A stretch of 64,000 bases of DNA from Bacillus sp. EB01 (GTDB taxonomy: Bacteria; Bacillota; Bacilli; Bacillales; Cytobacillaceae): the NCBI RefSeq assembly GCF_000613125.1, contig NZ_HG964497.1, forward strand, positions 3,412,153 through 3,476,152. The letters are read 5' to 3'. This document shows, one piece after another, positions 1 through 64,000 of the stretch (its first letter is position 1; every line of letters starts with the position of its first letter). The notes under the pieces were generated by a model. The model was not told where the DNA came from. It saw only the letters and a list, made by a program, of their open reading frames with translations, and searched no databases. A program made the translations under genes and the position numbers.

Positions 1-875
1 AAATCTCTGACGGCGCCGCCCAATACACTGCTATGTGCTATGAAAATGGCGGGACGATAGATGATTTGCTTATTTATAAAAAAGGCAATGATGACTATCT
101 GCTTGTGGTGAATGCTTCGAATATTGAAAAGGACTACAGCTGGCTCGAAGACCATCTGGAAGGGAAGGTAACCATCGAGAACCTTTCGGACAGAACTGCG
201 CAATTGGCAATTCAGGGCCCATTGGCTGAGCAGATACTTCAAAAGCTTGCCGGTCAGGATAATCTTTCCGAAATAGGCTTTTTCAAATTTAGGGATGGGG
301 TAGATCTGAATGGCTCCAAAGCGCTAGTATCCAGGACAGGTTATACCGGTGAGGATGGCTTCGAGATATATTGCAAACCTGAGGATGTTGTAAAGCTATG
401 GAAGGAAATCCTTGAGGCAGGTAAAGAGGAAGGTGTTCTGCCATGCGGGCTTGGAGCGCGTGATACACTTCGTTTTGAAGCGAATCTAGCACTTTACGGC
501 CAAGAGCTTTCTCCGGAAATATCCCCATTGGAGGCTGGGATTGGATTTGCTGTAAAGCTGAACAAAGAAAGTAATTTTATTGGTAAAGAAGTTCTAAAGC
601 TGCAAAAAGAAAATGGCATACCAAGAAAGCTTGCCGGAATTGAAATGATTGACAGAGGTATTCCGCGCCATGGCTACCCAGTTTATTCCGGGGATACCAA
701 AATAGGCGAGGTAACTACTGGAACGCAGTCACCAACTTTGAAACGTAATATTGGCCTCGTGTTGATAGAAGCCGATTACGCAGAACTTAATAAAGAGCTG
801 CTAGTTGAAATTCGCGGTAAAAAAATTAAGGCTAAGATTGTTCCCGTTCCATTTTACAAACGGGCAAAGAAATAG
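1..875 (+). CDS. gcvT: Aminomethyltransferase GcvT (glycine cleavage T protein), 5' end missing
   Basis: This is the T protein of the glycine cleavage system. It takes the aminomethyl group from lipoylated GcvH, passes the one-carbon unit to tetrahydrofolate and releases ammonia. The frame is open from the first bases of the window (reading [17 protein letters not shown] from base 3), so the internal ATG at base 33 is not the start and the N-terminus lies outside. Visible family features are the [16 protein letters not shown] segment, [14 protein letters not shown] in the folate-binding part and a C-terminal barrel with [12 protein letters not shown]. It ends 14 bases before gcvPA and is co-transcribed with it. 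In bacilli this operon is normally controlled by a glycine riboswitch upstream of gcvT, which would lie outside the window. Confidence 0.97.
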
Positions 876-889
876 TAGGGGGAATCAAG

Positions 890-2236
890 ATGAAGCACCG
901 CTATTTACCTATGACGGAACAAGACAAAGCAGCTATGCTGGAAACAATAGGTGTCGACTCCGTAGAAGAGTTATTCAATGACATCCCGGAACGAGTACGT
1001 TTCCAGGGAGAATATAACATTAAGCAAGCCAAGTCGGAAACCCAGCTAATGAAAGAACTAGCAGGCCTTGCTTCTAAAAATGCAGATTTTAAAAGCCATG
1101 CTTCGTTCCTTGGCGCGGGGGTTTACGACCACTATATGCCTGTTATCGTTGACCATGTTCTTTCCAGGTCGGAGTTCTATACCGCTTATACCCCATATCA
1201 GCCTGAAATCTCACAGGGGGAGCTGCAGGCCATCTTTGAATTTCAGTCAATGATTTGCGAACTCACAGGCATGGATGTTGCGAACTCTTCTATGTATGAC
1301 GGGGGTACAGCTTTGGGAGAGGCAGCCATGCTGAGCGTGGGACAGACTCGGAGGAAAAAGATTCTTATTTCGGAAACTGTCCATCCGGAATCTCGTGAAG
1401 TTGTTAAGGCCTACGCAAAGGGTCAGTATATCGAAGTAGTCGAAGTCCCGGCGGCAGAAGGCATTACGGACCTTGATGCCTTGAAAGAATTGGTTTCTTC
1501 CGATATTGCGGCAGTGATCGTTCAATATCCGAACTTTTTCGGAAGGATCGAACCTTTAAAGGAAATTGAAGAAATCGCGCATTCAGAAAAATCAATGTTT
1601 GTTGTATCAAGCAATCCACTTTCATTGGGAGTCTTAACACCTCCTGGAAAATTCGGTGCTGACATCGTTGTAGGTGATGCACAACCATTTGGAATTCCTG
1701 CTGCTTTCGGCGGCCCACACTGCGGATATTTTGCCGTAACAGAAAAGCTGATGAGGAAGGTTCCGGGCAGGCTTGTTGGTCAAACCCATGATGATCAGGG
1801 ACGCCGCGGTTTTGTCCTTACCCTGCAGGCCCGTGAACAGCATATCCGCCGTGATAAGGCCACCTCGAACATTTGCTCAAACCAGGCACTAAACGCACTG
1901 GCTGCATCTGTTGCGATGACAGCTCTTGGTAAAAAAGGAGTCCGGGAAATGGCAGCAGCCAACATCCAGAAAGCCCATTATGCCAAGAAGGCCTTGCGTG
2001 AAAATGGAATTGAAATTGCTATGGATGGACCTTCCTTTAATGAATTCGTTGTTAAATTGGGCAAGTCGGTTAAGGAAGTAAACCAGGCACTCCTTCAAAA
2101 AGGTTTCATCGGCGGTTATGATCTTGGCCGGGATTATAAGGAACTTGATGGCCATATGCTAATTGCTGTTACTGAACTAAGGACAAAGGAAGAGATTGAT
2201 ACATTTGCAAAGGAATTGGGGGATATACATGCATAA
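890..2236 (+). CDS. gcvPA: Glycine dehydrogenase (decarboxylating) subunit 1, GcvPA
   Basis: N-terminal half of the split P protein, 448 residues. Together with GcvPB it forms the PLP enzyme that decarboxylates glycine and transfers the aminomethyl group to the lipoyl arm of GcvH. The start [17 protein letters not shown] follows a good ribosome binding site (GGGGG about 8 bases upstream). Conserved blocks include [21 protein letters not shown], the [11 protein letters not shown] stretch, [12 protein letters not shown] and the GPHCGYFA region. The catalytic PLP lysine is in the other subunit. The 3' end overlaps the start of gcvPB by 8 bases, which implies translational coupling. Confidence 0.97.
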
Positions 2237-3689
2237 CGAGGATCAGTCGCTAATTTTCGAAATAAGCAAACCTGGCCGCATCGGCTACAGCCTGCCGGAA
2301 ATGGATGTCCCTGAACTTGATTTGAATGGCCTCCTTCCAGTCGGCTATGTACGGGAAGAGGAACCAAATCTTCCTGAGGTTTCCGAATTGGATATTATGC
2401 GCCATTACACAGCATTATCCAAGAGAAACCACGGCGTCGATTCAGGATTTTATCCGCTAGGTTCGTGTACAATGAAATACAATCCAAAAATCAATGAAAA
2501 TGTCGCTAGATACAGCGGCTTTGCCCATATCCACCCTCTGCAGGATGAGAGCTCTGTCCAGGGTGCGCTTGAATTGCTTTATGATTTGCAGGAGCATTTA
2601 AAAGAAATAACCGGGATGGACGAAGTTACCCTGCAGCCTGCTGCGGGAGCACATGGCGAGTGGACAGGCTTAATGATGATTCGTGCATACCATGAAGCAA
2701 ACGGAGATACAAAACGTACAAAGGTTGTTGTACCTGACTCTGCACACGGGACCAACCCCGCATCGGCAACTGTAGCCGGTTTTGAAACGATTACTGTTAA
2801 ATCGAATGAACATGGATTAGTTGACCTGGATGACCTTCGCAGAGTAGTAGGCGAGGATACAGCCGCTCTGATGCTGACAAATCCGAATACACTTGGGCTT
2901 TTTGAGGAAAACATCCTTGAGATGGCCGAAATCGTCCATGGTGCTGGAGGAAAGCTTTATTATGATGGAGCGAACCTAAACGCAGTACTTTCCAAAGCAC
3001 GGCCTGGAGACATGGGATTTGACGTGGTCCACCTTAATCTTCATAAGACATTTACTGGCCCGCACGGTGGCGGCGGACCGGGTTCAGGACCTGTAGGTGT
3101 TAAATCTGACTTGATTCCATATCTTCCAAAACCGGTCATCACGAAGAGGGAAGAGAAGTATGTGTTTGATTATGACAGACCGCAATCGATCGGCCGTGTT
3201 AAACCGTACTATGGAAACTTCGGGATTAATGTCCGCGCCTATACGTATATCCGCTCAATGGGCCCTGATGGTTTGAAGGCCGTAACTGAGTATGCAGTGC
3301 TGAACGCAAACTATATGATGAGAAGATTACAACCTTATTATGACCTTCCATTCGATAGGCACTGCAAGCACGAATTCGTACTGAGCGGCCGCAGGCAGAA
3401 GAAGCTTGGTGTAAGGACACTCGATATTGCAAAAAGGCTGCTTGATTTCGGTTATCATCCGCCAACCATCTATTTCCCGCTTAACGTTGAGGAATGTATC
3501 ATGATTGAGCCAACTGAAACCGAGTCAAAAGAAACGCTGGATGGGTTTATCGATACAATGATCCAAATCGCGAAAGAAGCTGAGGAAAACCCGGAAATCG
3601 TCCAGGAAGCGCCTCATACGACGGTGGTTGGACGGCTAGATGAAACAACTGCAGCAAGAAAACCGGTATTAAGATATAAACAGGCATAA
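2229..3689 (+). CDS. gcvPB: Glycine dehydrogenase (decarboxylating) subunit 2, GcvPB
   Basis: C-terminal half of the split P protein, 486 residues from the chosen ATG at 2229 ([16 protein letters not shown]). The in-frame TTG 33 bases upstream lies well inside gcvPA and gives no family-like N-terminus. The PLP-binding lysine sits in the [20 protein letters not shown] block, and [20 protein letters not shown] and [11 protein letters not shown] are further signatures. It works as a heterodimer with GcvPA in glycine catabolism and one-carbon supply. It overlaps gcvPA by 8 bases and is followed within 10 bases by a strong terminator, so it ends the gcvT-gcvPA-gcvPB operon. Confidence 0.97.
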
Positions 3690-3694
3690 ATATG

Positions 3695-3726
3695 AAACGC
3701 CCGTACTGCATAGTGCGGGCGTTTTT
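3695..3726 (+). terminator. Rho-independent terminator of the gcv operon
   Basis: Stem AACGCCCG..ACT / AGT..CGGGCGTT with a short GCAT loop, followed by TTTTTA, directly after the gcvPB stop codon. Confidence 0.9.
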
Positions 3727-3783
3727 ATTCAGAGGGAATTTCACATAAATGTGGTTTTGAAAAAAGATCTTGTATGTATTTAC

Positions 3784-3823
3784 AAAAAACGCACTGTCGA
3801 TTAAGGATTGACAGTGCGTTTTT
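3784..3823 (-). terminator. Terminator of the rhodanese gene, symmetric
   Basis: Perfect 14-bp arms (AAAAACGCACTGTC and GACAGTGCGTTTTT) around an 11-base loop. It lies just past the 3' end of the minus-strand yqhL gene. The A and T tracts on both sides allow bidirectional termination between the convergent gcvPB and yqhL. Confidence 0.88.
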
Positions 3824-3827
3824 CTCT

Positions 3828-4232
3828 TTATTTTTTTGCTTTTATTTTTCCAGACCACTTCTTAAAGCCGCCTTGGAGCTGAACAAGGTTGCGATAACCT
3901 CTTCTGTATAGAAATTGTGCCGCACGTCCGCTTCTCATTCCGCTTTGGCAATAAAGGTAGACAGGCTGGTCCGGACGAATTTCCTTGATCCGTGTCTTCA
4001 TTTGGGAAAGAGGGATGTTCCTTGCACCAAGGATATGGCCAGCATTGTATTCGTTTGGTTCACGCACATCAATGAGCTGGGCTTTCCTGTAGCCTGCCCG
4101 GAATTCTTCTTCCGACAATGTTTTTACAATCCTGCGCTGGATCAGCCAGGCTATGATTGAATAGACAAGAAAACCAGCGAGCAGTACGAGTAAGAAATAT
4201 AGTGTTTCCAAAATGTAAAGAGCCCCTTTCAA
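3828..4232 (-). CDS. yqhL: Membrane-anchored rhodanese-domain protein (YqhL-like)
   Basis: 134 residues. An N-terminal membrane segment (about residues 7-28, LETLYFLLVLLAGFLVYSII) is followed by one rhodanese domain. The active-site loop is CQSGMRSG, with the cysteine expected to carry the persulfide, and VREPNEYNAGHILGARNIPL is the usual rhodanese core. Rhodaneses move sulfane sulfur to acceptors such as thiols, but the partner here is not known. It is transcribed alone, convergent to gcvPB and divergent from lipM, which is the position of yqhL in B. subtilis. Confidence 0.88.
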   Translation of the reverse strand: MKGALYILETLYFLLVLLAGFLVYSIIAWLIQRRIVKTLSEEEFRAGYRKAQLIDVREPNEYNAGHILGARNIPLSQMKTRIKEIRPDQPVYLYCQSGMRSGRAAQFLYRRGYRNLVQLQGGFKKWSGKIKAKK

Positions 4233-4411
4233 GCTATGCTACAACAACATGTTTAATTATATAAGCCAAATGTCGAATCAGTAAAGGGAATTTGTCAAAA
4301 TTCTTTTATTGGAAAAGGATATCCGGTTCGTCTGGCTTTGAAATCGACTCTCTTTTTGCTAGACTTAACATCGTGTCACATAATGTAAAAGCGAAGCAGG
4401 GAGTTATTTTT

Positions 4412-5245
4412 ATGAAAGAACAATGGTATTTTATAGATTCGGGAAACTGTTCCCCTTCATTTAACATGGCGCTGGATGAGGCCCTTCTTAGTTGGCACAG
4501 TGCCGGCGAAATCCCTCCGGTGGTGAGGTTTTACGGATGGGATCCAGCCACACTGTCTATCGGGTACTTCCAGAAGGTTGAAAAAGAAATCAAGATGGAA
4601 GCAGTCAAACAACACGGCTTAGGTTTTGTTAGAAGACCTACAGGAGGCCGCGGTGTCCTTCATGAACATGAATTAACCTATAGTGTCATTGTCTCCGAAC
4701 AACATCCAAAAATGCCTCACACGGTTACTGAAGCATATAGAGTTATTTCGGAAGGAATTCTACAGGGCTTCCGAAATCTCGGCCTTGATGCTTATTTTGC
4801 CGTTCCAAGAACCGATGAGGAAAAAAGCGCGCTGAAAAATCCGCGATCCTCGGTATGCTTTGATGCGCCTAGCTGGTATGAGCTTGTCGTTGAGGGACGC
4901 AAGGTTGCAGGAAGCGCCCAGACACGCCAGAAAGGTGTCATTCTCCAGCATGGTTCCATCCTATTGGATCTTGATGAGGATAAGCTTTTCAGCCTGTTCA
5001 ATTATTCAAGTGAGCGTCTGAAGGAAAGAATGAAGGCTGCATTCAAGGACAAGGCCGTCCCAATCAATGACATCAGTCCTCGCAAGATTGGAATTGACGA
5101 AGCGAAGTCAGCATTTTTTGACGGATTCGAAAAAGGACTGGAAATTGAACTAATTTCCTATCAGCTGACAGATGTGCAAATGGAATTTGTGGAAAAATTG
5201 GCAGCGGACGTTTATGAGAACGACGAATGGAACTTTAAACGATAA
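4412..5245 (+). CDS. lipM: Octanoyl-[acyl carrier protein]:protein N-octanoyltransferase LipM
   Basis: Transfers octanoate from acyl carrier protein to GcvH, the first step of the bacillus lipoate assembly route. 277 residues from the ATG at 4412, preceded by GCAGGGAG. A longer reading frame begins at 4292, but its first 40 residues do not look like the family. Family landmarks: [20 protein letters not shown] (substrate pocket), [13 protein letters not shown] with Cys149 matching the catalytic cysteine near position 150 in B. subtilis LipM, and [12 protein letters not shown] with the conserved lysine. Functionally it links the gcv genes before it with the lipoate-dependent Bkd complex at the end of the window. 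Confidence 0.93.
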
Positions 5246-5267
5246 AGAGCGGAGCTCCCGCTCTTTT
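5244..5267 (+). terminator. Terminator after lipM
   Basis: AAAGAGCGG / CCGCTCTTT stem with a 5-base loop, continuing into a T-rich tail immediately at the lipM stop codon. Confidence 0.85.
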
Positions 5268-5437
5268 CTTGATTATTGGAAAAAATCACCTGTTCTTTAT
5301 AGAATTATATCGTTTTGAGGCAACCTTCGAAATTTGTCAAAATTAATGGTCTGATGTAGAAATTCCTGCGAAATCTCTCATTTACTCTAGTTTTTATGTG
5401 ATTCTATTTTTGACAAAATTTTATTCTTTTGCCTTAA

Positions 5438-5485
5438 ACACAATATATAGTGTTGTCGAAAAATTAATAAGCACTATATGTTGAT
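5438..5485 (+). promoter_or_regulatory. Pair of NrdR boxes upstream of nrdJ
   Basis: Two copies of the NrdR operator (consensus close to acaCwAtATaTwGtgt) are visible: ACACAATATATAGTGT at 5438-5453 and AGCACTATATGTTGAT at 5470-5485. Their starts are 32 bases apart, about three helical turns, which is the usual paired arrangement. NrdR is the nucleotide-sensing repressor of ribonucleotide reductase genes. The sites lie about 115-160 bases upstream of the nrdJ start. Otherwise the 5268-5599 stretch is AT-rich with no gene. Confidence 0.8.
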
Positions 5486-5599
5486 TTTGATGGTTTCACT
5501 ATGATAGGTTAAGGGTATCCAAAAAACAACTAGATATCTAGCAAAACATCACAGAGTTCGACATAGTGGATTTGGATCAAAGGAAAAGGAGATGTGCTC

Positions 5600-8500
5600 A
5601 TGTCTGTTGCGTTAAGGAAAAAACTAAATATTGATTTTGATAGGCTTAATGAAGATATCCGATTGTTTCCTCAGGTTCATCCTGTCACACCGGATATGCA
5701 CATTACACACAAAGGGGTATCCCGCCTGGTCATGCTCGACCGATATACATTCAAGGATACCGAAAAAATCACGTTAACCAAAGGTGATTTTGTCGTCCTG
5801 ACCGTTAAGGAGGACCCTAAGTTCCCTGCCAGGGGGCTTGGCTACATCCTCGAGATTGACTGGGAAAAGAAAGTTGCCCAGGTACAGGTTGATGAGGAAT
5901 TCAGGGGCGTGCTGGATACGGCGGAAGAAGTTCAAACAGGAGTGATTATCCGTTCCCTTGATGTGATTGAAAAGCCGCTTGAGATCTTCTACGAGCAGAT
6001 TGCCATGAGGAATGCAACAGGCCTTGCACAAGCGGAGAAAACCGAGGAGAAAAGGCTTGAGTGGTTCAATAAGTTCTACGAAGAGCTTGTGAACATGAAC
6101 TTTATTCCTGCGGGCCGCGTGCTGTATGGTGCTGGGGCAGGAACGGATGTAACGTTCTTTAACTGCTATGTTATGCCATTTGTCCAGGATTCCCGTGAAG
6201 GAATTTCCGACCACCGCAAAAAGGTAATGGAAATCATGAGCCGCGGCGGAGGGGTAGGAACAAACGGTTCAACACTTCGTCCTCGCGCTGCACTGGCGAG
6301 GGGCGTAAACGGTAAATCTTCCGGTTCGGTATCGTGGCTGGATGACATCGCCAAGCTGACACATTTGGTTGAGCAGGGCGGGTCAAGACGTGGTAAATGA
6401 GTGCCTCGTCTTTAAAAAAACCTCGTGAATTGCTGGGAACTCTTTACATGACTTGCTGGCTACAACGTAACTGGAAACAGTAAGCGTGAATGCTTGAAAA
6501 CAGCAAGTGGATAAAGACAATCAGCAGCCAAGCTCCTTTCATATGGAGAAGGTTCAACGGCCATCGAAAGCATACCTAGGTAGAAGCGAGTAGAGTAGGA
6601 TTCAAGCGGATCCGAAGTGCGAGGGCACTCTTTGTAGTGCAAGATATGGTCTGAACTCTAAGGCGACTTAGAGAGCTGAAGTAGCGACTCAGCGAAACAT
6701 ACTTGGCCCAAATGATCATGCTGGCGGACTGGCATCCTGATATTATCGAATTCATTGTTTCAAAAATGCAGAATCCTCGGATTCTCAGGTTTCTCATTGA
6801 GAATACAAATGATGAATGGATTAAAAAGCAGGCAAAGAGCAAGCTGAAATTTACACCGCTCACCGAGCAGGAGAAGGCCATGTACCAGGGAATCATTAAT
6901 TACAAGCATATCCCTGGGTACGGCGGATTCAGCGAAAAGATATTCGAAGATGTGGATGAAAAGCTTGAAACCGGCGGTACATATACCGTCCATAACCCTG
7001 ATTTCCTAACAGGGGCGAATATTTCAGTTACCCTGACAAAGGAATTCATGGAAGCAGTAGAAAATGACGAAGAGTATGAACTTCGCTTCCCTGCGACCGA
7101 AAGTTATGATGAAGAAATGATGAAGATTTACAATGAAGAATGGCATAAAGTCGGCGATGTCCGTGAATGGGAAAGAATGGGATACAAGGTTCGCACATAC
7201 CGAAAAATTAAGGCAAAAGAACTTTGGAATCTCATCAATATATGTGCTACCTACTCGGCTGAGCCGGGCATCTTCTTTATCGATAATGCAAATGACATGA
7301 CAAACGCCCAAGCGTACGGTCAGAAAGTGGTTGCAACCAACCCGTGTGGTAAAGTGGCTTAAATTGCCTCACGTTAAAAACCGCGGAATTAAGCGGGAAC
7401 CCTGAGACATAGCTTTTGAACCGAAGTAAATATTGACGAACCGAATATCTAAGGTTCAAATAGCTTGGGAATCCGAACCGAAGGCTGTTCTTAAAAGTTC
7501 AGTCAGGGGCAACGCATAGATGGTGAAACTCTTATGAGAATATAATCCATCCACGAGGCCGCGGCATTACACACTTGTAATGAAAAGATATGCTGAGCTA
7601 ACGGAAAATGAACCGTTAGAACCAGGGGATAAAAAGCCTCTGGGATAACAAATAACTGGAGCAGCCGCTCGCACCATTTTCAGTGTGTAATCTTGCAGCG
7701 GTGAACTTAGCTGAAATGGTTGATAAAGAAACAAAAACAGTGAACTTCGAAAAGTTAAAGCAAACAGTCGAAGTTGGTATTCGTATGCAAGATAACGTAA
7801 TCGATGCGACACCATACTTCTTAGAAGAAAATAAAAAACAAGCACTTGGTGAGCGTCGTGTTGGATTAGGTGTTATGGGACTACATGACTTACTCATCTA
7901 CTGTGAGACAGAATACGGCTCTGAAGAAGGAAATAAGCTTGTTGATCAAGTATTTGAAACAATTGCAACAACTGCCTATCGTACATCTGTTGAACTTGGA
8001 AAAGAAAAGGGATGCTTCCCATTCTTAACAGGTAAAACACAAGAAGAAACCAATCGTCTTCGCGAAGCGTTCATTAACACTGGTTATATGGAAAAAATGC
8101 CTGAAGACATTAGACAATCAATCTTAAAGCATGGAATTCGCAACTCACACCTACTAACTGTTGCACCTAAATAATTTGGGCTTTTATGTGGTGACACATA
8201 ATCGAAACCTCTTTAATTGCTGGGACACCCTAAAGCTGTTTCAACCACAACGTAATTGGTGACAATAAGCGTGATGGTTTGAAAATGAAACAGATATTAC
8301 AATGGGCAATCAGCAGGCAAGTTATCTTATTTAGCAGTAATAAGATAAAAGCTTCAACGACTAGAGCGGCAGCTCGTACCGCGCAAGCTATTGGCGTGGG
8401 AAATAGGAGGGCACTCACCCGAGTGTTTGATATAGTCTATCCTTGTGTGAAAGCACAAGCAGCTTATAAAGCGGTATAAAGAGTAGCGTCTTTATATGAA

Positions 8501-9132
8501 TAAAAGAGACAGGATCCACAGGTACGATGGTAGGTGTATCAACAGGACTTGAACCATACTTCTCGTTCTCATATTTTAGAAGTGGACGTTTAGGGAAGTT
8601 TATTGAAGTAAAAGCAGATATTGTTCAAGAGTATTTAAATCAAAATCCTGAAGCAGATCCAGAAAATCTACCACATTGGTTTGTAACAGCAATGGAATTA
8701 AAACCAGAAGCTCATGCAGATACACAATGTGTCATTCAACGCTGGATTGATAGCTCAATCAGTAAGACGGTTAATGCACCAAAAGGCTATAGTGTAGAAC
8801 AAGTAGAAAAAGTATACGAGCGTCTTTACAAAGGTGGAGCAAAGGGTGGTACTGTCTATGTAGACGGTTCGCGTGAAACCCAAGTTCTAACTTTAAAAGC
8901 TGAAGAAAATCGCGCGGACGATGTATATGACCAAAAACATACACATACGCAGACAACGGAGAAGCCACATGTAGTTTTACTAGATACCATTAATGATTTA
9001 CGCTCGACTTCTGTTACAATCGGTTCAGAAGTAGGTGACATATGCCCGGTGTGTCGTAAAGGGACAGTCGAAGAAATTGGTGGATGTAATACTTGTACAA
9101 ACTGTAACGCTCAATTGAAATGCGGGCTTTAA
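5600..9132 (+). CDS. nrdJ: Adenosylcobalamin-dependent (class II) ribonucleotide reductase, interrupted by three group I introns
   Basis: Reduces ribonucleotides to deoxyribonucleotides using a thiyl radical made from adenosylcobalamin. The coding sequence is split as join(5600..6394, 6706..7350, 7659..8168, 8509..9132). Exon lengths of 795, 645, 510 and 624 are all multiples of three, giving an uninterrupted 857-residue protein, the usual size for this family. The start ATG at 5600 has AAAGGAGA upstream; a GTG two codons earlier is less likely. Landmarks: FFNCYVMPF (exon 1), GGSRRG|AQMIMLADWHPD across intron 1, NPCG|EQPLAPFSVCN with the radical cysteine and catalytic glutamate on opposite sides of intron 2, HLLTVAP|TGSTGTMVG across intron 3, and a C-terminal cysteine cluster (CPVC, CNTCTNC). 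Exons 3-4 use no AGG arginine codons (0 of 16) against 7 of 19 in exon 1, so the 3' half appears to have a different origin. NrdR boxes upstream imply repression when deoxynucleotides are plentiful. Confidence 0.93.
6395..6705 (+). ncRNA. Group I intron 1 in nrdJ (311 nt, no internal ORF)
   Basis: The upstream exon ends in U (..AGACGTGGT) and the intron ends in G before GCC. P1 is visible: exon AAGACGTGGT pairs with the guide GCCTCGTCTT at 6403-6412, leaving a U.G pair at the splice site and one internal U-U mismatch. Core elements by eye: P near AATTGCTGGGAA (6428), Q AATCAGCAGCCAAGC (6519-6533), R GTTCAACGGCC (6552-6562), S AAGATATGGTC (6641-6651). R and S pair as P7 (GGCCAT/ATGGTC). Translation reading into the intron meets TGA after one codon. 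Joining the exons restores SRRGAQMIML exactly. Confidence 0.9.
7351..7658 (+). ncRNA. Group I intron 2 in nrdJ (308 nt, no internal ORF)
   Basis: Inserted between the codons for Gly and Glu of NPCGEQ. The exon ends ..CGTGTGGT and pairs with GCCTCACG at 7366-7373, with U.G at the splice site and the same internal U-U mismatch position as intron 1. The intron ends in G (..AATAACTG) before GAGCAGCCG. Core by eye: P AATTAAGCGGGAA (7387-7399), R GGCAACGCATAGATGG (7508-7523), S GAGAATATAATCCATCC (7536-7552), with GATGG/CCATC forming P7. Its core differs clearly from introns 1 and 3. An in-frame TAA occurs four codons into the intron. Confidence 0.87.
8169..8508 (+). ncRNA. Group I intron 3 in nrdJ (340 nt, no convincing internal ORF)
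   Basis: Lies between TVAP and TGST codons. The exon ends ..GCACCT and the intron ends ..AAAAGAG. P1 is shorter: CCT at the exon end pairs with GGG at 8178-8180 (U.G at the splice site), extended inward by AAAT/ATTT. Core: P AATTGCTGGGA (8215-8225), Q AATCAGCAGGCAAG (8308-8321), R TTCAACGACTAGAG (8353-8366), S TTGATATAGTCT (8427-8438), with GACTA/TAGTC as P7 and a CTTGTG/CACAAG hairpin after S. The close match in P and Q to intron 1 suggests the same subgroup. TAA follows the first intron codon. Confidence 0.88.
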
Positions 9133-9216
9133 CTTTTCGAAAGATAAGAAGGTATGGCTTTAAAAAAGTTTCGATGTTAATAAAAAAGATCGATTAAAAT
9201 AGTCGTCTTGTATAGT

Positions 9217-9251
9217 GAGGAATGTTGTTAATTCAGCATTCCTTATTTTTT
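9217..9251 (+). terminator. Terminator after nrdJ
   Basis: AGGAATG / CATTCCT stem with a 12-base loop, followed by TATTTTTTT. The rest of 9133-9457 is AT-rich with no gene. Confidence 0.8.
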
Positions 9252-9457
9252 TGAATAATTTTTTCTTACAATATTCTCTATTGTAATTATTTGGCGAACA
9301 TGTGTTTTTATCTTATAATAATATTAAACAACCTTAAGAGTTTGAATTTACTTTTAATTTACTAATATAACAACTGAACAGTAAATAAAGAAATTAATAA
9401 ATCTATTAAATATGTATTTGATTTTATATAGAACCAATAAATTTCGAGGGATAAATA

Positions 9458-10480
9458 ATGAGTAATAATAAAGAGGAAAACAACTCTATGTTTAGTATTA
9501 GAAGTTATCCCCATTATAAGGAGTTTGAATATTATGAATGCATAATTTGCCAACGTGAGTTTCCTTCGCCCTTAAGGTACTCCAAAAAGAGATTATTTAC
9601 TTGTAGTAAATATTGTGAAAACGTAAGAAATGGACTTTTAAAAATTAAAGGATTTTATCGTCTTTGCAAAGTTTGTGATAAACCGATTTGGGTTATGTCC
9701 TGTCATTCTAAGACAAAATTCTTTTGCTCACAACTTTGTAAAAGTCTGAGCCAAACATTCTGTCTTTCGTTAATTTCTGATGGTTTAAAGACAGGTGCTA
9801 AAAAATATTACGGTCCCAATTGGATACAACAGAGGAAAAGGGCAAGAAAACGTGATAGTTATACATGTCAAAATCCAAATTGTAGAATAACAGAAAAAGA
9901 ATACGGGCAGGAATTATCAGTTCATCATAAAAAACCATTTGTATTTTTTAAAGATTATTTTGAAGCGAATAAATTAGAAAATCTTATTTCTTTATGTGAA
10001 CCATGTCATCGAAAAGAACATGTTGGAGAACAACATCCTTTAAAATTTGATACGGAAAAGATTGTTTTTGAGAATGCCTTGAATAGGGTAGGAGCAAAAC
10101 AGTTGGAAGTCGCAAAAAAGGTTATTGATTTATTACTAAACACGGACAAATCCTTAAAGAACATTTCTGAGGAAACAGGATTATCGTATATTAGAGTTCG
10201 CTCCATTTACATTGGAGAAAGGTGGAAACAATTATATTCTAAACCGCCTAGAGAGATAAGGCCGAGAACTATGAGCCTAGCTAAAGATCCGGAAACATCG
10301 AGGGAAAAAATAAAAAAAGCCGTTTACTTACTACTAAATACTGATTTAAAAATAGAGGAAATAGTCGAAAAAACAGGAGTATCGAAGACAAATCTGTACA
10401 GAATTTATAATGGAAAAACAAATCAGGATCTTTATGAAATTGCACCTCGTTTAATTAGACCTAGAGGTAAGGTTAAATAA
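9458..10480 (+). CDS. Free-standing HNH endonuclease with zinc fingers and two C-terminal DNA-binding repeats
   Basis: 340 residues, strongly AT-rich compared with the host genes. Residues 28-53 and 70-94 each hold a C-x2-C ... C-x3-C zinc-finger-like motif. An HNH nuclease domain follows at about 126-190: paired cysteines C137/C142, HH at 156-157, NLISLC, and C183-H184 with H188. Two related repeats of about 50 residues (219-270 and 286-336), each containing LLLNTD...I.E.TG.S....R.IY and ending IRPR, look like helix-turn-helix specificity modules. Start ATG at 9458 after GAGGGATAAATA. It stands downstream of intron-bearing nrdJ and is separated from it by a terminator. A role as homing endonuclease for the nrdJ introns is inferred from position, domains and composition; a restriction-type or phage HNH function is also possible. 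Confidence 0.8.
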   Translation: MSNNKEENNSMFSIRSYPHYKEFEYYECIICQREFPSPLRYSKKRLFTCSKYCENVRNGLLKIKGFYRLCKVCDKPIWVMSCHSKTKFFCSQLCKSLSQTFCLSLISDGLKTGAKKYYGPNWIQQRKRARKRDSYTCQNPNCRITEKEYGQELSVHHKKPFVFFKDYFEANKLENLISLCEPCHRKEHVGEQHPLKFDTEKIVFENALNRVGAKQLEVAKKVIDLLLNTDKSLKNISEETGLSYIRVRSIYIGERWKQLYSKPPREIRPRTMSLAKDPETSREKIKKAVYLLLNTDLKIEEIVEKTGVSKTNLYRIYNGKTNQDLYEIAPRLIRPRGKVK

Positions 10481-11183
10481 TGAATAATGGATACCTAATT
10501 CCATATCCAAATATCAAAATTTCATTATCCTTCATTTCAACTCTAGGATTAAAGATATTAACTCAAGTTTCGGAGTGAAAAAACCCACTTAAATTCGTAT
10601 CCGGTTTAAACCGAAATATTTATTAAGAATTAATAATATTTAGGGAAAGGATGTTGTATAGTTTTTGTTGCTACTGTTATTCCGTGAATACACAAGAAGT
10701 TGACTTTACGCAACAAGTAATCAGGATTTCTGAATTTGATTATAACTTATTAATTAGCCTAACTGGAATTTGTAGCATCTCAACAGTTCCACAATCGAGA
10801 GCGATTGTGGAAAAAACGTAATCACACTTCTTAAAGTAATGGGGGCTTTAGTTTAGATCAATCATAGAAAATGATCAATCTGTTTACAAATATTGCTCAA
10901 TGTTTCACTCCGCATTTCTTTCTCCTCGGCGCGAGCGCCTGCGGGATCCCACTGACCTTTTCTCCTGTAGGAGTCTTAGCGCCATCCGCTTCAATCAATA
11001 AATTTTCTGTATTGCAGTAATTCTTTAGTTTAACTTATATAGCTGATTTTATTGAAAGTATTGATGCCTACAGGTTTTCACAAAAACTGCAATAGGAATA
11101 ATTTGCTTTCCTGTTTTTCTGTTCAATCCTCCTTTTTTGCTGATACTACTAGCAAGACTTTTTGCAAAAAGAGGGATGAACTT
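10481..11183. other. Intergenic region between the HNH gene and splB: hairpin and repeat remnant, no gene
   Basis: No convincing ORF. AT-rich sequence up to about 10.86 kb resembles the HNH gene in composition. A perfect hairpin TTCCACAATCG / CGATTGTGGAA lies at 10787-10812 with an AGAG loop and no T tract on either strand. A 12-bp palindrome CGGTTTAAACCG occurs near 10.6 kb. From about 10915 to 11001 there is a remnant of the interspersed repeat described at 21443-21939. The last 180 bases must hold the splB promoter, which I could not define. Confidence 0.6.
10915..11001. repeat. Truncated copy of the MITE-like interspersed repeat
   Basis: Contains TCCTCGGCGCGAGCGCCTG, CCCACTGACCTTTTCTCC and CCGCTTCAATCAA, matching the right-hand part of the element at 21443-21939 and the inverted copy at 48365-48986. 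No terminal repeats are left. Confidence 0.75.
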
Positions 11184-12209
11184 ATGAAGCCATTTATGCC
11201 GCAATTGGTTTATATTGAGCCACAGGCTCTTGAATACCCGCTTGGCCGAGAACTTAAGGAAAAGTTCGAAGGCATGGGACTTGAAATCAGGGAGACCACC
11301 TCACATAACCAGGTTAGGAATATTCCGGGGGAAAACGAACTACAGAAGTACCGGAACGCTAAATCGACATTGGTGGTCGGTGTGCGGAGGACACTGAAAT
11401 TCGACACTTCCAAGCCATCTGCCGAATACGCAATTCCACTTGCAACTGGATGTATGGGCCATTGCCATTACTGCTATCTTCAAACAACATTAGGGAGCAA
11501 ACCGTATATCAGGACGTATGTGAATCTAGATGAAATATTTGAACAGGCACAAAAATACATGGATGAGAGAGCACCGGAAATCACCCGTTTTGAGGCAGCG
11601 TGTACCTCGGATATCGTCGGCATCGACCATCTTACCCATTCATTAAAAAGAGCGATTGAGTTCATTGGGCAGTCGGAGTTTGGCCAATTGAGATTTGTGA
11701 CAAAGTATCATCACGTCGATCATCTATTGGATGCAAAGCACAACGGAAAAACAAGGTTCAGATTCAGTGTGAATTCCCGTTATGTGATTAAAAATTTTGA
11801 GCCTGGGACTTCATCCTTTGATGAAAGACTGGAAGCAGCTCGCAAGGTTGCGGGAGCTGGGTATCCGCTGGGCTTCATTGTCGCGCCAATTTACATGCAT
11901 GAGGACTGGGAAGAGGGATACCATGAGTTATTCGAAAGATTGAAGGTGTCACTTGATGGGGTCGAAATCAAAGATCTATCCTTTGAGATGATTCAGCATC
12001 GTTACACCAAGCCAGCTAAGAATGTAATCATGAAACGATATCCCAAAACCAAGCTTGAAATGAATGAAGAAAAACGTAAGTACAAATGGGGCAGGTACGG
12101 AATCGGTAAATATGTTTATCCAACCGAGGAAGCAGCGCGACTCGAGTCCACCATTCGAGGATATATTAGCGAATACTTTCCCAATGCTGAAATACAGTAT
12201 TTCACCTAA
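11184..12209 (+). CDS. splB: Spore photoproduct lyase SplB
   Basis: Radical SAM enzyme that splits the spore photoproduct (5-thyminyl-5,6-dihydrothymine) during germination. 341 residues from the ATG at 11184 (MKPFMPQLVYIEPQ) behind GAGGGATGAACTT, against 342 in B. subtilis. The longer frame from 11052 has no family-like sequence in its first 44 residues. The radical SAM cluster cysteines are C90, C94 and C97 in CMGHCHYC. C140 in EAACTSDIVG corresponds to the hydrogen-donor cysteine C141 of B. subtilis SplB. No splA is seen upstream; the gene stands alone before yqhO. Expression is expected in the forespore, but I could not place a sigma-G promoter with confidence. Confidence 0.94.
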   Translation: MKPFMPQLVYIEPQALEYPLGRELKEKFEGMGLEIRETTSHNQVRNIPGENELQKYRNAKSTLVVGVRRTLKFDTSKPSAEYAIPLATGCMGHCHYCYLQTTLGSKPYIRTYVNLDEIFEQAQKYMDERAPEITRFEAACTSDIVGIDHLTHSLKRAIEFIGQSEFGQLRFVTKYHHVDHLLDAKHNGKTRFRFSVNSRYVIKNFEPGTSSFDERLEAARKVAGAGYPLGFIVAPIYMHEDWEEGYHELFERLKVSLDGVEIKDLSFEMIQHRYTKPAKNVIMKRYPKTKLEMNEEKRKYKWGRYGIGKYVYPTEEAARLESTIRGYISEYFPNAEIQYFT

Positions 12210-12307
12210 GATGGTTTAATTTAAATTTTCAATTTGTCCACCGTACTATTTTGCAGTAAAGCCGCTTAAAGATGTAGGAGTGAATAACATCGATGGGAGT
12301 GGCTTCC

Positions 12308-13192
12308 ATGCTGATAGACGGTGTTTTTTCCGGTGGAGGAATAAAAGGCTTCGCTCTAATCGGTGCATATGAGGCGGTTGAAAGGCGCGGCTTCAGGTTC
12401 TGCCGGGTTGCGGGGACAAGTGCAGGGTCCATTGTTGCAAGCCTTGTCGCAGCGGGGTATACAAGCGTTGAAATGCGTGGCCTCCTTGATGAATTGAATT
12501 TGGAAAAGCTGCTTGATTCACGCAAATTGCTATTACCTTCTCCTTTAACAAAATGGCTGCTTCTTTATTGGAAAATGGGATTGTATAAAGGGGACGCACT
12601 GGAAGCATGGATTGCTGAAAAACTCGCTTTAAAAGGATTAAGAACATTTGGTGACTTGCCGCCTGAAACATTAAGGATCGTTGCCTCTGACCTCTCAAAC
12701 GGGAGGATGGTTATTCTACCGGACGACCTTCCAAAATACGGTCTGTCCCCTGCTTCGTTTCCGATAGCAAAGGCTGTCAGAATGAGCTGCAGCATTCCCT
12801 ACTTTTTTGAGCCTGTTAAGCTAACGGATGCCAGCGGGACTAACATCCTGGTTGACGGCGGTGTCCTGAGCAATTTCCCAATGTGGCTGTTTGATCGGGA
12901 GAATGTAAAGAAAGTAAGGCCGGTTCTCGGCATTAAGCTAAGCCACGATCCCGAAAATCATCCTAAGCACAAAATAAAAAATGCCATTCAATTGTTTGAG
13001 GCACTTTTTGAAACAATGAAGGATGCCCATGATGCGAGATACATTGCCCGTAAGCATGCCAGGAATATTATCTTTATTCCCACAGCCGGTGTTTTGGCGA
13101 CAGAATTTGAATTGACAGAGGAAAAAAAGGACCTGTTGATAAAACATGGCAGGGATTGTGCCGAATTCTTTTTCCGAAAGTGGAGCTATTGA
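12308..13192 (+). CDS. yqhO: Patatin-like phospholipase family protein (YqhO-like)
   Basis: 294 residues. Patatin features: oxyanion-hole glycines in FSGGGIKGFALIGAYEA, the nucleophile elbow GTSAGS, and the DGG motif (LVDGGVLSNFP) that supplies the catalytic aspartate, making a Ser-Asp dyad hydrolase. Two starts are possible. ATG at 12308 (MLIDGVFSGGG) has GGGAG eight bases upstream and gives the usual family N-terminus. ATG at 12293 is less well spaced. The lipid substrate is unknown. It keeps the B. subtilis position upstream of yqhP and yqhQ. Confidence 0.86.
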   Translation: MLIDGVFSGGGIKGFALIGAYEAVERRGFRFCRVAGTSAGSIVASLVAAGYTSVEMRGLLDELNLEKLLDSRKLLLPSPLTKWLLLYWKMGLYKGDALEAWIAEKLALKGLRTFGDLPPETLRIVASDLSNGRMVILPDDLPKYGLSPASFPIAKAVRMSCSIPYFFEPVKLTDASGTNILVDGGVLSNFPMWLFDRENVKKVRPVLGIKLSHDPENHPKHKIKNAIQLFEALFETMKDAHDARYIARKHARNIIFIPTAGVLATEFELTEEKKDLLIKHGRDCAEFFFRKWSY

Positions 13193-13330
13193 CAAAGATA
13201 AGCGCGAGCGCCTTTGTGAAAGGCAAAGAACGCCTCGCAACGGGAAAAAAGCCGTCTGTCTCTGCGATGTTAAATCACAGATGCTTTCCTTTGTGCTCAG
13301 CGCTGGAGCTAGACAGTTCTCATAATAAAA
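13193..13330. repeat. Fragment of the MITE-like interspersed repeat
   Basis: AGGCAAAGAACGCCTCGC, GTCTCTGCGATGTTAA and GCTTTCCTTTGTG match positions around 48840-48915 of the long copy. The fragment begins at the yqhO stop codon. ORFs predicted across it are not genes. Confidence 0.75.
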
Positions 13331-13351
13331 AATACTTTCTTAATTATAAAC

Positions 13352-13392
13352 AAAAGACCGGATTTCCTTTAAAAGGAGGCCCGGTCTTTTTT
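13352..13392 (-). terminator. Bidirectional terminator between yqhO and yqhP
   Basis: AAAAGACCGG / CCGGTCTTTT outer stem with an inner TTTCCTTT / AAAGGAGG pairing and T tracts on both strands. The hairpin includes the yqhP stop codon. Confidence 0.85.
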
Positions 13393-13743
13393 CTTTCCTT
13401 TTTTTCCTTCAATGACTGTTAAATGTGCCTGTGTTTTCTTCTTTGGTCTTTTTAAAGATGCAAGTGTTCCGTGGAAAGAGTTTTTTGCCTGTGGTTGGCT
13501 GTTCTTATTTCCATTTCGTTTCTTTGATTTTCTGGCAGCTTTGAGGAAAGCCCGTTGCTCTTTTTTGGCAGGATTGGCTGCAGTGATACGGCGGTAAATG
13601 TAATAAATAACCAAACCGATCAGGGCGGCAATGGCGATTTTTTGTATGAAATCGGAAGGATCATCTAAAAAGCTCCCCAATAAGCCAATGACCGCAAAAA
13701 AGATAAGAACACCTATAAAGAAACCGGATTTTCTTTTATTCAA
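13369..13743 (-). CDS. yqhP: Small membrane protein of unknown function (YqhP-like)
   Basis: 124 residues from a TTG start at 13743, chosen because GGGAGGTGG lies seven bases upstream on the minus strand. The longer frame from 13785 adds 14 residues with no ribosome binding site. Two hydrophobic segments (FFIGVLIFFAVIGLLGSFL and IAIAALIGLVIYYIYRRI) are followed by a very basic lysine-rich tail, ending HLTVIEGKKGKKKDRASF. No catalytic motif is visible. It lies between yqhO and yqhQ on the minus strand, as in B. subtilis. Confidence 0.75.
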   Translation of the reverse strand: MNKRKSGFFIGVLIFFAVIGLLGSFLDDPSDFIQKIAIAALIGLVIYYIYRRITAANPAKKEQRAFLKAARKSKKRNGNKNSQPQAKNSFHGTLASLKRPKKKTQAHLTVIEGKKGKKKDRASF

Positions 13744-13808
13744 GATAGCCACCTCCCTAAGAGCATCATAAGCAAATTTCCTCAATTTTAAACTTACTTT
13801 ACACTTCT

Positions 13809-14756
13809 TTATACAATTTCGTCCTGAAGTTTTGCCGCTTCAGTTTCTTTCTCCATTTTCAAGAGTTCATTAAATGAAAGAATCGCAACTTCGACTTGGC
13901 TATCGTCCGGCTCTTTAGTCGTTAAAAGCTGAAGCCACAAGCCAGGATAACCAAGGTAACGGAGGACCGGGATGTCCCTAAGCTTATTTGTGAATTGAAG
14001 GACCTCGAAAGAAATACCAAGAACAACCGGTATAAGCGCCAGCCTGTTCAGGACACGTACCCAAAGCGGATCAGTCGGGACGAATAAATAAATGAAGACG
14101 CCAACTACTACTGTAAATAGCATAAAGCTGGAACCGCAGCGGTAATGTAATCGGGAGCTTGCTTGGACGTTCTCGACGGTCAGTTCCTTGCCGCTCTCAA
14201 AGCAGTTAATTACCTTATGTTCTGCTCCATGATATTGAAATACCCTTTTTATGAGAGGAGTAAGCGATACAAAATATATATATGCGAGCAAAAGCAATAG
14301 CTTGAAAAGACCTTCGATTAGCACCTGTGCCGTGTCGCCCGGAAAGATTGGCTTAACCATTTCAGCCAGGAAGACAGGGATAAGAGTGAACAGGAATTTC
14401 CCGAATAAAAACGAGATAACACCAATCGCGGCAACGCCAAGCCATAGAGCAAGCTTCGAGGTTTCCTGCTCGGCAATAGTATCGTCATCATTTGGATCAA
14501 TATCGTAGCGTTCCGTTGAAAAATTAAGGTGCTTGGAACCATTCGCGCTGGCTTCAATAATTGCTGCGATGCCCCGGATGAATGGGATTTTTTTCAGGAA
14601 AGTTACAAATGGTTGGGATGTGCGTGGCAGTCTTAAGTAATCAATCGAATTATCTTTGCGTCTGACAGCTGTCACATAGTGATGTCTTCCGCCAAACATG
14701 ACACCTTCTACGACTGCCTGGCCCCCATATATGGGCTTGTTTTCTTTCGTTGTCAT
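13809..14756 (-). CDS. yqhQ: DUF1385 membrane protein (YqhQ-like)
   Basis: 315 residues. The opening IYGGQAVVEGVMFGGRHHYVTAVRR is the DUF1385 signature, and FQYHGAEHKVINCFE with RLHYRCGSSFMLF are its conserved polar segments. Four or more membrane helices are visible (FLFGKFLFTLIPVFL, GLFKLLLLLAYIYFVSL, SFMLFTVVVGVFIYLF, LALIPVVLGISFEVL). Biochemical function is not established. It is transcribed on the minus strand, divergently from yqhR, and about 65 bases upstream of yqhP. Confidence 0.87.
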   Translation of the reverse strand: MTTKENKPIYGGQAVVEGVMFGGRHHYVTAVRRKDNSIDYLRLPRTSQPFVTFLKKIPFIRGIAAIIEASANGSKHLNFSTERYDIDPNDDDTIAEQETSKLALWLGVAAIGVISFLFGKFLFTLIPVFLAEMVKPIFPGDTAQVLIEGLFKLLLLLAYIYFVSLTPLIKRVFQYHGAEHKVINCFESGKELTVENVQASSRLHYRCGSSFMLFTVVVGVFIYLFVPTDPLWVRVLNRLALIPVVLGISFEVLQFTNKLRDIPVLRYLGYPGLWLQLLTTKEPDDSQVEVAILSFNELLKMEKETEAAKLQDEIV

Positions 14757-14936
14757 TCTTATCTACACCAACCTACTAATAAAGTTGCACCCGCAGTGGA
14801 GACTGCCTGTACTTTCCTTTATTCTACTAGAAAAATACAAAAACCTCTATACATTGTGATTGAACATTTTTGCTGGAAGGAGAAGGCCTCGGATGTACAT
14901 ACTAAAACAGACCTTAAAATTAAAGGAGATGCAAAA

Positions 14937-15425
14937 ATGGAACCATCCAAGAATAATGAAAATAAAATGAGTGAATTTCGTATGTTAATCATATTAACCG
15001 GTTTCTGGGGCGGGCTTTTTTGGAGCTTTTTAGGCCAGGTAGGTTACTACTTCAATTTTACGAAAATTTCTCCAAGAGTAATCCTTGAGCCATGGGCATT
15101 AGGTAATTGGAAAACAAGCTGGCTAGGCACGCTTATTTCTATGATTTTGATTGCGGTGATTTCGATAGGAGTTGCGTTCGTTTATTCGGTTTTATTGAAA
15201 AAAGCCAAAGGGCTCATTCCTGGTGCAGCTTTTGGCCTTGGTGTTTTCTTGATCATATTTCTGCTGCTGAATCCTATTTTTCCTGGCATTTCACCTTTTA
15301 GAGATTTGGATAAAAATACGTTTGTGACATCTGTATGCCTCTTCCTTCTATACGGCGTATTTATAGGGTATTCTATCTCGTGGGAATTCTCGAATATTCA
15401 AAATAACAAGGAGATATCCGAGTAG
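14937..15425 (+). CDS. yqhR: Multi-pass membrane protein (YqhR-like)
   Basis: 162 residues from the ATG at 14937, with AAAGGAGAT well placed upstream. The frame continues open back to 14679, but that part overlaps the 5' end of divergent yqhQ. About four hydrophobic segments are visible (LIILTGFWGGLFWSFLG, LISMILIAVISIGVAFVYSVLL, LIPGAAFGLGVFLIIFLLL, SVCLFLLYGVFIGYSI). No enzymatic motif. Function unknown; it precedes aroQ as in B. subtilis. Confidence 0.8.
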   Translation: MEPSKNNENKMSEFRMLIILTGFWGGLFWSFLGQVGYYFNFTKISPRVILEPWALGNWKTSWLGTLISMILIAVISIGVAFVYSVLLKKAKGLIPGAAFGLGVFLIIFLLLNPIFPGISPFRDLDKNTFVTSVCLFLLYGVFIGYSISWEFSNIQNNKEISE

Positions 15426-15504
15426 GAGAAATACTTTTGATATGGTAGAATGATTTAGGTAAATAGTGCTGGCATTAGAGATTATAAAGATTTGGGGAAT
15501 ATCG

Positions 15505-15960
15505 ATGACAAAAAAAATCATGCTGTTGAATGGCCCGAATTTGAATATGCTCGGTAAACGTGAACCTGGCATTTATGGAGCGGAGACACTTGGTTCTATT
15601 GAAGATTCAATTAAAAAGCTTGGATTGGATAGGGGTTACGAAGTCGATTGCAGACAGTCCAATCATGAAGGAGCCTTAATTGACTGGTTACAGGAAGCAA
15701 ATGAAGAACGCTTCAATGGAATTATCTTCAATCCCGGTGCGTATACACATTACAGTTATGCAATCCGTGACGCAATTGCAGGAATCAGTGTACCGGTTAT
15801 CGAAGTCCATATATCGAATATTCATGCGCGGGAAAGCTTCAGGCATAATTCGGTTACGGCCCCAGTATGCAGGGGACAAATTAGCGGCTTGGGCACGAAA
15901 GGGTATGAACTGGCTTTTTACGCCCTAATGGACAGCGAAAAGGAGAGGAAGCAGGAATGA
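15505..15960 (+). CDS. aroQ: Type II 3-dehydroquinate dehydratase AroQ
   Basis: Converts 3-dehydroquinate to 3-dehydroshikimate in the shikimate pathway. 151 residues from the ATG at 15505 (MTKKIMLLNGPNLNMLGKREPGIYG), which matches the family N-terminus; the open frame from 15466 adds 13 unrelated residues. Active-site blocks: NGPNLNMLGKREPGIYG with the catalytic tyrosine, RQSNHEGALIDWL, FNPGAYTHYSYA and EVHISNIHARE with the conserved histidine. It overlaps the next gene by four bases (ATGA), so the two are translationally coupled. Confidence 0.94.
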   Translation: MTKKIMLLNGPNLNMLGKREPGIYGAETLGSIEDSIKKLGLDRGYEVDCRQSNHEGALIDWLQEANEERFNGIIFNPGAYTHYSYAIRDAIAGISVPVIEVHISNIHARESFRHNSVTAPVCRGQISGLGTKGYELAFYALMDSEKERKQE

Positions 15961-17018
15961 GCAAAGTAGATAAATTAAGAAATGAGTTCTCAAAACTGGG
16001 CATTGACGGCATGCTGATAACAAGTGATTTCAACCGCCGATATATGTCCAATTTTACTGGAACCTCTGGAACAGTCCTCATCACTGCGGATAAGGCGCTT
16101 TTTATTACGGATTTCAGGTATACAGAACAAGCAGCCAAGCAATGCGCAGGTTTCGAAATTATCTTGCGTAAAGGTACGATGGAGGAAGAAGTTGTTCTTC
16201 AAGCCAAGCAGCTGGGTATCCAAAAACTTGGTTTTGAGAAGAATCATGTTACATATGGCTTATATAAAACCTATCAGGCTGGAATTGAAGGCGAGCTTGT
16301 ACCAGTTGACGGTGCAGTAGAAAAGTTGCGCTTGATTAAGACCGATGCAGAGATTAAGATATTAAAGGAAGCTGCGGCTATTGCTGATGCGGCCTTTACA
16401 CATATCCTGGAATTCATCCGCCCGGGCAGAACGGAATTAGAGGTTTCGAATGAACTTGAATTCTTTATGCGTAAAGCGGGGGCAACATCTTCTTCTTTTG
16501 ATACGATTGTTGCTTCAGGATACCGTTCTGCATTACCCCACGGAGTGGCAAGTGAAAAAGTAATTGAATCAGGTGATTTTGTTACACTGGATTACGGTGC
16601 GTATTATAACGGGTATGTATCCGATATAACCCGGACTATTGCAGTAGGCGCTCCCGACCAGAAACTAAAGGAAATTTATGATATTGTTCTGGAAGCTCAG
16701 CTAAGGGGACTTGCTGGCATCAAGCCAGGAATGACCGGTAAGGAAGCAGATGCCCTCACCCGGAATTTCATTACCGAAAAAGGATACGGGGAGTATTTTG
16801 GCCATTCCACAGGTCATGGAATTGGTCTAGAAATTCATGAAGCCCCAGGGTTATCGGTTCATTCTGATGTAATCCTTGAGCCAGGCATGGTTGTGACGGT
16901 CGAGCCGGGCATTTATATTCCTGGGCTTGGCGGAGTCCGGATTGAAGATGATACTGTGATTACGCTTGATAAAAATGAAAAGCTTACCCACTCATCTAAG
17001 GAACTGATTATTCTTTAA
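15957..17018 (+). CDS. M24-family Xaa-Pro aminopeptidase/dipeptidase (YqhT-like)
   Basis: 353 residues. N-terminal creatinase-like domain, then a pita-bread metallopeptidase domain. Two-metal ligands are visible in [17 protein letters not shown] (two aspartates), [15 protein letters not shown] (histidine), [17 protein letters not shown] (two glutamates). It should remove N-terminal residues preceding proline or cleave X-Pro dipeptides. Start ATG at 15957 overlaps the aroQ stop. It sits immediately upstream of efp, an arrangement conserved across bacilli. Confidence 0.9.
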
Positions 17019-17038
17019 AGGAATTAGGAGGAACACAC

Positions 17039-17596
17039 ATGATTTCAGTAAACGACTTCCGTACAGGACTTACAATTGAAGTTGACGGCGGAATTTGGCG
17101 CGTTATGGATTTTCAGCACGTGAAGCCAGGTAAAGGAGCTGCTTTCGTCCGCTCCAAACTGCGTAACCTTCGTACAGGAGCAGTAAATGAAAAAACTTTC
17201 CGTGCTGGTGAAAAGGTTGGCAAGGCTCAAATCGATAACCGCAGGATGCAATATTTATATGCTAGCGGTGATCAGCACATCTTCATGGATAACGAATCGT
17301 ATGAGCAAATAGAACTTCCTGCAAACACAATTGAGTATGAGTTGAAATTCCTTAAGGAAAACATGGAAGTTTCAATTATGATGTATCAAGGAGAAACACT
17401 GGGTGTTGAACTTCCAAATACAGTTGAACTTGAAGTAACTGAAACCGAACCTGGCATCAAAGGTGATACTGCATCCGGAGGCTCCAAGCCTGCTACGCTT
17501 GAAACTGGACTTGTTGTACACGTCCCATTCTTTGTTAACCAGGGAGACCGCCTAATCATCAATACAACTGATTCTTCTTACGTTTCCCGCGCCTAG
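17039..17596 (+). CDS. efp: Elongation factor P
   Basis: 185 residues. EF-P binds ribosomes stalled at polyproline stretches and stimulates peptide bond formation. The N-terminal KOW-like domain carries the conserved loop [13 protein letters not shown] with Lys32, the residue that in B. subtilis is modified by 5-aminopentanol. OB domains follow, ending in a typical TDSSYVSRA-like tail. Start ATG at 17039 has TTAGGAGGAACACAC directly upstream. It is likely cotranscribed with aroQ and the M24 peptidase gene. Confidence 0.97.
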
Positions 17597-17681
17597 TCCT
17601 GCCAGACATGGTCCGATTTAGAATGAATACTAATAAGCAGGATTTACGTAAGAAATTAGCAAGCACTTTAACATGGTACAC

Positions 17682-17722
17682 AAAAAGTTCAGAGCCTCAT
17701 ACATTGAGGCCTGAGCTTTTTT
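17682..17722 (+). terminator. Terminator between efp and the NUDIX gene, probably bidirectional
   Basis: AGTTCAG.GCCTCA / TGAGGC.TGAGCT stem with a 4-base loop, A tract upstream and T tract downstream, lying between convergent genes. Confidence 0.8.
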
Positions 17723-17725
17723 ATA

Positions 17726-18172
17726 TCAGCAATAGTTTAGGTAATACAAGGTATCTGATTGAAATACCTCCGTTATGTAGGAAATAAGAAAATCTTTATC
17801 TTCAGGGTAGGTTAAATCTAAAGCCTTTATTTCGTCTATGGTTTTCCAGGCAATATCATAAATAAGATTATCAGGGTCTTGAAATTTTCTCTCTCCCCCC
17901 ACGATTTTTACTAAAAAATAATGGACCTCAGCCGATAAGTTTAGATGTTCATAAATCCTGATTTTGACCTTAATTTCCTCAATAATTTCTGCTGAATATC
18001 CAGTTTCTTCCTCAATCTCCCTGGCACAACACTCTTCGAATGTCTCATTGTGCTCTTTTCCCCCTGATGGAATAGACCAGGTTTTTTTCTCTTCAGGTGT
18101 TCCTTGTAAAACCATAAGCAAATGGCCATTCTCATTCATACATAAGCCTGCAGAACCAAACCATCTTTGCAC
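17726..18172 (-). CDS. NUDIX hydrolase family protein
   Basis: 148 residues, GTG start behind AAAGGAGG on the minus strand. The NUDIX box GGKEHNETFEECCAREIEEETGY matches Gx5Ex7REUxEExGU and would bind the metal used to hydrolyse a nucleoside-diphosphate-linked substrate. The substrate cannot be told from sequence. It begins the block of genes inserted between efp and spoIIIA relative to B. subtilis and is on the minus strand next to an HAD phosphatase gene. Confidence 0.85.
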   Translation of the reverse strand: MQRWFGSAGLCMNENGHLLMVLQGTPEEKKTWSIPSGGKEHNETFEECCAREIEEETGYSAEIIEEIKVKIRIYEHLNLSAEVHYFLVKIVGGERKFQDPDNLIYDIAWKTIDEIKALDLTYPEDKDFLISYITEVFQSDTLYYLNYC

Positions 18173-18266
18173 TTTATGCGCCTCCTTTATAACTGTACTA
18201 AACTAAAAGAGTTCTACCTATTAGATGAAGTCCTTCTCTAACTCCGCGCTGATTGAATCAGGAAAT

Positions 18267-18812
18267 TCAAATCAAATGTTCGTTTATTATCCATTGAACA
18301 GCTTCTTTAAAATCCTCTGCAACAAAATCGGGTTTTACTTGGGCCCAACGGCCAAAATATTCATTGTTTACGTATTTTATGAAGGCAGCTTTCCCATTTC
18401 CTGTTTTCACTAAAATTTTATGGCATCCAACTTCATCGGCAGCTAATAAATCTGTCCAGCGATCTCCAATCACTATACAACTCTCTAAATCCAGCTTATT
18501 ATCATGTGCTGCTTTTTTTAACATTCCAGGAGAAGGTTTTCTGCATTCACAACCTTCATTATGTAAATGGGGACAAAGATAAATTCTGTCAAAACCAAAA
18601 TCTATCAGTTCCTTTTCAAAACTTTGAAGAGAAGCCTCTCCTTTTGAAATCCCAGGCTGATTTGTGAATGAACAAATTAACATATCATACCTTTTCAATT
18701 GCTCTAACGACTCTGCCACATTAGGAAAAAGTTTAAATTCTCCAGGATAAATAACATTATCGCTTCCCCCGATAGTTCCATCTCTATCTATAAAGACAGC
18801 TTGTACCTGCAT
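18267..18812 (-). CDS. HAD-IIIA family phosphatase (histidinol-phosphatase/GmhB-like)
   Basis: 181 residues, start ATG behind GGGGGAG on the minus strand. HAD motifs: FIDRDGTIGG (motif I, nucleophile Asp and acid/base Asp), SFTNQPGIS (motif II), KPSPGML lysine (motif III) and VIGDRWTDLLAA (motif IV). A zinc-binding loop CPHLHNEGCECRKP is typical of the HisB-N/GmhB subgroup, which dephosphorylates histidinol phosphate or heptose bisphosphate. No histidine or heptose genes are nearby, so the real substrate is open. The gap of 95 bases to the NUDIX gene allows cotranscription. Confidence 0.83.
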   Translation of the reverse strand: MQVQAVFIDRDGTIGGSDNVIYPGEFKLFPNVAESLEQLKRYDMLICSFTNQPGISKGEASLQSFEKELIDFGFDRIYLCPHLHNEGCECRKPSPGMLKKAAHDNKLDLESCIVIGDRWTDLLAADEVGCHKILVKTGNGKAAFIKYVNNEYFGRWAQVKPDFVAEDFKEAVQWIINEHLI

Positions 18813-19071
18813 TCATTTGCTCCCCCATCTTATTGATTAAAAATATGTTTTTTTCTACAGCAAAATGGCGATAATCACTATTTATTTTAACATTATTATC
18901 CAGATAATGAGTATCTTTGAAATCCCATTTAGTTCTAGTACTCGATAACTGAACTCTTTTTTGCCAAGCAACGCAGAGGTTTATGTTAACAATTTCTCCA
19001 TTATTTCTGCTTAGATTCTGCACATTTATTTTTTAAATTATAGTTAACCCATTACAAAGGAGCAAAACACA

Positions 19072-19560
19072 ATGAATATGACGCATTATATGGAATTGTT
19101 GGCAAGCAATCAGCCGTGGAACCTCATTATCTTTATGGCGGTGGTTGTAATAGCTGCTGAAACCATTGCAATCACCGAACTGAGTATTCTATTCACAAGG
19201 AATTTTAACGGAAAACTGAGGAAAATAAATAAGATTACCAGCATTTTTGCAGGAGTATATTTTACCGGAATTTTCATTTATTTAATGCAGACAGCCTGGA
19301 TTCCATTAACCTTGTCAGGCGGCTGGCACGGATGGGTCGACTTTACTGCGGTGACCTTCTATTTGTTGGGAATAGTACCTCTTCTGGGAATGGCCCTAAT
19401 CGATATGGGGCTGGTTATGAAAAATAAACCAGACCAGCAAAAAATGAAAGTTCATGTCTTTTATGTCGGATTATTCCTTATAGTTGCACACGTTGCCATG
19501 ATTTTCGGAATGGTTGACCCAACTTTGGGCGGCAACATGCATGATATGAGCAATATGTAA
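19072..19560 (+). CDS. Small multi-pass membrane protein (possibly DUF6803-type)
   Basis: 162 residues, ATG at 19072 after AAAGGAGCAAAACACA. Four hydrophobic segments are visible: NLIIFMAVVVIAAETIAITE, ITSIFAGVYFTGIFIYLMQTA, FTAVTFYLLGIVPLLGMALIDMG and VFYVGLFLIVAHVAMIFGMV. The C-terminus GGNMHDMSNM is rich in Met and His, and GGWHGWVDF and HVAMIFGMVDPTLGG look like conserved cores of a small membrane family sometimes labelled DUF6803. A metal or heme-related role is conceivable from the Met/His tail but is not shown. It has its own terminator. Confidence 0.7.
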   Translation: MNMTHYMELLASNQPWNLIIFMAVVVIAAETIAITELSILFTRNFNGKLRKINKITSIFAGVYFTGIFIYLMQTAWIPLTLSGGWHGWVDFTAVTFYLLGIVPLLGMALIDMGLVMKNKPDQQKMKVHVFYVGLFLIVAHVAMIFGMVDPTLGGNMHDMSNM

Positions 19561-19566
19561 TGAATT

Positions 19567-19597
19567 ATAGCTGCCATGAAATTTGGCAGCTATTTTC
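19567..19597 (+). terminator. Terminator after the small membrane protein
   Basis: ATAGCTGCC / GGCAGCTAT stem with a short loop and TTTT tail, directly after the stop codon. Confidence 0.85.
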
Positions 19598-19741
19598 CTG
19601 TTTTTTTAGTTATAAGCACAAACTTATGAAGAAATTGTGAAGATTGCCAACCCTAAATTTGAACGTTTTATAAACATCCTCCCAGATAACTAGTCAGTAG
19701 GATATGAGGGGACTAAAATATAACTAATCAATAGTAATTTA

Positions 19742-19824
19742 GTGGGATATTTATCTCACATTACTATATTAGAAGCCTACGACGGTCAAAACCGCCTCGC
19801 GGGTTAGGGGAGGCAAATAGCCTG
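19742..19824 (+). promoter_or_regulatory. Structured leader that can mask the ribosome binding site of the response regulator
   Basis: Immediately before the ATG at 19825. A hairpin GTGGGAT/ATCTCAC is followed by CCTA (19776-19779) that can pair with TAGG (19805-19808). The Shine-Dalgarno GGGGAGG (19807-19813) can pair through GAGGC with GCCTC (19794-19798). The alternative CCGC(19792-19795)/GCGG(19799-19802) hairpin would free it. AGGC (19811-19814) can also pair with GCCT (19820-19823). Mutually exclusive pairings suggest translational control. I do not recognise a known riboswitch class. Confidence 0.45.
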
Positions 19825-20496
19825 ATGGAGAAAATAAAAGTATTAATAGTCGACGATCATTATATGTTCCTGAAAGGACTAGAAAGTATTATCAATGATG
19901 ATAGTTCTCTTGAAGTAGTAGGAGAGGCGCATAATGGCAAAGAAGCTGTGGAACTGGCTTTGGAAATAAAGCCAGATGTAATCTTGATGGATGTAGACAT
20001 GCCGACAGTCGGAGGAATAGACGCACTGAAGAAAATAATGAAGGACCTTCCCGAATTGAATGTGTTAATGATGACAAACGATGATAGTGAAGAAAGCCTA
20101 ATGGAAGCAATTAGGTATGGTGCCAAAGGTTATCTGACAAAACATCTCCTCCCGAACGAGTTGCTTGTTTTCATTCATATGGCCTATCGAGGAGAATATA
20201 TCATCTCGAGCCCGTTGGCCAAGAAAGTAATGGAGGCAAATACTTGTGGAGGTCTTAGTGCGGCCGAAAATGAAGAGGTTGCCGAGAAGAAGGAAAATGT
20301 ACTGACACGGAGAGAGAAGGAAATTCTTAGCCATGTCATTAAAGGTATGACCAACCGTCAAATCGCAAATGCACTTTTTATTTCTGAAAACACCGTTAAG
20401 AATCACATTAGAAATATCATGGAGAAACTCCAGATGAATAACCGCCTTTCAGCTGCCAATTATGCAAAAAAGGAAGGCTGGCTGCAGCTTGTTTAA
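19825..20496 (+). CDS. NarL/LuxR-family response regulator, orphan
   Basis: 223 residues. N-terminal receiver domain with the acidic pair in IVDDHYMF, phosphoacceptor aspartate in ILMDVDMP, the conserved threonine in LMMTNDD and lysine in YLTKHL. C-terminal LuxR-type helix-turn-helix: VLTRREKEILSHVIKGMTNRQIANALFISENTVKNHIRNIMEKL. No histidine kinase gene is adjacent. It stands directly upstream of a diheme cytochrome c gene and about 2.6 kb before the ccm operon, so control of respiratory or cytochrome genes is a reasonable inference. The spacing from GGGGAGG to the ATG is long (11 bases) and lies within the structured leader. Confidence 0.87.
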   Translation: MEKIKVLIVDDHYMFLKGLESIINDDSSLEVVGEAHNGKEAVELALEIKPDVILMDVDMPTVGGIDALKKIMKDLPELNVLMMTNDDSEESLMEAIRYGAKGYLTKHLLPNELLVFIHMAYRGEYIISSPLAKKVMEANTCGGLSAAENEEVAEKKENVLTRREKEILSHVIKGMTNRQIANALFISENTVKNHIRNIMEKLQMNNRLSAANYAKKEGWLQLV

Positions 20497-20608
20497 TCTG
20501 AGCTTCGCTACTAATAGTTTGGCTTTCAGTAAAAGGAGCCCAATGCCATACAGTAATCAGAAAAAATAAGGACTTTTGCTAAATGAGTCCAAAGCAAGGG
20601 TGCAGATA

Positions 20609-21268
20609 ATGAAGAAAAAATTATTAATCGGCAGCTACATTCTTGTCGTCATAATTGGAATATCGGTATTTGTTGGCACAAATGGATTTAAAGGCAAGAA
20701 TTATGAATCGGTCCAGGCCGGCGAGAAGATCTATAAGGCTGAATGTGCACTTTGCCATGGCGATACTGGCAAAGGTGAAGGATCAAAAGTAGGAACTGCA
20801 CTTAATAGCCAAGTCTATTTAAGCTACTCTTCAGATGAGGATTTGTACAACAGTGTAAAATATGGCCGTCCCGCTGCTGCAATGCCCGCATATGGAGAGA
20901 GAATGTCTGAAGAACAATTGCAGAATGTCGTTGATTTTATGAGAAGCTGGCAAAAGGATGAGATCAATTTCGAAGTTCCTGAAAAAATTGAAGGAGATCC
21001 AGTTGCCGGGGAGAAAATATACAACCGTTCTTGCCTGACATGCCATGGTGAAAAGGGTGCTGGCAAGAAGAGTATGGGAACGGTTCTTGCTAATCCGGAG
21101 CACTTGAAATACACATCGGATAGACAGATCTGGATCGGAGTTGCCTACGGCCGGGAAGAAACCCGGATGGCTCCGTCCCTTAAAGGGCTAGATGGTGTCC
21201 GTCAATTGAGCAAGCAGGAAATCTCGGATGTTGTCGTGTTTATCCGTGCCCTGGAAAAAGAAAAATAG
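20609..21268 (+). CDS. Membrane-anchored diheme c-type cytochrome
   Basis: 219 residues from the ATG at 20609 (MKKKLLIGSYILVVIIGISVFVG), whose first 23 residues form an uncleaved signal anchor; the frame is open 11 codons further up without a good start signal. Two cytochrome c domains each carry CxxCH: CALCHG at residues 46-51 and CLTCHG at 142-147. Candidate distal methionine ligands are in AAMPAYGERMS and TRMAPSLKG. It would act as an electron carrier on the outer face of the membrane. The heme must be attached by a maturation system, plausibly the Ccm operon downstream. Confidence 0.88.
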   Translation: MKKKLLIGSYILVVIIGISVFVGTNGFKGKNYESVQAGEKIYKAECALCHGDTGKGEGSKVGTALNSQVYLSYSSDEDLYNSVKYGRPAAAMPAYGERMSEEQLQNVVDFMRSWQKDEINFEVPEKIEGDPVAGEKIYNRSCLTCHGEKGAGKKSMGTVLANPEHLKYTSDRQIWIGVAYGREETRMAPSLKGLDGVRQLSKQEISDVVVFIRALEKEK

Positions 21269-21442
21269 ACGATGAAATCCTGGTACCGATAGATGTAATT
21301 GGGTGAAATTTCTAACTTAATAAATCATTTTGCAGCCCGATTCGCAACTGGATTGGACTGCTTCTTTTTGTAAAAAGCTTTATCTAAGCCTAGCATTATG
21401 GTTGAAGCAGGAAATTTCCATTTTTTAAAGAATTTTTTTAAA

Positions 21443-21939
21443 AAGGCTCTGTAAAACTTAGCTGTTGATTTACGCTCCACAAAGGAAAGCTCCTCAGAAT
21501 AGTCATCGCAGAGACGGGCGCCCTTTGCCTGTCACGAGTCGCACGCTTTCCGCGGGCGGGTCCGGGAGCTGGTCTTGCTTCAGTGCCTAGCCCCTCGAGG
21601 TCGCTTCGGTCCCTCAGGTGAAGTCAAAAAGCGACTTCTCCTTCAGGCCCACCACAAGAGTATGCTTCGGAAGCATAAACATCGCACGAAGAAAATGCGT
21701 TTTTTGCATTTTCGAGGAGCGCTTGTCGGGGCTGACCAAGGCACATACACATTTCATTCTCCTCGGCGCAAGCGCCTGTGGGGTCTCCCGCTGACCCGCT
21801 TCTCCCGCAGGACGTGGAATAATCATCCCTAAAAAAGCACCGCAGGAGAAAATGCGCTTTTTGCATTTTCGAACGAGTCGGCACCTTCCGCTCCAATCAA
21901 CACTGATCAAAAATCAACATTCACCTTTAACACAGCCTT
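21443..21939. mobile_element. MITE-like interspersed repeat, full-length copy
   Basis: About 497 bp with imperfect terminal inverted repeats: AAGGCTCTGTAAAA at 21443-21456 and TTTAACACAGCCTT at 21926-21939. Inside are the segments TTGATTTACGCTCC near the left end and TTCCGCTCCAATCAAC near the right, and two hairpins built on GAAAATGCG..TTTTTTGCATTTTC. The same sequence occurs in opposite orientation at 48365-48986 and as fragments elsewhere. There is no transposase; reading frames on both strands across it are by-products of the repeat. Confidence 0.8.
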
Positions 21940-21965
21940 AAAAAAAGAAACAAGGGGTTGGAAAC

Positions 21966-22533
21966 TTGAACAATTTATTTACAATTGACTGTGGAGAAAT
22001 TTTACTGCGGGAATTTATCATAGGAGATGTAGATGCTATTTACGAAATTACCTCTCAACCTAAAGTTTATGAATACTTGCCTGATTGGAGATCAACAAGA
22101 GAACAACGTTTAGACTGGGTAACAAATTATGAAATACCGTCCAACAAAAGATTTTTAACTGCAGTGCCAAATATCGAAAAGCAAAAACTATTTGAAATTA
22201 GGAATTATCCTAAAGGAAACTGGCCAGTTTATCGGTTTTTGCAGCACGGGAATAAAAGAGGAACTTCCTTCGCCAAATAGAGAGATTGCTTATGCTATAT
22301 CAAAGCATTTTAGAAATAGAGGTTTTACAACAAAAGCAGTTAAAGGATTAATTACCTATTTATTTGAAAAAACAACTGTCGAACTTTTAAATACTATTGT
22401 TCTCGCGCAAAATATAAGTTCGAATAGAGTGATTCAAAAAACTGGGTTCAAGTATGTCGGGGACATTGAAATTGAAAATCACAATTATAAACATTTCACT
22501 CTTCAAAAAAGTGAATGGCAAAGTAGTAAATAG
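21966..22533 (+). pseudogene. GNAT-family N-acetyltransferase, frameshifted
   Basis: The first frame (from a TTG at 21966, LNNLFTIDCGEILLREFIIGDVDAIYE) runs to about base 22185. The remainder of a ribosomal-protein-alanine-acetyltransferase-like protein continues in the next frame (LKLGIILKETGQFIGFC ... REIAYAISKHFRNRGFTTKAVKGL ... NRVIQKTGFKYVGDIE). Removing one A from the run in CAAAAACTA near 22180 joins the frames as EKQNYLKLGI. The intact protein would be about 189 residues with normal motifs A and B for acetyl-CoA binding. Either a real one-base insertion or a sequencing error. Confidence 0.8.
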
Positions 22534-22585
22534 TCTCACAGATACGTAAGTACAATGAAAATTAAGTGCCTTTATATATGAGATA

Positions 22586-22622
22586 AACAGCTTGGAGCCA
22601 TTAGGCCCCAAGCTGTTTTTTT
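22586..22622 (+). terminator. Terminator after the acetyltransferase pseudogene
   Basis: CAGCTTGG.GCC / GGC.CCAAGCTG stem with an ATTA loop and a run of seven T. Confidence 0.9.
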
Positions 22623-23124
22623 ACTAAATTACTTAAAAATAGCTTCCCTGGGACGAAAATCAAAATTCACTAGTTATTACTATATATTAGCCAGGTTTAA
22701 CAAAACGTTCATATCTGGAATAACTGGTAAAAAAGGATAGGCATTATAGTAAATATAGGAAATAAGAATTAGTGATTTTACTAAATACATAGTAATCATT
22801 TTTAGAAATAAGGAAATGGGGGATTCGGATTCACCACCAAACATTCATATGTTAAAAACTTCACAAGGTAGAAAATTAACAGAATCACTAGTAAATTCTT
22901 TGAATTCTTTTCGTTGAAGTTCGTTAAAAAACAAGTGGAAGCCAAATGTGAACATTTTATGTTCTTTTGATGTCAAAAACCCAACGTTTCTTTCCCTTTA
23001 ACAAAATGTTCAAGAGTGAATAACCCACGAAGTAGTACTGTCGATTATATTTATTTCAAAGAGGACTATAGTGGAAAATAGTACTAACTAGTCAAGGGTT
23101 TTCCACAAGCCAAGGAGGATTAAC
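22623..23124. other. AT-rich regulatory region before the ccm operon
   Basis: About 500 bases with no ORF. The one clear element is a perfect inverted repeat GAACATTTTATGTTC at 22950-22964, overlapping TGTGAACA. A related TGTTC..GTGAA half-site pair lies near 23006. The operon promoter must lie here but I could not fix its -35/-10. A good ribosome binding site, AAGGAGG, precedes the ATG at 23125. Confidence 0.5.
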
Positions 23125-24189
23125 ATGTTCAATAAAATTTTGTCGGTAGTGCTAGGGGCCGCAATTGCTTTATCGGTAGACGGTACCGTGGCCAATGCTG
23201 AAGGAAGTTTTCCTATTGATAAATTTCCCTATCAGGAAATGCAGATCCAAGTCATGCCTGAGTTTGATTATCCGGAAAATTGGCCGAAAGAGGAACCATC
23301 CTTATTAGTGGGCCTGTACGGAACAATTACCAATAAAAGCGGCCAAGATTACACGGGTAAAATTGAAGTCCCAGTGCCGGTTAAAGAAAAAGATTTCCAG
23401 ATATATCTGGTTGCCGAATTTCCAAGTCCTGAAGAACCGGAAGTACAGCGTCCTTACGAAGTGGATAAAGAACGGGGGGTTGTAACATTTCAGCCTCAGA
23501 AGCCCATTAAAAAAGATGCTGCCTATAGCTTCGTGGTCGAGTACTATTCCAACCCAATTGCTGTAAAAGATTCGCAGAAAAATTTTACTTATGAATACAA
23601 GGCTCCATCAGCAGTTGAAACAATCGACGTCATTGTGTATGCACCACTAAAGTCGACTGACATCGTAATGGATCCAAAGCCTTCCAGCACCCAGAAGAGC
23701 GAGTATGGAGAGCAGATTGCTTTTTATCAGCAAAAGGGTGTCATACAGGGGGATGCCCTAAAGTACGCAGTTTCTTATAAAAAGAAAGGAAATGCTTCTA
23801 CTCTATCGATGGTAGAAACATCGAAGGCTCCAAATGACGAAAACCATAGTGGCCAAACTGCAACTGACCAGGTTACCGGTGCAGCCAACAACGGAAGTGG
23901 CGGAAACGGTGGAAATGGGGGCCGCCCGATAATCGGGGCTGCAGGTGGAACGATCATTGGAGTATCTATCATCATTGCTGGCATGTTCGTGTTCTTTGGT
24001 TTTAAAAATAAAGCCGACAACCGAAACAACCCAACTCCTCAGAAAAAGACAAAAGAGAAAAAACCTGCTGGTAAACAAGTAAAAAAGAACGTATCAAACG
24101 CAGATGAAATAAAAGAGCTTCGAAAAAAGCTGTTGAATGGAAAGATTGATCAGGAAGCTTACGAAGAGCAAGTCAAAAAATTGATTTAG
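23125..24189 (+). CDS. Secreted, membrane-anchored protein of the ccm operon, unknown function
   Basis: 354 residues, first gene of the operon. Signal peptide at about 1-25 (ILSVVLGAAIALSVDGTVANA), then a beta-rich extracytoplasmic domain, a Gly/Asn-rich linker (NNGSGGNGGNGG), one membrane helix at about 268-293 (IGAAGGTIIGVSIIIAGMFVFFGF), a lysine-rich cytoplasmic stretch and a short SHOCT-like tail (DEIKELRKKLLNGKIDQEAYEEQVKKLI). The same architecture recurs in the protein at 27545-28531. I know no assigned function. Its place before ccmE suggests a role in cytochrome c maturation or delivery. It is 13 bases upstream of ccmE. Confidence 0.75.
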   Translation: MFNKILSVVLGAAIALSVDGTVANAEGSFPIDKFPYQEMQIQVMPEFDYPENWPKEEPSLLVGLYGTITNKSGQDYTGKIEVPVPVKEKDFQIYLVAEFPSPEEPEVQRPYEVDKERGVVTFQPQKPIKKDAAYSFVVEYYSNPIAVKDSQKNFTYEYKAPSAVETIDVIVYAPLKSTDIVMDPKPSSTQKSEYGEQIAFYQQKGVIQGDALKYAVSYKKKGNASTLSMVETSKAPNDENHSGQTATDQVTGAANNGSGGNGGNGGRPIIGAAGGTIIGVSIIIAGMFVFFGFKNKADNRNNPTPQKKTKEKKPAGKQVKKNVSNADEIKELRKKLLNGKIDQEAYEEQVKKLI

Positions 24190-24202
24190 GGGGATGTAAG
24201 GT

Positions 24203-24655
24203 ATGAAAAAGAACACAATTGTCATGCTGGGTGGATTTATCATTGCTGGAGCAATTATCTTTTTGCTTATGGCTGCTACACCAGGTTCAAGTGGCGTTGA
24301 ATTGACCATGAAGGATTTGCTTGCTAACCAGGAAAAGCATAAAGACGATTTCGTTACGGTTGAAGGCCTGCTAATTGAAGAATCAATCAAATGGAATGCA
24401 GACAAGATTGAACTGAGATTTGATCTTAAAGACAATGAAGGCAATTTGATGCACGTCGTCCACAATGGTGTGAAGCCTGATAACTTCTCGGAAGGTGTCA
24501 TTGTCATCCTCCAAGGTGCACCGACTAAGAAAGATACTTTCCAGGCGGAAACGGTTAAGACTCGCTGCCCTTCCAAGTATGAAGGTGAAGATATTGAAAA
24601 CTACGATCCGGAAGCACATAAAAGCAAGTTGAACAAGCCTTCCAGCGAAGAATAG
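24203..24655 (+). CDS. ccmE: Cytochrome c maturation heme chaperone CcmE, CxxxY type
   Basis: 150 residues. An N-terminal membrane anchor (IVMLGGFIIAGAIIFLLMAA) is followed by an OB-fold domain with FVTVEGLLIEESI, RFDLKDNEGNLMHVVHNGVKPDNF and GVIVILQGAP, the CcmE core. CcmE carries heme covalently from CcmC/CcmAB to CcmF. The usual heme-binding motif HxxxY is here C122-P-S-K-Y126, the cysteine variant known from Desulfovibrio and archaeal CcmE. Length is close to the family norm. It is co-transcribed with ccmF 25 bases downstream. Confidence 0.85.
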   Translation: MKKNTIVMLGGFIIAGAIIFLLMAATPGSSGVELTMKDLLANQEKHKDDFVTVEGLLIEESIKWNADKIELRFDLKDNEGNLMHVVHNGVKPDNFSEGVIVILQGAPTKKDTFQAETVKTRCPSKYEGEDIENYDPEAHKSKLNKPSSEE

Positions 24656-24680
24656 AAGCCAAATTAAAGAAGGTGACGAT

Positions 24681-26663
24681 ATGTATTTATTCTCAAATGC
24701 GACAATCTATGTAGGCCTTGCATTGGCAATCTATTCATTACTAGTGACAACCTACGGGATTGTGACAAAGAATCAAAAATTAGTAAACAGCGGTAAAGGA
24801 GCGGCGCTTGGCCTGTTCATAAGCGCTTCGCTCGCAATGCTTTCGTTATTTTACCTATTAGCAACCTCCCAATTCCAATATGAATATGTCAATGACTATA
24901 CAAGCAGTGAACTTCCGATTGTTTATAAACTCACTGCATTGTGGGCAGGGAACGCGGGCTCATTGCTTCTGTGGACTTTCTTCCTCACACTTTATATTGT
25001 CATGATTGTTTTTTCGCGGAAGATGAAAGGCAATCCGATGGTTCCGTACATCATGTCCATCCTGATGGCCAATGGCGTGTTCTTCTTCCTTGTACTTGCG
25101 TTTGTTGCAAATCCATTCAATATACTGCCTGAAGTTCCGGTTGAAGGAAAAGGGCTTAACCCGATGCTTCAGAACCCTGGCATGATCATCCATCCTGTTA
25201 CTCTGTACCTTGGTTATGTTGGTCTGGCTGTTCCATTCGCATTCGCAATGGCTGCCTTGATCCTGAAGAATATGGATGACTTCTGGATCAAGATGACGAG
25301 AAGATGGACGATTATCGCCTGGCTATTCTTGAGTCTTGGCAATATCTTCGGCGGCCAGTGGGCGTATGTTGAGCTCGGCTGGGGCGGTTACTGGGCATGG
25401 GATCCTGTTGAGAACGCATCCTTTATGCCTTGGCTTACAGCTACAGCATTCCTGCACTCTGTCATGATTCAGGAACGTAAGAATATGTTAAAGGTTTGGA
25501 ATATTAGCTTAATCATTATCTCGTATGCTCTTACTCTATTTGGTACATTCCTGGTCCGAAGTGGTGTATTGACATCGGTTCACGCTTTTGCAAACTCCAA
25601 TCTTGGATTATACTTCCTGATTTTCATGGGAGTAGCCGTAATTGGGGCAATGTATGTCCTTATGAGCCGCTACAATCTAATCAAACGGAGTGCGGGGGAA
25701 TTCAATTCCTATGTCTCTAAAGAAAGCAGTTTCCTAATTAATAACCTTTTGCTTGTAGGTTCTGCCTTCGCAGTCTTCTGGGGAACTATTTTCCCACTTG
25801 TTTCTGAAGCAGTCCGCGGTACCAAGGTTACGGTCGGAATCCCATTCTTTAATGCAACACAGGCACCAATTTTACTAGCGATGATGTTCGTTATGGCGGT
25901 TTGTCCTCTGCTTGCATGGCAAAGATCATCCCTTAAAAATCTGAAAAAGAATTTCCTTATTCCAGCCATTATCGCGGTTGTGGCAATGGCCATGATGGTT
26001 ATCCTTGGAATCTCAAAGGCATGGGCTGTCATTGGATATGGTGTCATCTCGCTTCTGCTATGCACTCACTATCTAGAGTTTCATAGAGGTGTCAGGGCAC
26101 GCCGGAAAATGACTCATGAAAGCATTCCTGTTGCTCTTTACCGCCTGATGACAAAGAACCGCCGCCGTTATGGAGGCTACATCGTCCATTTAGGTATCGC
26201 CTTTATTGCTGTCGGAATTATCGGCTCTCAGAATTATGACCATGAAACAATGAAAACTGTTGAAGTTGGTGGTTCTATTGAAATTGATGATTACAGGATC
26301 AATTATGACAAGCTGGACCAAAGGTCTGAAGGCATCAATGATATCGTTTACGCAGATTTGACAGTATTTAAAAATGGTGAAAGATTAGGCAATTACGAGG
26401 TGGAAAAAGTATTCTACGGCAACTGGGATCAGCCATCCTCGGAAGTAGCACTGATTTCAAACGCAGTTGAGGATTTATATATTATCCTCAGCGCCTGGGA
26501 AGATGATGGAAGGGCAACCTTCATCGTAAAAGTAATTCCGATGATGACCGCTATGTGGGTCGGATCATTCCTGATTGTAATAGGTTCGGTGTTTGCGGTA
26601 TGGAACGGCAGATATCAAAATGTTACCCCTAGATATACTGGTACAACCAGGGAGGTGGTTTAA
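24681..26663 (+). CDS. ccmF: Cytochrome c heme lyase subunit CcmF
   Basis: 660 residues, many membrane helices, the CcmF size. The tryptophan-rich WWD signature is at about residues 225-252 (WAYVELGWGGYWAWDPVEN). Other family blocks include NPGMIIHPVTLYLGYVGLAVPFAF with a heme-ligand-type histidine, FLVRSGVLTSVHAF, and GGYIVHLGIAFIAVGIIGSQ. CcmF takes heme from CcmE and, with CcmH, joins it to the CxxCH motif of apocytochrome c outside the membrane. The ccmH start codon follows its stop directly. Confidence 0.93.
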   Translation: MYLFSNATIYVGLALAIYSLLVTTYGIVTKNQKLVNSGKGAALGLFISASLAMLSLFYLLATSQFQYEYVNDYTSSELPIVYKLTALWAGNAGSLLLWTFFLTLYIVMIVFSRKMKGNPMVPYIMSILMANGVFFFLVLAFVANPFNILPEVPVEGKGLNPMLQNPGMIIHPVTLYLGYVGLAVPFAFAMAALILKNMDDFWIKMTRRWTIIAWLFLSLGNIFGGQWAYVELGWGGYWAWDPVENASFMPWLTATAFLHSVMIQERKNMLKVWNISLIIISYALTLFGTFLVRSGVLTSVHAFANSNLGLYFLIFMGVAVIGAMYVLMSRYNLIKRSAGEFNSYVSKESSFLINNLLLVGSAFAVFWGTIFPLVSEAVRGTKVTVGIPFFNATQAPILLAMMFVMAVCPLLAWQRSSLKNLKKNFLIPAIIAVVAMAMMVILGISKAWAVIGYGVISLLLCTHYLEFHRGVRARRKMTHESIPVALYRLMTKNRRRYGGYIVHLGIAFIAVGIIGSQNYDHETMKTVEVGGSIEIDDYRINYDKLDQRSEGINDIVYADLTVFKNGERLGNYEVEKVFYGNWDQPSSEVALISNAVEDLYIILSAWEDDGRATFIVKVIPMMTAMWVGSFLIVIGSVFAVWNGRYQNVTPRYTGTTREVV

Positions 26664-27173
26664 ATGCTGAAAAAGCTTTATGCAGGGCTGCTGATTGCAC
26701 TGGTCCTGTTCCAGGCAGCAATAGCACCTGCCGAAGCTAAGGATAAGGAATTTGACTATAAGTCCCCGGAATTTAAGGCAGTTGCATCCCAGTTTGCCTG
26801 TACATGTGGCTGCGGGCAGGACCACTATGAATGTGATCCGAACACCTGTAACCTGACTGTGGAATTCAAGGCAGACCTCGTGGGAATGATGAACAAGGGC
26901 ATGGATAAGGATGAAATCCGTAAATACTATATCGGCATTTATGGGGAAGAAATCCTGACAGCTCCTGAAAAAGAAGGTTTCAGCCTGACTGCCTGGGTCT
27001 TTCCATTTGTTGCACTGGGCGGAGCGGGGACCGCGGTATTCTTTGTCATTAGGAAATGGGTAAAGAGAAAAGGGCCTCAAACCTCAATTGAAGAAGAAAT
27101 TGTCGGAACTGACGAAGTAGAGGGTGAAATCCTTTCTTCAATCATTGACGAGGAACGAAAAAAGTATCTTTAG
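26664..27173 (+). CDS. ccmH: Cytochrome c-type biogenesis protein CcmH
   Basis: 169 residues. Signal peptide or anchor (LYAGLLIALVLFQAAIAPAEA), then the redox domain with FACTCGCGQDHYECD. Cysteines 46, 48 and 50 replace the common LRCxxC arrangement. A C-terminal helix (LTAWVFPFVALGGAGTAVFFVI) follows. MMNKGMDKDEIRKYYIGIYGEEIL is the usual CcmH segment. It keeps apocytochrome cysteines reduced and assists CcmF. The ATG follows the ccmF TAA without a gap. Confidence 0.87.
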   Translation: MLKKLYAGLLIALVLFQAAIAPAEAKDKEFDYKSPEFKAVASQFACTCGCGQDHYECDPNTCNLTVEFKADLVGMMNKGMDKDEIRKYYIGIYGEEILTAPEKEGFSLTAWVFPFVALGGAGTAVFFVIRKWVKRKGPQTSIEEEIVGTDEVEGEILSSIIDEERKKYL

Positions 27174-27185
27174 GATGTGAACAGA

Positions 27186-27548
27186 ATGGATTTAGTATTT
27201 ATGTTCCTTACCGCTGTGTTTCTGCTCTGCTGCCTTTACCTCGTGCTAATGCCGTTGTTTAAAGAAGACACCTTCCTTGACCATACAAGAAAGAGCCAGA
27301 CGAATGCAGCGACCAAGGAAGCATTGCTGACAACATTAAATGAAATTGAATTTGAATACAAAATGGATAAATTGTCCGAAAGTGATTATCGACAGCTGAA
27401 AAAGCAGTACGAAATCCAGGTTACTAAAATTATGAAGGACGAAGAAGCTTCTGCGGACAAACAAGTTGATCTTGATCTATTAGCTGAAGTTGAAAGAGAA
27501 ATTGAGGAATCCATGAAAAAGAATCGGAAAAAGGGGGAAGGAAAGTGA
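27186..27548 (+). CDS. Short CcmI-like membrane protein
   Basis: 120 residues from the ATG at 27186 (AGGATGTGA upstream). One N-terminal helix (LVFMFLTAVFLLCCLYLVLMPLF) is followed by a helical cytoplasmic region LLTTLNEIEFEYKMDKLSESDYRQLKKQYEIQ, which is the pattern of the N-terminal part of CcmI. The long TPR domain of proteobacterial CcmI is missing. It probably helps the CcmF/CcmH heme ligation complex handle apocytochrome. Its stop overlaps the GTG start of the next gene (GTGA). Confidence 0.72.
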   Translation: MDLVFMFLTAVFLLCCLYLVLMPLFKEDTFLDHTRKSQTNAATKEALLTTLNEIEFEYKMDKLSESDYRQLKKQYEIQVTKIMKDEEASADKQVDLDLLAEVEREIEESMKKNRKKGEGK

Positions 27549-28531
27549 TTAAAAGAATCACGATTTTCCTTCTCGGCCTAATGCTCCTCGCCCCATTAAC
27601 CGGGGCGAGTGCAGCCGAATCGAAAATCACCATAGATATGCTTTATTTAGTCGTTAGTCCGGCTGAAGACGGGTCTACTAATATGATGTATATGGTGAAT
27701 TACACCAATACCGATTCCGCGGAATATAAAGGTGATGGCAGAAGTGAGGCTGTGCTCAATGTAACTTTGCCAGAGGGTGCAACAAATTTAGCTTTCATGG
27801 ATGCGAAGATTACCTCTAAACAAACTGATACAGGTTTTATTACCACAGATCCAATACCAGGGAATCAAACAGTTGTCCTGCCATATAGCTACAGAATGCC
27901 GGCTGGCAAGGATATTAATCTTGCATTTGATTATCCGACCCAATTGATGCAGGTGCTAGTACCTGAAGGCATGGGGAGTATTGAATTTAAGGGAATCAAG
28001 GCCACTAACCAGGGATCTTTTGATTTTGAAGATCAAAAGTATGTTGGCTATAGTGTAGAAGGCATTCAGGCAAACCAAAAGCTGACGATGAACTATAACA
28101 AGGATGTACAGCCAAGCCCAAGCGAAACAGCTCAGACTGGAGGAAATAGTACAGATTCTGTCGTTTCAAAACAATCGCCTGCATTCCATAATCCGGGCCA
28201 CCTGCGGATGTGGTACCAGTCTCCATTGAAAAGCTTCGATCCACACATATTAATGATTATACTGGCTGCTATTTTAATAGCCGGTATAAGCTATTACTCT
28301 TATTTCAGGGTCAAAAATAGGGCAGAAGCAGAAAAGCTTGAGAACGATTCAGATGAGAAAGCATTCAAGCTGCTTATGGCAAAGCAAAAGACCATTATGG
28401 ATAAAATTATTGAACTCGAAGAAAATCTTGGCAATGGGGAGCTCTCCGAGGACGAATATAATGCGAAGCTTGAGGCTTACAAGCAGCACCTGGTCAAAGT
28501 AAAGCTTGGGCTCAGGAGATTTGTAGAGTAA
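27545..28531 (+). CDS. Second secreted, membrane-anchored protein of the ccm operon, unknown function
   Basis: 328 residues, GTG start overlapping the preceding stop. Signal peptide (ITIFLLGLMLLAPLTGASAA), beta-rich outer domain, a linker, one helix at about 233-253 (HILMIILAAILIAGISYYSYF), and a coiled cytoplasmic tail with KIIELEENLGNGELSEDEYNAKL. The order of parts matches the protein at 23125-24189, and the stretches before the linker (LMQVLVPEGMG..., TIDVIVYAPLK...) look alignable, so the two may be distant paralogues. Both flank ccmE-ccmF-ccmH-ccmI. No function is known to me. Confidence 0.72.
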   Translation: MIKRITIFLLGLMLLAPLTGASAAESKITIDMLYLVVSPAEDGSTNMMYMVNYTNTDSAEYKGDGRSEAVLNVTLPEGATNLAFMDAKITSKQTDTGFITTDPIPGNQTVVLPYSYRMPAGKDINLAFDYPTQLMQVLVPEGMGSIEFKGIKATNQGSFDFEDQKYVGYSVEGIQANQKLTMNYNKDVQPSPSETAQTGGNSTDSVVSKQSPAFHNPGHLRMWYQSPLKSFDPHILMIILAAILIAGISYYSYFRVKNRAEAEKLENDSDEKAFKLLMAKQKTIMDKIIELEENLGNGELSEDEYNAKLEAYKQHLVKVKLGLRRFVE

Positions 28532-28553
28532 GAGCACGCAAGGAGGGTCTCTT

Positions 28554-29258
28554 ATGATAGAAGTAAAAAAGCTTACCAAGCAGGCTGATAGTAAACTGAT
28601 TTTGAGAGGTATTAATCTCACCATCAACAAGGGAGAAACAATCGGGATATTGGGGCCGAACGGGGCGGGAAAAAGCACACTCCTGAAGGTCCTAGCCACA
28701 CTGATCAAGCCATCGACGGGTGAGGTGACAATAGGAGGGTACAACCTTCGAAAAGAGCAGTCAGAGATAAAGAAGCTGTTTGGTTATCTTCCTCACTCTA
28801 GTTTGCTCTATGACCACTATTCTCCTCGTGAAAATCTTGTATTCTTTGGAAACCTATATGGTATAAAGAATCCGGAACAAAGAGCCGTTGAGTTAGTCAA
28901 AGAGGTAGGTTTATCATTTTTTCTTAATGAACCAGTCAAAAACTTTTCACGCGGCATGATCCAACGTATAGCGATTGCTCGGGCAATCGTCCATGATCCA
29001 GAAATCCTTTTTCTTGACGAACCACATACCGGGCTGGACCAGGGAGCAATTTCAATCCTGAACAACGTCATCCTGAGGATGAAGGAAAAGGGTGCAACTA
29101 CCTTAATGGTAACGCATGACTTTAAACAAGCAGCCGAGATATGTGATCGGATTATCATCATTAAAAATGGAAAAATAGCGGATGACTTTATCCTGGAGGA
29201 TAAAATGATTGACCTATTATCCGAAAAATACAACGACCAGGTGGAGGGAGTTTCATGA
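28554..29258 (+). CDS. ccmA: Heme exporter/CcmE-release ABC transporter ATPase CcmA
   Basis: 234 residues. Walker A GPNGAGKST near residue 35, a signature FSRGMIQR in place of LSGGQ, Walker B ILFLDEP and the switch histidine in MVTHD. With CcmB and CcmC it forms the ABC complex that releases holo-CcmE. FSRGM-type signatures are common in CcmA. It overlaps ccmB by four bases (ATGA). AAGGAGGG precedes its start. Confidence 0.9.
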   Translation: MIEVKKLTKQADSKLILRGINLTINKGETIGILGPNGAGKSTLLKVLATLIKPSTGEVTIGGYNLRKEQSEIKKLFGYLPHSSLLYDHYSPRENLVFFGNLYGIKNPEQRAVELVKEVGLSFFLNEPVKNFSRGMIQRIAIARAIVHDPEILFLDEPHTGLDQGAISILNNVILRMKEKGATTLMVTHDFKQAAEICDRIIIIKNGKIADDFILEDKMIDLLSEKYNDQVEGVS

Positions 29259-29935
29259 ACTATTTAAAACCCGCTCTCCTTCTGGCAAAAAAAGATTTAT
29301 ACTCTGAATTTAAAACAAAACAAGTCTTGGTGACAATGGCCATTTTTGCTGGGCTTGTCATCCTGATTTTCAGCTTTGCATTTGATCCCGCGAACAACAC
29401 AACCAAGGCAGTGATTCCTGGAGTCATCTGGGTCATAATCGTGTTTTCAGGAATTCTAGGACTGAACAGGTCTATCATTTCCGAACAGCGAAACGATACA
29501 ATGCAAAGCTTGTTAATCGCACCGATGGACAAGTCGAGTATCTTTTTAGGGAAAATGCTGGCAAACCTTGCCATGATGCTGATTGTTGAGATAGTCGCCC
29601 TGCCATTTTTATTCTTGTTATTCGACTTTAAAATTACAGGCAGCTTTGGTTACTTCATTCTCGTTTTATTTATTGGAACATTTGGCTTTATCTCAATAGG
29701 GACGTTTCTTGCAGTGCTGGCATCCAACTCAAAGAGCAGTGAAATGCTCCTGCCGCTCCTGCTATTCCCAATAACCAGCCCGATATTGATTGGTGCTGTG
29801 CAAGCAACTAAAATCATACTCACCAACATTGAAAAACTCCCAAGTGCAATTGCCTGGATACAACTTATCGGTGCGTATGATGTAATATTTTTCGTCCTTT
29901 GCTTTTTATTAATAGAATATGTGTTGGAGGTATAG
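29255..29935 (+). CDS. ccmB: ABC transporter permease CcmB
   Basis: 226 residues with six hydrophobic segments. The N-terminal LLLAKKDLYSEFKTKQVL and LGLNRSIISEQRNDTMQSLLIAPMDKSSIFLGKM are characteristic of CcmB. It forms the membrane part of the CcmABC complex. It is coupled to ccmA by overlap and is followed four bases later by ccmC, whose ribosome binding site lies within the end of ccmB. Confidence 0.9.
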   Translation: MNYLKPALLLAKKDLYSEFKTKQVLVTMAIFAGLVILIFSFAFDPANNTTKAVIPGVIWVIIVFSGILGLNRSIISEQRNDTMQSLLIAPMDKSSIFLGKMLANLAMMLIVEIVALPFLFLLFDFKITGSFGYFILVLFIGTFGFISIGTFLAVLASNSKSSEMLLPLLLFPITSPILIGAVQATKIILTNIEKLPSAIAWIQLIGAYDVIFFVLCFLLIEYVLEV

Positions 29936-29938
29936 GAG

Positions 29939-30700
29939 ATGGATCTAAATCTCAATAAAGACAGTGCCGTGCTCCATCTTAAAGCTGATAAAGCTTTTGG
30001 AAACCCATTGGTCTCTAAGGTTTTGTTTGGTGGAACCATTATAACAATGCTGGTCTCAATTTATTTGATATTCATGTATGCGAACATTGAAAAATTTATG
30101 GGTGTCGTCCAAAAAATATTTTATATCCACGTTTCGACAGCCTGGATTGCATTTCTTGCCTTCTTTGTAACATTTGTTTTCAGTATTCTATTTCTCTGGA
30201 AACGGGAACGGATTTATGACACATATGCTTACATTTCTGCTGAGATTGGCGTTTTGTTTACAACAGTCGTTTTGACGACCGGTCCAATCTGGGCAAAATC
30301 CTCCTGGAATGTCTGGTGGGCTTGGGAACCGCGTCTGACTACTACTCTGATTTTATGGTTTATCTATATCGCTTATATCATGATTCGCCAGATGGATGGC
30401 GCGTGGGATAAAAAAGCTCGCCTTTGTGCAGTATTCGGTATCATAGGGTTCGCGGATGTTCCAATCGTTTGGTTCGCAATCCGCTGGTGGAATACGAAAT
30501 TCCACCCAGTCGTTTTCGGTGAAGGAAAAGACCAATCTGGGGGCGGAATCGATGATACGATGCTTGTAGCGCTTCTTGCTTCCATTACTGCAATGACATT
30601 CCTCTATGCATTCCTGCTGCATAAGGGTGTCATAATTGAAAATATGAAAATCAAAGTTACTCAGTACAAAGAAAAAATTCGCGAAGCAATCGAAAACTAG
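29939..30700 (+). CDS. ccmC: Heme handling protein CcmC
   Basis: 253 residues, six membrane helices. It attaches heme to CcmE. The WWD domain reads SSWNVWWAWEPRLTTTLILW, with Glu where the family usually has Asp (WWxWDxRLT). The first conserved heme-ligand histidine is in KIFYIHVSTAW and the second probably in NTKFHPVVF. About 30 residues at the N-terminus are hydrophilic. It is followed 12 bases later by ccmD. Confidence 0.92.
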   Translation: MDLNLNKDSAVLHLKADKAFGNPLVSKVLFGGTIITMLVSIYLIFMYANIEKFMGVVQKIFYIHVSTAWIAFLAFFVTFVFSILFLWKRERIYDTYAYISAEIGVLFTTVVLTTGPIWAKSSWNVWWAWEPRLTTTLILWFIYIAYIMIRQMDGAWDKKARLCAVFGIIGFADVPIVWFAIRWWNTKFHPVVFGEGKDQSGGGIDDTMLVALLASITAMTFLYAFLLHKGVIIENMKIKVTQYKEKIREAIEN

Positions 30701-30712
30701 GAGGAAACTAAA

Positions 30713-30838
30713 ATGGAATTCATGTATGGAGCATATTCAGTAGCTTGGATTTTAATCTTCGGATATATTGCGGTTCTCGGCAAACGTCAGACAAATCTCA
30801 AGAAGGAAATCGAATTCTTGAAGCAATTGGAAAAATAA
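30713..30838 (+). CDS. ccmD: CcmD-like small membrane protein
   Basis: 41 residues (MEFMYGAYSVAWILIFGYIA then VLGKRQTNLKKEIEFLKQLEK). One membrane helix, then a charged cytoplasmic tail, with the Y..Y...AW pattern at the start typical of CcmD. AGGAGGAAACTAAA precedes the ATG. CcmD stabilises the CcmABC complex and is needed for release of holo-CcmE. The position right after ccmC supports the call. Confidence 0.85.
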   Translation: MEFMYGAYSVAWILIFGYIAVLGKRQTNLKKEIEFLKQLEK

Positions 30839-30842
30839 CTTT

Positions 30843-30879
30843 ACATTGCAGGACCTGAAAATGTCAGGTCCTGCAATGT
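30843..30879 (+). other. Strong stem-loop between ccmD and the thioredoxin gene
   Basis: A perfect 15-bp stem, ACATTGCAGGACCTG (30843-30857) with CAGGTCCTGCAATGT (30865-30879), and a 7-base loop. No T tract follows, so it is more likely an mRNA stabiliser, processing site or weak attenuator inside the operon than a full terminator. Confidence 0.7.
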
Positions 30880-30939
30880 GGTATCTCCGTCAAGGCGGTA
30901 CAGGCGGAATATCAATAATCTGTATCAGGAGGAAATACC

Positions 30940-31518
30940 ATGAATCAGGAAGAGATCAATGGTACTGAAGAAAATCCCTCTGTTGAAGAGCAGCCGAAAA
31001 CAACGTCCATGAAACAAAAAATCATCAGGATGACAATCATCGTTGTCGTGCTCGGACTGTTCGGCGTTATCGGCATGAGCATGGCAAAAAAAGCAGATAT
31101 TTCAACAATTGGCGACCCGGCTCCGGCCTTTGAGCTTGAAGATATCGATGGGAAGATGAGGACGCTTTCGGAATATAATCAAGACCAGGTAGTTGTGATT
31201 AACTATTTTGCAACCTGGTGCGGGCCATGTGTGGATGAAGCACCTGAACTGGAAGCCTTTGAACAGGAATATGGTGACCGTTATAAGCTTCTGATTCTCG
31301 ATCTTGGGGAAACCAGGGATCGTGTTAAGAAGTTTATGGAAAAGCATAATACAACTTCCACCTATTTATTCGACTATAATTCCAAGACAGCAAAACTTTA
31401 CGGAGTAACCGGCCAGCCGGAAACCTTTGTTATTGATAAAAAAGGCGTAATCCGTGAACATATTAAAGGCCCGATTACAAAGATGGAATTATACAATCTC
31501 GTCAGCAAATATGAGTAG
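30940..31518 (+). CDS. Membrane-anchored thiol-disulfide oxidoreductase (CcmG/ResA-like)
   Basis: 192 residues. A cytoplasmic N-tail of about 28 residues rich in Glu, one membrane anchor (IIRMTIIVVVLGLFGVIGMSM), then a thioredoxin domain with WCGPC (C94, C97) and a cis-proline loop GQPETFVID. It reduces the CxxCH disulfide of apocytochrome c before heme attachment. Bacillus ResA does this for system II and CcmG for system I; here the place at the end of the ccm operon favours the CcmG role. AGGAGGAAATACC precedes the ATG. A terminator follows. Confidence 0.88.
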   Translation: MNQEEINGTEENPSVEEQPKTTSMKQKIIRMTIIVVVLGLFGVIGMSMAKKADISTIGDPAPAFELEDIDGKMRTLSEYNQDQVVVINYFATWCGPCVDEAPELEAFEQEYGDRYKLLILDLGETRDRVKKFMEKHNTTSTYLFDYNSKTAKLYGVTGQPETFVIDKKGVIREHIKGPITKMELYNLVSKYE

Positions 31519-31580
31519 AAAAGTGTAAGCTGGGCAAGAAACTTTGTTCCATTTATCGTAATGGTATATACGCTATAAGA

Positions 31581-31617
31581 AAGAGTGTCCCAAGAGAATG
31601 TATGGGACACTCTTTTT
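31581..31617 (+). terminator. Terminator of the ccm operon
   Basis: AGAGTGTCCC / GGGACACTCT perfect stem with a 12-base loop and TTTTT. Confidence 0.92.
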
Positions 31618-31629
31618 GTGTTATCTAAG

Positions 31630-31810
31630 ATTTCAGCTCAACAAAGGAAAGTTTCAGTGAATAACCATTGTAAGAAATTAAGCGATAGCTTACTAGAGGA
31701 TGATTATACTTTAGAGAGTTTGGATTTTCGAACGATTTTCGCGCCTTCTGTTTCAATTAAATCAGGTTCTAATCAACCCTCTTTCTTAAAAAGGCTGTGT
31801 TATAGGATAT
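31630..31810. repeat. Decayed copy of the MITE-like repeat
   Basis: Contains CAACAAAGGAAAGTTTCAG, TTTTCGAACGATTTTCGCG and CTGTTTCAATTAAATC, all recognisable from the long copies, and ends with AAAAAGGCTGTGTTATA resembling the terminal repeat. Much of the interior is lost. The remainder of 31519-31870 holds only the terminator. Confidence 0.6.
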
Positions 31811-31870
31811 AGTCGTTTAACATAATTTTTAAAAAAGAATTTAGCATTCAAGCTAAATCCTTTTGTATTT

Positions 31871-32533
31871 TCATGCTTTCCGCTTAAAGGTATAGATGGC
31901 TGTTACGGTCGCCTCAATAAGCAGCTGGCCTGGCTGGATTGGGGTGCTGGTTGCCCCTTTAACCATCGGAACCTGATATTCCATCAGTGGCCTTGCAATC
32001 CGATTTTCTTCGGTAACTTGAACAGGAACAGAGTCAAGGGCAACATTTATAGCACCTGCTATTGTTTTCGCCTTATTAAAAGAATTTCTAACGGCCAATT
32101 CCAGGGCTTCATTATAAAGCCCCTCCTTCCTTTTGGCTGTAAAAGCTATATCTGAAATGTAATTGGCCCCATTTTGAACAGCTGTGTCCACTACTGTGCC
32201 TACCTTTTCCAAATCGGAGATGGTTACCTGTAAAAGATGAGTAATCTTGTAGCCGCGAAATGTCTGAACACCGTCCTTATAATCATAAACTGATTCAATA
32301 CGATAATCGAGTGTCTTAATATTTTCAGCTGGAATCCCGGTTTGCTGAATGGATTGGATAACTGCTGCTACAGCCCTGGCATTTTGCTGCTGTCCTTGTA
32401 CGAGGTCCTGGACTTCTGTTGAAACACCCACAGTAACTGTTGCTGTATCCGGACTGGCGGCAACGGAACCCTCACCCTGCACTTGAATGATATCCTTCTT
32501 TAAGTTGGATTGCCTTTCAAAAGTTTCAGCCAT
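31871..32533 (-). CDS. SIMPL-domain (DUF541) protein
   Basis: 220 residues from an ATG at 32533, with AAAGGAGG seven bases upstream on the minus strand; a start six codons earlier would be inside the ribosome binding site. SIMPL features: IQVQGEGSVAASPDTATVTVGVSTE at the start, GYKITHLLQVTISDLEKVGTVVDTAVQNGAN in the middle. No signal peptide is visible, unlike many secreted members. Function is not settled for the family. Divergent from spoIIIAA. Confidence 0.83.
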   Translation of the reverse strand: MAETFERQSNLKKDIIQVQGEGSVAASPDTATVTVGVSTEVQDLVQGQQQNARAVAAVIQSIQQTGIPAENIKTLDYRIESVYDYKDGVQTFRGYKITHLLQVTISDLEKVGTVVDTAVQNGANYISDIAFTAKRKEGLYNEALELAVRNSFNKAKTIAGAINVALDSVPVQVTEENRIARPLMEYQVPMVKGATSTPIQPGQLLIEATVTAIYTFKRKA

Positions 32534-32632
32534 ATTTTTTCCTCCTTTCAATCTTCCTTTCTATATGAATTGTACTCCTTTGTTTTTTATACATACCATC
32601 TGTTATTGATTCTATTTGATTAAAGCTAACAG

Positions 32633-32660
32633 TCATATTGGGCATGTACAGGCATACATT
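32633..32660 (+). promoter_or_regulatory. Sigma-E promoter of the spoIIIA operon
   Basis: TCATATT at -35 and CATACATT at -10 with a 13-base spacer, 38 bases upstream of the spoIIIAA start. This is close to the sigma-E consensus (ATATT, about 14, CATACA-T), matching mother-cell expression of this operon. Confidence 0.75.
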
Positions 32661-32697
32661 TTAACTATGGTAGGTGCAGAAAGGGAGGAGTATGCCA

Positions 32698-33621
32698 ATG
32701 GACAACATCGTAAAATTTTTGCCAAAAACAATCACTGACGCTTTAGAAGAAATCCCCTCTCTATCAAAAGAAGATGTAGAAGAAATCAGGATTCGGATCA
32801 ACAGGCCGATTGAGGTTACGGTTAGAGGAGCACCAGTATTTCTCCGCTATATTGCCAAGCCAGAAGATGCAGTCCTTCTCTTGCAAAAAATCAGTAAACA
32901 CTCAATCTATGCAATGGATGAGGAGTTAATGAGAGGTTATATAACCGTTTCTGGTGGACACAGAGTAGGCCTCGCTGGAAAAGTAATTCTTGAACAAGGA
33001 AAGGTCAGGGCAATCAGGGATGTTTCTTCTTTCAATATCCGAATTGCCAGAGAGAAAATCGGCATTTCAAGACAATTGATTCCTTTTATTTATAAAAAAG
33101 GATGGCTGCACACGATGATAATCGGCCCTCCACAAACCGGGAAGACAACCCTTTTAAGAGATATGGCAAGGCTAATTTCACTCGGGGACTTAGAACACCA
33201 GATCAGGCCATCAAAAGCGGGTATTGTCGATGAACGCTCTGAAATCGCGGGGTGTGTGAACGGGATACCACAGCTCACCTTCGGCCCAAGAGTCGACATC
33301 CTTGACGCTTGTCCTAAGGCAGAAGGGATTATGATGCTGATTCGTTCGATGAGTCCCGATGTCATAATAGCGGATGAAATTGGCAGAAAAGAAGATTCGG
33401 AGGCAATCCTGGAAGCGGTCCATGCCGGGATCAAGATTATGACAACAGTACATGGAGGTTCCCTGGATGAAGTGAGGAATAGGCCGTCCTTAACGATGCT
33501 AATTAACTCGCATATTTTTGAACGGTTTATTGTCCTTGGAAGGTCGAGTGGCCCTGGGACAATTGTCACGATACTTGACAGGGATGGGAATCCTGTAAAC
33601 GGGATGGTGGGGGTGACATAA
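32698..33621 (+). CDS. spoIIIAA: Stage III sporulation protein AA, ATPase of the SpoIIIA-SpoIIQ channel
   Basis: 307 residues, the same as in B. subtilis. The ATG at 32698 (MDNIVKFLP) is seven bases after GGGAGGAG; the ATG two codons earlier is too close. A secretion-type ATPase: Walker A GPPQTGKTT, Walker B VIIADEIGR, TTVHGG. It is thought to power the mother-cell side of the feeding-tube channel connecting mother cell and forespore. First gene of spoIIIAA-AH. Confidence 0.96.
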   Translation: MDNIVKFLPKTITDALEEIPSLSKEDVEEIRIRINRPIEVTVRGAPVFLRYIAKPEDAVLLLQKISKHSIYAMDEELMRGYITVSGGHRVGLAGKVILEQGKVRAIRDVSSFNIRIAREKIGISRQLIPFIYKKGWLHTMIIGPPQTGKTTLLRDMARLISLGDLEHQIRPSKAGIVDERSEIAGCVNGIPQLTFGPRVDILDACPKAEGIMMLIRSMSPDVIIADEIGRKEDSEAILEAVHAGIKIMTTVHGGSLDEVRNRPSLTMLINSHIFERFIVLGRSSGPGTIVTILDRDGNPVNGMVGVT

Positions 33622-34137
33622 ATGATCAAATTAATTGGCGCCATCTTTATTCTCATATCAACAACCTGGGCTGGTTTTGAATTGGCCAGGCACCTGAGTG
33701 AACGGCCCAGGCAGCTTCGTCAGCTCAAATCGGCACTTCAATCCCTTGAAGCCGAAATCATGTATGGCCATACTCCTCTTCATGAAGCATCAAGAAGGCT
33801 GGCCGCCCAGCTTTCACGTCCTTTATCGTGGCTTTTTGAATCATTCGGGAACAGGCTTGCGACAACGGAAACGACTGTTAAGGAAGCTTGGGATGAGAGT
33901 TTGCGGGAAGTATGGAAGCTGACTGCATTGAAGCAGGGCGAATTTGAGATTATGAGCCAATTTGGGGAAACTCTTGGCCGTCATGATCGTGTATCCCAGC
34001 AAAAACAAATCCAGCTTACACTTAATCACCTTGAAAGAGAAGAAGCCGAGGCAAGGGATAAACAATCAAAATATGAAAAAATGATGAAGAGCCTCGGTTT
34101 CTTCTCAGGCCTGCTTCTCATTATTGTCATGATATAG
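33622..34137 (+). CDS. spoIIIAB: Stage III sporulation protein AB
   Basis: 171 residues with a membrane helix at each end (KLIGAIFILISTTWAGFELA and FFSGLLLIIVMI). The cytoplasmic domain between has type II secretion GspF-like helices (LKSALQSLEAEIMYGHTPLHEASRRLA). It begins directly after the spoIIIAA stop codon. Component of the sporulation channel platform. Confidence 0.94.
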   Translation: MIKLIGAIFILISTTWAGFELARHLSERPRQLRQLKSALQSLEAEIMYGHTPLHEASRRLAAQLSRPLSWLFESFGNRLATTETTVKEAWDESLREVWKLTALKQGEFEIMSQFGETLGRHDRVSQQKQIQLTLNHLEREEAEARDKQSKYEKMMKSLGFFSGLLLIIVMI

Positions 34138-34149
34138 GAGGGAATTGGA

Positions 34150-34353
34150 ATGGGGTTGGATGTCGATATTATTTTTAAAATTGCCGGCGTAGGAATTGTT
34201 GTCGCGTTTTTGCACACAGTCTTAGATCAGGTCGGAAAGAAGGAATATGCCCAATGGGTAACTCTTTTTGGCTTCATCTACATCCTGTTCCAGGTAGCCA
34301 CAATTGTAGACGGGCTATTCCAAAAAATAAAATCAGTCTTTCTGTTTCAGTAG
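34150..34353 (+). CDS. spoIIIAC: Stage III sporulation protein AC
   Basis: 67 residues, two membrane helices (IIFKIAGVGIVVAFLHTVLDQVG and WVTLFGFIYILFQVATIVDGLF). Length and sequence match the small SpoIIIAC subunit. AGGAGGGAATTGGA precedes the ATG. Membrane platform component next to SpoIIIAD. Confidence 0.95.
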   Translation: MGLDVDIIFKIAGVGIVVAFLHTVLDQVGKKEYAQWVTLFGFIYILFQVATIVDGLFQKIKSVFLFQ

Positions 34354-34369
34354 AGGGGAGGACTTTAAA

Positions 34370-34759
34370 ATTGAGATTCTAAAAATAGTTGGAGTTTCAT
34401 TGATCGCTACGTTTCTAGCGATGATTATCAAGGAACAAAAGCCAAACTTCGCCTTTCTGCTCGTCTTGTTCACTGGGTGTGTGATCTTTCTTTTTCTGAT
34501 TGATCAAATTCATCAAATCATTTCAATGATAGAACGGATAGCTGCCAACGCACATGTGAACCTTGTGTACGTGGAAACCATCTTAAAGATTATTGGAATT
34601 GCATATATTGCGGAGTTTGCTTCTCAAGTAACAAAGGATGCGGGGCAGGGAGCGATTGCCTCGAAAATTGAATTGGGCGGGAAAATCCTGATTCTAACGA
34701 TGGCCATTCCAATCCTGACAGTGCTTATAGAAACCATCATTAAATTAATACCAAGCTAA
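34370..34759 (+). CDS. spoIIIAD: Stage III sporulation protein AD, apparent ATT start codon
   Basis: Conserved family sequence begins upstream of the first ATG/GTG/TTG in frame. ATT at 34370 gives MEILKIVGVSLIATFLAMII, close to the B. subtilis N-terminus, with GGGGAGG about eight bases upstream. The nearest standard codon, TTG at 34400, would cut off half of the first membrane helix. With ATT the protein has 129 residues (about 133 in B. subtilis). Conserved core: VNLVYVETILKIIGIAYIAEFASQVTKDAGQGAIASKIELGGKI. A sequencing error in the start codon is the alternative. Membrane component of the sporulation channel. Confidence 0.88.
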   Translation: MEILKIVGVSLIATFLAMIIKEQKPNFAFLLVLFTGCVIFLFLIDQIHQIISMIERIAANAHVNLVYVETILKIIGIAYIAEFASQVTKDAGQGAIASKIELGGKILILTMAIPILTVLIETIIKLIPS

Positions 34760-34937
34760 GCAGGGACCGTGAACAACTGTGAACTTTGCCTCTACAACAG
34801 TCTTACGGTCCCTTAAGGTGGGATAAAGTGAACCTTCCATCAGCTAGCTGATGGTTAGGTGAACCAATCGGACCTTTAGAGACAGTTGCCCTTTAGGGCT
34901 TACGGTCCCTTAAGGTGGGAAAAACTGAGGTGAAAAT
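34760..34937. repeat. Interspersed palindromic repeat inserted between spoIIIAD and spoIIIAE
   Basis: Contains a 22-bp direct repeat beginning CTTACGGTCC at 34802-34823 and again, identical, at 34899-34920 (period 97). Between them is a perfect 18-bp palindrome CCATCAGCTAGCTGATGG (34837-34854) that extends with one bulge on each side. The stretch CAATCGGACCTTTAGAGACA recurs with few changes at about 42380 between folD and xseA. It has no ORF. It separates genes that are nearly contiguous in B. subtilis. Confidence 0.75.
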
Positions 34938-36125
34938 ATGAAGTTTAGATTATGCATAATTCCAACACTTATTCTATTTTTCTTGTTTTTAATACCTATT
35001 CCAGCCCTTGCCTCAGCAGAAACAGTTTCCAAGGGAACTGAAGAGCTTGTAAATGCCCAGCTTGAACGGATGGAATTATCCGAAGTAATGGAATATTGGG
35101 AGAACCTATCGGAGGAATACGGGGGATTCCTCCCCGAAAGCCAAAAGGGAAGTCTTTATGAATTCCTGAAAGGGGACAAACAGTTTTCACTTGAAGAGTG
35201 GGCAAAAGGTTTCATGAAATTTGCGTTCCATGAGTTCATTTCAAATGGAAAGCTGATGGGATCAATTATATTATTAACGATTTTCAGCATGTTCCTCCAA
35301 TCCCTGCAAAATGCGTTTGAGAAAAGCACCATCAGCAAAGTAGCCTATTCAATTGTATTTATGGTTTTAGTAATTTTAGCCCTGAATAGTTTTCATATTG
35401 TTATCGATTATACAAATGAGGCAATCAGGACAATGTCGACCTTCATCCTTGCATTAATACCACTGCTGCTGGGATTGATTGCTGCTTCCGGCGGGGTTGT
35501 ATCTGCAGCCTTCTTCCATCCTGTTGTTCTGTTTCTGATGAATGTAAGTGGATTCCTCGTAGAAACTGTCGTTTTGCCTTTACTGTTCCTGTCTACACTG
35601 CTCAGCATTGTCAGTACAATGTCAGAACATTATAAAGTCACCCAGCTTGCCAGTATGCTTAAAAACTGGAGTATCGGTCTTCTTGGTATATTTCTTACTG
35701 TGTTTCTTGGTGTCCTTTCCGTTCAGGGTGCTACCTCGGCGGTTTCGGATGGGATTGCGATTAGAACGGCAAAGTTTCTTACCGGGAATTTTGTTCCAGT
35801 TATTGGGAGGGTGTTCACGGACGCAGCGGATACTGTAATAGGGGCTTCAGTCCTTCTGAAGAATTCAGTAGGAATATTCGGGGTTGTGCTGCTGCTGCTC
35901 ATTGCGGCTTTTCCAGCAATTAAAATTCTTATGATTGCCTTTATATATAAACTCGCTGCAGCGATCCTTCAGCCGCTTGGCGGCGGCCCAATCATTTCAT
36001 GCCTTGATATGATAGGCAAGAATATTATTTATGTATTTGCTTCGCTGGGAATTGTTTCGCTTATGTTCTTTTTGTGTATTGCTGTCATTGTTGCATCTGG
36101 AAATATAACAATGATGATGAGGTAA
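34938..36125 (+). CDS. spoIIIAE: Stage III sporulation protein AE
   Basis: 395 residues. Signal peptide (LCIIPTLILFFLFLIPIPALASA), a polar N-domain, then about eight hydrophobic segments (for example IVFMVLVILALNSFHIVIDY, FILALIPLLLGLIAASGG, VVLLLLIAAFPAIKILMIAFIYKLAAAI). Core integral membrane component of the SpoIIIA channel. The ATG follows GAGGTGAAAAT after the repeat insertion. Confidence 0.95.
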   Translation: MKFRLCIIPTLILFFLFLIPIPALASAETVSKGTEELVNAQLERMELSEVMEYWENLSEEYGGFLPESQKGSLYEFLKGDKQFSLEEWAKGFMKFAFHEFISNGKLMGSIILLTIFSMFLQSLQNAFEKSTISKVAYSIVFMVLVILALNSFHIVIDYTNEAIRTMSTFILALIPLLLGLIAASGGVVSAAFFHPVVLFLMNVSGFLVETVVLPLLFLSTLLSIVSTMSEHYKVTQLASMLKNWSIGLLGIFLTVFLGVLSVQGATSAVSDGIAIRTAKFLTGNFVPVIGRVFTDAADTVIGASVLLKNSVGIFGVVLLLLIAAFPAIKILMIAFIYKLAAAILQPLGGGPIISCLDMIGKNIIYVFASLGIVSLMFFLCIAVIVASGNITMMMR

Positions 36126-36138
36126 GGAGGGGAATGGA

Positions 36139-36771
36139 ATGGATTTTCTAATAGAATGGGTTACCAATATCATTTTGTTCATCCTCTTAGCAACTATCAT
36201 TGATATGCTCATGCCAAGCTCAGCCATGCAAAAATATGCGAAAATCGTAACAGGGCTCCTTCTTATTGCTATCATTCTAAGTCCAATCCTGAAGCTGATT
36301 TCTAACGATTTTGAAGAGACATTAGCTTCAATTCCAGCACTTGAGGCTTACAGTAACGGTGAAAATAGCAAAAGTTTACTAGAATCGCAGAAAAAAGAAA
36401 TACAGGAGACACAACATGCATATATTTTAGAACAAATGGCTGTCCAACTTAAGAAGGACGCGGAAGAGGAGTTGATGAAGCAGTTCGGGTACCAGATTGC
36501 AGGGATATCGGTTGCTGCAGAAAAAGCGGACGGGCAGAGCCTTCCGGAGCATATTGACGAAGTATCCTTACAATTGGCCGAGCCGGAAGAGGAAGCCCAG
36601 GCGATCAAAACAGTTGAAGTAATTAATATTCAGACAACCAGATCCTCACAAGAAAAACCAGCTAATAAGCAAGTTGATGAGGTTCGGGCATTCCTGGCGA
36701 GTAAATGGCAGGTACCTGCAGAAAAAATTGTAATCGCCATCGAGGGAGGGATGAACAAGGGTGGGCAATAA
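36139..36771 (+). CDS. spoIIIAF: Stage III sporulation protein AF
   Basis: 210 residues. Two N-terminal membrane helices (NIILFILLATIIDMLMPSSA and IVTGLLLIAIILSPILKLI) are followed by a soluble region with a ring-building-like C-terminal part. The AGGAGGGGAATGGA site lies immediately upstream. The 3' end overlaps the spoIIIAG GTG start by 11 bases. Confidence 0.94.
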   Translation: MDFLIEWVTNIILFILLATIIDMLMPSSAMQKYAKIVTGLLLIAIILSPILKLISNDFEETLASIPALEAYSNGENSKSLLESQKKEIQETQHAYILEQMAVQLKKDAEEELMKQFGYQIAGISVAAEKADGQSLPEHIDEVSLQLAEPEEEAQAIKTVEVINIQTTRSSQEKPANKQVDEVRAFLASKWQVPAEKIVIAIEGGMNKGGQ

Positions 36772-37423
36772 TCATGGTGGCCCGTTCTCCTGGCTTAAGA
36801 AAAAGCTGAATGGAGATGGGCAAAACGATAAAAAACAGATGAAATACCAGTATATGGCACTTGTCCTTTGTATTGGCGCGGCATTTATGCTGGTAGGCAA
36901 TGTCTTCCTCTCCAACAATCAGGCACTAGAAGCAACAGCCGGAGTAGATCAAACAGGCCAGGAAGAAGAAATGGCCGTATTCGGGCAAAAGAAAACAAAG
37001 AAAGAAACAGCTACGGATTATGAGCGGGCCTATGAGACTCAATTAAAGGATGCACTTGAGGACATGCTTGGGGTCGATGATGTAACGGTTGTTGTGAATC
37101 TGGAATCTACTGAATCCCGAGTTCTTGAAAAAAATACGGTCACCAAAAGGCAGACAACCGATGAAACCGATCGTGAAGGCGGTAAACGGCAGGTTGAGGA
37201 TGCTTCTGTAGACGAGCAGCTCGTCATAATCCGGAATGGAGAAAAAGAGGAGCCTATTGTTGTAGAAACCAAAAAACCCGAAATTCGCGGGGTTCTTGTA
37301 GTGGCCCGCGGAGCGGATAATATAGAAGTTAAAAAATGGATTATAGAGGCGGTTACAAGGGCCTTGGGGGTTCCAAGCCATCGGGTCGCTGTCATGCCTA
37401 AAAAAAATAAGGGGGATTCCTGA
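36761..37423 (+). CDS. spoIIIAG: Stage III sporulation protein AG
   Basis: 220 residues, GTG start inside the end of spoIIIAF, with GAGGGAGGG upstream. One membrane helix (YMALVLCIGAAFMLVGNVFLS) and an outer ring-building-motif domain (LEDMLGVDDVTVVVNLEST ... IRGVLVVARGADNIEVKKWIIEAVTRALGV). SpoIIIAG oligomerises into the large ring of the mother cell-forespore channel. Confidence 0.95.
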   Translation: MGNNHGGPFSWLKKKLNGDGQNDKKQMKYQYMALVLCIGAAFMLVGNVFLSNNQALEATAGVDQTGQEEEMAVFGQKKTKKETATDYERAYETQLKDALEDMLGVDDVTVVVNLESTESRVLEKNTVTKRQTTDETDREGGKRQVEDASVDEQLVIIRNGEKEEPIVVETKKPEIRGVLVVARGADNIEVKKWIIEAVTRALGVPSHRVAVMPKKNKGDS

Positions 37424-37425
37424 TT

Positions 37426-37989
37426 ATGTTATTAAAAAAACAAACGGTTTGGCTGCTGACAATGCTAAGTTTAGTTATCGTTCTTTCGGTTTATTATGTC
37501 ACATCTGACCCGCAAAGCGGCAAGGATTTGGCTTCAATAAGCGAGGAGACAAAGGAGAAGGCTGATGCAGGCAAGGAAACTGCCACATCCCAATCTGAAG
37601 ATGGGAAAACAATCGTAACCGAAACAACAAATGATGAAGCATTTGAAACGATTCGACTTGAGCTTACGGACCAGCGCAATCAAATGAAAGAGGAATATGA
37701 AACGATGATTGGCTCCTCCGACCTTCCAGCAGAAAAAAAGAGCGAGGCAGCTGATAAAATCGAGGCAATCAATGAGCTTGGACGCACGGAAGCTATGCTT
37801 GAAACCCTCCTTAAGACCACCATGGGCTATGAAGATGCACTGGTACGTGCGGATGGAGAGAATGTACGAGTGACAGTTAAATCAAAAAAAGAGCACTCTC
37901 CACAGGCTGCAAATCAAATCATTCAGCTTGTCCGCAATGAGGTCGGTTCGATGAAAATTACTGCGGTCGAATTCCAGCCATCCAAATAA
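37426..37989 (+). CDS. spoIIIAH: Stage III sporulation protein AH
   Basis: 187 residues. Membrane helix (TVWLLTMLSLVIVLSVYYVT), a low-complexity linker, then a YscJ/ring-building domain (TEAMLETLLKTTMGYEDALVRADGENVRVTVKS). It pairs with forespore SpoIIQ across the intermembrane space. It starts two bases after spoIIIAG and ends the operon before a terminator. Confidence 0.95.
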   Translation: MLLKKQTVWLLTMLSLVIVLSVYYVTSDPQSGKDLASISEETKEKADAGKETATSQSEDGKTIVTETTNDEAFETIRLELTDQRNQMKEEYETMIGSSDLPAEKKSEAADKIEAINELGRTEAMLETLLKTTMGYEDALVRADGENVRVTVKSKKEHSPQAANQIIQLVRNEVGSMKITAVEFQPSK

Positions 37990-37993
37990 GACG

Positions 37994-38020
37994 AAAGCCG
38001 GGCCTAGTGGCCTGGCTTTT
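37994..38020 (+). terminator. Terminator of the spoIIIA operon
   Basis: AAAGCCGGGCC / GGCCTGGCTTT stem with a TAGT loop and T-rich tail. The following stretch to 38280 contains no gene. Confidence 0.9.
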
Positions 38021-38288
38021 TCTATAGGATAAGATAGCTTGCTGTGGGAGAACCCGTGAAATGCTAATCTGAAACCTATTCTAATAGACGGAAAACATAC
38101 GGCATTATTTTAAAAGATTCCCTTTCTGTCCCTGCTAAGAGCTTCTTTTAATGAAACAGGACCCAAATTCGAAGATGAATCAATAAATATAACATTTGGC
38201 AATAATTACATAGAGCACAGTTGAAAATTTCTTTTTTCTATTAAAAGATTTACAATTAAGTAAGGGATGGATATAAATTCTTTTCATA

Positions 38289-38318
38289 TTGAACTTAGAC
38301 AAGGTATTATCGTATAGT
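38289..38318 (+). promoter_or_regulatory. Probable sigma-A promoter of accBC
   Basis: TTGAAC and TATAGT separated by 18 bases, 39 bases before the accB start. Confidence 0.5.
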
Positions 38319-38356
38319 ATTAGTAGTTAGTCTTAAATTTGAAGGAGTGCTGAAAG

Positions 38357-38878
38357 GTGTTAAAAGTACAAGAAATTCGTGAATTAATAAAATTAATTGA
38401 TCAATCCAGCATTGATGAATTTGTTTTTGAAAATGAAGGTTCAAAAATTAAGATGAAGAAGCATGGCCAGCAAATGGCTGTAGCGGTGCAGCCACAGCCT
38501 GTCGTGCAAACGCCACAAGCAGCTGTCCAGGCTCTATCCGCACCGGCACCACAGGCAGTAAATGCTCCTGCAGCTGTTCAGGAAGCACCAAGCCAGCCGG
38601 AAGCGGCAACAAAAGAGGAGCAAACTGATTTACATAAAATCGTTTCACCAATGGTTGGAACATTCTATCAGTCCCCTTCCCCTGATACTGATGCATATGT
38701 AAAGCCCGGTTCACAGATTACACCGGATACAGTTGTGTGTATTGTGGAAGCGATGAAGCTTTTCAATGAAATTGAAGCGGAAGTAAGCGGCGAAATCGTT
38801 GAGATACTCGTTAAGGATGGCCAACTTGTTGAGTACGGACAGCCGTTGTTCCTTGTAAAAACGCAAGGGGAGCGTTAA
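38357..38878 (+). CDS. accB: Biotin carboxyl carrier protein of acetyl-CoA carboxylase
   Basis: 173 residues, GTG start with AAGGAG nine bases upstream. An N-terminal segment ([22 protein letters not shown]), an Ala/Pro/Gln-rich linker, then the biotinyl domain with [14 protein letters not shown]; the lysine of AMKL is the biotin site. It carries CO2 between biotin carboxylase (AccC, next gene) and the carboxyltransferase in malonyl-CoA synthesis. Confidence 0.97.
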
Positions 38879-38881
38879 TTA

Positions 38882-40234
38882 ATGATTAAGAAGTTATTAA
38901 TTGCAAACAGGGGAGAAATTGCGGTTAGGATCATTCGTGCCTGCCGTGACATGGGCATCGATTCAGTGGCCGTTTTTTCCGAAGCGGACCGTGAATCGCT
39001 TCATGTCCAGCTTGCAGATGAAGCTTACTGCATTGGCCCTAAATCCTCTAAAGACAGCTATTTGAATTTCACAAACATTATTAGTGTTGCAAAGCTTACC
39101 GGCTGTGATGCCATCCATCCTGGCTACGGCTTTTTGGCAGAGAATGCAGCATTTGCAGAATTGTGCAGGGAATGTAACATTACATTTGTCGGACCAAGTC
39201 CGGAAGCGATAAACAAAATGGGAACAAAGGATATCGCCCGTCAGACAATGAAAGAAGCAGGTGTGCCGATTGTTCCTGGCTCGGAAGGTATTATTAAAGA
39301 TAACGATGAGGCAATTGCGCTGGCAGAAACGATCGGCTATCCAGTAATCATTAAGGCTACTGCAGGCGGCGGCGGGAAAGGTATCCGGATTGCCAGAGAC
39401 GAGCAGGATTTAATCAAGGGAATTAATATTACACAGCAGGAAGCAATGACCGCATTCGGAAATCCAGGGGTATATATTGAAAAGTATATTGAAGATTTCC
39501 GCCATGTAGAGATTCAGGTACTTGCCGATACTTACGGAAATACGATTCATTTAGGCGAAAGGGATTGTTCCATTCAAAGGCGCCTTCAAAAACTTCTTGA
39601 AGAAACTCCATCTCCTGCCCTGGATTCTGAAATGAGGGCTGAAATGGGTTCGGCTGCGGTAAAAGCAGCAAAAGCGGTTGATTATACAGGCGCAGGTACT
39701 GTAGAATTTATATATGATTACCGCAATCGCAAGTTCTACTTCATGGAAATGAACACAAGGATCCAGGTTGAGCATCCCGTTACCGAAATGGTTACCGGAG
39801 TAGATCTAATTAAAGAACAAATCAAGGTTGCATCCGGTGAGGAATTGCCATTAAGCCAGGAAGAAGTCACTTTTACAGGCTGGGCAATCGAATGCCGGAT
39901 TAATGCCGAAAATCCTGAAAAGAACTTCATGCCTTCAGCCGGGAAAATAAAAATGTATTTGCCGCCTGGCGGGATTGGGGTTAGGGTTGATTCTGCGGCC
40001 TACCCGGGCTATACAATTCCTCCTTATTATGATTCAATGATTGCGAAGGTTATCACATATGGCAGTACCCGGGAAGAAGCGATTGCAAGGATGAAAAGGG
40101 CCCTTTCTGAATTTGCTGTGGAAGGGATCCATACAACAATACCATTCCATTTAAGGCTTCTTGAGCACAAGCAATTCGTGGAAGGGGAATTCAACACCAA
40201 GTTCCTGGAGCTGTATGATGTGATGAAATCCTAG
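38882..40234 (+). CDS. accC: Biotin carboxylase subunit of acetyl-CoA carboxylase
   Basis: 450 residues. ATP-grasp enzyme that carboxylates biotin on AccB. Features: [22 protein letters not shown], the glycine-rich ATP loop [31 protein letters not shown], and the metal/bicarbonate site [27 protein letters not shown]. Length is standard. It starts three bases after accB. Confidence 0.98.
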
Positions 40235-40255
40235 AGATACGCGGAGGTGTCTGGA

Positions 40256-40666
40256 ATGAATGAAAACAGTATTTTGGAAATGAGCGAAGGCATGAGTGGC
40301 CATGGCAAGGTGGAAATCGCACCTGAAGTTATTGAAGTCATTGCAGGGATTGCTGCTTCAGAGGTTGAAGGAGTTGCATCGATGAGAGGCAATTTTGCCA
40401 CTGGAGTTGTTGAAAAGCTTGGTAAAAAGAATCACGGAAAAGGAATCAAGGTTGAACTGACTGAATCCGGAATCAAGGTAGATGTTTTCTGCATGATGAA
40501 ATTTGGAGTATCGATTCCTTCTGTTGCACAAAAAGTACAGGATAATATCCGCCAGACATTGATGAACATGACAGCTCTCACAGCCGAAGAAGTCAATGTC
40601 CATATCGTTGGTATCCAATTCGAAACCGTTAAGCAGGAAATGCCTGAAGTAGAACAAGAAATGTAG
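40256..40666 (+). CDS. yqhY: Asp23/Gls24 family envelope stress-type protein (YqhY-like)
   Basis: 136 residues from the ATG at 40256, with GGAGG seven bases upstream; a GTG three codons earlier lies within that site. Asp23 family core: GKVEIAPEVIEVIAGIAASEVEGVASMRG and VPSVAQKVQDNIRQTLMNMT-like repeats. In B. subtilis YqhY is linked to the control of acetyl-CoA carboxylase, matching its place right after accC. Confidence 0.9.
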   Translation: MNENSILEMSEGMSGHGKVEIAPEVIEVIAGIAASEVEGVASMRGNFATGVVEKLGKKNHGKGIKVELTESGIKVDVFCMMKFGVSIPSVAQKVQDNIRQTLMNMTALTAEEVNVHIVGIQFETVKQEMPEVEQEM

Positions 40667-40993
40667 GCTTTAGCTTACTTTCTTGATGAACGGGAAAAAT
40701 AGAAAATGGGGGCCGAGGCTAAATGCTTCTGCCCTTTTTTTAATTGGGTAGGAGAAGATGTATATGGTTCTGCGTTTGTCAGTCTGTTTTCCCCTTTTGG
40801 TCTCCTTTATGGAATACCAGGATGCCTTTTTTCGCATTTGGTGAAACTATCGGCAGAGTTTTCATCCATTGCAGTGCATTCATCTTTTCTGTATGCTATT
40901 ATTTTCAAGGGGATAGCAAAATAAGCATCCAATTTATGACTATTTGCGCAATTTACTGATTTGCGATTAATTTATAAAGGAGCTAATTGTATA
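40667..40993. other. yqhY-nusB intergenic region with a probable terminator
   Basis: A GC-rich stem with an internal loop (GGG..AGGC / GCTT..CCC) followed by seven T spans about 40707-40742. Two overlapping reading frames further on (40706-40959) have no ribosome binding site or recognisable sequence and are not called. The nusB promoter should lie near 40900-40980. Confidence 0.55.
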
Positions 40994-41386
40994 ATGAAAA
41001 GAAGGACAGCCAGGGAAAAGGCACTTCAGGCGCTTTTTCAAATCGACGTAAGTGATGCGGAACCAACTGCCGCAATAGAACATGTACTTGAGGAAGAACA
41101 GGGAGATTCGTACCTGTCAAGACTTGTAAATGGGACGGTCGAACATAAGCAGGAAATTGATGGCTTGATTACAAGGAACTTGGAGAAGTGGTCTTTGGAA
41201 AGGCTCGCTGGTGTTGATAGAAACCTGCTCCGCCTAGGAGTTTTTGAATTAAAGTATTGCTCTGAAGAAGTGCCTGCAAATGTTGTATTGGATGAGGCAA
41301 TTGAAATTGCAAAGCTTTATGGAGACGATCAATCAAGTAAATTCATCAATGGCGTCCTATCAAAGGTTAAGCAGCAATTGATTTAA
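40994..41386 (+). CDS. nusB: Transcription antitermination factor NusB
   Basis: 130 residues from the ATG at 40994 (MKRRTAREKALQALFQIDVS), AAAGGAGC upstream. All-helical NusB fold: LERLAGVDRNLLRLGVFEL and EEVPANVVLDEAIEIAKLYGDDQSSKFINGVL are the signature. It binds boxA RNA together with ribosomal protein S10 in rRNA antitermination. The open frame from 40961 adds unrelated residues. Confidence 0.96.
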   Translation: MKRRTAREKALQALFQIDVSDAEPTAAIEHVLEEEQGDSYLSRLVNGTVEHKQEIDGLITRNLEKWSLERLAGVDRNLLRLGVFELKYCSEEVPANVVLDEAIEIAKLYGDDQSSKFINGVLSKVKQQLI

Positions 41387-41431
41387 AGATGAATAATGAT
41401 TGGCGGCTCCTACAAAAAGGGAGGAATCGGG

Positions 41432-42298
41432 ATGGCAGCTAAATTGATTGATGGGAAAGAAATTGCCAAGAAGAAACGGCAGGAGATTGCCCAAAAGGTT
41501 AAGGAATTAAAAGAGAGGGACATCCATCCTGGACTAGCTGTAATTCTAGTCGGAGATAACCATGCTTCTCGGACCTATGTCAAAAACAAGGAAAAGGCCT
41601 GCAATGAAGCTGGTATCAATTCGTTCATGTTTGAACTTCCCGCATCTATCTCGCAGGAGCAGCTTTTGGAAAAAATATCTCAACTTAATCATGATGATAA
41701 AGTTCATGGCATTCTTGTACAGCTTCCGCTTCCTGCTCATATAGAGGAAAAAACAGTAATTGAGGCAATTGCCCCAAATAAGGATGTCGATGGCTTCCAC
41801 CCGATAAATATTGGACGAATGATGACCGGACAGGATGCCTTCCTACCATGCACACCATATGGTATCCTCGTTTTGCTGGAGGAAATCGGTCTTGAAATAA
41901 CCGGAAAGCATGTAGTTATAGTCGGCAGGAGCAATATTGTCGGAAAACCTGCGGGACAGCTTTTCCTGAATCAAAATGCTACTGTTACATATTGCCATTC
42001 AAGGACCAAGGATCTTGAATTCCACACTCGCCAGGCAGATATCCTCGTTTCAGCAATTGGAAAACCAAACTTTATCCGCGCAAGCCACATCAAGGAAGGC
42101 GCAGCAGTCATTGATGTTGGAATTAACAGAAATGAAACAGGTAAACTTTGCGGGGACGTGCATTTTGAAGAGGTTGCTGAAAAGGCAGGCTATATAACCC
42201 CTGTTCCTGGAGGAGTAGGGCCAATGACCATTACAATGCTTTTATTTAATACTTTGAAAGCTGCGAGCCAATCAAAGTCTGTGCTTACAAAGGCATAA
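41432..42298 (+). CDS. folD: Bifunctional methylene-THF dehydrogenase/methenyl-THF cyclohydrolase FolD
   Basis: 288 residues from the ATG at 41432 (MAAKLIDGKEIAKKKR), GGGAGG upstream. Catalytic lysine in SRTYVKNKEKACNEAG, GILVQLPLPAHIEE, the PNKDVDGFHPINIGRM loop, the NADP site VIVGRSNIVGKPAGQL and PVPGGVGPMTITMLL at the end. It interconverts the one-carbon tetrahydrofolates, using units that the glycine cleavage system supplies. Confidence 0.97.
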   Translation: MAAKLIDGKEIAKKKRQEIAQKVKELKERDIHPGLAVILVGDNHASRTYVKNKEKACNEAGINSFMFELPASISQEQLLEKISQLNHDDKVHGILVQLPLPAHIEEKTVIEAIAPNKDVDGFHPINIGRMMTGQDAFLPCTPYGILVLLEEIGLEITGKHVVIVGRSNIVGKPAGQLFLNQNATVTYCHSRTKDLEFHTRQADILVSAIGKPNFIRASHIKEGAAVIDVGINRNETGKLCGDVHFEEVAEKAGYITPVPGGVGPMTITMLLFNTLKAASQSKSVLTKA

Positions 42299-42329
42299 AT
42301 GTAAATATTCCATCAATGGTGACCTTTCA

Positions 42330-42445
42330 CTGTTGGTCAGTCTTGCAAAGCCGAATACTGAACCAAGGGGACATCTTGATACAGCAATCGGATCTTTAGG
42401 GACACTTGGCCTTTAAGGTGAAAAGTCCTAAAGACCAGGATAAAG
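42330..42445. repeat. Second copy of the repeat found in the spoIIIA operon
   Basis: CAATCGGATCTTTAGGGACA and TTGGCCTTTAAGG match the stretch near 34866-34898 with few changes. The central palindrome of the spoIIIA copy is not preserved here. Confidence 0.55.
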
Positions 42446-42453
42446 AAAGTAAA

Positions 42454-42532
42454 AGCCTCTTGCCTAAGGGTTGCATTTCTTATTCGTGACGAATGAGAAA
42501 TGTAACCTTATAATGGAAGGGGCTGTTTTTTT
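42454..42532 (+). terminator. Long composite terminator between folD and xseA
   Basis: An outer stem AGCCTCTT / AAGGGGCT encloses a second long stem (AAGG.TTGCATTTCTTATTC with GAATGAGAAATGTAACCTT, a few G.T pairs) closed by a GTGAC loop. Eight T follow. The 42533-42723 remainder is AT-rich without a gene. Confidence 0.8.
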
Positions 42533-42723
42533 AAAGGTTGTTTTAATAAACTGGTTGGGATGGGGAGCATTGGATTGAATTCTGCTCCATAAAACCAGCA
42601 ATCTTTAAGAAGGATTCTATTCGACAGCCAAAACTGAGTGGAAATTAACAGGCTTGTTTAACATAGTCTAAAAAATTTTAGATTTTTTTGAAAGCATGAC
42701 CATTTAATGAGGAGTACATTCCC

Positions 42724-44082
42724 ATGCAGGATAATAACCGATATTTAACTATTACTGCTCTGACAAAGTACATAAAGAGGAAATTTGATGCGGATCCGCA
42801 TTTGCAGGATATTTTTATCAAAGGTGAAATTTCCAACCTAAAGCAGCATTCCAGCGGGCATATGTATTTTACCCTGAAGGACGAGCGCTCCAGAATTCTT
42901 GCTGTCATGTTTGCCAGCAATTCCCGAAGCTTGAAATTTGCGCCGGAAAATGGGATGAAAATCATTGCCAGGGGAGAAGTTTCCGTTTACGAGGCGAGTG
43001 GCCAGTATCAAATTTATATAAAAGAAATGAAGCCGGATGGCATCGGCGAATTGTTCCTTGCTTATGAACAGTTAAAAAAGAAGCTTGATGCTGAGGGGTT
43101 GTTCCGGACAGACAGGAAAAGGCGGCTTCCTTTGTTCCCTAAAACAATTGGGATAATCACATCTCCTACTGGTGCTGCAATCAGGGATATCATCACAACG
43201 ATTAAGCGGCGTTACCCCATTGCAAGGCTGCTTGTTTATCCGGCGCTTGTTCAGGGGGAGTATGCTGCAAAATCGGTTGCTGACGCCATTATCAGGTCCA
43301 ATCAGGATGGAGAGGCAGATGTCCTTATAGTCGGCAGGGGTGGAGGTTCCATTGAAGAGCTTTGGGCCTTTAATGAGGAAGTAGTAGCCAGGGCAATCTA
43401 CTCTTCCACCGTTCCTGTTATCTCTGCGGTCGGACACGAAACTGATTACACAATTGCTGACTACGTAGCTGACCTTAGGGCGCCAACCCCGACAGGAGCG
43501 GCGGAATTGGCAGTTCCCCATATTGATGAACTCCTCGAACGGGTTCTTCAGCGGCAAGGAAGGCTTATCCGGGCCATGAAGGAAAAATTCAGCTTTCAAA
43601 AAACCCGGCTTGATCGGATTCAACGCTCCTATGCGTTCCGTTATCCAAGGAGATTATATGAGCAAAAGCTTGAACAATTGGACAGGCTTACGGAAAATCT
43701 AAATCGGGGTACATACCGCCTGGCAACTCTAAAAAGAGATACACATGCCCAGGTTACACGAAGGCTTGAAAGAAATAATCCACGCCAGCTTCTTACAGAA
43801 GCCAGCAGCCGGCATGGAAGGTCTGAAAGGGAACTGATAAGGGCGATGAATGTTATTCTTGCCAGCAAAAAAGCGGAATTTGGTAAAACTGTTGCCTCAC
43901 TAGGGGCACTTAGTCCGTTAAAAATCATGGAACGCGGTTACAGCCTTGCCTATACCGAGGACAATCGTTTAATTAAGACAATACAACAAGCAGATATAGA
44001 TGATAGGGTAACAATCAAACTTACAGACGGAAGCCTGCTTTGCAGGGTTCAGGAGAAAGTGGAGGAGCCTAAAAATGAGTGA
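42724..44082 (+). CDS. xseA: Exodeoxyribonuclease VII large subunit
   Basis: 452 residues. An N-terminal OB domain ([29 protein letters not shown]), a catalytic domain with [22 protein letters not shown] and [17 protein letters not shown], and [30 protein letters not shown], then a long helical C-terminus. Digests single-stranded DNA together with XseB. It overlaps xseB by eight bases. Confidence 0.96.
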
Positions 44083-44308
44083 AGAAAAAGAATTGACATT
44101 TGAACAGGCGATGGAGCAGCTCGAGCTCATCGTTTCAAAGCTTGAAGAAGGGGATGTACCACTGGAGGAAGCAATCAGCTTTTACAAAAAAGGAATGGAA
44201 TTGTCGAAACTATGCCATGATAAATTAAAAAATGTTGAGGAACAGCTGACGCAAATTATTACAGAAGATGGACGGAGAGAAAGCTTTACCATACAGGGGG
44301 AGGAATAA
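44075..44308 (+). CDS. xseB: Exodeoxyribonuclease VII small subunit
   Basis: 77 residues. [20 protein letters not shown], followed by [20 protein letters not shown], is the XseB helical hairpin. It binds the large subunit's long helical region. Overlaps both neighbours' reading regions; only four bases separate it from the ispA TTG. Confidence 0.96.
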
Positions 44309-44312
44309 TACA

Positions 44313-45200
44313 TTGGACAACCATAGTTTTGAAGCTTTTTCAAAAAAATATAAACAGCTTCTTGAAGACGAGCTAAGGAATGCAGTCCATGCATTAGAGG
44401 CTCCGCCATCTTTAAAGGAGTCCATGAGTTATTCCCTGAATGCCGGAGGTAAACGGATTCGCCCGATGCTCACTTTTGCAACCATGGATGCGTTTGGCAA
44501 AAATCCTGAAGACGGTGTGAAAGCGGCAGCTGCAATTGAGATGGTTCACACGTATTCCCTTATTCACGACGACCTCCCAAGCATGGATGATGATGACATG
44601 AGACGGGGAAAGCCGACAAACCATAAAGTGTTTGGAGAAGCAATCGCAATCCTTGCCGGTGATGCACTGTTAACCCAAAGCTTTGAGTTAATTGGTAACT
44701 TGCCATTTGCGTCACCGGAAGTAAAGGTTAGGCTCATGACAGGTCTCTCCAAGGCTTCGGGAGCAGAAGGCATGGTAGGCGGGCAGGTTGCTGATATGGA
44801 AGGAGAGCGGCGGGATTTAATTCTTGAGGAACTGGAATCAATCCATATTAGAAAAACAGGCAGGCTGCTGGAATTCAGTATTTTTGCTGGTGCTGTTCTT
44901 TCGGGAGCCACCGAGGAACAGCTTAAGAGCTTGTCAGCTTTTGCCCATCATCTCGGCCTCGCCTTCCAAATTCGGGATGATATCTTGGACGTGATCGGGG
45001 ACGAAGCGACAATTGGCAAACGAGTTGGAAGTGATACCCTGAATGAAAAGAGTACCTACCCAAAATTATTGACACTTGAAGGGGCCAAACAGGCTCTTGA
45101 AAAACAAAGCACTTTGGCAAATGAGCATTTGACAGCTGCCGGGCTGGACACAGCAATGCTCAGGGAAATTGCTTCATTGGTTGCCAGCAGGAACAATTAA
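44313..45200 (+). CDS. ispA: Farnesyl diphosphate synthase (polyprenyl synthetase IspA)
   Basis: 295 residues from a TTG at 44313 with GGGGGAGG upstream, close to the 296 of B. subtilis IspA. First aspartate-rich motif in LIHDDLPSMDDDDMRRG, second in FQIRDDILDVIGD, and GGKRIRPML near the N-terminus. It condenses isopentenyl diphosphate with dimethylallyl and geranyl diphosphate. Next to dxs, which feeds the same pathway. Confidence 0.95.
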   Translation: MDNHSFEAFSKKYKQLLEDELRNAVHALEAPPSLKESMSYSLNAGGKRIRPMLTFATMDAFGKNPEDGVKAAAAIEMVHTYSLIHDDLPSMDDDDMRRGKPTNHKVFGEAIAILAGDALLTQSFELIGNLPFASPEVKVRLMTGLSKASGAEGMVGGQVADMEGERRDLILEELESIHIRKTGRLLEFSIFAGAVLSGATEEQLKSLSAFAHHLGLAFQIRDDILDVIGDEATIGKRVGSDTLNEKSTYPKLLTLEGAKQALEKQSTLANEHLTAAGLDTAMLREIASLVASRNN

Positions 45201-45357
45201 TCTTGGTTAATTGAGGCTGAAAGGCAAGTATGATAGAATTATGAACACAATGATTATGCCGTTAACACGCTTGTGGTAGCGGCTAGTTTTTTAATAAAAT
45301 ATGTGATAGTTTTGTCACGATTTTAGGGATATACGAAGCAAAATTGTCGAGATTTTC

Positions 45358-45385
45358 TTGAGGAATCTGCCCATTCCTATATAAT
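45358..45385 (+). promoter_or_regulatory. Possible sigma-A promoter of dxs
   Basis: TTGAGG and TATAAT separated by 16 bases, about 50 bases before the dxs start. A second candidate (TTGAGG, 17, TAGAAT) lies at about 45209-45237. Confidence 0.45.
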
Positions 45386-45437
45386 AAAAGAGTTAAGAAA
45401 CTTCGGGCAGAATAAGCATGAAAGCGAGTGATCCTAT

Positions 45438-47330
45438 TTGGATCTAACATCTATAAAAGATCCTTCCTTTTTAAAAAGGATGACCAATCCACAACTAGAG
45501 AAGTTAAGTAAAGAAATCCGCCAGTTTCTGATTGAGAAATTATCAGTAACGGGTGGCCATATCGGCCCAAACCTTGGTGTAGTAGAACTGACAATTGCTC
45601 TCCATAAATGCTTCGACAGCCCTAAGGATAAAATTCTTTGGGATGTCGGACATCAGTCTTATGTTCATAAAATTTTAACAGGGCGTGCATGCGACTTTGA
45701 TACGCTGCGCCAATTTAAGGGAATGTGCGGTTTTCCAAAGCGTTCCGAAAGCGAGCATGATGTTTGGGAAACAGGCCACAGTTCAACATCCCTGTCTGCC
45801 GCAATGGGAATGGCGATAGCACGGGATTTAAAGAAAGAGGACAGCTTTATTCTTCCTGTTATCGGCGATGGCGCACTTACTGGCGGAATGGCTCTTGAAG
45901 CCTTAAACCATATTGGGCATGAAAAGAAAAACATGATTGTCATTCTGAATGACAACGAAATGTCAATCGCCCCGAATGTAGGCGCGCTCCACAATGTGTT
46001 GGGCCGCTTGCGCACTTCTGGGAAGTATAATGGGGTAAAAGATGAGCTGGAACTTTTGATTAAAAAGATACCCGCTGTTGGAGGCGTCCTGGCTGCAACT
46101 GCAGAGAGGGTAAAAGACAGCCTGAAGTATATGCTGGTCTCCGGCATGTTTTTTGAAGAGATGGGCTTTACCTATTTAGGGCCGGTCGATGGCCATAATT
46201 TTGACGATCTGTTTGAAAATCTTGCTTATGCAAAAAAAACAGAAGGTCCTGTCATTATCCACGTTATTACCAAGAAGGGGAAAGGTTATTATCCAGCTGA
46301 ATCGGATAAAATCGGTACCTGGCATGGAACCGGTCCTTACAAGATGGAGACGGGTGATTTTGTAAAACCTGCTTTTTCTCCGCCATCCTGGAGTGGATTG
46401 GTCGCTGAGACTGTACGAAAAATTGCCAGGGAGGACGAGAGGGTTGTAGCGATTACACCAGCTATGCCTGTCGGTTCGAAGCTTGAAGGCTTCGCGTCGG
46501 AATTCCCTGACAGAATGTTTGATGTAGGGATAGCCGAACAGCACGCAACGACTGTTGCAGCTGGGCTGGCTACCCAAAATATGAAACCGTTTTTGGCGAT
46601 ATATTCAACTTTCCTCCAGCGGGCTTATGATCAGGTTGTCCATGATATCTGCAGACAAAATTTGAATGTCTTTATCGGAATCGACCGTGCCGGCCTCGTT
46701 GGTGCTGACGGTGAAACCCACCAGGGAGTATTCGATATTGCCTTCCTAAGGCATGTTCCTAATCTTGTACTTATGATGCCAAAGGATGAGAATGAAGGGC
46801 AGCATATGGTCAATACGGCGCTTAAGTACGACGATGGTCCAATCGCAATGAGGTTTCCGCGCGGTAATGGAATCGGTGTGCCGATGGATGAAGAGTTGAA
46901 ACAAATTCCAATTGGCTCATGGGAGGTCCTGAAAGAAGGTGAAGATGCTGCAATCCTAACGTTCGGTACGACTGTACCTATGGCTTTGGAAGCAGCTGCA
47001 GCTCTGGAAAAACGCGGGGTATCGGCTAAGGTAGTGAATGCACGGTTTATTAAACCGCTTGATGAAGCAATGCTGACTGAAATACTTGGAAAAGGCATGC
47101 CGATATTAACAATTGAAGAAGCAGTCCTTCAAGGTGGATTTGGCAGCAGTGTGCTTGAGTTTGCGCATGATCATGGATTTTTCAAGGCTGTCATTGATCG
47201 GATGGGGATACCGGATCAATTTATTGAACATGGCAGCGTTGATCTCCTGCTTGAAGAAATAGATTTTACAGTTGATTCGGCAATCAGCCGGCTGTCCGTA
47301 TTGGCTGCAAAAAAGCAGCAAAGGGCGTAA
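45438..47330 (+). CDS. dxs: 1-deoxy-D-xylulose-5-phosphate synthase
   Basis: 630 residues, TTG start ([15 protein letters not shown]). Thiamine diphosphate enzyme condensing pyruvate and glyceraldehyde 3-phosphate, first step of the MEP isoprenoid pathway. TPP-binding motif [43 protein letters not shown] near the active site, and transketolase domain [17 protein letters not shown]. Ribosome binding site is weak. Ends four bases before the tlyA start. Confidence 0.97.
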
Positions 47331-47334
47331 TCGT

Positions 47335-48186
47335 ATGAAGGCAAAAAAGGAAAGGCTTGATGTTCTGCTGGTTGAGAGGGGCCTTGCAGAAACTCGCGAA
47401 AAAGCTAAACGGTCAATCATGGCAGGCCTGGTATACACAAATGAAGAACGGCTTGACAAGCCCGGTGAAAAGATTAGTACTGACCTTCCGTTGACTATAA
47501 AAGGGAACCAGCTTCCTTATGTCAGCAGAGGAGGCCTGAAGCTAGAAAAGGCCTTGAAGGTTTTCAATGTAGAAGTCAAAGGTAAAACGATGCTCGATAT
47601 CGGCTCCTCTACAGGTGGGTTCACGGATTGTGCTCTGCAAAATGGGGCAAAAATGTCCTACGCCCTTGATGTAGGTTATAATCAGCTGGCATGGAAGCTT
47701 CGTCAGGATGAACGTGTTGTCGTAATGGAACGGACAAATTTCAGGTATGTGACACCTGCCGATTTGGAAAGGGGCATGCCTGAATTTGCGACAATCGATG
47801 TTTCGTTTATTTCGCTTTCACTTATCTTTCCTGTTCTTGCAACGCTTCTAGTGCCTGGCAGTGATGTAATCGCGCTTGTTAAGCCGCAATTTGAGGCTGG
47901 CCGGGAACAGGTTGGGAAGAAAGGAATTGTTCGAGACGAAAAAGTCCATCTGATGGTTCTGGAGAAAACAATTGGGCTTGCGCTAGGGGAAGGCTTCAAT
48001 GTTGCGGGCCTCTCGTATTCTCCTATAACAGGTGGGGATGGAAATATCGAATTTTTGCTTCACCTGAAATGGGACGGAAAAGATGATGGAGGAAAAAACC
48101 TCTTGAATATCACTCCGGAACAAGTTGTAAAAGAAGCACACGCTATCCTCAAAACAAAGAAAACCGATGAAGAAGCTGCACCATGA
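47335..48186 (+). CDS. TlyA-family rRNA methyltransferase / hemolysin-like protein (YqxC-like)
   Basis: 283 residues from the ATG at 47335, four bases after dxs. An N-terminal S4 RNA-binding domain (RLDVLLVERGLAETREKAKRSIMAG ... LPYVSRGGLKLEKAL), then an FtsJ-type SAM methyltransferase domain with MLDIGSSTGGFTDCALQNGA and ALVKPQFEAGREQVGKKGIVRD. TlyA enzymes 2'-O-methylate ribosomal RNA. B. subtilis YqxC occupies the same place before ahrC. Confidence 0.9.
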   Translation: MKAKKERLDVLLVERGLAETREKAKRSIMAGLVYTNEERLDKPGEKISTDLPLTIKGNQLPYVSRGGLKLEKALKVFNVEVKGKTMLDIGSSTGGFTDCALQNGAKMSYALDVGYNQLAWKLRQDERVVVMERTNFRYVTPADLERGMPEFATIDVSFISLSLIFPVLATLLVPGSDVIALVKPQFEAGREQVGKKGIVRDEKVHLMVLEKTIGLALGEGFNVAGLSYSPITGGDGNIEFLLHLKWDGKDDGGKNLLNITPEQVVKEAHAILKTKKTDEEAAP

Positions 48187-48223
48187 GGCCGTTTGATAAC
48201 GGCCCCTTGGGACAGCTTTTTTG
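48186..48223 (+). terminator. Probable terminator after tlyA
   Basis: GGCCGTT / AACGGCC stem with a GAT-type loop; the T run comes about 13 bases later, so efficiency is uncertain. Confidence 0.55.
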
Positions 48224-48364
48224 CATTAGCTTATTAATACGCCTTTTAAGTTTATGAGGCAGATTTATACGAGATAATATTAGTATTGCCTTTCTGGCTA
48301 GGAAGTCGGGAAACTCTCCATAAATGGATTGCAACCAAAGTTCGAGCAGTTATGTTTTTTTGAT

Positions 48365-48986
48365 AAGCTGTGTTAATGGATATTGTTGATATATTAGCAT
48401 TGTTGATTGGAGCGGAAGGCGCGAAGACTCGTTCGAAAATGCAAAAAGCGCATTTTCTCCTGCGATGCTTTTTCAGGGAAGCTTATTCAACGTCCTACGG
48501 GAGAAAAGGTCAGTGGGAGACCCCACAGGCGCTCGCGCCGAGGAGATAGAAAAGCGAGGCGACTGCCCAGCTCCGACTGCGCTCCTCGAAAATGCAAAAA
48601 ACGCATTTTCTTCGTGGATGTCTATGCTTCCGAAGCATACTCTTGTGGGGGGCCTGAAGCAGAAGTCGCTATTTGACTTCAGCTGAGGGACCGAAGCGAC
48701 CTCGAGCTGTAACAATCATCGCTTTTCCAAAGCCATGATTGTTACAAGATACTCAGGATGCTTAGTCAAGAAGAAAACTAGCTAGGAGCCGCAGCTAGAC
48801 AGGCTCCGAGGCCGCCCGTGGAAAGCGAAGCGCCTCGTGACAGGCAAAGAACGCCTCGCGACAGGCAAAATGCGCCTGTCTCTGCGATGTTAATTCTCAG
48901 GAGCTTTCCTTTGTGTCCCTGCGAAGGTTATTCTTTGAAGCTTCCCTTTGTGCAGCGGAAATCAACAACGTTGTTTAACATAGCTT
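48365..48986. mobile_element. MITE-like interspersed repeat, long copy in opposite orientation
   Basis: Bounded by AAGCTGTGTTAA (48365-48376) and TTTAACATAGCTT (48974-48986) as inverted ends. TTGATTGGAGCGGAAGGC is near the left end, GCAGCGGAAATCAAC near the right. Two GAAAATGC...GCATTTTC hairpins and the palindrome GCTTCCGAAGC are inside. It is the reverse complement of the element at 21443-21939, with about 120 extra bases. No transposase. The rest of 48224-49156 holds no gene. Confidence 0.8.
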
Positions 48987-49156
48987 TTGATAAAAAACTT
49001 TAAAAAAGTCGGTCCAAACTATATTATTCAGATAAATACCTTAATTTTTCACATGAATGATTGCACAACTGCGCCAAAATCAGCTAACATATGGGTAGAA
49101 CCGACAAAATGTATAAACATACAAAATGTTTTGATTGTCTGATGGGGTGAAATAGA

Positions 49157-49606
49157 ATGAACAAAGGCCAGCGGCATATTAAAATCAGGGAAATTATAAC
49201 GAGCAGTGACATTGAAACCCAGGACGACCTGGTGGATGAACTAAGAATTGCCGGATTTAACGTTACACAGGCAACTGTTTCAAGGGACATTAAGGAGCTG
49301 CATCTGGTCAAGGTACCGCTCCAGGATGGCAGATATAAATACAGCTTGCCTGCTGACCAGAGATTTAACCCGCTTCAAAAACTGAAACGAACGATGATGG
49401 ATGCATTTGTACGCATTGATTCGGCTGGCCATCTACTCGTCATGAAGACACTTCCCGGAAATGCAATGGCCATTGGCGCACTCATAGATAATCTTGATTG
49501 GGAAGAAATTTTAGGTACGATTTGCGGAGATGATACAATCTTGATCATTTGCAGGACGACCGAGGATACCGAGGCGATTACTGACAAATTCCTGGAAATG
49601 CTTTAG
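49157..49606 (+). CDS. ahrC: Arginine repressor ArgR/AhrC
   Basis: 149 residues. N-terminal winged helix-turn-helix with [20 protein letters not shown]-terminal oligomerisation and arginine-binding domain ([32 protein letters not shown]). It represses arginine biosynthesis and activates catabolism when arginine is bound. It lies in the conserved place before recN. TGGGGTG precedes the start. Confidence 0.95.
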
Positions 49607-49622
49607 CTTGGGGGAATGCTTT

Positions 49623-51311
49623 TTGTTAACCGAATTATCAATAAAGAACTTTGCTATTATAGAAGCCCTTTCTGTTTCATTTGAGAAGGGGCTAACTGTT
49701 TTGACAGGGGAAACCGGTGCGGGAAAATCGATTATCATCGATGCGATCCATTTGCTGGTCGGTGGCAGAGGTTCATCAGAATTTGTACGCCATGGCGAGG
49801 AAAAGGCAGAAATTGAAGGTCTTTTCCTACTTGATGACCAAAACCACCCATGTATAGAGAAAGCTGAAGAGTTCGGTATTGAAATTGAGGATTCAATGGT
49901 TGTCATCCGGCGCGATATATTTTTAAGCGGGAAGAGCGTTTGCCGTGTCAACGGAAAATTAGTTACTTTATCCGTTTTGAGGGAGATAGGCGGTACACTT
50001 GTCGATATCCACGGGCAGCATGAGCACCAGGAACTGATGAATGATGCGTTGCACCTGCCGCTGCTGGACCAATTTGGCTCAAATGATATTCAACCTGCAC
50101 TTGACGCATATCAGTCAATTTATCGGCAATATGAAGAAACACTATCAAAGCTGCGAAAGCTTAGCGAAAATGAACAGCAAATGGCCCATCGCCTGGATTT
50201 AATACAATTCCAGCTAGAGGAAATAAATAATGCCGGCCTTAAGGAAAACGAAGACGAAGAGTTGGCTGAAGAAAAACACCGCCTTGGAAATTTTGAAAAG
50301 ATATATGAGGCGATTCAAGCTGCGTATACTGCCTTGAAAGGTGATTCCCGGGCGCTTGACTGGGCTGGTGAAGCGATGGGCAGCCTGGAGGATGCAGCAG
50401 CTCTCGATACGGAATATAAAGAAATGGCGGAATCGGTTTCCAACAGTTACTACGCACTTGAAGATGCTGCCTCCACGCTCCGTAATAGTCTCGACACACT
50501 CGAATATGATCCTCAGCGTCTGAGTGAAATAGAAGACAGGCTAACTGAGATTAACCAGCTTAAACGAAAATACGGCAGGACCATTGAAGAAATTCTTGCC
50601 TATCAAGAAAAAATCAAAGTTGAGATTGATGCCCTTCAGAACAAGGAAACCCATATTGGCAAACTTGAAAAAGAACTTTCAAAGCTAAATGGCCAATTGA
50701 CTAGTGAAGCGGCAAAGCTCACCAGTTTAAGAAAAAGATGGGCGGACAGGCTGACCAAACTGATCCATAAAGAACTGAAAGACCTTTATATGGCAAAAAC
50801 GGTCTTTGAAATCCGTTTTGGACGGGAGTCCCAGAATTTTACCCGCAGCGGCGTTGACAAGGTTGGATTTTTTATTTCCACCAATCCCGGCGAACCTTTG
50901 AAGCCACTTTCAAAGGTCGCTTCAGGAGGCGAACTTTCCCGTATTATGCTTGCTCTAAAAAGCATCTTTTCAAAGCACCAGGGAGTTACGTCAATTATAT
51001 TTGATGAAGTGGATACTGGAGTCAGCGGAAGGGTGGCACAGTCAATCGCCGAAAAAATTTCTCGAGTTGCAAGCGGATCCCAGGTTCTTTGTATATCCCA
51101 CTTGCCTCAAGTAGCTGCCATGGCTGATACACATCTTTTTATTTCCAAGATTACAAAAGGCGGAAGAACGAAAACATCGGTTGTGCCTCTAAATGAACAA
51201 CAGAAAGTCGAAGAAATTAGCAGGATGATATCTGGTGTCGAAATTACTGACTTGACAAAGGAACATGCCAGAGAACTCCTTACATTAGCCTCACAAATAA
51301 AGAATTCATGA
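49623..51311 (+). CDS. recN: DNA repair protein RecN
   Basis: 562 residues from a TTG at 49623 (MLTELSIKNFAIIEAL), with GGGGGAA seven bases upstream. A TTG five codons earlier would include that binding site. SMC-like: Walker A LTGETGAGKSIIID, long coiled-coil halves (for example KIYEAIQAAYTALKG, KLEKELSKLNGQLTSEAAKL), ABC signature KVASGGELSRIMLAL, Walker B IIFDEVDTGVSG. It organises DNA ends in double-strand break repair. Confidence 0.95.
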   Translation: MLTELSIKNFAIIEALSVSFEKGLTVLTGETGAGKSIIIDAIHLLVGGRGSSEFVRHGEEKAEIEGLFLLDDQNHPCIEKAEEFGIEIEDSMVVIRRDIFLSGKSVCRVNGKLVTLSVLREIGGTLVDIHGQHEHQELMNDALHLPLLDQFGSNDIQPALDAYQSIYRQYEETLSKLRKLSENEQQMAHRLDLIQFQLEEINNAGLKENEDEELAEEKHRLGNFEKIYEAIQAAYTALKGDSRALDWAGEAMGSLEDAAALDTEYKEMAESVSNSYYALEDAASTLRNSLDTLEYDPQRLSEIEDRLTEINQLKRKYGRTIEEILAYQEKIKVEIDALQNKETHIGKLEKELSKLNGQLTSEAAKLTSLRKRWADRLTKLIHKELKDLYMAKTVFEIRFGRESQNFTRSGVDKVGFFISTNPGEPLKPLSKVASGGELSRIMLALKSIFSKHQGVTSIIFDEVDTGVSGRVAQSIAEKISRVASGSQVLCISHLPQVAAMADTHLFISKITKGGRTKTSVVPLNEQQKVEEISRMISGVEITDLTKEHARELLTLASQIKNS

Positions 51312-51314
51312 AAT

Positions 51315-51341
51315 GCTATCCATTTAGGGTAGCTTTTTTAT
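51315..51341 (+). terminator. Terminator after recN
   Basis: GCTATCC / GGGTAGC stem with a short loop and TTTTTT. Confidence 0.8.
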
Positions 51342-51438
51342 TTCTCACATGGTTATAAATGAATCAGAACCCGGCAAAATTATAGTTGTAGCCATTTTTA
51401 AAGAAAAGAAGCAACAAGCATTAGAAGCGAGGAGAGTG

Positions 51439-52734
51439 ATGAATTTGAATTTAGGATTAATTAGAAAAATAATCGGTGGAATTCTCCTTGTTTCAATTAT
51501 TGCTTTAACTAGCTGGAAACCATTCCAAAGCTATCTCCAAATACCAAATGAGATAACTGTTTTTCAGGGACAGGAGTTCTCGTTTGATAAAGCATTACCT
51601 GTAACCGCTTCGGTTGTCTCGAAATCGGATAACATTGTCCTGAACCAGACCGACCAACAGGTTTCCTTATCTGCAAAGGATTCAGGCGCAAGCTCAGTTG
51701 TCCTCGACCTCGCAGGCATTCCAATCAAAAAAGTCGATGTAAAGGTGCTCAAAGGATTTAAGGTGTATCCGGGTGGCCAATCTATTGGTGTAAAACTGAA
51801 TTCTGTTGGGGTCCTGGTTGTGGGGCATCATCAGGTTGAGACCTCAAACGGGCGTAAATCACCTGGTGAACTTTCCGGGATCAAAGTCGGAGATATCATT
51901 ACTGAAATCAATGGCCAGCGAATTGAGAAAATGGCTGACGTAGCACCATTGGTTCAGGAAGCAGGCAAGACTGGAAAAGCGCTCAAGCTTTCGATTACCA
52001 GGGAAAATGGAAAGGTTAAAGCCAATCTAATGCCATTAAAAGAAAAAGGTGCGGATAACTATAAGCTCGGCCTATATATCAGGGATTCAGCGGCAGGTAT
52101 TGGGACTATGACCTTTTACCACCCTGATTCAAAGAAATATGGAGCCCTGGGACATGTCATCTCAGATATGGATACCAAGAAGCCAATTGTAGTGGAAAAC
52201 GGCCAAGTTTTACGCTCAACTGTCACTTCGATAGAAAAAGGATCTAATGGAAACCCTGGCGAAAAGCTTGCAAGGTTTTCTGATGATAAGCAAATTATCG
52301 GAAATATAAAGCGAAACAGCCCATTCGGGATTTTTGGCAAATTGCATAGGGATATCGATAACGGCATCATGGATAAGCCGATGCCAATCGCCTTATCTCA
52401 CCAAGTAAAAGAAGGGCCAGCGCAAATTCTTACTGTTGTTGATAATGACAAAGTGGAGACGTTCAACATTGAAATTGTAAGCACGATTCCGCAAAAATTC
52501 CCTGCAACAAAGGGAATGGTCATTAAGGTGACCGATCCGAAGCTTCTCCAAAAGACTGGCGGCATTGTACAGGGGATGAGTGGCAGTCCCATTATCCAGG
52601 ACGGGAAACTAATTGGTGCGGTAACGCATGTATTTGTAAACGATCCTACCTCTGGTTATGGGGTGCACATCGAATGGATGCTTTCGGAAGCGGGAATTGA
52701 CATATATGAAAAGCCGGAATCAAAAGCAAGCTGA
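51439..52734 (+). CDS. spoIVB: SpoIVB serine peptidase, trigger of pro-sigma-K processing
   Basis: 431 residues from the ATG at 51439 ([21 protein letters not shown]), against 426 in B. subtilis. The frame is open 30 codons further up, without family similarity. N-terminal membrane signal, a PDZ domain ([38 protein letters not shown]), and the SpoIVB peptidase domain. His239 in [14 protein letters not shown] and Ser381 in GMSGSPII correspond to the catalytic His236 and Ser378. Made in the forespore, it cleaves SpoIVFA so that SpoIVFB can process pro-sigma-K. Confidence 0.96.
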
Positions 52735-52752
52735 GTGATTTGGTTGGATTAG

Positions 52753-52776
52753 AGGCCCATAAGCGGGCCTTTTTTC
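52753..52776 (+). terminator. Terminator after spoIVB
   Basis: AGGCCC / GGGCCT stem with a 6-base loop and a run of T. Confidence 0.85.
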
Positions 52777-52803
52777 TTTTTGGATAATGTAGAAATTTTA
52801 CCA

Positions 52804-52950
52804 TTGTTGATTGAAGTGAAAGGTGCGATGACTCGTTCGAAAATCCTCATGATCCTTAATTATGTTAACGCATACTATCGTCTGAGGATTATTCCTGGAA
52901 GCTTTCCTTGTGTAATTGCATAAGGTCATGAGATGTTAATTAATGGGAGC
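52804..52950. repeat. Fragment of the MITE-like repeat near spo0A
   Basis: TTGTTGATTGAAGTGAAAGG and GACTCGTTCGAAAAT match the left end of the copy at 48365-48986; GGAAGCTTTCCTTGTG is a second recognisable piece. The rest is degraded. Confidence 0.65.
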
Positions 52951-52991
52951 TTATTCAATCTCCTAACGGGAAAAGAATCAATGATGCTCTA

Positions 52992-53210
52992 TTGACGACC
53001 GTGCGCTTCATTTCTAACTCTCAGGGTCGTTAAGAACCTTTATTGACGACCGTGCCCTTCATTTCTAAGCAATCCGGGTCGTCAAGGGCCTTTATTGACG
53101 ACCGTGCCCTTTATTTCTCAGCTATCCGGGTCGTCAAGAATCTTTATTGACGACCGCACCCTTGCATTTCTTAACCATCATAATCGTCAAGACTTTTAGT
53201 AACGACCGTT
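52992..53210. repeat. Tandem array of 52-bp hairpin-forming units upstream of spo0A
   Basis: Units start at 52992, 53043, 53095, 53147 and (partial) 53199, periods 51, 52, 52, 52. Each begins TTGACGACCG and, except the fourth, contains GGGTCGT(C/T)AAG about 33 bases later, so each can fold into a TTGACGACC / GGTCGTCAA hairpin. The middle (CTTCATTTCT.A) is also conserved. The units are contiguous with no unique spacers, so this is not a CRISPR array. No gene is present in 52735-53578. Confidence 0.88.
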
Positions 53211-53376
53211 TTCTCCCTTACTTGCTCTTCCCCAACAAAAGGTAGAGCCTACAGGCATTAATAGCGACGAGAGGTATGTTAATGCGGAAGCGACTTTGTT
53301 AGCCCCTGTAAGTGCTTCTCGAAAATCCTGTAAGCTAGGGGTTGGGAACTCCTCTGTGATGATACCAAAAATACTT

Positions 53377-53515
53377 TTCGACAAATTCGCAGATTAAAGC
53401 GAAAAGAGTCGAAATAAAGAGAATTAACGAGATAAATAAAGAAAATCGTAATTTTTATGAGTTTTTTGAGAAAATTTTACTTCCGTGCAGGAATTATAGT
53501 TGCATTGTCGAATTT
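53377..53515 (+). promoter_or_regulatory. spo0A promoter region: sigma-H promoter and Spo0A boxes
   Basis: A sigma-H-like promoter GCAGGAATT (53487-53495), 12 bases, TCGAATTT (53508-53515) is visible. TGTCGAA, the 0A box core, at 53506-53512 overlaps its -10. Further 0A-like boxes are TTCGACA at 53377-53383 and GTCGAA at about 53408-53413. This matches the known autoregulated, sigma-H-dependent control of spo0A in B. subtilis. Confidence 0.75.
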
Positions 53516-53578
53516 GTCCTTTAGAATAGAAAATAGATTGGTCATGAGATTACTTGGAACTTGAGGAGGTAACTGGGA

Positions 53579-54370
53579 GTGAAGAAAATTAAAGTTTGCG
53601 TCGTTGACGATAACCGTGAATTGGTAGGGTTACTGGATGATTATATATCGTCTCAGGATGACATGGAGGTAGCTGGCGTTGCGCATAATGGTCAAGAATG
53701 CCTGGAAATGTTGGAAGAAATAAATCCAGACGTACTTGTTTTGGATATTATTATGCCTCATCTTGACGGGCTTGCTGTTCTTGAAAGGATGCGCGAGATT
53801 AAAAATGGACCAATGCCGCATGTCATTATGCTGACTGCTTTCGGCCAGGAAGATGTGACCAAAAAGGCTGTGGAGCTGGGAGCGTCCTATTTTATTTTGA
53901 AACCGTTTGATATGGAAATGCTCGGCAATCACATTCGCACTGTAAATGGTAAATCAAGTTCTGTTACGAGGAAAGGCCAATCCTCAAGCTTCCGTTCCCA
54001 TTCCGAGCAAAAGCCAAGGAATCTGGATGCGAGCATCACCACCATCATTCATGAGATTGGTGTTCCGGCGCATATTAAAGGGTACCTATACCTCCGTGAA
54101 GCAATTTCAATGGTTTACAATGACATCGAGTTGCTTGGATCCATTACAAAAGTTTTATATCCGGATATTGCCAAAAAATACAACACGACTGCCAGCCGTG
54201 TCGAGAGAGCAATCCGCCATGCGATTGAAGTAGCCTGGAGCCGCGGGAATATTGACTCAATCTCCTCCTTGTTCGGCTACACGGTCAGCATGACCAAAGC
54301 AAAACCGACTAATTCTGAATTTATTGCAATGGTAGCAGACAAACTGAGGCTTGAACATAAAGCTTCTTAA
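53579..54370 (+). CDS. spo0A: Sporulation master regulator Spo0A
   Basis: 263 residues, GTG start behind GAGGAGGTAACTGG. Receiver domain with acidic residues in VCVVDDNRE, phosphorylated Asp56 in [14 protein letters not shown] and Lys in FILKPFD. C-terminal Spo0A DNA-binding domain, with the recognition region [22 protein letters not shown]. Phospho-Spo0A starts sporulation and regulates many transition-state genes. The position after spoIVB is conserved in bacilli. The linker (about 128-150) is a little shorter than in B. subtilis. Confidence 0.98.
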
Positions 54371-54394
54371 TTCAGCGATTCCTCTAATTTATCC

Positions 54395-54434
54395 AAAAAT
54401 CCCTCTTTAGCTCTGTGCTAAAGAGGGATTTTTT
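54395..54434 (+). terminator. Terminator after spo0A
   Basis: AAAAATCCCTCTTTAGC / GCTAAAGAGGGATTTTTT, a 17-bp perfect stem with a TCTGT loop and T tract. Confidence 0.95.
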
Positions 54435-54505
54435 GGAGTATAACATATAATGAAAAAGGGTAGAGGTTAAGGCATAGATAATTTATAGCAATAGGGGGAA
54501 TTGAA

Positions 54506-55243
54506 ATGACTTTGATATTTGCTCATCGCGGATACAAGTCATTGTATTCGGAAAATACAATGACTGCTTTTATTGAAGCTGAAAAGGCTGGTGCTGAAGG
54601 GCTGGAGCTGGATGTTCAATTAACGAAAGATGGGGTTCCGGTCATTATACATGACGAAAAGGTAGACAGGACGACGGGAAATGCAGGTTTTGTAAAAGAT
54701 TTTACATATGCGGAAATCAAAAAGTTGAATGCCGATTTTAAAAAGATGTCCCCAAAAGGGTCTGAACCAATCCCAACACTTGAGGAAGTGCTGGAATGGC
54801 TAAAGGACACAAAACTTAACTGCAATATTGAATTTAAAAACGGGATATTTCCGTATGCTGGTATGGAAGAAAAGTCAATTAACCTTGTCAGGAAGTATGG
54901 GCTGGAAAAACGTGTGATTCTTTCTTCCTTTAATCATTACAGTGTTGTCCAGTGCTTAAGAATTGATCCTGAAATAGAAACAGCGCCACTTTTTGCGGAA
55001 CTTGTCTATAAACCATGGGTATATGCGAAAGCTTTAGGAGCCAAGGGCATTCATCCGAAATATATATATGCTTCTGACGACATTATTAGGGAATCAGAAT
55101 CTAATGGCGTTGCGGTAAGGCCTTATACAGTAAATCGGGAAAAGGACATGGAAAGGTTATATAAAGCTGGCTGTACGGCTCTTATAACCGATAATCCAGC
55201 GCTTGCACTCGAGATAAGAAACAAAAAAGGAAAGAGGCATTAA
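54506..55243 (+). CDS. Glycerophosphodiester phosphodiesterase (YqiK-like)
   Basis: 245 residues. GDPD barrel: IFAHRGYKSLYSENTMTAFIEA with the catalytic HR..ENT, GLELDVQLTKDGVPVIIHDEKVDRTT with the metal-binding Glu/Asp and second catalytic His, and NIEFKN. It has no signal peptide, so it probably acts in the cytoplasm on glycerophosphodiesters, releasing glycerol 3-phosphate. B. subtilis has yqiK at the same place downstream of spo0A. Start follows AGGGGGAATTGAA. Confidence 0.92.
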   Translation: MTLIFAHRGYKSLYSENTMTAFIEAEKAGAEGLELDVQLTKDGVPVIIHDEKVDRTTGNAGFVKDFTYAEIKKLNADFKKMSPKGSEPIPTLEEVLEWLKDTKLNCNIEFKNGIFPYAGMEEKSINLVRKYGLEKRVILSSFNHYSVVQCLRIDPEIETAPLFAELVYKPWVYAKALGAKGIHPKYIYASDDIIRESESNGVAVRPYTVNREKDMERLYKAGCTALITDNPALALEIRNKKGKRH

Positions 55244-55262
55244 AATTCTGCCCTTTCCTTTT
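55224..55262. terminator. Bidirectional terminator between the phosphodiesterase and DUF2627 genes
   Basis: AAAAGGAAAG.GGCA / TGCC.TTTCCTTTT stem shared by the two convergent gene ends; T-rich on both strands. Confidence 0.8.
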
Positions 55263-55497
55263 ATTTGTTTTTAAAGCGGTCCTGGACTTTATTGCGTTTT
55301 CGATCTCGATAAAGCACAAAGCCGGCCACAAAGCCAAGCCCTGTTACAAAGAGGATGAAACCAGTCAAGAATTGCAGCCATAGGAGCCCAAAGGGTTCCA
55401 ATAGTTTGCCAAAGAGCATATCCCGCATTAATTTTACTCCATAGGCTGCCAGAAACCCTGGGACCAACATAACAAGAAGAGCAGCCAAACGTTTCAT
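55261..55497 (-). CDS. DUF2627 family membrane protein
   Basis: 78 residues. Two membrane helices (LAALLVMLVPGFLAAYGVKL and LLWLQFLTGFILFVTGLGFVAGFVLY) and a basic C-terminus (RDRKRNKVQDRFKNK). The PGFLAAYGVKLMRDMLFG segment is the hallmark of this small bacillus family, normally found between yqiK and bkdR. Function unknown. Minus strand, convergent with the phosphodiesterase gene. Confidence 0.85.
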   Translation of the reverse strand: MKRLAALLVMLVPGFLAAYGVKLMRDMLFGKLLEPFGLLWLQFLTGFILFVTGLGFVAGFVLYRDRKRNKVQDRFKNK

Positions 55498-55672
55498 CTA
55501 TTCATTCCCCAATCAAAGTTATTCCTTAAAAAAATCATAAGCTAAGATAAAAATTTGTCAAGAAAGTTTAGAACCGTTAGAATTAATATGAAAAAGGTTG
55601 CAGGTTCATGGCGCTTACTCCATGAAATTGTTTGCGGAGTCAATCAAATTTCTGCAAAGGGAGGCATCAAGT

Positions 55673-57739
55673 TTGCCTAGTGTGATGATCATTGGTGCGG
55701 GTAAAGGCGGTACTGCGATACTTAAAATGCTTAAGGAAGCAGAAATCTTTGATGTGAAGGCTGTAATAGACAGGAACAAGGATGCCCCCGGCATACTGCT
55801 TGCAAAGAGTGAAGGTATTTCCACGGGAGTGGATTGGAAGCCATTTATGGCCGTAAATCATGATATCATTATTGAGGTTACAGGAGATCCTACCGTTTTT
55901 CCCGAATTAAAAAAGGCTGCATCCGATGCAATTCTGATACCGGGGAGCGTAGCATTCTTGATCGCTACCTTGATGGAATTAAAGGAAGATTTAATCGAGC
56001 GGCTAAAAAATGAGTCGTATAAACAGGAATTGATTTTTAGTTCCGCAAGCGATGGCATGATTGTCATTGACCAAAAAGGGATAATCACTCTTTTTAACAG
56101 CAGAGCATCAGAAATGGTAGGAGTCAGCAGAGAGCTTGCCCTAGGCAGCCACATCCATGAAATCATCCCTTCAAGCAGGCTGCCCCTGATTCTTAGCTCT
56201 AGAAGGATTGAGGCCAATCAGGAAATGGTCCTGGTTAATGGTGTGAAAATTATTACGACGAGGATCCCAATCATTGATGAACAAGGAATTCTTTTAGGTG
56301 CCTTTGCAGTATTTAAAGATATTTCTGAGGTACTCAGCCTTGCGGAAGAAATAACAAATCTCAAGGAAATACAAACAATGCTTGAAGCAATTATCCAATC
56401 CAGCGATGATGCTATTTCCGTTGTTGATGAAGAAGGAAGGGGCATTCTTGTAAATCCTGCTTATAACAGGATAACTGGACTGACGCGGGAGCAAGTGATT
56501 GGCAAGCCCGCCACTGCAGATATTTCCGAAGGGGAAAGCATGCATTTTAAGGTGCTTAAAACAAGGCGTGCGGTCCGTGGTGTTCCGATGAGGGTTGGCC
56601 CAAACAAGAAGGAAGTAATTGTCAATGTAGCACCAATTATTGTTGAAGGAAAATTAAAAGGCAGTGTTGGCGTTATTCACGACATGTCGGAAATCCAGAC
56701 ACTGAACCGTGAGCTTTCACGTGCCAGGCAGATTATCCGGACACTTGAGGCAAAATATTCTTTTGATGACATTATCGGAAAATCAGAGGAAATGCTCCTT
56801 GCCACCGAACAGGCGAAACTGGCGGCAAAAACACCAGCGACCGTTCTTCTTAGGGGAGAATCCGGTACTGGTAAAGAGTTGTTTGCCCACGCAATACATA
56901 ATGCAAGCGATAGGAAGTTCAATAAGTTTATTCGGGTCAATTGTGCAGCGTTGTCCGAAACGCTTTTGGAGAGCGAGTTGTTCGGCTATGAGGAGGGTGC
57001 TTTTTCCGGGGCAAAAAGAGGCGGAAGGCGTGGCTTGTTTGAAGAGGCGAATAACGGAAGCATTTTCCTGGATGAAATAGGCGAATTATCGGCTAATACC
57101 CAGGCGAAATTATTAAGGGTGCTTCAGGAAAGGGAAATTATCCGGGTAGGCGGCACCAAAGCCATTCCAATTAATGTCCGGATCATCGCGGCAACGAATG
57201 TCAATCTAGAAAAAGGGATTGCAAGCAGTACGTTTAGAGAAGACCTTTACTATAGAATCAATCGTCTTCCTATCCAAATCCCTCCGCTTAGGAATCGGCT
57301 GGAGGAAGTGCCGTTGTTATGCGAGAGGCTCATCCAAAAAATCAATCAGGATTATGGCCGCAATGTTGAGGGTGTAACAGAGGCGGCAATGCTTCATTTA
57401 ATGGAATATGATTGGCCGGGGAATGTTAGAGAGCTGGAGAATATACTGGGCAGGGCAATTATTTTCATGGGATACAATGAAACGATTATTGATGTTAATC
57501 ATCTTCCAGACCTTAAGAAACGTACCTCTTCAAGCAGGGTTGCCTTACCAGGACTATCAGCTACTGAATCAATGCCTCTTGCAGAGATGGTTGAAAAATA
57601 TGAAGCTGCAATCATTAGCCGGACTCTTGCACAGACAAATGGAAATAAGACAAAAACGGCCAAGCTTTTGGGGCTGTCAATTAGGAATCTGTATTATAAG
57701 CTTGAAAAGTATAACCTTGAAAATACGAGCATGCAATAA
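55673..57739 (+). CDS. bkdR: Sigma-54-dependent regulator BkdR of branched-chain keto acid catabolism
   Basis: 688 residues from a TTG at 55673 ([20 protein letters not shown]), chosen for AAAGGGAGG eight bases upstream and for the expected length (about 692 in B. subtilis). The frame is open 25 codons further up. An N-terminal nucleotide-fold domain (GAGKGGTA), two PAS domains (about 140-260 and 265-375), an AAA+ domain with [17 protein letters not shown] and [11 protein letters not shown], and a Fis-type helix-turn-helix ([20 protein letters not shown]). The sigma-54 contact loop reads GAFSGA rather than GAFTGA. It activates the sigma-54 promoter just downstream. Confidence 0.95.
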
Positions 57740-57816
57740 TTTGCATGGTCTGCAATTTAATTCGTAAAAATAACGTTTTTTATTTTTCTATCATTATAAA
57801 AAGCAGGAGTTTCGTT

Positions 57817-57836
57817 TTGGCACGGTTCTTGCATTT
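57817..57836 (+). promoter_or_regulatory. Sigma-54 (SigL) -24/-12 promoter of the bkd operon
   Basis: TTGGCACGGTTCTTGCATTT matches the -24/-12 consensus TGGCAC-N5-TTGCA exactly, about 45-65 bases upstream of ptb and right after bkdR, as in B. subtilis. Confidence 0.95.
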
Positions 57837-57880
57837 TTGTTTTTCGGGGGAATAACCCTGGCAAAGGGGATGATTGCAAA

Positions 57881-58792
57881 GTGTTTCTTGATGCTCTTCT
57901 AGAAAGATCAGTGCAAGGTACGAAAAGAACAGTGGCAGTTGCCGCGGCAGCCGACGAAGAGGTTCTCGAATCAGTTGCTGAAGCCATCCGCCATGGAATG
58001 GCTAAGTTTATCCTGTTCGGTAATAGCGAGCATATAGAAACCATTCTTGAACAAATCCAGCCTGGACTTGCAAGGAATACTTCCATTATCATAAGGGACG
58101 TTCAGGAAATAAATGAATCGGCAATTGAAGCAGTAAAAGCAGTCAGTTCAGGAACAGCACAAGTCTTGATGAAGGGCGATATTCAAACTTCATTGATATT
58201 AAGAGCTGTTTTAAATAAGGAGTATGGGCTTAGATCAACCGGTATCTTGTCCCACACCGCAGCATTTAATATTCCTGGATTCGAAAGGCCGATTTTTGTA
58301 ACAGACGCCGCGATGAATATAGCTCCCAATCTGGAGGAAAAAGCGAAAATTATCCAGAATGCGGTTGCGCTTGCGACTGCTTCAGGAATTAAATATCCAA
58401 AAGTTGCTCCAGTTTGTGCTGTTGAAATCGTTAACCCTTCCATGCAGGCTACACTTGATGCTGCAGAGCTTGCTGCAATGAATCAAAAAGGCGTAATAGA
58501 GGGCTGTATTATTGAAGGTCCCCTGGCACTTGATAATGCAATTTCACCCCTTGCTGCCGAACACAAGGGCATCATAGGGGATGTGGCTGGAAGAGCAGAT
58601 ATTTTACTCATGCCTTCGATTGAGGCAGGTAATATCCTGTATAAATCTCTTGTTTATTTTGCCAATGCAAAAGTCGGTGGTGTCGTATGTGGGGCCAAGG
58701 CCCCAATTGTCCTCACTTCACGCTCCGATTCTTCGGAAAGCAAGCTTTATTCACTTGCTTTGGCGCTATGCTCGTCTTCAAGTGCAATTTGA
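57881..58792 (+). CDS. ptb: Phosphate butyryltransferase
   Basis: 303 residues, GTG start about ten bases after AAAGGGGA. PTA/PTB family blocks: [67 protein letters not shown] and [27 protein letters not shown]. It converts branched acyl-CoA to acyl phosphate, which Buk then uses to make ATP. First gene of the sigma-54-driven operon. Confidence 0.95.
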
Positions 58793-58812
58793 AATTAGAG
58801 GAGGAACAACAA

Positions 58813-59907
58813 ATGGAAATCTTCAAGTATATGGAAAAGTATGATTATGAGCAATTGGTATTCTGTCAGGACAAGCAATCCGGTTTAAAGGCAATCATTG
58901 CCATTCATGATACAACGTTAGGACCAGCACTTGGCGGAACCAGGATGTGGACATACGACTCCGAGGAAGCAGCTATTGAAGACGCACTAAGGCTTGCACG
59001 TGGAATGACCTACAAAAATGCTGCAGCCGGCCTGAATCTCGGCGGGGGAAAAACAGTTATTATCGGTGACCCGCGCAAGGATAAAAATGAAGAAATGTTC
59101 CGTGCATTTGGCCGGTATATTCAAGGTTTGAACGGAAGATACATCACCGCGGAAGATGTAGGCACAACAGTTGCAGACATGGATTTGATTCATGAGGAAA
59201 CCGACTATGTGACAGGAATTTCTCCAGCGTTCGGCTCATCCGGCAATCCATCACCGGTTACAGCCTATGGCGTATATAGGGGAATGAAAGCTGCAGCAAA
59301 AGAAGCGTTTGGTTCCGACTCGCTTGAGGGCAAAACAATTGCGATTCAAGGTGTGGGGAATGTAGCCTATAACCTGTGCAAGCATCTTCATGAAGAAGGA
59401 GCCAATCTGATTGTTACTGACATCAATAAGGAAGCTGTTCAGCGGGCAGTTGAAGAATTTGGTGCCAAAGCAGTTGATCCTGACGAAATTTATAGTGTTG
59501 AATGCGATATTTACGCACCTTGCGCACTAGGGGCAGTCATCAATGATGATACAATTCCTCAGCTTCGCGCCAAAGTCATTGCAGGAGCCGCAAACAACCA
59601 GCTGAAGGATACCCGCCACGGGGATACCATTCATGAGATGGGTATTGTCTACGCGCCAGACTATGTCATTAATGCTGGCGGTGTCATTAACGTAGCTGAT
59701 GAGCTTCACGGCTATAACAGGGAGCGCGCTATGAAGAGGGTCGAGCAAATCTATACCAATATTGAGAAGGTAATGGAAATAAGCAAACGCGATGGTATAC
59801 CAACTTATGTATCAGCAGACCGTATGGTCGAAGAACGGATCAGTAAACTTCGCAATTCAAGAAATCAATTTTTGCAAAATGGCCACCATATTCTGAGCAG
59901 ACGATAA
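58813..59907 (+). CDS. bcd: Leucine (branched-chain amino acid) dehydrogenase
   Basis: 364 residues from the ATG at 58813 ([20 protein letters not shown]), with GAGGAGG upstream, the exact B. subtilis length. Catalytic lysine region [20 protein letters not shown] near the N-terminus and the NAD Rossmann motif [17 protein letters not shown]. It deaminates leucine, isoleucine and valine to the 2-oxo acids used by the Bkd complex. Confidence 0.97.
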
Positions 59908-59940
59908 TCAATAATATTACGTCAAAAATTGGCCACGCTT

Positions 59941-59975
59941 AGCCGCATGTGCTTTATTGGCATGCGGCTTTACCT
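59941..59975 (+). terminator. Stem-loop between bcd and buk, weak terminator or attenuator
   Basis: AGCCGCATG / CATGCGGCT perfect 9-bp stem, 11-base loop, followed by TTTACCTT. Because buk belongs to the same operon this may only reduce read-through. Confidence 0.6.
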
Positions 59976-60052
59976 TAAATGCAGGGTTTGCCCATTGGGG
60001 AATATGAACTGAGGGTGACCGGCCATAACATCAGTTTTTTTGGAGGTCTTGT

Positions 60053-61150
60053 ATGAAGCAAAGCAAAAACTATCGCATCCTCGTCATTAATCCCGGCTCT
60101 ACCTCAACAAAAATCGGCATCTATGACAACGAGCGTCCGGTAATGGAAAAGACAATCCGACATGAATCTGAGGATATTGCTTCTTATGAGAGCATCATTG
60201 ACCAATACGAATTCCGTAAACAGACTATTTTGGAAACACTCCATGAAGAAGGTATCAATATCTCAAAGCTGAGTGCTGTATGCGGAAGGGGAGGGCTGCT
60301 CCGCCCTATCGAAGGTGGTACATATTCAGTAAACGGGACAATGCTTGCCGATCTTCGAGCAGGATATGCAGGGCAGCATGCATCCAATCTGGGAGGCATT
60401 CTTGCTTATGAGATTGCATCTGGTTTAAACATCCCGGCCTATATTGTTGACCCTGTCGTTGTAGACGAGTTACAGGATATTGCCAGAATTTCGGGTGTGT
60501 CATTAATTCAGCGTAAAAGCATTTTTCATGCACTCAATCAAAAAGCGGTGGCAAGAAGAGTCGCAAGGGATCTAGGCAAGAGCTATGAAAGCTTGAATTT
60601 GATTGTGACACATATGGGCGGCGGCATTACTGTGGGCGTCCATAAAGGCGGCCGGGTTATTGATGTAAATAACGGCCTTCATGGTGAAGGTCCATTTAGT
60701 CCAGAACGGGCAGGTACTGTTCCTGTCGGCGATCTCGTCAGCCTTTGCTTTTCCGGCGAGTACTACCGTGATGAAGTTATGAAAAAACTAGTCGGACAGG
60801 GTGGTCTTTTCAGCTATCTCGGCACGAGTGACGCAGTAAAAGTAGAGAAAATGATAGAAAAAGGTGACGAAAAGGCAAGGCTGGTATATGAAGCTATGGC
60901 CTATCAGGTTGCCAAGGAAATTGGTTCCGCAAGTGCAGTACTTGCCGGAAAAGTGGATGCTATCATTCTTACTGGCGGGCTTGCTTATGGCAAGGAATTC
61001 GTCAAATTGATCACAGACCGGATTGACTGGATTTCCGATTGTTTCATCCACCCCGGCGAAAATGAGCTGCAGGCATTGGCTGAAGGTGCGCTTCGCGTGC
61101 TTCGCGGTGAGGAAAGTGTGAAGGAATATCCAAATAAAATCCGCTATTAA
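60053..61150 (+). CDS. buk: Butyrate kinase
   Basis: 365 residues. Acetate/butyrate kinase fold: [16 protein letters not shown] phosphate loop at the start, [40 protein letters not shown] in the middle, and [17 protein letters not shown] near the end. It makes ATP from the branched-chain acyl phosphates produced by Ptb. TGGAGGTCTTGT precedes the ATG. Confidence 0.96.
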
Positions 61151-61168
61151 ATAGCAGGAGGATAAAGC

Positions 61169-62590
61169 ATGGCTCAGGAATATGATTTGGTCATTTTGGG
61201 CGGAGGAACAGGCGGTTATGTGGCCGCAATCCGCGCCTCTCAGTTAGGCTTGAAAACTGCAATTGTCGAGAAGGGGAAGCTTGGGGGAACTTGCCTTCAT
61301 AACGGATGTATCCCTTCCAAGGCATTGCTAAGAAGCGCCGAAGTTTATGTTACAGCTAAAAAGAGCGAGGAGTATGGCATTATTGCGCCAGATGTCACTT
61401 TTGATTTTGGGAAGGTTCAGGAGAGAAAAAATCAGATTGTCTCCCAACTGCATAAAGGTGTCCAACACCTAATGAAACAGGGGAAAATCGATGTTTTTGA
61501 AGGGACCGGCCGAATTCTTGGGCCATCCATTTTCTCGCCGATGCCTGGTACAATTTCCGTTGAAATGAATGATGGCACCGAGAACGAAATGCTCATTCCC
61601 AAAAATGTCATTGTTGCAACTGGCTCCAGGCCCCGTTCACTGCCGGGCCTGGACATTGACGGTACATATGTCCTCTCTTCGGATGAGGCACTGAGACTTG
61701 AAGCCTTGCCGCAATCAATTGTGATTGTAGGCGGGGGAGTTATTGGGATTGAATGGGCATCAATGCTATCCGATTTTGGCGTTGAGATAACCGTCCTTGA
61801 GTATGCTCCGAGGATTATACCAACCGAGGATCACGAAATCTCAAAGGAAATGCAGCGGCTTTTGAAAAAGCGCGGCGTAAAAATTGTAACAAGTGCAAAA
61901 GTCCTTCCTGAGACTCTAACTATAGAAGAGGGTGTCTCTATTTCTGCTGAAGTCAAAGGCCAGCTCAAGGAATATAAGGCAGAAAAAATCCTTGTATCAG
62001 TAGGCAGGCAAGCCAATGTCGAAGGAATCGGCATCGAGAATACTGATATTCAGATAGAAAAAGGGTTCGTTGCAACAAACGAATATTATCAAACAAAAGA
62101 ATCCCACATATATGCAATTGGCGATGTAATTGGCGGTTTGCAGCTTGCACATGTTGCTTCTCACGAGGGCATTACTGCAGTTGAACATATTGCTGGAAAC
62201 CATCCAAACCCAATTGATTACACGCTTATTTCCAAATGTATTTACAGCCATCCTGAAGCTGCGAGCGTTGGATTGACCGAAGATGAGGCAAGAGAAAAAG
62301 GCTACAATGTCAAGACTGGAAAGTTCTCCTTCAGGGCAATAGGCAAAGCGCTTGTGTTTGGAGAATCAGATGGGTTTGTTAAAATCATTGCTGACGCAGA
62401 CACAGATGATTTGCTTGGTGTCCATATGATCGGACCACACGTAACAGACATGATTTCCGAAGCCGGGCTTGCAAAAGTGCTGGATGCAACTCCTTGGGAA
62501 ATTGCCCATACGATTCATCCGCATCCAACATTGTCAGAGGCTATAGGGGAAGCCGCGCTGGCAGTCGATGGCATGGCGATTCACTCTTAA
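61169..62590 (+). CDS. lpdV: Dihydrolipoyl dehydrogenase of the branched-chain keto acid complex (E3)
   Basis: 473 residues. FAD motif VILGGGTGGYVAAIRASQLG, redox disulfide GGTCLHNGCIPSKALL, NAD motif IVIVGGGVIGIEWASMLSDFG, and the C-terminal dimer-interface HTIHPHPTLSEAIGEAA with the active His-Glu. It reoxidises the lipoamide of the Bkd E2 component. Start follows GGAGGATAAAGC, 18 bases after buk. Confidence 0.96.
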   Translation: MAQEYDLVILGGGTGGYVAAIRASQLGLKTAIVEKGKLGGTCLHNGCIPSKALLRSAEVYVTAKKSEEYGIIAPDVTFDFGKVQERKNQIVSQLHKGVQHLMKQGKIDVFEGTGRILGPSIFSPMPGTISVEMNDGTENEMLIPKNVIVATGSRPRSLPGLDIDGTYVLSSDEALRLEALPQSIVIVGGGVIGIEWASMLSDFGVEITVLEYAPRIIPTEDHEISKEMQRLLKKRGVKIVTSAKVLPETLTIEEGVSISAEVKGQLKEYKAEKILVSVGRQANVEGIGIENTDIQIEKGFVATNEYYQTKESHIYAIGDVIGGLQLAHVASHEGITAVEHIAGNHPNPIDYTLISKCIYSHPEAASVGLTEDEAREKGYNVKTGKFSFRAIGKALVFGESDGFVKIIADADTDDLLGVHMIGPHVTDMISEAGLAKVLDATPWEIAHTIHPHPTLSEAIGEAALAVDGMAIHS

Positions 62591-62651
62591 AGAACTGACT
62601 TTAGCTTCTAAACGAATAAATCAATACGAACACATGGGAGGTACTTGATAT

Positions 62652-63659
62652 ATGGTTGAAAACCGCCACCACGCTTTGGGCCTGAGCGATGAAAAGGTTC
62701 TTGAAATGTATGAAACAATGCTTCTTTCCCGGCGTCTGGATGAACGGATGTGGCTTTTAAACCGTTCCGGAAAGATTCCCTTCGTCATTTCATGCCAGGG
62801 ACAGGAAGCTGCACAAATCGGGGCAGCATTTGCACTCGATAAGGAAAAAGACTATGTCCTTCCATATTACAGGGATTTAGGAGTTGTTTTGACTTTTGGA
62901 ATGACACCAAGGGAATTGATGTTATCTGCCTTTGCAAAAGCAGAAGATCCAAACTCCGGAGGCCGTCAGATGCCAAGCCACTTTGGCCAAAAGAAAAATC
63001 GGATTGTTACAGGTTCATCACCTGTAACAACACAAGTCCCACATGCAGTCGGGATTGCTCTGGCCGGAAAAATGGAAGGGAAAGATCTTGTTGCGTTTGT
63101 CACGTTTGGTGAAGGCTCATCAAACCAGGGTGATTTCCACGAAGGCGCCAACTTTGCCGGAGTTCATAAATTGCCTGTCATTTTAATGTGCGAAAACAAC
63201 AAGTACGCTATTTCTGTTCCAATTGAAAAGCAGCTTGCCTGTGAGAATGTGTCAGACAGGGCAATTGGCTATGGAATGCCTGGCTATACGATAGATGGGA
63301 ATGACCCGCTTGAAGTCTATAGGGTTGTCAAGGAAGCAGCCGACCGCGGTCGGCGCGGAGAAGGTCCGACACTTGTTGAAACGATTTCCTATAGACTTAC
63401 TCCACATTCTTCCGATGATGATGACAGGGCTTACCGCGCACCGGATGAAGTTGCCGAAGCAAAGACTAAGGATCCGATTATTACATTTGGCGCTTATTTA
63501 AAGGAAACGGGCGTTATGGATGATGAATTGGAGAAGAAAATCAATGAGCGCGTCATGAAGCAGGTCAACGAAGCAACAGAGTATGCAGAGAATGCTCCTT
63601 ATGCAAAGCCTGAGGACGCCCTCAACTATGTCTACGCTGATGACAAGGGGGATGCATAA
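62652..63659 (+). CDS. bkdAA: 2-oxoisovalerate dehydrogenase E1 alpha subunit
   Basis: 335 residues. TPP-binding region VTFGEGSSNQGDFHEGANFAGVHKLPVILMCENNKYAIS, plus LPYYRDLGVVLTFGMTPRELM and the phosphorylation-loop-like ETISYRLTPHSSDDDDRAYR. With BkdAB it decarboxylates branched 2-oxo acids and acylates lipoyl-E2, giving starter units for branched fatty acids. ATGGGAGG lies upstream. Its stop overlaps the bkdAB start (TAATG). Confidence 0.96.
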   Translation: MVENRHHALGLSDEKVLEMYETMLLSRRLDERMWLLNRSGKIPFVISCQGQEAAQIGAAFALDKEKDYVLPYYRDLGVVLTFGMTPRELMLSAFAKAEDPNSGGRQMPSHFGQKKNRIVTGSSPVTTQVPHAVGIALAGKMEGKDLVAFVTFGEGSSNQGDFHEGANFAGVHKLPVILMCENNKYAISVPIEKQLACENVSDRAIGYGMPGYTIDGNDPLEVYRVVKEAADRGRRGEGPTLVETISYRLTPHSSDDDDRAYRAPDEVAEAKTKDPIITFGAYLKETGVMDDELEKKINERVMKQVNEATEYAENAPYAKPEDALNYVYADDKGDA

Positions 63660-64000
63660 TGGCTGTTATTTCTTATATTGATGCTGTAACAATGGCAATC
63701 CGTGAAGAGATGGAGAGAGACTCTAAAGTTTTTGTCCTTGGTGAGGATGTTGGCCGCAAAGGCGGGGTTTTTAAAGCAACCGTTGGGCTGTACGATAAGT
63801 TTGGGGAAGAACGTGTGATTGACACCCCGCTTGCTGAATCTGCGATTGCCGGTGTCGGAATTGGAGCTGCCATGTATGGCATGAGGCCAATTGCTGAAAT
63901 GCAATTCGCCGATTTCATCATGCCAGCAGTCAACCAGATTATTTCCGAAGCAGCGCGCATCCGCTATCGCTCCAATAATGACTGGAACTGCCCGATCGTT
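63659..64000 (+). CDS. bkdAB: 2-oxoisovalerate dehydrogenase E1 beta subunit, 3' end missing
   Basis: The first 114 codons are present, from the ATG at 63659 (MAVISYIDAVTMAIREEMER). FVLGEDVGRKGGVFKATVGL, IDTPLAESAIAGVGIGAAMYGMRPIAEMQFADF and ISEAARIRYRSN are E1 beta signatures. It continues past the end of the window. It overlaps bkdAA by one base, so translation is coupled. In the complete operon the E2 gene (bkdB) would follow. Confidence 0.96.
   Translation, partial: MAVISYIDAVTMAIREEMERDSKVFVLGEDVGRKGGVFKATVGLYDKFGEERVIDTPLAESAIAGVGIGAAMYGMRPIAEMQFADFIMPAVNQIISEAARIRYRSNNDWNCPIV

Follow-up and report, generated by a model that had tools for sequence, protein, structure and literature searches.

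The window analysed here (64,000 nt of Bacillus sp. EB01 DNA) carries on its forward strand, as for all features described below, an nrdJ gene split into four exons: exon 1 (5600..6394; 795 nt, 265 codons), exon 2 (6706..7350; 645 nt), exon 3 (7659..8168; 510 nt) and exon 4 with the stop codon (8509..9132; 624 nt). The exons were assigned by profile match and junction fit; exon 2 is 92.6% identical to that of the congener G007, and exon 3 is foreign relative to the genus. Each exon is a multiple of three, and joined they give 857 codons, in agreement with the initial annotation. The exon pieces match consecutive parts (2-264, 266-481, 489-650 and 650-858 of 858) of NCBIfam NF005991, the model for vitamin B12-dependent ribonucleotide reductase (RNR), with 486.5, 417.2, 314.2 and 388.8 bits, respectively, these being piecewise scores while the cut-off of 854 refers to the whole protein. 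As judged by these matches along the whole protein sequence, the window nrdJ is a class II (B12-dependent) RNR gene. Its dN/dS was 0.02-0.09 in 6/10 comparisons (those with finite dS), and this purifying selection on the coding sequence indicates that nrdJ works. The palindrome ACACAATATATAGTGT (5438..5453), read from the sequence upstream of nrdJ, resembles the NrdR-box consensus.

Group I character of the three introns

The exons are separated by segments of 311 nt (intron 1, site A1, 6395..6705), 308 nt (intron 2, site B, 7351..7658) and 340 nt (intron 3, site C, 8169..8508), lengths that proved exact to the base when the junctions were fitted to the uninterrupted gene of the congener G003. 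That each intron follows U and ends in G, as previously proposed, was borne out by the same fit, which favoured these ends among near-equal positions. The P1 helix with U.G at the splice site was likewise recovered, by counting for intron 2 and by reading off the sequence for introns 1 and 3. The RF00028 covariance search, which had been put forward as a check, was positive for intron 3 (72.2 bits) and intron 1 (63.7 bits) at a cut-off of 50 and negative for intron 2, which did not match this model even at E up to 1. The only Rfam match of intron 2 was to a snoRNA and was judged to be due to chance.

With regard to intron 2, pairs were counted on homologues. Its core comprises 62 pairs over 20 homologues, with 99.1% of cells paired and 30 pairs changed on both sides, and 0/500 shuffles were as good as this pair model, the structure itself having come from the sequences used for the counting. 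P7 consists of six pairs, 100% paired, one of which shows a change on both sides. Besides P1, the group I hallmarks found were P3-P8, a P7 pseudoknot and the terminal G, together with a P7.1 (IA-like); the fold z was -3.27 with short exon ends included. RNAalifold without pseudoknots produced a different P4-P6 and was replaced by a parse from column covariation. Taken together, Rfam, the junctions, the pair counts and selection support, for all three segments, the original proposal that they are group I introns and that the class II RNR gene they interrupt is functional.

None of the introns contains an endonuclease-sized ORF, intron 3 holding one 66-codon TTG frame. An in-frame stop lies 2-4 codons past the 5' splice site in each of them (6398-6400 in intron 1, 7360-7362 in intron 2 and 8172-8174 in intron 3). 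Self-splicing at A1, B and C would restore the nrdJ transcript in vivo, and the early stops may serve to halt ribosomes ahead of the ribozyme. Early in-frame stops have also been described for bacterial group I introns in passages of a 2014 review (PMC3984707). The chromosomal examples given there are the flagellin, recA and nrdE genes of Bacillus and relatives and cyanobacterial RNR genes; the system described here differs from these in that the host gene is a class II nrdJ, introns occupy seven sites in it and occur in half of the family's genomes, and the endonuclease is free-standing.

Three introns in a chromosomal nrdJ had been regarded as a much rarer arrangement, a view that does not hold for the host family: nrdJ introns occur in 94/184 nrdJ-bearing genomes at seven sites, and nine genomes have three or more. 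Site A1 is occupied in 17/99 loci and site B in 42/99, and intron C was found in only five genomes in this analysis. A recount across nrdJ introns gave 132 stops and 29 C' introns. About half of this family's nrdJ genes are thus at risk of being annotated as broken.

The HNH gene and the imported block around intron 3

A free-standing HNH endonuclease gene (9458..10480; 340 aa) begins 325 nt behind nrdJ. Its HNH domain (PF01844) scored 29.8 bits against a cut-off of 21.4 (6.9e-07), its dN/dS is 0.11-0.17, and it gave one match in the genome. Close homologues within the family number three (G000, G004 and G118), and each of them directly follows an nrdJ that carries intron C. Relatives at a greater distance (identity of about 40-47%) are encoded inside introns at C', 6 nt from site C, in nine family genomes, and inside C' introns in 6/8 other loci examined as well. 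They share the HNH domain and a zinc-ribbon-like part with the window HNH, which differs in lying outside its intron and aligns with them only over about residues 20-195, whereas its C-terminal helix-turn-helix-like part does not. An AlphaFold model computed without an alignment had a mean pLDDT of 39 and was set aside. Before the HNH gene lies a LexA-box-like site, GAACATGTGTTT (9296..9307), which has one mismatch to GAACN4GTTC and is weak alone. LexA boxes were also counted over whole C' introns, leaving out six other-order C' introns, G079, and G077 and G085, which were mis-cut 301-nt pieces.

Relatives were also found in phages. Enterococcus phage Sw5 (ON286976.1) has a 41.7% HNH homologue inside an nrdE intron at a position homologous to site C. 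The two systems share homologous codons at the insertion site (VAP|NGS vs VAP|TGS), a similar intron 5' half and a homologous HNH, but Sw5 encodes the HNH within the intron, and the gene interrupted there is a class Ib nrdE. The Sw5 intron had no Rfam match at E up to 0.01. Phage Carl (ON113167.1) is related, as seen by HNH match only. Scanning viral contigs for the HNH yielded one 44% relative (L238), and scanning them for the 5' junction of site C yielded 43 stretches, none with an HNH match and none recognisable by eye as an RNR exon. Intron-core relatives in phage were many, with no record covering 80% of a query.

Comparisons with congeners point to an imported block, or conversion tract, at 7659..10500 (edges approximate), which comprises exon 3, intron 3, exon 4 and the HNH gene. 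Identity to the sister species G005 is 94-98% in the window flanks and in exon 1 but no more than 71-77% in exons 3-4. With G004, identity rises from a background of 72-82% to 99.7% in intron 3 and 97.0% in HNH; intron 3 is also 99.4% identical to that of G007. The G007 tract is confined to 38 nt at the end of exon 3, intron 3 itself and 116 nt at the start of exon 4, the latter with a single difference (nt 57). A clade of G000, G004 and G007 was rejected for exon 1 (AU p 2.8e-47), while G000 and G004 group together (100/99) in exon 4 from nt 141. Within exon 4 the G004 tract is interrupted by a native patch (nt 63 to about nt 141), which implies that either the repair was patchy or there were at least two events. 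Flanking exon has thus been co-converted in the recent recipients, and the tracts of the three congeners, although different in extent, have in common intron 3 and its near flanks, as expected if the break had occurred there. It appears that intron 3, along with the HNH gene that follows nrdJ, recently jumped from one species to another. The initial annotation had noted neither the HNH gene nor the imported block, and it did not mention the phage intron at the homologous position.

How intron 3 may have moved

The locus probably represents a working nrdJ with three self-splicing group I introns, of which intron 3 arrived recently by collaborative homing with the HNH endonuclease. An ORF-less intron is here accompanied by an adjacent free-standing endonuclease gene and, since the latter lies outside the intron, just behind nrdJ, the two would travel linked but separate. 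The HNH would recognise conserved nrdJ sequence around site C and nick or cut the intron-less allele, whereupon repair templated by the donor would transfer intron 3 together with adjoining exon sequence and, in some cases, the HNH gene. The pattern around intron 3 is consistent with chromosomal collaborative homing in bacteria. In the phage cases (Zeng et al. 2009; Bonocora and Shub 2009), as outlined in the 2014 review (PMC3984707), an ORF-less intron is likewise paired with a free-standing endonuclease whose target is the insertion site; those genes belong to phages, whereas here the genes are chromosomal and the target is predicted, and an intron-borne relative exists for the window HNH.

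Against this explanation, intron C is known from five genomes only, and the tract with HNH could stem from ordinary homologous recombination. We consider it rather unlikely that the introns are real but that intron 3 and HNH were co-imported in this way, by transformation or phage transduction, with HNH as a passive neighbour having its own target. Co-transfer would be expected from physical linkage, the tract ends just behind HNH, G007 and G013 have intron C but no HNH, and an HNH homologue (52%, in G299) lies in a phage-like gene neighbourhood, 11 kb of which gave no match to nrdJ. Such passive import accounts less well for tracts that differ in extent while sharing intron 3 and near flanks, and for HNH relatives encoded in C' introns and, in Sw5, in an intron at the counterpart of site C. 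Spread by reverse splicing with no endonuclease agrees with the lack of an endonuclease-sized ORF in intron 3 but is very improbable, since reverse splicing and reverse transcription should bring little exon and both G004 and G000 have long exon tracts and HNH. It is most unlikely that nrdJ is a decaying pseudogene with insertions that no longer splice: splicing is predicted here from DNA sequence, and class I small-subunit genes in 8/8 genomes of the genus mean that nrdJ may be dispensable, but besides the low dN/dS the NF005991 segments are free of frame breaks, splice sites and group I cores are intact, and identical splice sites recur in many genomes.

Returning to homing, a broader and more tentative idea is that the nrdJ of these Bacillales might be a landing platform on which introns use seven or more sites and endonucleases of several families occur, with the HNHs under LexA (SOS) control and the window pair a case of chromosomal collaborative homing that moved between species of one genus. 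If LexA control applies, DNA damage would trigger homing at a time when RecA repair is under way.

The occurrence of the same intron in tracts of three congeners contrasts with the statement, in a passage of the 2014 review (PMC3984707), that there is little evidence of horizontal intron movement among bacterial species. One endonuclease family is represented here by matched copies that are intron-borne, free-standing or displaced, which bears on the assembly of mobile introns. With three congeners carrying differing tracts and a sister species as control, ordinary constructs are enough for a test of homing, and the spread of introns on bacterial chromosomes thereby becomes testable.

Structure of the split nrdJ and its introns

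The nrdJ gene of Bacillus sp. EB01 lies within bases 3412153-3476152 of a 5.28-Mb genome assembled as a single contig, and is divided into four pieces (5600-6394, 6706-7350, 7659-8168 and 8509-9132) by introns of 311, 308 and 340 nt. Every junction falls after U and every intron has G at its 3' end. The proteins encoded by the exons match successive segments of NF005991. The initial annotation of a gene split by three introns is confirmed. For exons 1-2 the dN/dS was 0.019-0.045 against the congeners G005, G007, G004 and G003 (dS above 2 for G004 and G003), and for exons 3-4 it was 0.091 against G004 and 0.062 against G118 from another genus, with junction-near codons excluded and dS saturated in four other comparisons.

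With regard to the assignment of the introns to group I, introns 1 and 3 scored 63.7 and 72.2 bits with the RF00028 model (cut-off 50), while RF00028 gave no match to intron 2. An intron at exactly the same nucleotide as intron 2 (site B) was found in 42 of the 99 nrdJ loci examined; 26 of these introns are shorter than 330 nt, 20 being of the intron 2 type and six of a shorter type (176-201 nt). The 20 sequences share a P1 helix (CGUGUGGU/GCCUCACG) that places U.G at the splice site, followed by P3, P4, P5, P6, P7 (GCAUA/UAUGC), P7.1, P8 and P9. Subgroup IA introns typically have such a P7.1, located between P7 and P3. Over these sequences the 62 core pairs were paired in 99.1% of cells, with changes on both sides in 30 pairs; as the structure was built from the same 20 sequences, the paired percentage is favoured, the counts of both-side changes less so. 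None of 500 shuffles equalled the pair count, slid versions paired to 32-42%, and the fold of intron 2 itself (z -3.27) was matched in stability by none of 100 shuffles. The scores of introns 1 and 3 and the core covariation of intron 2 thus support the group I reading. The shorter site B type (G006, G133, G120, G093, G149 and G132) and the long type share one insertion nucleotide, and both occur inside one genus (short in G006, long in the window genome G000 and in G001).

Elsewhere in the window genome, two RF00028 matches (74.1 and 89.5 bits) split a flagellin-like ORF at G000:C1:915160-915949 (L022), which by eye we take to be flagellin, a known kind of intron site. A sub-threshold match (35.1 bits) at G000:C1:743187-743461 (L023) abuts the 3' end of a tmRNA match.

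Intron sites in nrdJ across the family

nrdJ was detected in 184 of the 193 family genomes searched. We examined 99 loci, namely the window and 98 that were fetched (open frame below 700 aa, plus the uninterrupted G003); the remaining 85 nrdJ genomes, with long open frames, lie outside this set. Introns were found in 94 of the 99 loci, 149 in total at seven sites, given here by CDS nucleotide with the number of introns: A0 789/790 (19), A0b 792 (1), A1 795 (17), A2 819 (36), B 1440 (42), C 1950 (5) and C' 1956 (29, including those of G077, G079 and G085, which the search had bridged and which were added by hand). Introns 1, 2 and 3 of the window occupy A1, B and C. One intron was present in 49 genes, two in 36, three in eight and four in one. 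The initial annotation had called the three-intron arrangement rare, a view that finds no support among these loci, where nine genes carry three or more. A1 never occurs together with A0 or A2, nor C together with C', and a 30-nt mini-exon separates the two introns in 12 of 13 A0+A2 pairs. Among the 99 loci, G003 is intron-free, G078 is truncated by a contig end, and the A1 fit of G050 (51 nt) is a misfit of a longer interruption. Insertions of 2.7-3.0 kb lie within nrdJ of G066, G165 and G169. Those of G165, G169 and G069, at CDS nt 1377-1380 and 1578, measure 2.6-2.7 kb and resemble one another at their ends.

In the order sample, nrdJ was matched in 346 of 397 genomes, and 59 of the 134 other-family rows listed have open frames below 700 aa, to be read as frame lengths and not as introns. 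The 80 named nrdJ loci retained from 203, a set from which records of the window genome itself may be missing, are from Mesobacillus, Neobacillus, Cytobacillus, Peribacillus, Robertmurraya, Rossellomorea, 'Bacillus' and similar genera.

An in-frame stop follows the 5' splice site within 13 codons at all 132 placed sites (each A0+A2 pair counted once), at codon 1 for A0, A0b and A2, 2-10 for A1, 2-7 for B, 2 for C and 13 for C'. In a passage of one published account, such an early stop is read as keeping ribosomes off the ribozyme (PMC3984707).

The HNH endonuclease, its relatives and candidate LexA control

Behind nrdJ, a free-standing ORF at 9458-10480 (+) encodes a 340-aa protein with an HNH domain, the sole match in its genome. 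Its dN/dS (0.17 against G004, 0.11 against G118) denotes purifying selection. Relatives occur in 14 of the 193 family genomes. The close ones, in G000, G004 and G118, each lie directly behind an nrdJ bearing intron C, and nine lie within C' introns (G077, G079, G085, G097, G106, G110, G136, G144 and G179), some of them with internal stops. G133 and G134 (loci L159 and L158) have a broken HNH gene in a displaced C' intron piece behind nrdJ, followed by an exon 4 fragment, and the nrdJ ahead of it itself carries a 300-nt C' intron. Such displacement is one way, visible here, in which an intron-borne HNH gene becomes free-standing. A search behind the window nrdJ found no C' intron remnant, and in G118 the match was of 33 nt only, spanning the promoter palindrome GAACN4GTTC.

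HNH relatives were found in 13 of the 397 genomes of the order sample, nine of them outside the family; eight of the nine were inspected, and six lie inside C' introns. The relative in G542 adjoins a distant RNR-like sequence, and that in G299 (52%) lies amid phage-like genes, with no nrdJ match in the surrounding 11 kb. Twenty phage records matched. The best of the 15 listed, Enterococcus phage Sw5, has its HNH inside a 1173-nt intron of a class Ib nrdE, placed between the codons for ...LAVAP and NGS..., the nrdJ equivalent being ...LTVAP and TGS. The intron starts are AAATAATATTGGGC in Sw5 and AAATAATTTGGGC in the window. Rfam does not call the Sw5 intron, which by likeness is a putative group I intron. 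Among scanned representatives of other sites, A0 carries LAGLIDADG endonucleases, A2 carries HNH combined with helix-turn-helix, and one B intron carries HNH_5, the usual B ORF having no Pfam match. Some site B introns (e.g. G017, G119) contain an endonuclease-like ORF that begins MNRGYAGFYKG; for the G017 ORF, Pfam gave no match up to E 0.1.

In Bacillus, the palindrome GAACN4GTTC forms the core of the LexA box. It was found in 11 of the 12 introns longer than 900 nt at site A2 and in the single one there of 696 nt, in five of six C' introns above 900 nt, and in two of 11 A0-site elements above 900 nt (G178 and G181, in each of which an A0+A2 pair carries an A2-type ORF). A single occurrence, at nt 890, was seen among the 13 long introns at site B, and the palindrome was absent from all 83 introns below 450 nt and from the seven elements at A0 and B that measure 450-900 nt. 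In seven introns inspected, a LexA-box-like palindrome stands immediately before the endonuclease start. The free-standing HNH gene of G118 has an exact copy, and that of the window a putative LexA-box-like site, GAACATGTGTTT, with one mismatch, a weak kind of site of which the recA region of this genome has three in 3.8 kb, one of them upstream of recA. Among the papers listed by a literature search on homing endonucleases, LexA and SOS, none deals with such control, judging by title and abstract start.

A mosaic nrdJ and the spread of the intron-HNH pair

Exon 3, intron 3, exon 4 and the HNH gene make up an imported block. The sister species G005 is 97.6% identical to the window upstream, 95.9% in exon 1 and 94.2% in the downstream gene, but its identity drops to 73.5-76.5% for exon 3 and to 71-77% for exon 4, and the search of the 193 family genomes found no HNH relative in it. 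G004 is 81.4% identical in exon 1, vs 98.0% in the final 98 nt of exon 3, 99.7% in intron 3, 96.6% in late exon 4 and 97.0% in HNH; for G007, intron 3 is 99.4% identical. Base by base, the tract shared with G007 starts 38 nt before the end of exon 3 and runs on to nt 116 of exon 4, with a single difference. The one shared with G004 starts 155 nt before the end of exon 3, where it has two differences, and first runs on to nt 62 of exon 4, where it has one. Exon 4 of G004 is native-like from nt 63 to about 141; from there on G004 again shares the window sequence as far as the HNH gene and through it, apart from scattered differences.

In the window itself, foreign sequence sets in at the start of exon 3. 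The first 242 nt of this exon are, among five compared, nearest to other genera (G118 79.3%, G013 81.0%) vs 71.9-73.6% for G004, G007 and G005. Window exon 2 is nearest to G007 (92.6% vs 82.3% for G005), and there must therefore be more than one mosaic boundary. The exon 1 tree (14 rows) joined G000 and G005 (98/96) and rejected {G000,G004,G007} (AU p 2.8e-47), a group chosen after the intron was seen and before the tree. From nt 141, the exon 4 tree (10 rows) joined G000 and G004 (100/99) beside G118 and G013, away from the remaining genus. When only the 96 nt closest to site C were used, G000, G004 and G007 grouped together at modest support (86/91). Behind HNH, window 10501-11050 is low in G+C and mostly unalignable to G004 or G005.

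Meng et al. reportedly described in 2007 a bacterial RNR gene that carries a group I intron. Judging by titles and abstract openings, no paper listed in the searches, which leave out most subscription journals, concerns introns in Bacillales nrdJ. In 2009 RNRdb put the group I introns of its RNR entries at more than 100, and some of the nrdJ introns may already be among them, as they are unnamed in the passages concerned. The published passages considered here are from PMC3984707, PMC2795772 and PMC3653736. What is new here is a chromosomal intron-HNH pair, recently spread, together with the site-rich nrdJ platform that surrounds it.
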